Shown here one piece after another: positions 1 to 10,787 of a stretch of 10,787 nt of DNA. Under the pieces are notes generated by a model. It had not been told where the DNA came from. It saw only the letters and a program-made list of their open reading frames with translations, and did not search any database. Within the stretch, counting starts at the first letter, position 1. Each line of letters opens with the position of its first letter. The stretch is from Bacillota bacterium. GTDB lineage: Bacteria; Bacillota; Bacilli; Bacillales; Cytobacillaceae. Made by a program: the position numbers and the translations under genes. The DNA lies in the NCBI GenBank assembly GCA_030705745.1, contig JAUZPT010000066.1, positions 1 through 10,787 on the forward strand, given 5' to 3'.

Positions 1-626
1 ATCGGGCTTCCGTGATGCATGATGCAAAGATGCTCACACATTTCCTCAACATGATCCATTCGATGGCTTGAAAATACAATCGTCGTTCCGCTCTCCTTTA
101 AATTTATGACAGCTTCTTTTAACAATTCCACATTTACTGGATCAAGGCCGCTGAACGGTTCATCTAATATTAACAATTTAGGCTTATGGATAACTGCTGC
201 AATGAACTGAATTTTCTGCTGATTTCCTTTTGATAGTTCATCCACTCGCTTATTTTCGTATTCAGGTACCTTGAAGCGTTCAAGCCACACTTTAAGTTCA
301 GCAATCGCGTCTTTTTTTGCCATTCCACGTAACCTGGCAAGATAGACTAGCTGATCCTTCACTTTTAGTTTTGGATATAAGCCTCTTTCCTCTGGCAAAT
401 ATCCGACCAAATGGCTTTTCGAATAATCAATATGTTGTCCTTCCCACGTAATTTCACCGTCAGTAGGATCGATAAGACCTAAAATCATTCGAAAGGTTGT
501 CGTCTTTCCAGCACCGTTTGCCCCAAGGAAACCAAACATTTCTCTTTCTGGTATCGTTATGGACAAATCGTTTACCGCCGTAAACTGACCGTATCTTTTA
601 GTAACATGTTCGAGCTTTAACACCAT
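1..626 (-). CDS. yhaQ: ABC transporter ATP-binding protein, YhaQ/NatA type (C-terminus cut by window edge)
   Basis: This is the cytoplasmic ATPase subunit of an ABC exporter. The visible 208 residues begin MVLKLEHVTKRYG and carry the full nucleotide-binding core: Walker A GANGAGKTT at residues 35-43, signature LSKGNQQ at 131-137, Walker B LLILDEP at 151-157 followed by SGLD, and the H-loop His188 in SSH. The signature LSKGNQQK is typical of the NatA/YhaQ branch, whose members are linked to sodium or drug efflux and pair with a membrane subunit (YhaP in B. subtilis). That partner would lie beyond the left edge. Family members are about 300 residues, so roughly 90 are missing. The ATG at 626 is preceded by AGGAGG at 635-640, eight bases upstream. 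The yhaQ assignment also rests on yhaR and yhaX being nearby. The exported substrate cannot be read from the sequence. Confidence 0.85.
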   Translation of the reverse strand, partial: MVLKLEHVTKRYGQFTAVNDLSITIPEREMFGFLGANGAGKTTTFRMILGLIDPTDGEITWEGQHIDYSKSHLVGYLPEERGLYPKLKVKDQLVYLARLRGMAKKDAIAELKVWLERFKVPEYENKRVDELSKGNQQKIQFIAAVIHKPKLLILDEPFSGLDPVNVELLKEAVINLKESGTTIVFSSHRMDHVEEMCEHLCIMHHGSP

Positions 627-657
627 ATGTATTTCCTCCTAAATTCTCCCTTTATCG

Positions 658-666
658 AGTATATCA
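658..666 (-). promoter_or_regulatory. Candidate extended -10 promoter for the ABC ATPase gene
   Basis: On the minus strand the sequence reads TGATATACT, an extended -10 element (TG-n-TATACT, five of six matches to TATAAT). No good -35 hexamer sits 17 bases upstream, which extended -10 promoters tolerate. The implied transcript start is about 25 bases before the ATG at 626. This is inferred from pattern only. Confidence 0.4.
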
Positions 667-766
667 AAATGAACATATTTATTCCTATAGTTATTTTTGC
701 ACTTTTTAAAAAATTATGTAAAAATAATTATCATAGATTGCATTTGTTTTAAAGGGGGATTATAAA

Positions 767-952
767 GTGGCAACGTATAGATTAACTGTTTTTGAAAAAA
801 ATGGAGAAAAAACACTTGAAGAATCGTTTCAGGCAAACGATGATGCTGCCGCCAAAGAACTTGGCACGAAAATGCTGAAGGAAAAGAAATTTCTCGACAA
901 AACCCATCGCTGCACTTCGCCTGCAGGAAAACTTTTATTGTTTCACTCGTAG
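767..952 (+). CDS. yhzD: Small conserved YhzD-like protein
   Basis: This gene encodes a 61-residue soluble protein with a GTG start and a GGGGG ribosome-binding site at 754-758. It starts MATYRLTVFEKNGEK, has a charged, probably helical middle, and ends in THRCTSPAGKLLLFHS with a single cysteine. I recognise this as the YhzD-like family of short Bacillus proteins, which has no known biochemical function. There is no signal peptide or membrane segment. It stands alone between the divergent ABC ATPase and the convergent crotonase, and it ends just before a bidirectional hairpin terminator. I found no convincing sigma-A promoter upstream: TTGCAC at 697-702 has no -10 at a proper distance. The family call is from memory. 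Confidence 0.7.
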   Translation: MATYRLTVFEKNGEKTLEESFQANDDAAAKELGTKMLKEKKFLDKTHRCTSPAGKLLLFHS

Positions 953-972
953 GGAAGGAAACAGAAAGAGGC

Positions 973-997
973 AAAAGAAGCCGGAATGGCTTCTTTT
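973..997. terminator. Bidirectional terminator between yhzD and yhaR
   Basis: Perfect 10-bp arms (AAAAGAAGCC at 973-982 and GGCTTCTTTT at 988-997) enclose a 5-nt loop. T-runs in both orientations suit the two convergent genes. The right arm directly abuts the yhaR stop codon. Confidence 0.85.
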
Positions 998-1789
998 TTA
1001 TTTTCCAATAAACATTGGTTTTCTTTTTTCGACAAATGCCTGAATGCCTTCGCGATGATCTTGTGTTTGTCTCATTTTAAACTGGCCGTGTTTCTCCAGT
1101 TCCAGCATTTTCAATAATTGCGGCCGGTTTTTTTCGGCTAAAATCATCTTTGTTTTAACCATCGCTTCAATCGGGCGCTGCAGCCAATCGCTAACACGTG
1201 CCTCAACCGCTACATCAATGCCATTTTCCGAGACTTCATGAATGAGTCCAAGCTTTAATGCTTCATTGGCTGACAAACCTTTGCCTTCCCAAATCAACTG
1301 CTTCGTCTTCATTTCACCCATTCTTTTTTCAAGGAAAAAGTGTGCTCCTCCATCCGGAATCAAGCCGATACCAATAAAATTCATGGCAAGGACGCTAGTT
1401 GAATCGGCAATGATGAAATCTGTCGCCATTGCTAAACTGAAGCCAAGGCCCGCTGCTGCGCCGTTTACCGCCGCAATCGTCAGCTTTGGCATAGTGTAGA
1501 GTGTGACAATAAGTTCATTGATGCTTTCCATAATCGGAAAAAAATCACGTTCATCTTTCATCGTGATCATCGATTTAATGTCTCCACCTGAACAAAAAGC
1601 TTTCCCCTCTCCCCGCAATACGACAATATCGATCTCATCCGATTCATTAATATCCTTTAAAGTGGATACTAATCCTTTAATCATTTCATTGTCCAACGCG
1701 TTTAGAGATTCAGGCCGGTTCATCGCAACCGTTGCCACTCGTCCGTCTACAGTTACTTGTACCTTCTCTGTTACAAAATTAATGGTCAC
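998..1789 (-). CDS. yhaR: Enoyl-CoA hydratase/isomerase (crotonase) family protein YhaR
   Basis: This is a 263-residue crotonase-fold acyl-CoA enzyme of normal length for the family. The CoA and oxyanion-hole segments are clear: AFCSGGD at residues 64-70 and NGAAAGLG at 109-116. The two glutamates used by classical enoyl-CoA hydratase are missing. The position of rat Glu144 is Ser118, and the position of Glu164 is Phe138. An aspartate is instead present in GLIPDGG (Asp146), as in PaaG-type isomerases. An isomerase or other acyl-CoA reaction is therefore more likely than simple hydration; this is inferred from alignment by eye. The start is GTG, with GGAGG eight bases upstream. Genes next to it in B. 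subtilis (khtSTU, hemZ) are absent here apart from a hemZ relic. Confidence 0.85.
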   Translation of the reverse strand: MTINFVTEKVQVTVDGRVATVAMNRPESLNALDNEMIKGLVSTLKDINESDEIDIVVLRGEGKAFCSGGDIKSMITMKDERDFFPIMESINELIVTLYTMPKLTIAAVNGAAAGLGFSLAMATDFIIADSTSVLAMNFIGIGLIPDGGAHFFLEKRMGEMKTKQLIWEGKGLSANEALKLGLIHEVSENGIDVAVEARVSDWLQRPIEAMVKTKMILAEKNRPQLLKMLELEKHGQFKMRQTQDHREGIQAFVEKRKPMFIGK

Positions 1790-1877
1790 TCCAAACGCCT
1801 CCCGTTTCTTTTTCTTGTATTTAAAATGATAAATTGATTAAAAAAACAAATTTTCTAAAAAGAATGAATTCTTTGTA

Positions 1878-1907
1878 ATCATACCATTTTACCATACGAT
1901 ATATAAA
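1878..1907 (-). promoter_or_regulatory. Candidate sigma-A promoter for yhaR
   Basis: On the minus strand TTTATA (1902-1907, four of six to TTGACA) and TATGAT (1878-1883, five of six to TATAAT) are separated by 18 bases. The transcript would start about 80 bases before the GTG of yhaR. The match is moderate and the region is AT-rich, so chance is possible. Confidence 0.35.
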
Positions 1908-1951
1908 GCATAGGGGGTATTTTAGACATAAATAAGAAGCTGACTCAAAAT

Positions 1952-2059
1952 AATGCTTGTTGGTGTGCCGCCTCCGTAATAAACGGTCGTGATGCGTACC
2001 CCTTTTTGCTTGAGCCACTCCCCTATTTTCCTTACTTCATAATGCAGCCCACCAAGGAA
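1952..2059 (-). pseudogene. hemZ: hemZ relic (oxygen-independent coproporphyrinogen III oxidase fragment)
   Basis: Read on the minus strand from 2059, about 36 codons translate without a stop to FLGGLHYEVRKIGEWL followed by KQKGVRITTVYYGGGTPTSI. The GGGTPT motif and the preceding helix are characteristic of the radical-SAM HemN/HemZ family, and the helix is HemZ-like. Full HemZ is about 500 residues. Here the CxxxCxxC iron-sulfur motif that should lie just upstream is absent, and after the motif the frame degenerates to a TAA at 1922-1924. No start codon or ribosome-binding site is present. In B. subtilis hemZ sits between yhaX and yhaR on the same strand, which is where this piece lies. It is best read as the residue of a large internal deletion that also removed the khtSTU genes. 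Confidence 0.75.
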
Positions 2060-2093
2060 GGAAATCAACAACCATATCTCAGATAAAAAAATA

Positions 2094-2133
2094 TCAAAAA
2101 AAAGTCACTAGCAATCATAGCTAGTGATTTTTT
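2094..2133. terminator. Terminator of yhaX (symmetrical hairpin)
   Basis: TCACTAGC (2105-2112) and GCTAGTGA (2120-2127) form an 8-bp stem with a 7-nt loop. It is flanked by an A-run on the left (T-run on the minus strand) and by TTTTTT on the right. It lies just past the yhaX stop codon and would end minus-strand transcripts. It could work in either direction. Confidence 0.8.
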
Positions 2134-2141
2134 ACTATTAT

Positions 2142-3011
2142 TTAGGATTTAATAATCTTCATTTTCTTCAAAAACTCGATTGGCTGTTGCTTTCTAAAAT
2201 GTTCCTTTACCATATATGCTACACCGTGATCATTTACGGATCGGGTAATCCAGTCAGCAGCCTTTTTCACGGGAAAACCGGCATTTCCCATCGCCACTCC
2301 AAGACCAACTTCTTCAATTAAAGAAATATCTTCATTGCTATCGCCAATTGCAACCATTTCATTCAGGCTGATGCCGAGGTGTTCCCCTAAAGCCATTAAT
2401 CCAGTCAGCTTCGATACTCCGTAAGGAACAATATCAAGGCGCAATGGAGATAATTCGATTGCCTCTATTTCTGCAAATGTACTCATTAATGCCTTTTTCG
2501 CATCACGCAAATCTTCCTCCTCCTCAAAGTACGCTTCAATTTTGGGAGGTGAGACTGGCTGCTCTATTAAAGATTCACTGATGGAAGGAACAAATTGCTG
2601 TGAATAAAAAACCGGGTCTCCTGTTGTAAATACGGTTTTTACAAGAAGATCATTGTTAATCTTTTGTTTATTTGCCAAAGAGAAATCCTCATGGACGATG
2701 CGGATCTGGCATGGAAATCCTTCTAAAAAACGGACGGAATCATAGGTTGCTTCTTCGCTAATCCGCTTCACATATATCGGTTTGGCATTAGGGGCAGCAA
2801 TATAAGCACCATGATGCGCAACTACGAATGATTTCAATTTTAATGCCTTCGCCACTTTTTTTGCAGATGCTATGCTCCGTGACGTTACCAAAGTTACATA
2901 AATCCCCTTTTGCTGTACATAGTCAACGGCATCCTTCGTCGTTCTATGGATTTTTCCGTTCGATTGCAAAAGTGTTCCATCGATATTTAAAGCAAGCAAG
3001 CGATAAATCAT
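2142..3011 (-). CDS. yhaX: HAD-superfamily (Cof/YhaX type) protein with altered nucleophile
   Basis: This is a 289-residue Cof-type haloacid dehalogenase-like protein. Motif I reads LNIDGTLL at residues 8-15. The first aspartate of the usual DxDGT, which forms the phospho-enzyme, is Asn9; the codon is plainly AAT. Motif II is LVTSR (41-45), motif III Lys201 in GVSKLTGL, and motif IV GDSNED (223-228), followed by MGNA (241-244). The fold is therefore intact while the nucleophile is changed, which should abolish or strongly lower phosphatase activity. My memory is that B. subtilis YhaX, a sporulation-expressed gene, also starts MIYRLLALNIDGTLL; if so, this is a family trait and not local decay. 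The ATG has GGGGG seven bases upstream. A good terminator follows directly. Confidence 0.85.
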   Translation of the reverse strand: MIYRLLALNIDGTLLQSNGKIHRTTKDAVDYVQQKGIYVTLVTSRSIASAKKVAKALKLKSFVVAHHGAYIAAPNAKPIYVKRISEEATYDSVRFLEGFPCQIRIVHEDFSLANKQKINNDLLVKTVFTTGDPVFYSQQFVPSISESLIEQPVSPPKIEAYFEEEEDLRDAKKALMSTFAEIEAIELSPLRLDIVPYGVSKLTGLMALGEHLGISLNEMVAIGDSNEDISLIEEVGLGVAMGNAGFPVKKAADWITRSVNDHGVAYMVKEHFRKQQPIEFLKKMKIIKS

Positions 3012-3103
3012 ACTGCGGCCCCCTGTTCATGGTGAAGTAATCCTTATCACACTTTTATGTTACTTTTTAATGTAATAGAACAATTGAACTGGATTCAAAC
3101 GCA

Positions 3104-3133
3104 AAATAAAAAGACCCAGCCTATTTCGTGGGT
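3104..3133 (-). terminator. Weak candidate terminator downstream of the IseA-like gene
   Basis: On the minus strand ACCCA and TGGGT (3129-3133 and 3114-3118) can pair over a 10-nt loop and are followed by CTTTTTATTTT. The stem is only 5 bp. The rest of the 223-base gap between yhaX and the IseA-like gene shows only an AT palindrome near 3185-3198 and no ORF of note. Confidence 0.3.
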
Positions 3134-3234
3134 TATTCCTAACTAGAAATCTTAATTAAGGGAAATGATTTACCAACCACATACTTATAAAAATTTTTAT
3201 CAACCTGCAAAACTAGGATTCTTTGGTGCTTTAT

Positions 3235-3780
3235 TTAATGAGCGGCATCAATGTCATTGATTAGCCACTTGTTGCCAACATTAACGAACGTTATGTTATG
3301 TTTTTCATACAACTTCATGTCTCCCAATTGAACGGTGAATTCAAATAAACGTACATCCTTTCGTTGATAAAGAAGTTTAGCATGTGATTTGTCCCATTGA
3401 GCGATGCTGCCGCCATCCGCATTCGGTTGAGCCATTTTTCCTTTGTATCCAATAAATCCGTATTTTTTCATACCTTTGGTGATGGCGTTAAGTGTGAATG
3501 CCTCGTTAAGGTAGCTGAAAAGTTTTTTCTTCGTATCAAATTCAGAGCAGAAATAACGATAATCCATCCCTTTATATTTAAAACGATCTGATGAACAAAC
3601 CGGATTTTCTATCTTATTATTACTGCCCCCGATCATGCTCCAAAAATGTTCTTGCGCATTTTGAGCCAACTTTACCGCTTCCTTAGCCGTCAAATTATTC
3701 TTTGTTTTCTGCGCATAAGCATCTCCACTAAACGTGAAGAGTATCATTGCCGCCATCAACAATCCAAGAAATTGCTTCAT
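3235..3780 (-). CDS. iseA: Secreted IseA (YoeB)-like DL-endopeptidase inhibitor family protein
   Basis: This is a 181-residue exported protein. Residues 1-23 form a signal peptide: MKQ, a hydrophobic core, and a cleavage site AYA-Q. The mature part has an amphipathic start (AKEAVKLAQNAQEHFW, 32-47), YRYF at 74-77, GKMAQPNADGGS near 114-125, and a C-terminal FVNVGNKWLIND strand region. This pattern and the length match my recollection of B. subtilis IseA/YoeB, which binds and inhibits NlpC/P60 cell-wall DL-endopeptidases such as LytF and CwlO. Two cysteines (Cys62, Cys78) could form a disulfide outside the cell. There is no lipobox. The ATG has GGGGGAT seven bases upstream. The B. subtilis gene is at a different locus, so this may be a paralog or a moved gene. 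The family call is from memory. Confidence 0.6.
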   Translation of the reverse strand: MKQFLGLLMAAMILFTFSGDAYAQKTKNNLTAKEAVKLAQNAQEHFWSMIGGSNNKIENPVCSSDRFKYKGMDYRYFCSEFDTKKKLFSYLNEAFTLNAITKGMKKYGFIGYKGKMAQPNADGGSIAQWDKSHAKLLYQRKDVRLFEFTVQLGDMKLYEKHNITFVNVGNKWLINDIDAAH

Positions 3781-3832
3781 TGTCTATCCCCCATTTCGAA
3801 ATTAATTGTTTTGCTTAGAGTTTGACGGTGAA

Positions 3833-3861
3833 TTAGTACAAATGTTACAAAATTCAGTTAA
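3833..3861 (-). promoter_or_regulatory. Candidate sigma-A promoter for the IseA-like gene
   Basis: On the minus strand TTAACT (3856-3861) and TACTAA (3833-3838) are 17 bases apart. The spacer and -10 contain TGTAAC-N3-TGTACT, a direct repeat recalling WalR half-sites (TGTWAH). The canonical WalR spacing is five bases, so this is not a proper WalR box. The rest of the 3781-4014 stretch holds AT-rich DNA and the repeat remnant listed separately, with no gene. Confidence 0.3.
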
Positions 3862-3948
3862 AATTTTATTCGCCCACCCGCCAAAAATTTGAAACTCTTA
3901 TTATAAAACAAGGTTATGTTAAAACGCATTGTAGATTTATCTAATTAT

Positions 3949-3990
3949 GTTGATTGGAGCGGAAAGCGAGTGCCTGGAGCGGAAATCAAC
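3949..3990. repeat. Collapsed copy of a dispersed Bacillus-type repeat
   Basis: The 42-base block has terminal inverted repeats GTTGATT (3949-3955) and AATCAAC (3984-3990). Inside are two direct copies of TGGAGCGGAAA (3955-3965 and 3975-3985) separated by GCGAGTGCC. It is much richer in GC than its surroundings. I recall longer intergenic repeats in Bacillus genomes that begin GATTGGAGCGGAAGGC and end AGTGCCTGGAGCGGAAATCAAC around a GC-rich core. This block looks like both ends of that unit with the core deleted. The repeats are seen directly; the link to the longer family is from memory. Confidence 0.55.
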
Positions 3991-4014
3991 AGGTAAATAT
4001 AATATAGACTAAAC

Positions 4015-4059
4015 AAAAAAAGGCAGAAGCTCTCGATTAATTAAGAGTTCTACCTTTTT
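4015..4059. terminator. Imperfect hairpin terminator downstream of yheA
   Basis: AAAAAAGG (from 4015) pairs with CCTTTTT (4053-4059), AGAA with TTCT and CTCT with AGAG. There is one C-A mismatch, one bulged G and an AT-rich loop. A-run and T-run flanks allow function in both directions. It lies about 70 bases past the yheA stop codon, and the bases between show no clear gene. Confidence 0.6.
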
Positions 4060-4127
4060 CATCTTATGATAACTTTTTCAGTGGCCGGCCTATTTCAACC
4101 GGATCTTCTCTCTAACTGATAGTAACT

Positions 4128-4478
4128 TTACATTTTTCCGTAAAGTTCCTCCAGAGGCTTCATGATCAACTGATTTAATTCACCAATAATCATTCCCATT
4201 CGCTGTTCCGCTTCCATTAGGTGGGAAATTTTTGGGTTTTGCTGTACAAGTGCGACAGTCTTTTGTGCCTGCATAACTTCATCCTGTGAAATTTGCTGCC
4301 CCTGCATTTGTTTTTGTTGCAATTCCATTTGTACACGGCGGAAATTCTCAAACATTGCCCTTGCAGAAGGGTCAGCATTCACTTCATCGTACATCTTTCT
4401 TAATTGCTTATATTCGTCACTCTGACGTATCACTTTCTCTAATTGAGATGCGGCATTCATTAAATTAACATCCATCAT
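4128..4478 (-). CDS. yheA: YlbF/YmcA-superfamily protein YheA
   Basis: This gene encodes a 116-residue, all-helical cytoplasmic protein of the YlbF/YmcA/YheA superfamily. Recognisable stretches are YDEVNADPSARAMFENFRRVQ, a Gln-rich coiled-coil centre (QMELQQKQMQGQQIS), KTVALVQQNPKISHLMEAEQRM, and the end IMKPLEELYG. YlbF and YmcA work with YaaT as an RNase Y accessory complex in competence, sporulation and biofilm control. The role of YheA itself is not established. The longest frame begins at a GTG at 4484, but that codon overlaps the AAGGAG ribosome-binding site (4484-4489). The true start is therefore ATG 4478 or the adjacent ATG 4475. In B. subtilis yheB follows in this cluster; no yheB is present in this window. 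Confidence 0.88.
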   Translation of the reverse strand: MMDVNLMNAASQLEKVIRQSDEYKQLRKMYDEVNADPSARAMFENFRRVQMELQQKQMQGQQISQDEVMQAQKTVALVQQNPKISHLMEAEQRMGMIIGELNQLIMKPLEELYGKM

Positions 4479-4510
4479 TTTCACTCCTTATCAGGTTAAA
4501 AAACTCAAAA

Positions 4511-4537
4511 ATAACTATAACAAACTATTCATACGAT
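4511..4537 (+). promoter_or_regulatory. Putative sigma-E promoter for the yheC/D operon
   Basis: ATA at 4511-4513 and CATACGAT at 4530-4537 are separated by exactly 16 bases. This fits the recalled sigma-E consensus (ATAxx-N14-CATACAHT) with one mismatch in the -10 box. The site is about 150 bases before the first gene. Early mother-cell expression would suit spore-coat-associated products. Confidence 0.55.
4514..4522 (-). promoter_or_regulatory. Candidate extended -10 promoter for yheA
   Basis: The minus strand reads TGTTATAGT, an extended -10 (TG-n-TATAGT, five of six). The -35 region is weak. It overlaps the putative sigma-E promoter of the opposite-strand operon, so the two could interfere. 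The transcript would start about 30 bases before the yheA start. Confidence 0.35.
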
Positions 4538-4605
4538 TGCGAGAAGGTGCAACAGCCTCGCGTTTTCAATAATATCCCGGAATTCTTTTCTATTAAAAAT
4601 ATAAA

Positions 4606-4634
4606 CACCTCTCCACACTTTTGCACATACGATG
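4606..4634 (+). promoter_or_regulatory. Putative sigma-K promoter for the yheC/D operon
   Basis: CACC (4606-4609) matches the sigma-K -35 (mACm). After 16 bases comes CATACGATG (4626-4634), matching CATANNNTA except for the last base. The -10 octamer is identical to the one in the sigma-E candidate at 4530. The implied transcript start is about 40 bases ahead of the TTG at 4681. Late mother-cell transcription is the expected mode for coat proteins. Confidence 0.5.
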
Positions 4635-4680
4635 AAATATCAGCTTTTGCCCATATCAACTGGTTAAGGGGGAATTGAGC

Positions 4681-6063
4681 TTGACTGGTTCATTCCTTTC
4701 TATATCGATCGCACCCATTGTTCAAACAGCGGGAAATGGAAACTCATTTCAAGCCTCCTCCCGACTTTTGAAAAAGTGGAATATTAAAGAAAACACCACC
4801 GTTATTCTTAAAATAGGAAAAAAAGAGATGAATGTAGAAGTGCACTCGGCAGAAATCCCTCTCTCAGAAATTAATTTTTCAACACAGCTATTAAATGAGT
4901 TTTATTTACCAAACCGTGAACATAAATTTCTTGCAAAATATATTTCTGAAAAAAACACACTTCAACTTGGCCCAATTGTCGGTTTGCTAACCGATTTTCA
5001 ATTAAACGATAATAATGAACCCGATTTTCGTTCCATCCATGCATTTTGCGAGGAGCTTCATCACGGATTATTCAGCTTGGGCGGTTTCTTTTATGTCTTT
5101 CAGCTTAGCGACTATTCGAACAGTACTATTAAGGGCTATTATTTCTCGGATGGTGAATGGACGTTCGGTGAGCTTCCTCTGCCTGACGTCATTTACAACC
5201 GGATTCACTCCCGCAAACTCGAGTGCATGGAAAATTTTCGTTCGGTTCTGCAACGTGTTAGCAACCTCCATATTCCCATCTTCAACGAACGATTTTTGTC
5301 CAAATGGGAAGTGCACAATCGATTAATGCAGGAAGAACATATGCATCCTTACCTTCCCGAAACCATCCTTTTTTCAAAAGAAAACTTGTTATATATGATC
5401 GAACGCCATGGTACTCTTTTTATAAAACCGATTCATGGAAGCCAGGGAAGAAGTATTATTAAACTTACAAAAACAGATGATGCTTTTTGCCTCCAAACCT
5501 CCTTTCTTTCCACTGGCAACATACCAATACAGAAGAATTCAATTGAGGCTGTTTTTCGTTATTTACAGCAATTGTTCCAAAAAAAAATGTACATTATTCA
5601 ACAGGGAGTTCCACTCGCATCTTTACAGGCCAGGCCGATGGACTTTCGTGTATTGTGCCATAAAAATGAGCAGGAGCTTTGGAAAGTAACGTCTCTCGTT
5701 GCAAGGATTTCCAACGAAAATCATTTTGTTTCGAATATTGCTAGGGGCGGAGAATTGATGAAGCCCCATGCAGCATTGTCCTCAAGCTTTAACAAAGAAA
5801 CTGCCATGGAGATCATTGCATTAATGAAAGAACTTTCCGTTGAGACGGCATCCATTTTGAGCAGCAAGGCAACAGGCTTAATCGGCGAGCTGGGAGTGGA
5901 TATCGGGATTGATTCTTCAGGAAAGTTATGGATTATTGAAGTAAACTCGAAGCCATCGAAAAATTTCGAAGACCCCGGGCAAAAAATCCGGCCATCTGCA
6001 AAGTCTATCCTAACGTATTGCACGATGCTCGCTTTTAAAGCTACAACAGAACAGGAGGCTTAA
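4681..6063 (+). CDS. YheC/YheD-family ATP-grasp protein, paralog 1 (YheD-like)
   Basis: This is a 460-residue cytoplasmic protein: an N-terminal domain followed by an ATP-grasp domain of the YheC/YheD (endospore coat-associated) family. In the N-terminal half LGPIVGLL (about 96-103) and LPDVIYNR (167-174) mark the family. The ATP-grasp part has the lysine and glycine-rich loop KPIHGSQG (249-256), MDFRV (320-324), GELGVDIGID (402-411), and the metal-binding EVNSKP (420-425). B. subtilis YheD forms rings around the forespore and then joins the coat; no substrate is known. The frame opens at TTG 4675, but AAGGGGG (4666-4672) is only two bases from that codon. TTG 4681, eight bases away, is the better start. 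It is the first gene of the operon, three bases from the next. Confidence 0.85.
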   Translation: MTGSFLSISIAPIVQTAGNGNSFQASSRLLKKWNIKENTTVILKIGKKEMNVEVHSAEIPLSEINFSTQLLNEFYLPNREHKFLAKYISEKNTLQLGPIVGLLTDFQLNDNNEPDFRSIHAFCEELHHGLFSLGGFFYVFQLSDYSNSTIKGYYFSDGEWTFGELPLPDVIYNRIHSRKLECMENFRSVLQRVSNLHIPIFNERFLSKWEVHNRLMQEEHMHPYLPETILFSKENLLYMIERHGTLFIKPIHGSQGRSIIKLTKTDDAFCLQTSFLSTGNIPIQKNSIEAVFRYLQQLFQKKMYIIQQGVPLASLQARPMDFRVLCHKNEQELWKVTSLVARISNENHFVSNIARGGELMKPHAALSSSFNKETAMEIIALMKELSVETASILSSKATGLIGELGVDIGIDSSGKLWIIEVNSKPSKNFEDPGQKIRPSAKSILTYCTMLAFKATTEQEA

Positions 6064-6066
6064 CCC

Positions 6067-7173
6067 ATGACAACCAGCTTTGGTATAATGTCCATCAATT
6101 TGTCCAGTGAAATCACTTACTTTAACGAAATTGCACAACGCGCAAAGGAACTTGATATTGAATGTTTTCGTTTTATTCCTACAAGCATTGATCCGGTCAC
6201 GCAGCAAGCAGCGGGATTGAAGTTCGATGCAGACAATCAATCTTGGATCAAGTGTGAGTTCCCTATACCAACCGTCCTATATGACCGTTGCTTTTATGGA
6301 GAGGATGAACATTCCAAGCAATGCCTTCCGATAGTGTCCTGGCTAAAGAGCCGAAAGGATATTACTTTTTTAGGTTATGGGCTTCCCGATAAGCTTGAGC
6401 TTTATCATTCTTTGTCACACACTCTATTGGCGCCGTACTTGCCTCCCTCCTCGCCAACAACTGATGCAGAGTTCGTACTGCATCAACTTGAAAAGCACGG
6501 TAAGCTTATACTTAAGCCGATTAGTGGCTCGCAAGGCTACGGAATTTATTATATAAAGAAAACAGAACGTAATTTTCATGTGAAAACTGAAAAACAAAAG
6601 CAGATCATTTCGCGTATTTTCCATAATGAAGCGAAGATTACTCAATGGCTATCTCAATTGATCAAACAGCATAAATACTTGCTGCAGCCCTATCTTGAAC
6701 TGTCCAATAACGATTTGCAGCCGTTTGATATCCGGGTTTTTTTGCAAAAAAATGAACAGGGAATCTGGACAGATCGCGGAAAAGGACTAAGGATCGGAAA
6801 TACTGGTGGCATTCTTTCCAATCTCAGCGCAGGAGGAAAAGTTGCTGAATACGAATCTTGGATAAGTTCAATTCCTTTAAAGCAGCAAGAATTTATTTGC
6901 AGTGAAATTGACTATATTATTCAACATCTTCCCCGCCTGCTGGAAGCAGAATTCCTTCCTTTATTTGAACTCGGAATAGACATTGGCATTGCAAAAAATG
7001 GGTCGGTCTGGATACTCGATGTGAATTCAAAACCGGGCAGAAAAGTCATTCTAAATACAAAGCCCGATTTAACAGAAACTCTTTTTCTGGCTCCGCTACT
7101 GTACAGCAAACATCTTGGGACGATAGAAATGAAGGAAAGGAAGCCTTATCATGCGAAAACGTTATCTCATTAA
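6067..7173 (+). CDS. yheC: YheC/YheD-family ATP-grasp protein, paralog 2 (YheC-like)
   Basis: This 368-residue ATP-grasp protein is close in length to B. subtilis YheC (about 363). It has a shorter N-terminal domain than its neighbours, beginning MTTSFGIMSI, with IPTVLYDR at 67-74. ATP-grasp motifs are KPISGSQGYG (150-159), FDIRV (220-224), ELGIDIGI (301-308) and LDVNSKPGR (317-325). In the last motif the usual metal-ligand glutamate is Asp318, a conservative change not shared by the other three copies. AGGAGG at 6053-6058 is eight bases before the ATG. The end overlaps the start of the next gene by 23 bases, which suggests translational coupling. A spore-coat role follows from the family and the promoters; the reaction is unknown. 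Confidence 0.85.
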   Translation: MTTSFGIMSINLSSEITYFNEIAQRAKELDIECFRFIPTSIDPVTQQAAGLKFDADNQSWIKCEFPIPTVLYDRCFYGEDEHSKQCLPIVSWLKSRKDITFLGYGLPDKLELYHSLSHTLLAPYLPPSSPTTDAEFVLHQLEKHGKLILKPISGSQGYGIYYIKKTERNFHVKTEKQKQIISRIFHNEAKITQWLSQLIKQHKYLLQPYLELSNNDLQPFDIRVFLQKNEQGIWTDRGKGLRIGNTGGILSNLSAGGKVAEYESWISSIPLKQQEFICSEIDYIIQHLPRLLEAEFLPLFELGIDIGIAKNGSVWILDVNSKPGRKVILNTKPDLTETLFLAPLLYSKHLGTIEMKERKPYHAKTLSH

Positions 7174-8515
7174 AATCGACGATAACAGACAGTCTGATAT
7201 TTACTGCCCTCCATCGCTATTAAAAAACGGGCCTCTCACAAAAATTTCATTTGGATCACTTTCTGTTGAAGCAAATTTCCTTGCTCATCCCGAGGAAAAC
7301 GAGAAAATTGTGATGGGAAGAAAAATCTTCGAATCTATTCACTTTCCCGATTTCCAGGTACCATTGCATGTATTCATCACACAGCAAACACTGTTCATCG
7401 GACCATTGATTGGCATTTTCACAGCTGGTTTCACCCCTTTCCCCTTACGGCCCATTGGAGAGCGCTCCATGTTTTTTTCAAAGCTTCTATCTGTAAAAAA
7501 AACGGTTGGCGCACTCCCCTTTTTATTTGGCGAACAACACATTGATTGGGAGAACGGGCTAATTAAAGGCTACTTTTTCCATGAAGACGGCTGGGAAATT
7601 CGGAATGTTCCTTTTCCTAATGTAATATATGATCGGCTTCCCAACAGGAAAACAGAAAACAATTCGACCCTAAAAAAGGTAAAGGAACGGCTGCAAAAGG
7701 ATTACCTCATTCCTTGGTATAATCCTGGTTTTTTCAATAAGCTGGACGTGCATGAAAAATTGATGGATGACCACACAGTTTCAACATATTTACCTGAAAC
7801 GCTCCCTTTTACATCCTTTTCGTCTATTGAAGTCATGCTATCCCAATATGGCCATGTTTACATGAAGCCCATTAACGGAAGTCTTGGTTTGGGCGTACAT
7901 CAAATTTTATTCGATAAGAACGAAAACGAATATTACTGCCGCTATCGTGATTCTGGTGGAATCAATCGCCTGAGGAAATTCAAAAGTCTTGAATCGTTAT
8001 TCAAAACAGTTTTTGGGCAAAAAAACTTGGATCAAATGATCGTGCAGCAAGGAATTCACTTAATGAAAATTGAACAACGTCCCCTTGATTTTCGCGTCCA
8101 CACCAATAAAGACGATACAGGACATTGGAAAGTGACCGCAATTGCTGCTAAAATAGCCGGTCCGGGAAGTGTGACGACCCATTTAAAAAACGGAGGAATG
8201 ATTAAAACTCCTACTGAGCTCTTTCTCCCGCATGAAAGCGAAACCATCATTTCCAAGCTTACACAAGCGGCATTATTGTTGAGCAGTGCCTTGGAAAAAC
8301 AAATGGAAGGAATCATCGGAGAAATAGGTTTTGACCTCGGAATTGACCGTGATGGAGAAATTTGGCTATTCGAGGCAAATTCGAAGCCTGGTAGGTCTAT
8401 TTTTACACATCCCGAATTAAAGGAATTTGACCTGTTGACGCGTAAGCTTTCAATTGCCTTTGCCATTTTCCTGACAGAACAATCGATCAATCATCCGGAG
8501 GAAATTTTCAGATGA
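7151..8515 (+). CDS. yheD: YheC/YheD-family ATP-grasp protein, paralog 3 (YheD)
   Basis: This 454-residue protein matches the length of B. subtilis YheD (about 453). The N-terminal domain carries IGPLIGIFTAG (83-93), a typical family motif, and PFPNVIYDRLPNR (154-166). The ATP-grasp domain has KPINGSLGLG (239-248), LDFRV (312-316), GEIGFDLGID (390-399) and FEANSKPGR (407-415), so the nucleotide and metal sites look complete. The ATG lies eight bases after AAAGGAAG (7136-7143), inside the end of the preceding gene. Its stop codon overlaps the next start as ATGA. The gap to paralog 1 in domain layout is small, so these two probably arose by duplication. In B. subtilis the protein is mother-cell made and forespore-associated. 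Confidence 0.85.
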   Translation: MRKRYLIKIDDNRQSDIYCPPSLLKNGPLTKISFGSLSVEANFLAHPEENEKIVMGRKIFESIHFPDFQVPLHVFITQQTLFIGPLIGIFTAGFTPFPLRPIGERSMFFSKLLSVKKTVGALPFLFGEQHIDWENGLIKGYFFHEDGWEIRNVPFPNVIYDRLPNRKTENNSTLKKVKERLQKDYLIPWYNPGFFNKLDVHEKLMDDHTVSTYLPETLPFTSFSSIEVMLSQYGHVYMKPINGSLGLGVHQILFDKNENEYYCRYRDSGGINRLRKFKSLESLFKTVFGQKNLDQMIVQQGIHLMKIEQRPLDFRVHTNKDDTGHWKVTAIAAKIAGPGSVTTHLKNGGMIKTPTELFLPHESETIISKLTQAALLLSSALEKQMEGIIGEIGFDLGIDRDGEIWLFEANSKPGRSIFTHPELKEFDLLTRKLSIAFAIFLTEQSINHPEEIFR

Positions 8516-9747
8516 ACATCTATTACGATCATTCCTTGGCAAGCTGGTTTCATGAAGAGCTTTCAGCGATTACATTTGGCGGGGAGAAAAAAGCGTTGCT
8601 TCGTGGTAAAAAAATATCGCAAAATATACTTACCTTTCCTGTGAAATTGCAAAGTAATCATGCAGGTCCTTTGATCGGCATCATGGCCGGCAGGAAAAAG
8701 AACAACTCCCCTGCAGGTAATATCCGTCTTTTCATAAAAATTCAAGAAGAGCTTCTGAAACGAAATGGAATAAGCTTTATTTTTGCTCCTGATGACGTAA
8801 GAAAACATTCGATTGAAGGCTTGATTTATGACCCAGTCAAGGGGGGTTGGTTTAACGTAACCGTTCCATATCCTGATATCGTCTATAACCGAATTCCATA
8901 CAGACGCTCTGAAGCAGCAGGTGATTTTCGGCACATTTTCGAGCGTTTCAACGAAAAAAAAATACCTTTCTTTAATCCTTTTTTTATCGATAAATATGAA
9001 CTATACCTTCTTTTGAACGAGCATCCTATTTTGAAAAATTTTCTCCCTGCAACCATTCCTGTCAATGACAAAGAAAGAGTACACCGCTTTTTTAATGATT
9101 ATAAAAAAGTCTACTTAAAGACCACTCAATCATCACGTGGAAAAGGTATATTCCAATTGGCTGCCGAAGGTGATCGTCTCAACCTTTACCAAGGAAAATT
9201 CGTGGAGAGCTTCGAAAATTTCGAACAATTTTGGGATAGTTGGGGGGAACGATTCCAAAGTACAATTTCCCTCGTACAAGAGGCAATACTTCCACAAACC
9301 TATGACGGAAAACGTTTCGATTTTCGCATCCTAGCCCATGCTGATTTTGACACCTATATGGTTACCGGCATCGGAGTCAGGCAATCGATCGATCAAGAAA
9401 TCACAACCCATGTGCCAAACGGCGGGAAAGTAATCCCTTATGAAAAAATCCAAACACCGGAGCATGATCTTTTTGTAAAATCAATTGTAGAAAATGCAGG
9501 CAGCTGGCTGACGGCTCGATGGGGATTTTTTGGTGAATTTTCGATCGATGCAGGCATTAGTCAATCGGGGCATTATTATTTGTATGAAATCAATTCAAAG
9601 CCGATGAGCTTCGATGAACCGGAAATCGAGGAACGTAAAATTCAACAGTTATGCAGATTATTTCTGCAATTGTCCCAGTTCCCGGAAAATAATGATTTTT
9701 GTGATATTTCATTTCTCCCTTTACCCGAGAAAGGGTACAATCGATGA
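8512..9747 (+). CDS. YheC/YheD-family ATP-grasp protein, paralog 4 (divergent)
   Basis: This is a 411-residue family member with a short N-terminal segment before AGPLIGIMAG (51-60) and with PYPDIVYNRIPYRR at 119-132. Its ATP-grasp motifs are KTTQSSRGKG (203-212), FDFRI (269-273), GEFSIDAGI (341-349) and YEINSKP (358-364). The first motif departs from the KPI-GS-G-G form of the other three: the proline is lost and the loop reads QSSRGKG. The lysine and the E-N-K metal cluster remain, so ATP binding is still plausible, perhaps with altered substrate choice. GGAGG at 8497-8501 precedes the ATG. The start overlaps the previous stop (ATGA), and yheE follows at once. Confidence 0.85.
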   Translation: MNIYYDHSLASWFHEELSAITFGGEKKALLRGKKISQNILTFPVKLQSNHAGPLIGIMAGRKKNNSPAGNIRLFIKIQEELLKRNGISFIFAPDDVRKHSIEGLIYDPVKGGWFNVTVPYPDIVYNRIPYRRSEAAGDFRHIFERFNEKKIPFFNPFFIDKYELYLLLNEHPILKNFLPATIPVNDKERVHRFFNDYKKVYLKTTQSSRGKGIFQLAAEGDRLNLYQGKFVESFENFEQFWDSWGERFQSTISLVQEAILPQTYDGKRFDFRILAHADFDTYMVTGIGVRQSIDQEITTHVPNGGKVIPYEKIQTPEHDLFVKSIVENAGSWLTARWGFFGEFSIDAGISQSGHYYLYEINSKPMSFDEPEIEERKIQQLCRLFLQLSQFPENNDFCDISFLPLPEKGYNR

Positions 9748-9758
9748 GGGGGGATGAG

Positions 9759-9971
9759 ATGTTAACACACTTTCAATATAAGCCATTATTTAGCAATGAA
9801 AAATTGCCTGGTTGGCAATTTTCCTTTTATTTTAAAAAACAAAAATTTACAGGCTTCTACCATCCGACAGGAGAAATTGAATGGACCGGATCCGTTTTTC
9901 CGGATAATCAGGACGACGAAGTGTTAAAAAAACAGCTTCATGAGCTGATGCTCTTTCACGTGTACGAATAA
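9759..9971 (+). CDS. yheE: YheE family small protein
   Basis: This gene encodes a 70-residue soluble protein starting MLTHFQYKPLF and ending LHELMLFHVYE, with aromatic-rich, probably beta-strand stretches (GWQFSFYFKKQKFTGFYH, GEIEWTG). I recognise the YheE family of Bacillus, which has no known function and lies next to yheC/yheD in B. subtilis. The frame opens at ATG 9744, overlapping the previous stop. However, GGGGGG at 9748-9753 precedes ATG 9759 at proper spacing, and the family begins M-[IL]-[ST]-HFQ, so 9759 is chosen. It closes the operon. No strong hairpin follows in 9972-10045, so readthrough into the next small gene is possible. Confidence 0.8.
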   Translation: MLTHFQYKPLFSNEKLPGWQFSFYFKKQKFTGFYHPTGEIEWTGSVFPDNQDDEVLKKQLHELMLFHVYE

Positions 9972-10061
9972 TATTTTTCATTTTCCTTTTAATCTTTTTT
10001 GCATGAATTTCTTCCACTTTCACAAAATAACTTACATCAATGGTGAAAAGGAGATGCGAAT

Positions 10062-10241
10062 ATGTCAGACAAGGATTGCAAGGATTCTTTGCATCAAGGA
10101 CGAGATAAAGCATTCATGGATATTGACAGGATGATTAATGAGGGAATGTCCGGCGGCACCGTCCACTATCGCCAAAATGCAACAAACATAGAAGAAGCGC
10201 ATGAAATAACAGATGAAGCGCCACCTACAATTACTAATTAA
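10062..10241 (+). CDS. Short hypothetical protein, 59 residues
   Basis: The ATG is preceded at about nine bases by AAAGGAG (10046-10052), a strong ribosome-binding site, and the frame stays open for 59 codons to TAA. The product begins MSDKDCKDSLHQGRDK, has a central IDRMINEGMSGGTVHYRQN (21-39), and ends in an acidic, proline- and threonine-rich tail (EITDEAPPTITN). It is hydrophilic with no signal peptide or membrane segment, and it may be largely disordered. I do not recognise a named family. It is followed directly by a near-perfect terminator. It could be read from its own promoter or by readthrough from yheE. A spore-related role would be a guess based only on the neighbour. Confidence 0.7.
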   Translation: MSDKDCKDSLHQGRDKAFMDIDRMINEGMSGGTVHYRQNATNIEEAHEITDEAPPTITN

Positions 10242-10246
10242 GAAAC

Positions 10247-10295
10247 AAAAAGGCTGTACCTGAATCATTCGATTTGATTCAGGTACAGCCTTTTT
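10247..10295. terminator. Strong bidirectional terminator between convergent genes
   Basis: Two perfectly complementary 20-base arms (10247-10266 and 10276-10295) enclose a 9-base loop. Each arm ends in five A or T, giving a T-run in both directions. It serves the 59-residue gene on the plus strand and the CsoR-family gene on the minus strand. Confidence 0.92.
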
Positions 10296-10309
10296 CGCTC
10301 CCTAAAAAA

Positions 10310-10570
10310 TTACCTGCTTTTCACAATCATATTGACTGCTTCTTGTATTGCATCCTCTGCAGACCGGCCTTCATTTTTCGCATCAACAATACAGGTTTCC
10401 AGGTTTTTCGCGACAACATAGCCTAAGGCTCGATCCACTGCTGAGCGGACAGCAGATAGTTGGGTAACGACATCTTTACAATGCTTTTCCTCTTCCATCA
10501 TCCGTATTACCCCACGAACCTGGCCTTCTATGCGTTTCAGGCGATTTTTCATTTCCTGTGAATACTCCAT
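10310..10570 (-). CDS. cstR: CsoR/RcnR-family repressor, CstR-like (persulfide-sensing type)
   Basis: This 86-residue all-helical DNA-binding repressor has the family signature NRLKRIEGQVRG (9-20). The sensing residues are Cys31 (KHCKD), Asn56 and Cys60 (NLETC). Copper-sensing CsoR has His in place of Asn56 (the Cys-His-Cys site). The Cys31/Asn/Cys60 set matches Staphylococcus aureus CstR, where the two cysteines react with hydropersulfides and release repression of sulfur-oxidising genes. The longest frame opens at a TTG at 10633. The ATG at 10570 has GAGGTGG at good spacing and gives the standard family N-terminus (MEYSQEMKNR), so it is chosen. The gene is single and ends at a strong terminator. 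Its target may be the divergent gene beyond the right edge. Confidence 0.82.
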   Translation of the reverse strand: MEYSQEMKNRLKRIEGQVRGVIRMMEEEKHCKDVVTQLSAVRSAVDRALGYVVAKNLETCIVDAKNEGRSAEDAIQEAVNMIVKSR

Positions 10571-10655
10571 TTGTGCCACCTCTTTCACACACTCAACCCC
10601 TTTCAGAAAAAAGACTAATATGTCCTTCTGCAAATAATTGGATAAGTGTGAATCA

Positions 10656-10683
10656 ATTCTAATATTTTTTTTGACGTGTTCAA
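10656..10683 (-). promoter_or_regulatory. Candidate sigma-A promoter for the CstR-like gene
   Basis: On the minus strand TTGAAC (10678-10683, four of six) and TAGAAT (10656-10661, five of six) are 16 bases apart. The leader would be about 80 bases. The -35 lies within an inverted repeat that could be an operator. Confidence 0.4.
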
Positions 10684-10684
10684 A
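10670..10684. promoter_or_regulatory. Small inverted repeat, possible operator
   Basis: TTTGA-CGTGT-TCAAA forms a 5-bp-arm inverted repeat overlapping the minus-strand -35, just upstream of the plus-strand -10. It does not have the GC-rich core usual in CsoR-family operators, so its owner is uncertain. Confidence 0.3.
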
Positions 10685-10685
10685 C

Positions 10686-10694
10686 TGCTATAAT
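10686..10694 (+). promoter_or_regulatory. Extended -10 promoter reading rightward
   Basis: TGCTATAAT is a perfect extended -10 element. TTGACG at 10671-10676 is only 12 bases away and cannot serve as its -35. It would drive a gene starting near or beyond the right edge. Confidence 0.5.
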
Positions 10695-10780
10695 AAAGTG
10701 TTCCGCTTTTGTTTTACGATTTACACATACAAATGCGTATTAAAAAAGGTAATAATAAAAACTTTTCATGAAGAGGAATT

Positions 10781-10787
10781 ATGAAAT
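10781..10787 (+). CDS. Possible start of a plus-strand gene cut by the window edge
   Basis: An ATG at 10781 is preceded by AAGAGG (10771-10776) and lies about 80 bases after the extended -10 at 10686. Only two codons are visible. An alternative ATG at 10768 lacks a well-placed ribosome-binding site. No product can be named. Confidence 0.3.

Follow-up and report, generated by a model that had tools for sequence, protein, structure and literature searches.

We found that the interval between a yhaX-like and a yhaR-like gene very probably contains a dead remnant of hemZ, namely the middle 37 codons left behind after at least two breaks in an ancestral yhaX-hemZ-yhaR arrangement. This reading is based on the HemZ homology of the segment, its place and orientation, the intact copies in congeners, the lack of any other hemZ found, the absence of decay and the presence of the same frame on a second contig (P0001). 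The window, that is, the whole stretch of DNA analysed (10,787 nucleotides), is the entire contig C530 of assembly G000, which comprises 3.33 Mb in 566 contigs and is 85.7% complete and 4.9% contaminated.

The HemZ-like segment and its locus

On the minus strand, the gene order is yhaX, a terminator-like stem-loop, the remnant and yhaR. The upstream neighbor (2142-3011, minus strand) is a yhaX-like HAD hydrolase (Pfam Hydrolase_3, 196 bits; synteny) and the downstream one (998-1789, minus strand) a yhaR-like enoyl-CoA hydratase (NF005804, 366 bits, cut-off 311; synteny); it is the protein families that were tested, and the names yhaX and yhaR, which we presume to apply, were taken over from the first-pass annotation. 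In a tree of YhaX and YhaR, the nearest named relative of the window was Neobacillus terrae (support 97). Searches of plasmid and viral collections gave no matches. Elsewhere in the window, an IseA (DL-endopeptidase inhibitor) gene (3235-3780, minus strand) sits between yhaX and a ylbF/yheA-like gene, and no match to it was found in the 18-kb regions of three congeners. Four mutually similar tandem genes (4675-9747, plus strand; cross matches mostly 23-31% identity), which we take to be probably YheC/YheD-type ATP-grasp spore proteins, have the same arrangement in each of the three congeners, with the fourth gene split into two pieces in locus L026.

Positions 1952-2059 read FLGGLHYEVRKIGEWLKQKGVRITTVYYGGGTPTSI on the minus strand and are translated without a stop. 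The serine codon at 2060-2062 also belongs to HemZ, which brings the total to 37 codons, and together with a few additional bases (SFLGGLHYEVRKIGEWLKQKGVRITTVYYGGGTPTSI) the internal remnant extends over 1951-2065 (minus strand), as delimited by a DNA profile, the NF006061 model and invariant columns. It is enclosed in a 49-codon frame with a TTG start (1922-2071, minus strand; predicted as an ORF and also present in P0001), whose last nine codons (ILSQLLIYV) form a tail unlike HemZ, with similarity no better than that of shuffled sequences. This frame matched NF006061 (positions 206-246 of the 501 in the profile) with 62.4 bits (E 3.5e-17) and TIGR03994 with 25.8 bits (E 5.2e-6), compared with curated HemZ cut-offs of 702 and 321.4 bits, respectively. 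A hemZ DNA profile built from 61 of 64 full-length genes (three were omitted because the aligned stretch overran the stop) aligned with 115 homologous bases (interval bases 77-191, corresponding to window positions 2065-1951; 87 bits, E 8.6e-30 in a small search), and no second match was found on the minus strand of the 352-base interval. Thus, the HemZ identity of the stop-free minus-strand segment, proposed in the first-pass annotation, is well beyond chance in both the peptide and the DNA comparisons, and the radical-SAM CxxxCxxC motif is indeed absent from the 49-codon frame. The same annotation had described the segment as lacking a start and as 36 codons long; the former is contradicted by the TTG at 2071 that opens the frame, and the latter holds for the core, to which the serine codon has to be added.

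An intact hemZ frame (504-542 amino acids from stop to stop, with the radical-SAM motif CPTKCAYC) occupies this place, flanked by yhaX and yhaR and oriented in the same way, in all three other genomes of the genus examined, and the residue encoded by the remnant is the same as in these congeners at 30, 29 and 29 of the 36 codons compared. The segment therefore shows significant similarity over part of an intact hemZ whose orthologue is present at the same locus in 3/3 congeners, as is characteristic of a pseudogene remnant, and the earlier suggestion of a deletion of hemZ between yhaX and yhaR is supported. The idea that khtSTU disappeared in the same deletion did not survive: the hemZ-yhaR gaps in the hemZ-bearing congeners are only about 0.2, 0.5 and 0.9 kb, which is too short for the three khtSTU genes and places them outside the event. 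In other Neobacillus, hemZ is separated from yhaR by approximately 1.9 kb, and this stretch was also considered as a possible site of khtSTU; in both loci scanned it is an acyl-CoA ligase gene instead.

Breakpoints, preservation and age

The end of HemZ homology places the 5' breakpoint of hemZ at 2063-2071, beyond which approximately 205 N-terminal codons including the radical-SAM cysteines are lost, and the 3' breakpoint at 1945-1951, with the loss of approximately 260 C-terminal codons. The right end of the homology is sharp, directly after the TSI codons, and the left end lies a few bases from the S codon. Since both ends of hemZ are gone, at least two breakpoints are required and one simple deletion could not explain the remnant; an internal scrap with two breakpoints is a less simple outcome than one deletion. 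Longer, decayed homology past the junctions was examined by anchored extension against six of the 61 intact genes, with 300 shuffles each. On the right side, 94 to 300 of 300 shuffles were equally good, and such homology was rejected; on the left side, where 8, 24, 66, 55, 3 and 35 of 300 were equally good, a few more bases are possible.

Direct repeats within 1780-2200 reach at most 9 bases, and no repeat copy of the interval was found elsewhere in the genome (best other match 34.6 bits, with 40 of the 50 candidates scored). At the left junction the sequence is GTTGATTTCC; it is shared with a palindromic repeat located between hemZ and yhaR in L026 and is partly present at window positions 3949-3990. 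Deletion mediated by this repeat was considered and rejected: the search with the interval revealed no repeat copy in the genome, and L026 has GTTGATTCC within its own intact hemZ at the position matching the left junction. For these reasons, no mechanism of breakage is claimed here. As a separate observation, the short palindrome at 3949-3990 (GTTGATTGGAGCGGAAAGCGAGTGCCTGGAGCGGAAATCAAC) resembles part of the longer GC-rich hemZ-yhaR repeat of L026.

It is very unlikely that yhaX and yhaR were misjoined during assembly and that the cell has an intact hemZ. The incompleteness of the assembly and its 566 contigs would allow such an artefact, and an intact hemZ could in principle lie in the part of the genome that the fragmented assembly does not cover. 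However, the genes on either side of the remnant are arranged and oriented as in the ancestor, no repeat that might mislead the assembler was found, and the available genome contains no other hemZ. In addition, the same junction-spanning 49 codons occur in P0001, which is encoded on another contig (3,980 bases), and the single change lies outside the hemZ core. This argues against an assembly error, although that contig could derive from the same sample or a related one.

The remnant shows no decay. At 35 of its 37 positions the residue also occurs in the 61 intact copies, and none of the 19 columns invariant across these copies has changed. Compared with the intact copies, it has a median of six codons with non-synonymous differences, and the medians of the intact copies among themselves range from 4 to 11. 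In a neutral simulation, all 19 columns survived with a probability of 0.054 when there were 0.07 changes per site and of 0.022 when there were 0.10, which implies that, if the segment is neutral, hemZ was lost recently (less than roughly 0.07-0.1 changes per site). The lack of decay indicates either a recent loss or something holding the piece, as selective retention would also give an unspoiled sequence.

Retention would make the 49-codon frame a functional small gene derived from a hemZ piece and selected as a microprotein or RNA, for which the open frame with its TTG start, the undecayed 37 codons and the recurrence of the frame in P0001 could speak, but which we consider extremely unlikely for the following reasons. 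A terminator-like stem-loop lies directly upstream of the frame, after yhaX (2099-2133, minus-strand 2127-2105, detected by terminator search and folding, with T-runs on both strands); two such structures were found in 1780-2200, compared with 0.2 expected. The core lacks the cysteines, and no Rfam family matched the remnant region at the gathering score. When 5.8 billion proteins between 0.55 and 1.75 times the length of the frame were searched, the two matches were P0001 and a partial HemZ from a 236-base contig, and thus no conserved small relative that could represent an independent gene was found. Moreover, the segment is present in none of the other 22 hemZ-less genomes of the family and in no other hemZ-less yhaX-yhaR interval. 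Recent neutral loss is thus the better reading given the upstream stem-loop and the lack of Rfam matches and small relatives; of the two possibilities named in the first-pass annotation, recent loss is supported, and retention has gained no positive evidence.

We therefore regard the remnant as real and as a product of ordinary gene decay, with a loss that was probably recent. The ancestor of this lineage would have had yhaX-hemZ-yhaR as its congeners do, and at least two breaks, in the form of one complex event or two deletions, would have removed approximately 205 N-terminal and 260 C-terminal codons, probably together with the hemZ promoter. What is left is presumably neutral and unexpressed. 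The coproporphyrinogen step might now be carried by CgoX and CgoN, in which case hemZ could have been lost at little cost.

Haem enzymes in this genome

Control of hemN and hemZ in Bacillus subtilis was reportedly addressed by Homuth and colleagues in 1999. In the present genome, of which about one-seventh is absent from the assembly, HemZ searches returned only the remnant and proteins far below the cut-off. A radical-SAM search identified 15 proteins, all of which were scanned against NCBIfam. One is HemW (TIGR00539, 442 bits), and 13 are above the cut-off of another named family: PqqE, MoaA, MiaB, lipoyl synthase, MnmL/YtqA, RlmN, QueE, YfkAB, lysine 2,3-aminomutase, spore photoproduct lyase, a TIGR04190 protein and two TIGR04053 proteins. 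The last one (L017) had no NCBIfam match at E 1e-90. Neither HemN nor an intact HemZ is among these 15 proteins, so that the genome-wide search proposed at first pass gave no intact hemZ or hemN in the available 85.7%. The two TIGR04053 proteins, L014 (contig C36) and L015 (contig C46), scored 383 and 372 bits on the model of the haem b synthase AhbD (cut-off 500), in a genome that also has ChdC.

The first-pass annotation had raised the concern that anaerobic haem synthesis would depend on other enzymes if no further oxygen-independent coproporphyrinogen oxidase existed. CgoX/HemY-type genes above the cut-off were found on contigs C80 (480 bits) and C164 (398 bits), and a third, short match lies on C22; this multiplicity may reflect a strain mixture or a real duplication. 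ChdC is present, as is CgoN/YtpQ (DUF1444; 438 bits), which was detected in 192 of the 193 genomes of the family. Among the matches listed, the CgoN/YtpQ match of 13 genomes of genus g19 (G105, G106, G109, G110, G118, G133, G135, G148, G154, G155, G156, G158 and G161) contains one stop codon, perhaps just the stop at the gene end.

According to one paper, purified CgoN oxidizes coproporphyrinogen III without oxygen, and ChdC depends on oxygen and H2O2, its anaerobic counterpart being called unknown (PMC10965808). A study on Staphylococcus aureus differs from this with regard to DUF1444: CgoX alone is described as responsible, with and without oxygen, and the HemN-like and DUF1444 proteins as taking no part (PMC6620371). 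In a further article, 'HemZ' is used as another name for the ferrochelatase CpfC (PMC10991733). The genome thus appears to have other enzymes shown elsewhere to carry out the haem step for which hemZ is named. The above concern is eased by the CgoN/YtpQ, CgoX-type and ChdC genes, but it is not closed, given the oxygen dependence ascribed to ChdC (PMC10965808).

Absence of hemZ across the family

The family as grouped here comprises 25 genera and 193 genomes, in 170 of which HemZ was above the cut-off. The 23 genomes without it include G018, with hemZ in two frames, as well as the present genome and G143, with short pieces; in the other 20 no piece was recognized, the matches being HemW-like or otherwise weak. 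In G018 (C1:4026787-4028284), the two frames overlap (1-282 and 275-500), and they may represent either the beginning of a similar decay or a frameshift introduced by sequencing. Among 80 named loci, 64 have hemZ beside yhaX and 15 have no intact hemZ between yhaX and yhaR (a statement on the locus only); the stretch covered in the remaining one, L092, contains no yhaR. One of the 15 hemZ-less loci, L041, retains the last 49 hemZ codons.

In a tree of the 80 loci and the window, in which L092 was not counted and which was built by a quick method with long branches among its rows, the hemZ-less state required nine changes, eight of them forced by the starred branches. We infer that these changes were losses rather than gains, which the count itself cannot separate. 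A link between missing hemZ and missing anaerobic respiration was considered and rejected. NarG was above the cut-off in 11 of the 23 hemZ-less genomes and in 55 of the 170 others (Fisher p 0.16, kinship ignored); where narG occurs only as fragments, for instance in G149 (hemZ-less) and G128 (hemZ-bearing), the genome was counted as lacking it. NrdD was above the cut-off in 7/23 hemZ-less genomes and in 4/23 hemZ-bearing genomes that were hand-picked and almost all belong to the same genera (p 0.49, kinship ignored), and the NrdD matches in G018, G019 and G069 were broken up.

The remnant thus serves as a marker: together with the two-frame copy, the C-terminal scrap and the 20 genomes in which no piece was recognized, it shows that many members of this family can do without hemZ, even when they retain genes for anaerobic respiration. 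This is in line with the more recent view of CgoX and CgoN as enzymes acting on coproporphyrinogen. As hemZ appears to have been discarded repeatedly among close relatives (eight to nine changes of state), also in species with respiratory nitrate reductase or anaerobic ribonucleotide reductase, it is conceivable, at somewhat less than even chances, that the anaerobic coproporphyrinogen oxidase of these bacilli is an enzyme other than HemZ, that the true role of HemZ lies elsewhere and that hemZ-less species are natural knock-outs. If this is true, these species could be used to find out what HemZ actually does. Searches of the open-licence literature yielded no title or abstract dealing with the loss of hemZ in this group of bacilli.

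Compared with HemZ (TIGR03994 and NF006061, annotated as coproporphyrinogen dehydrogenase or oxidase), the remnant corresponds to a central part of the protein, 37 codons long, at the same locus and on the same strand. Unlike HemZ, it lacks approximately 205 N-terminal and 260 C-terminal residues, including CxxxCxxC, and cannot be an enzyme. Bacillus sp. USDA818B3_A (L041, 10907-11053), which is far from the window on the tree and thus represents a separate loss, likewise has a short hemZ scrap between yhaX and yhaR, and a piece of similar size is present in G143 (C8:35641-35778). Both of these scraps consist of the last 46-49 codons, whereas the window retains the middle of the gene. Remnants of this kind are known, and only the instance is new.
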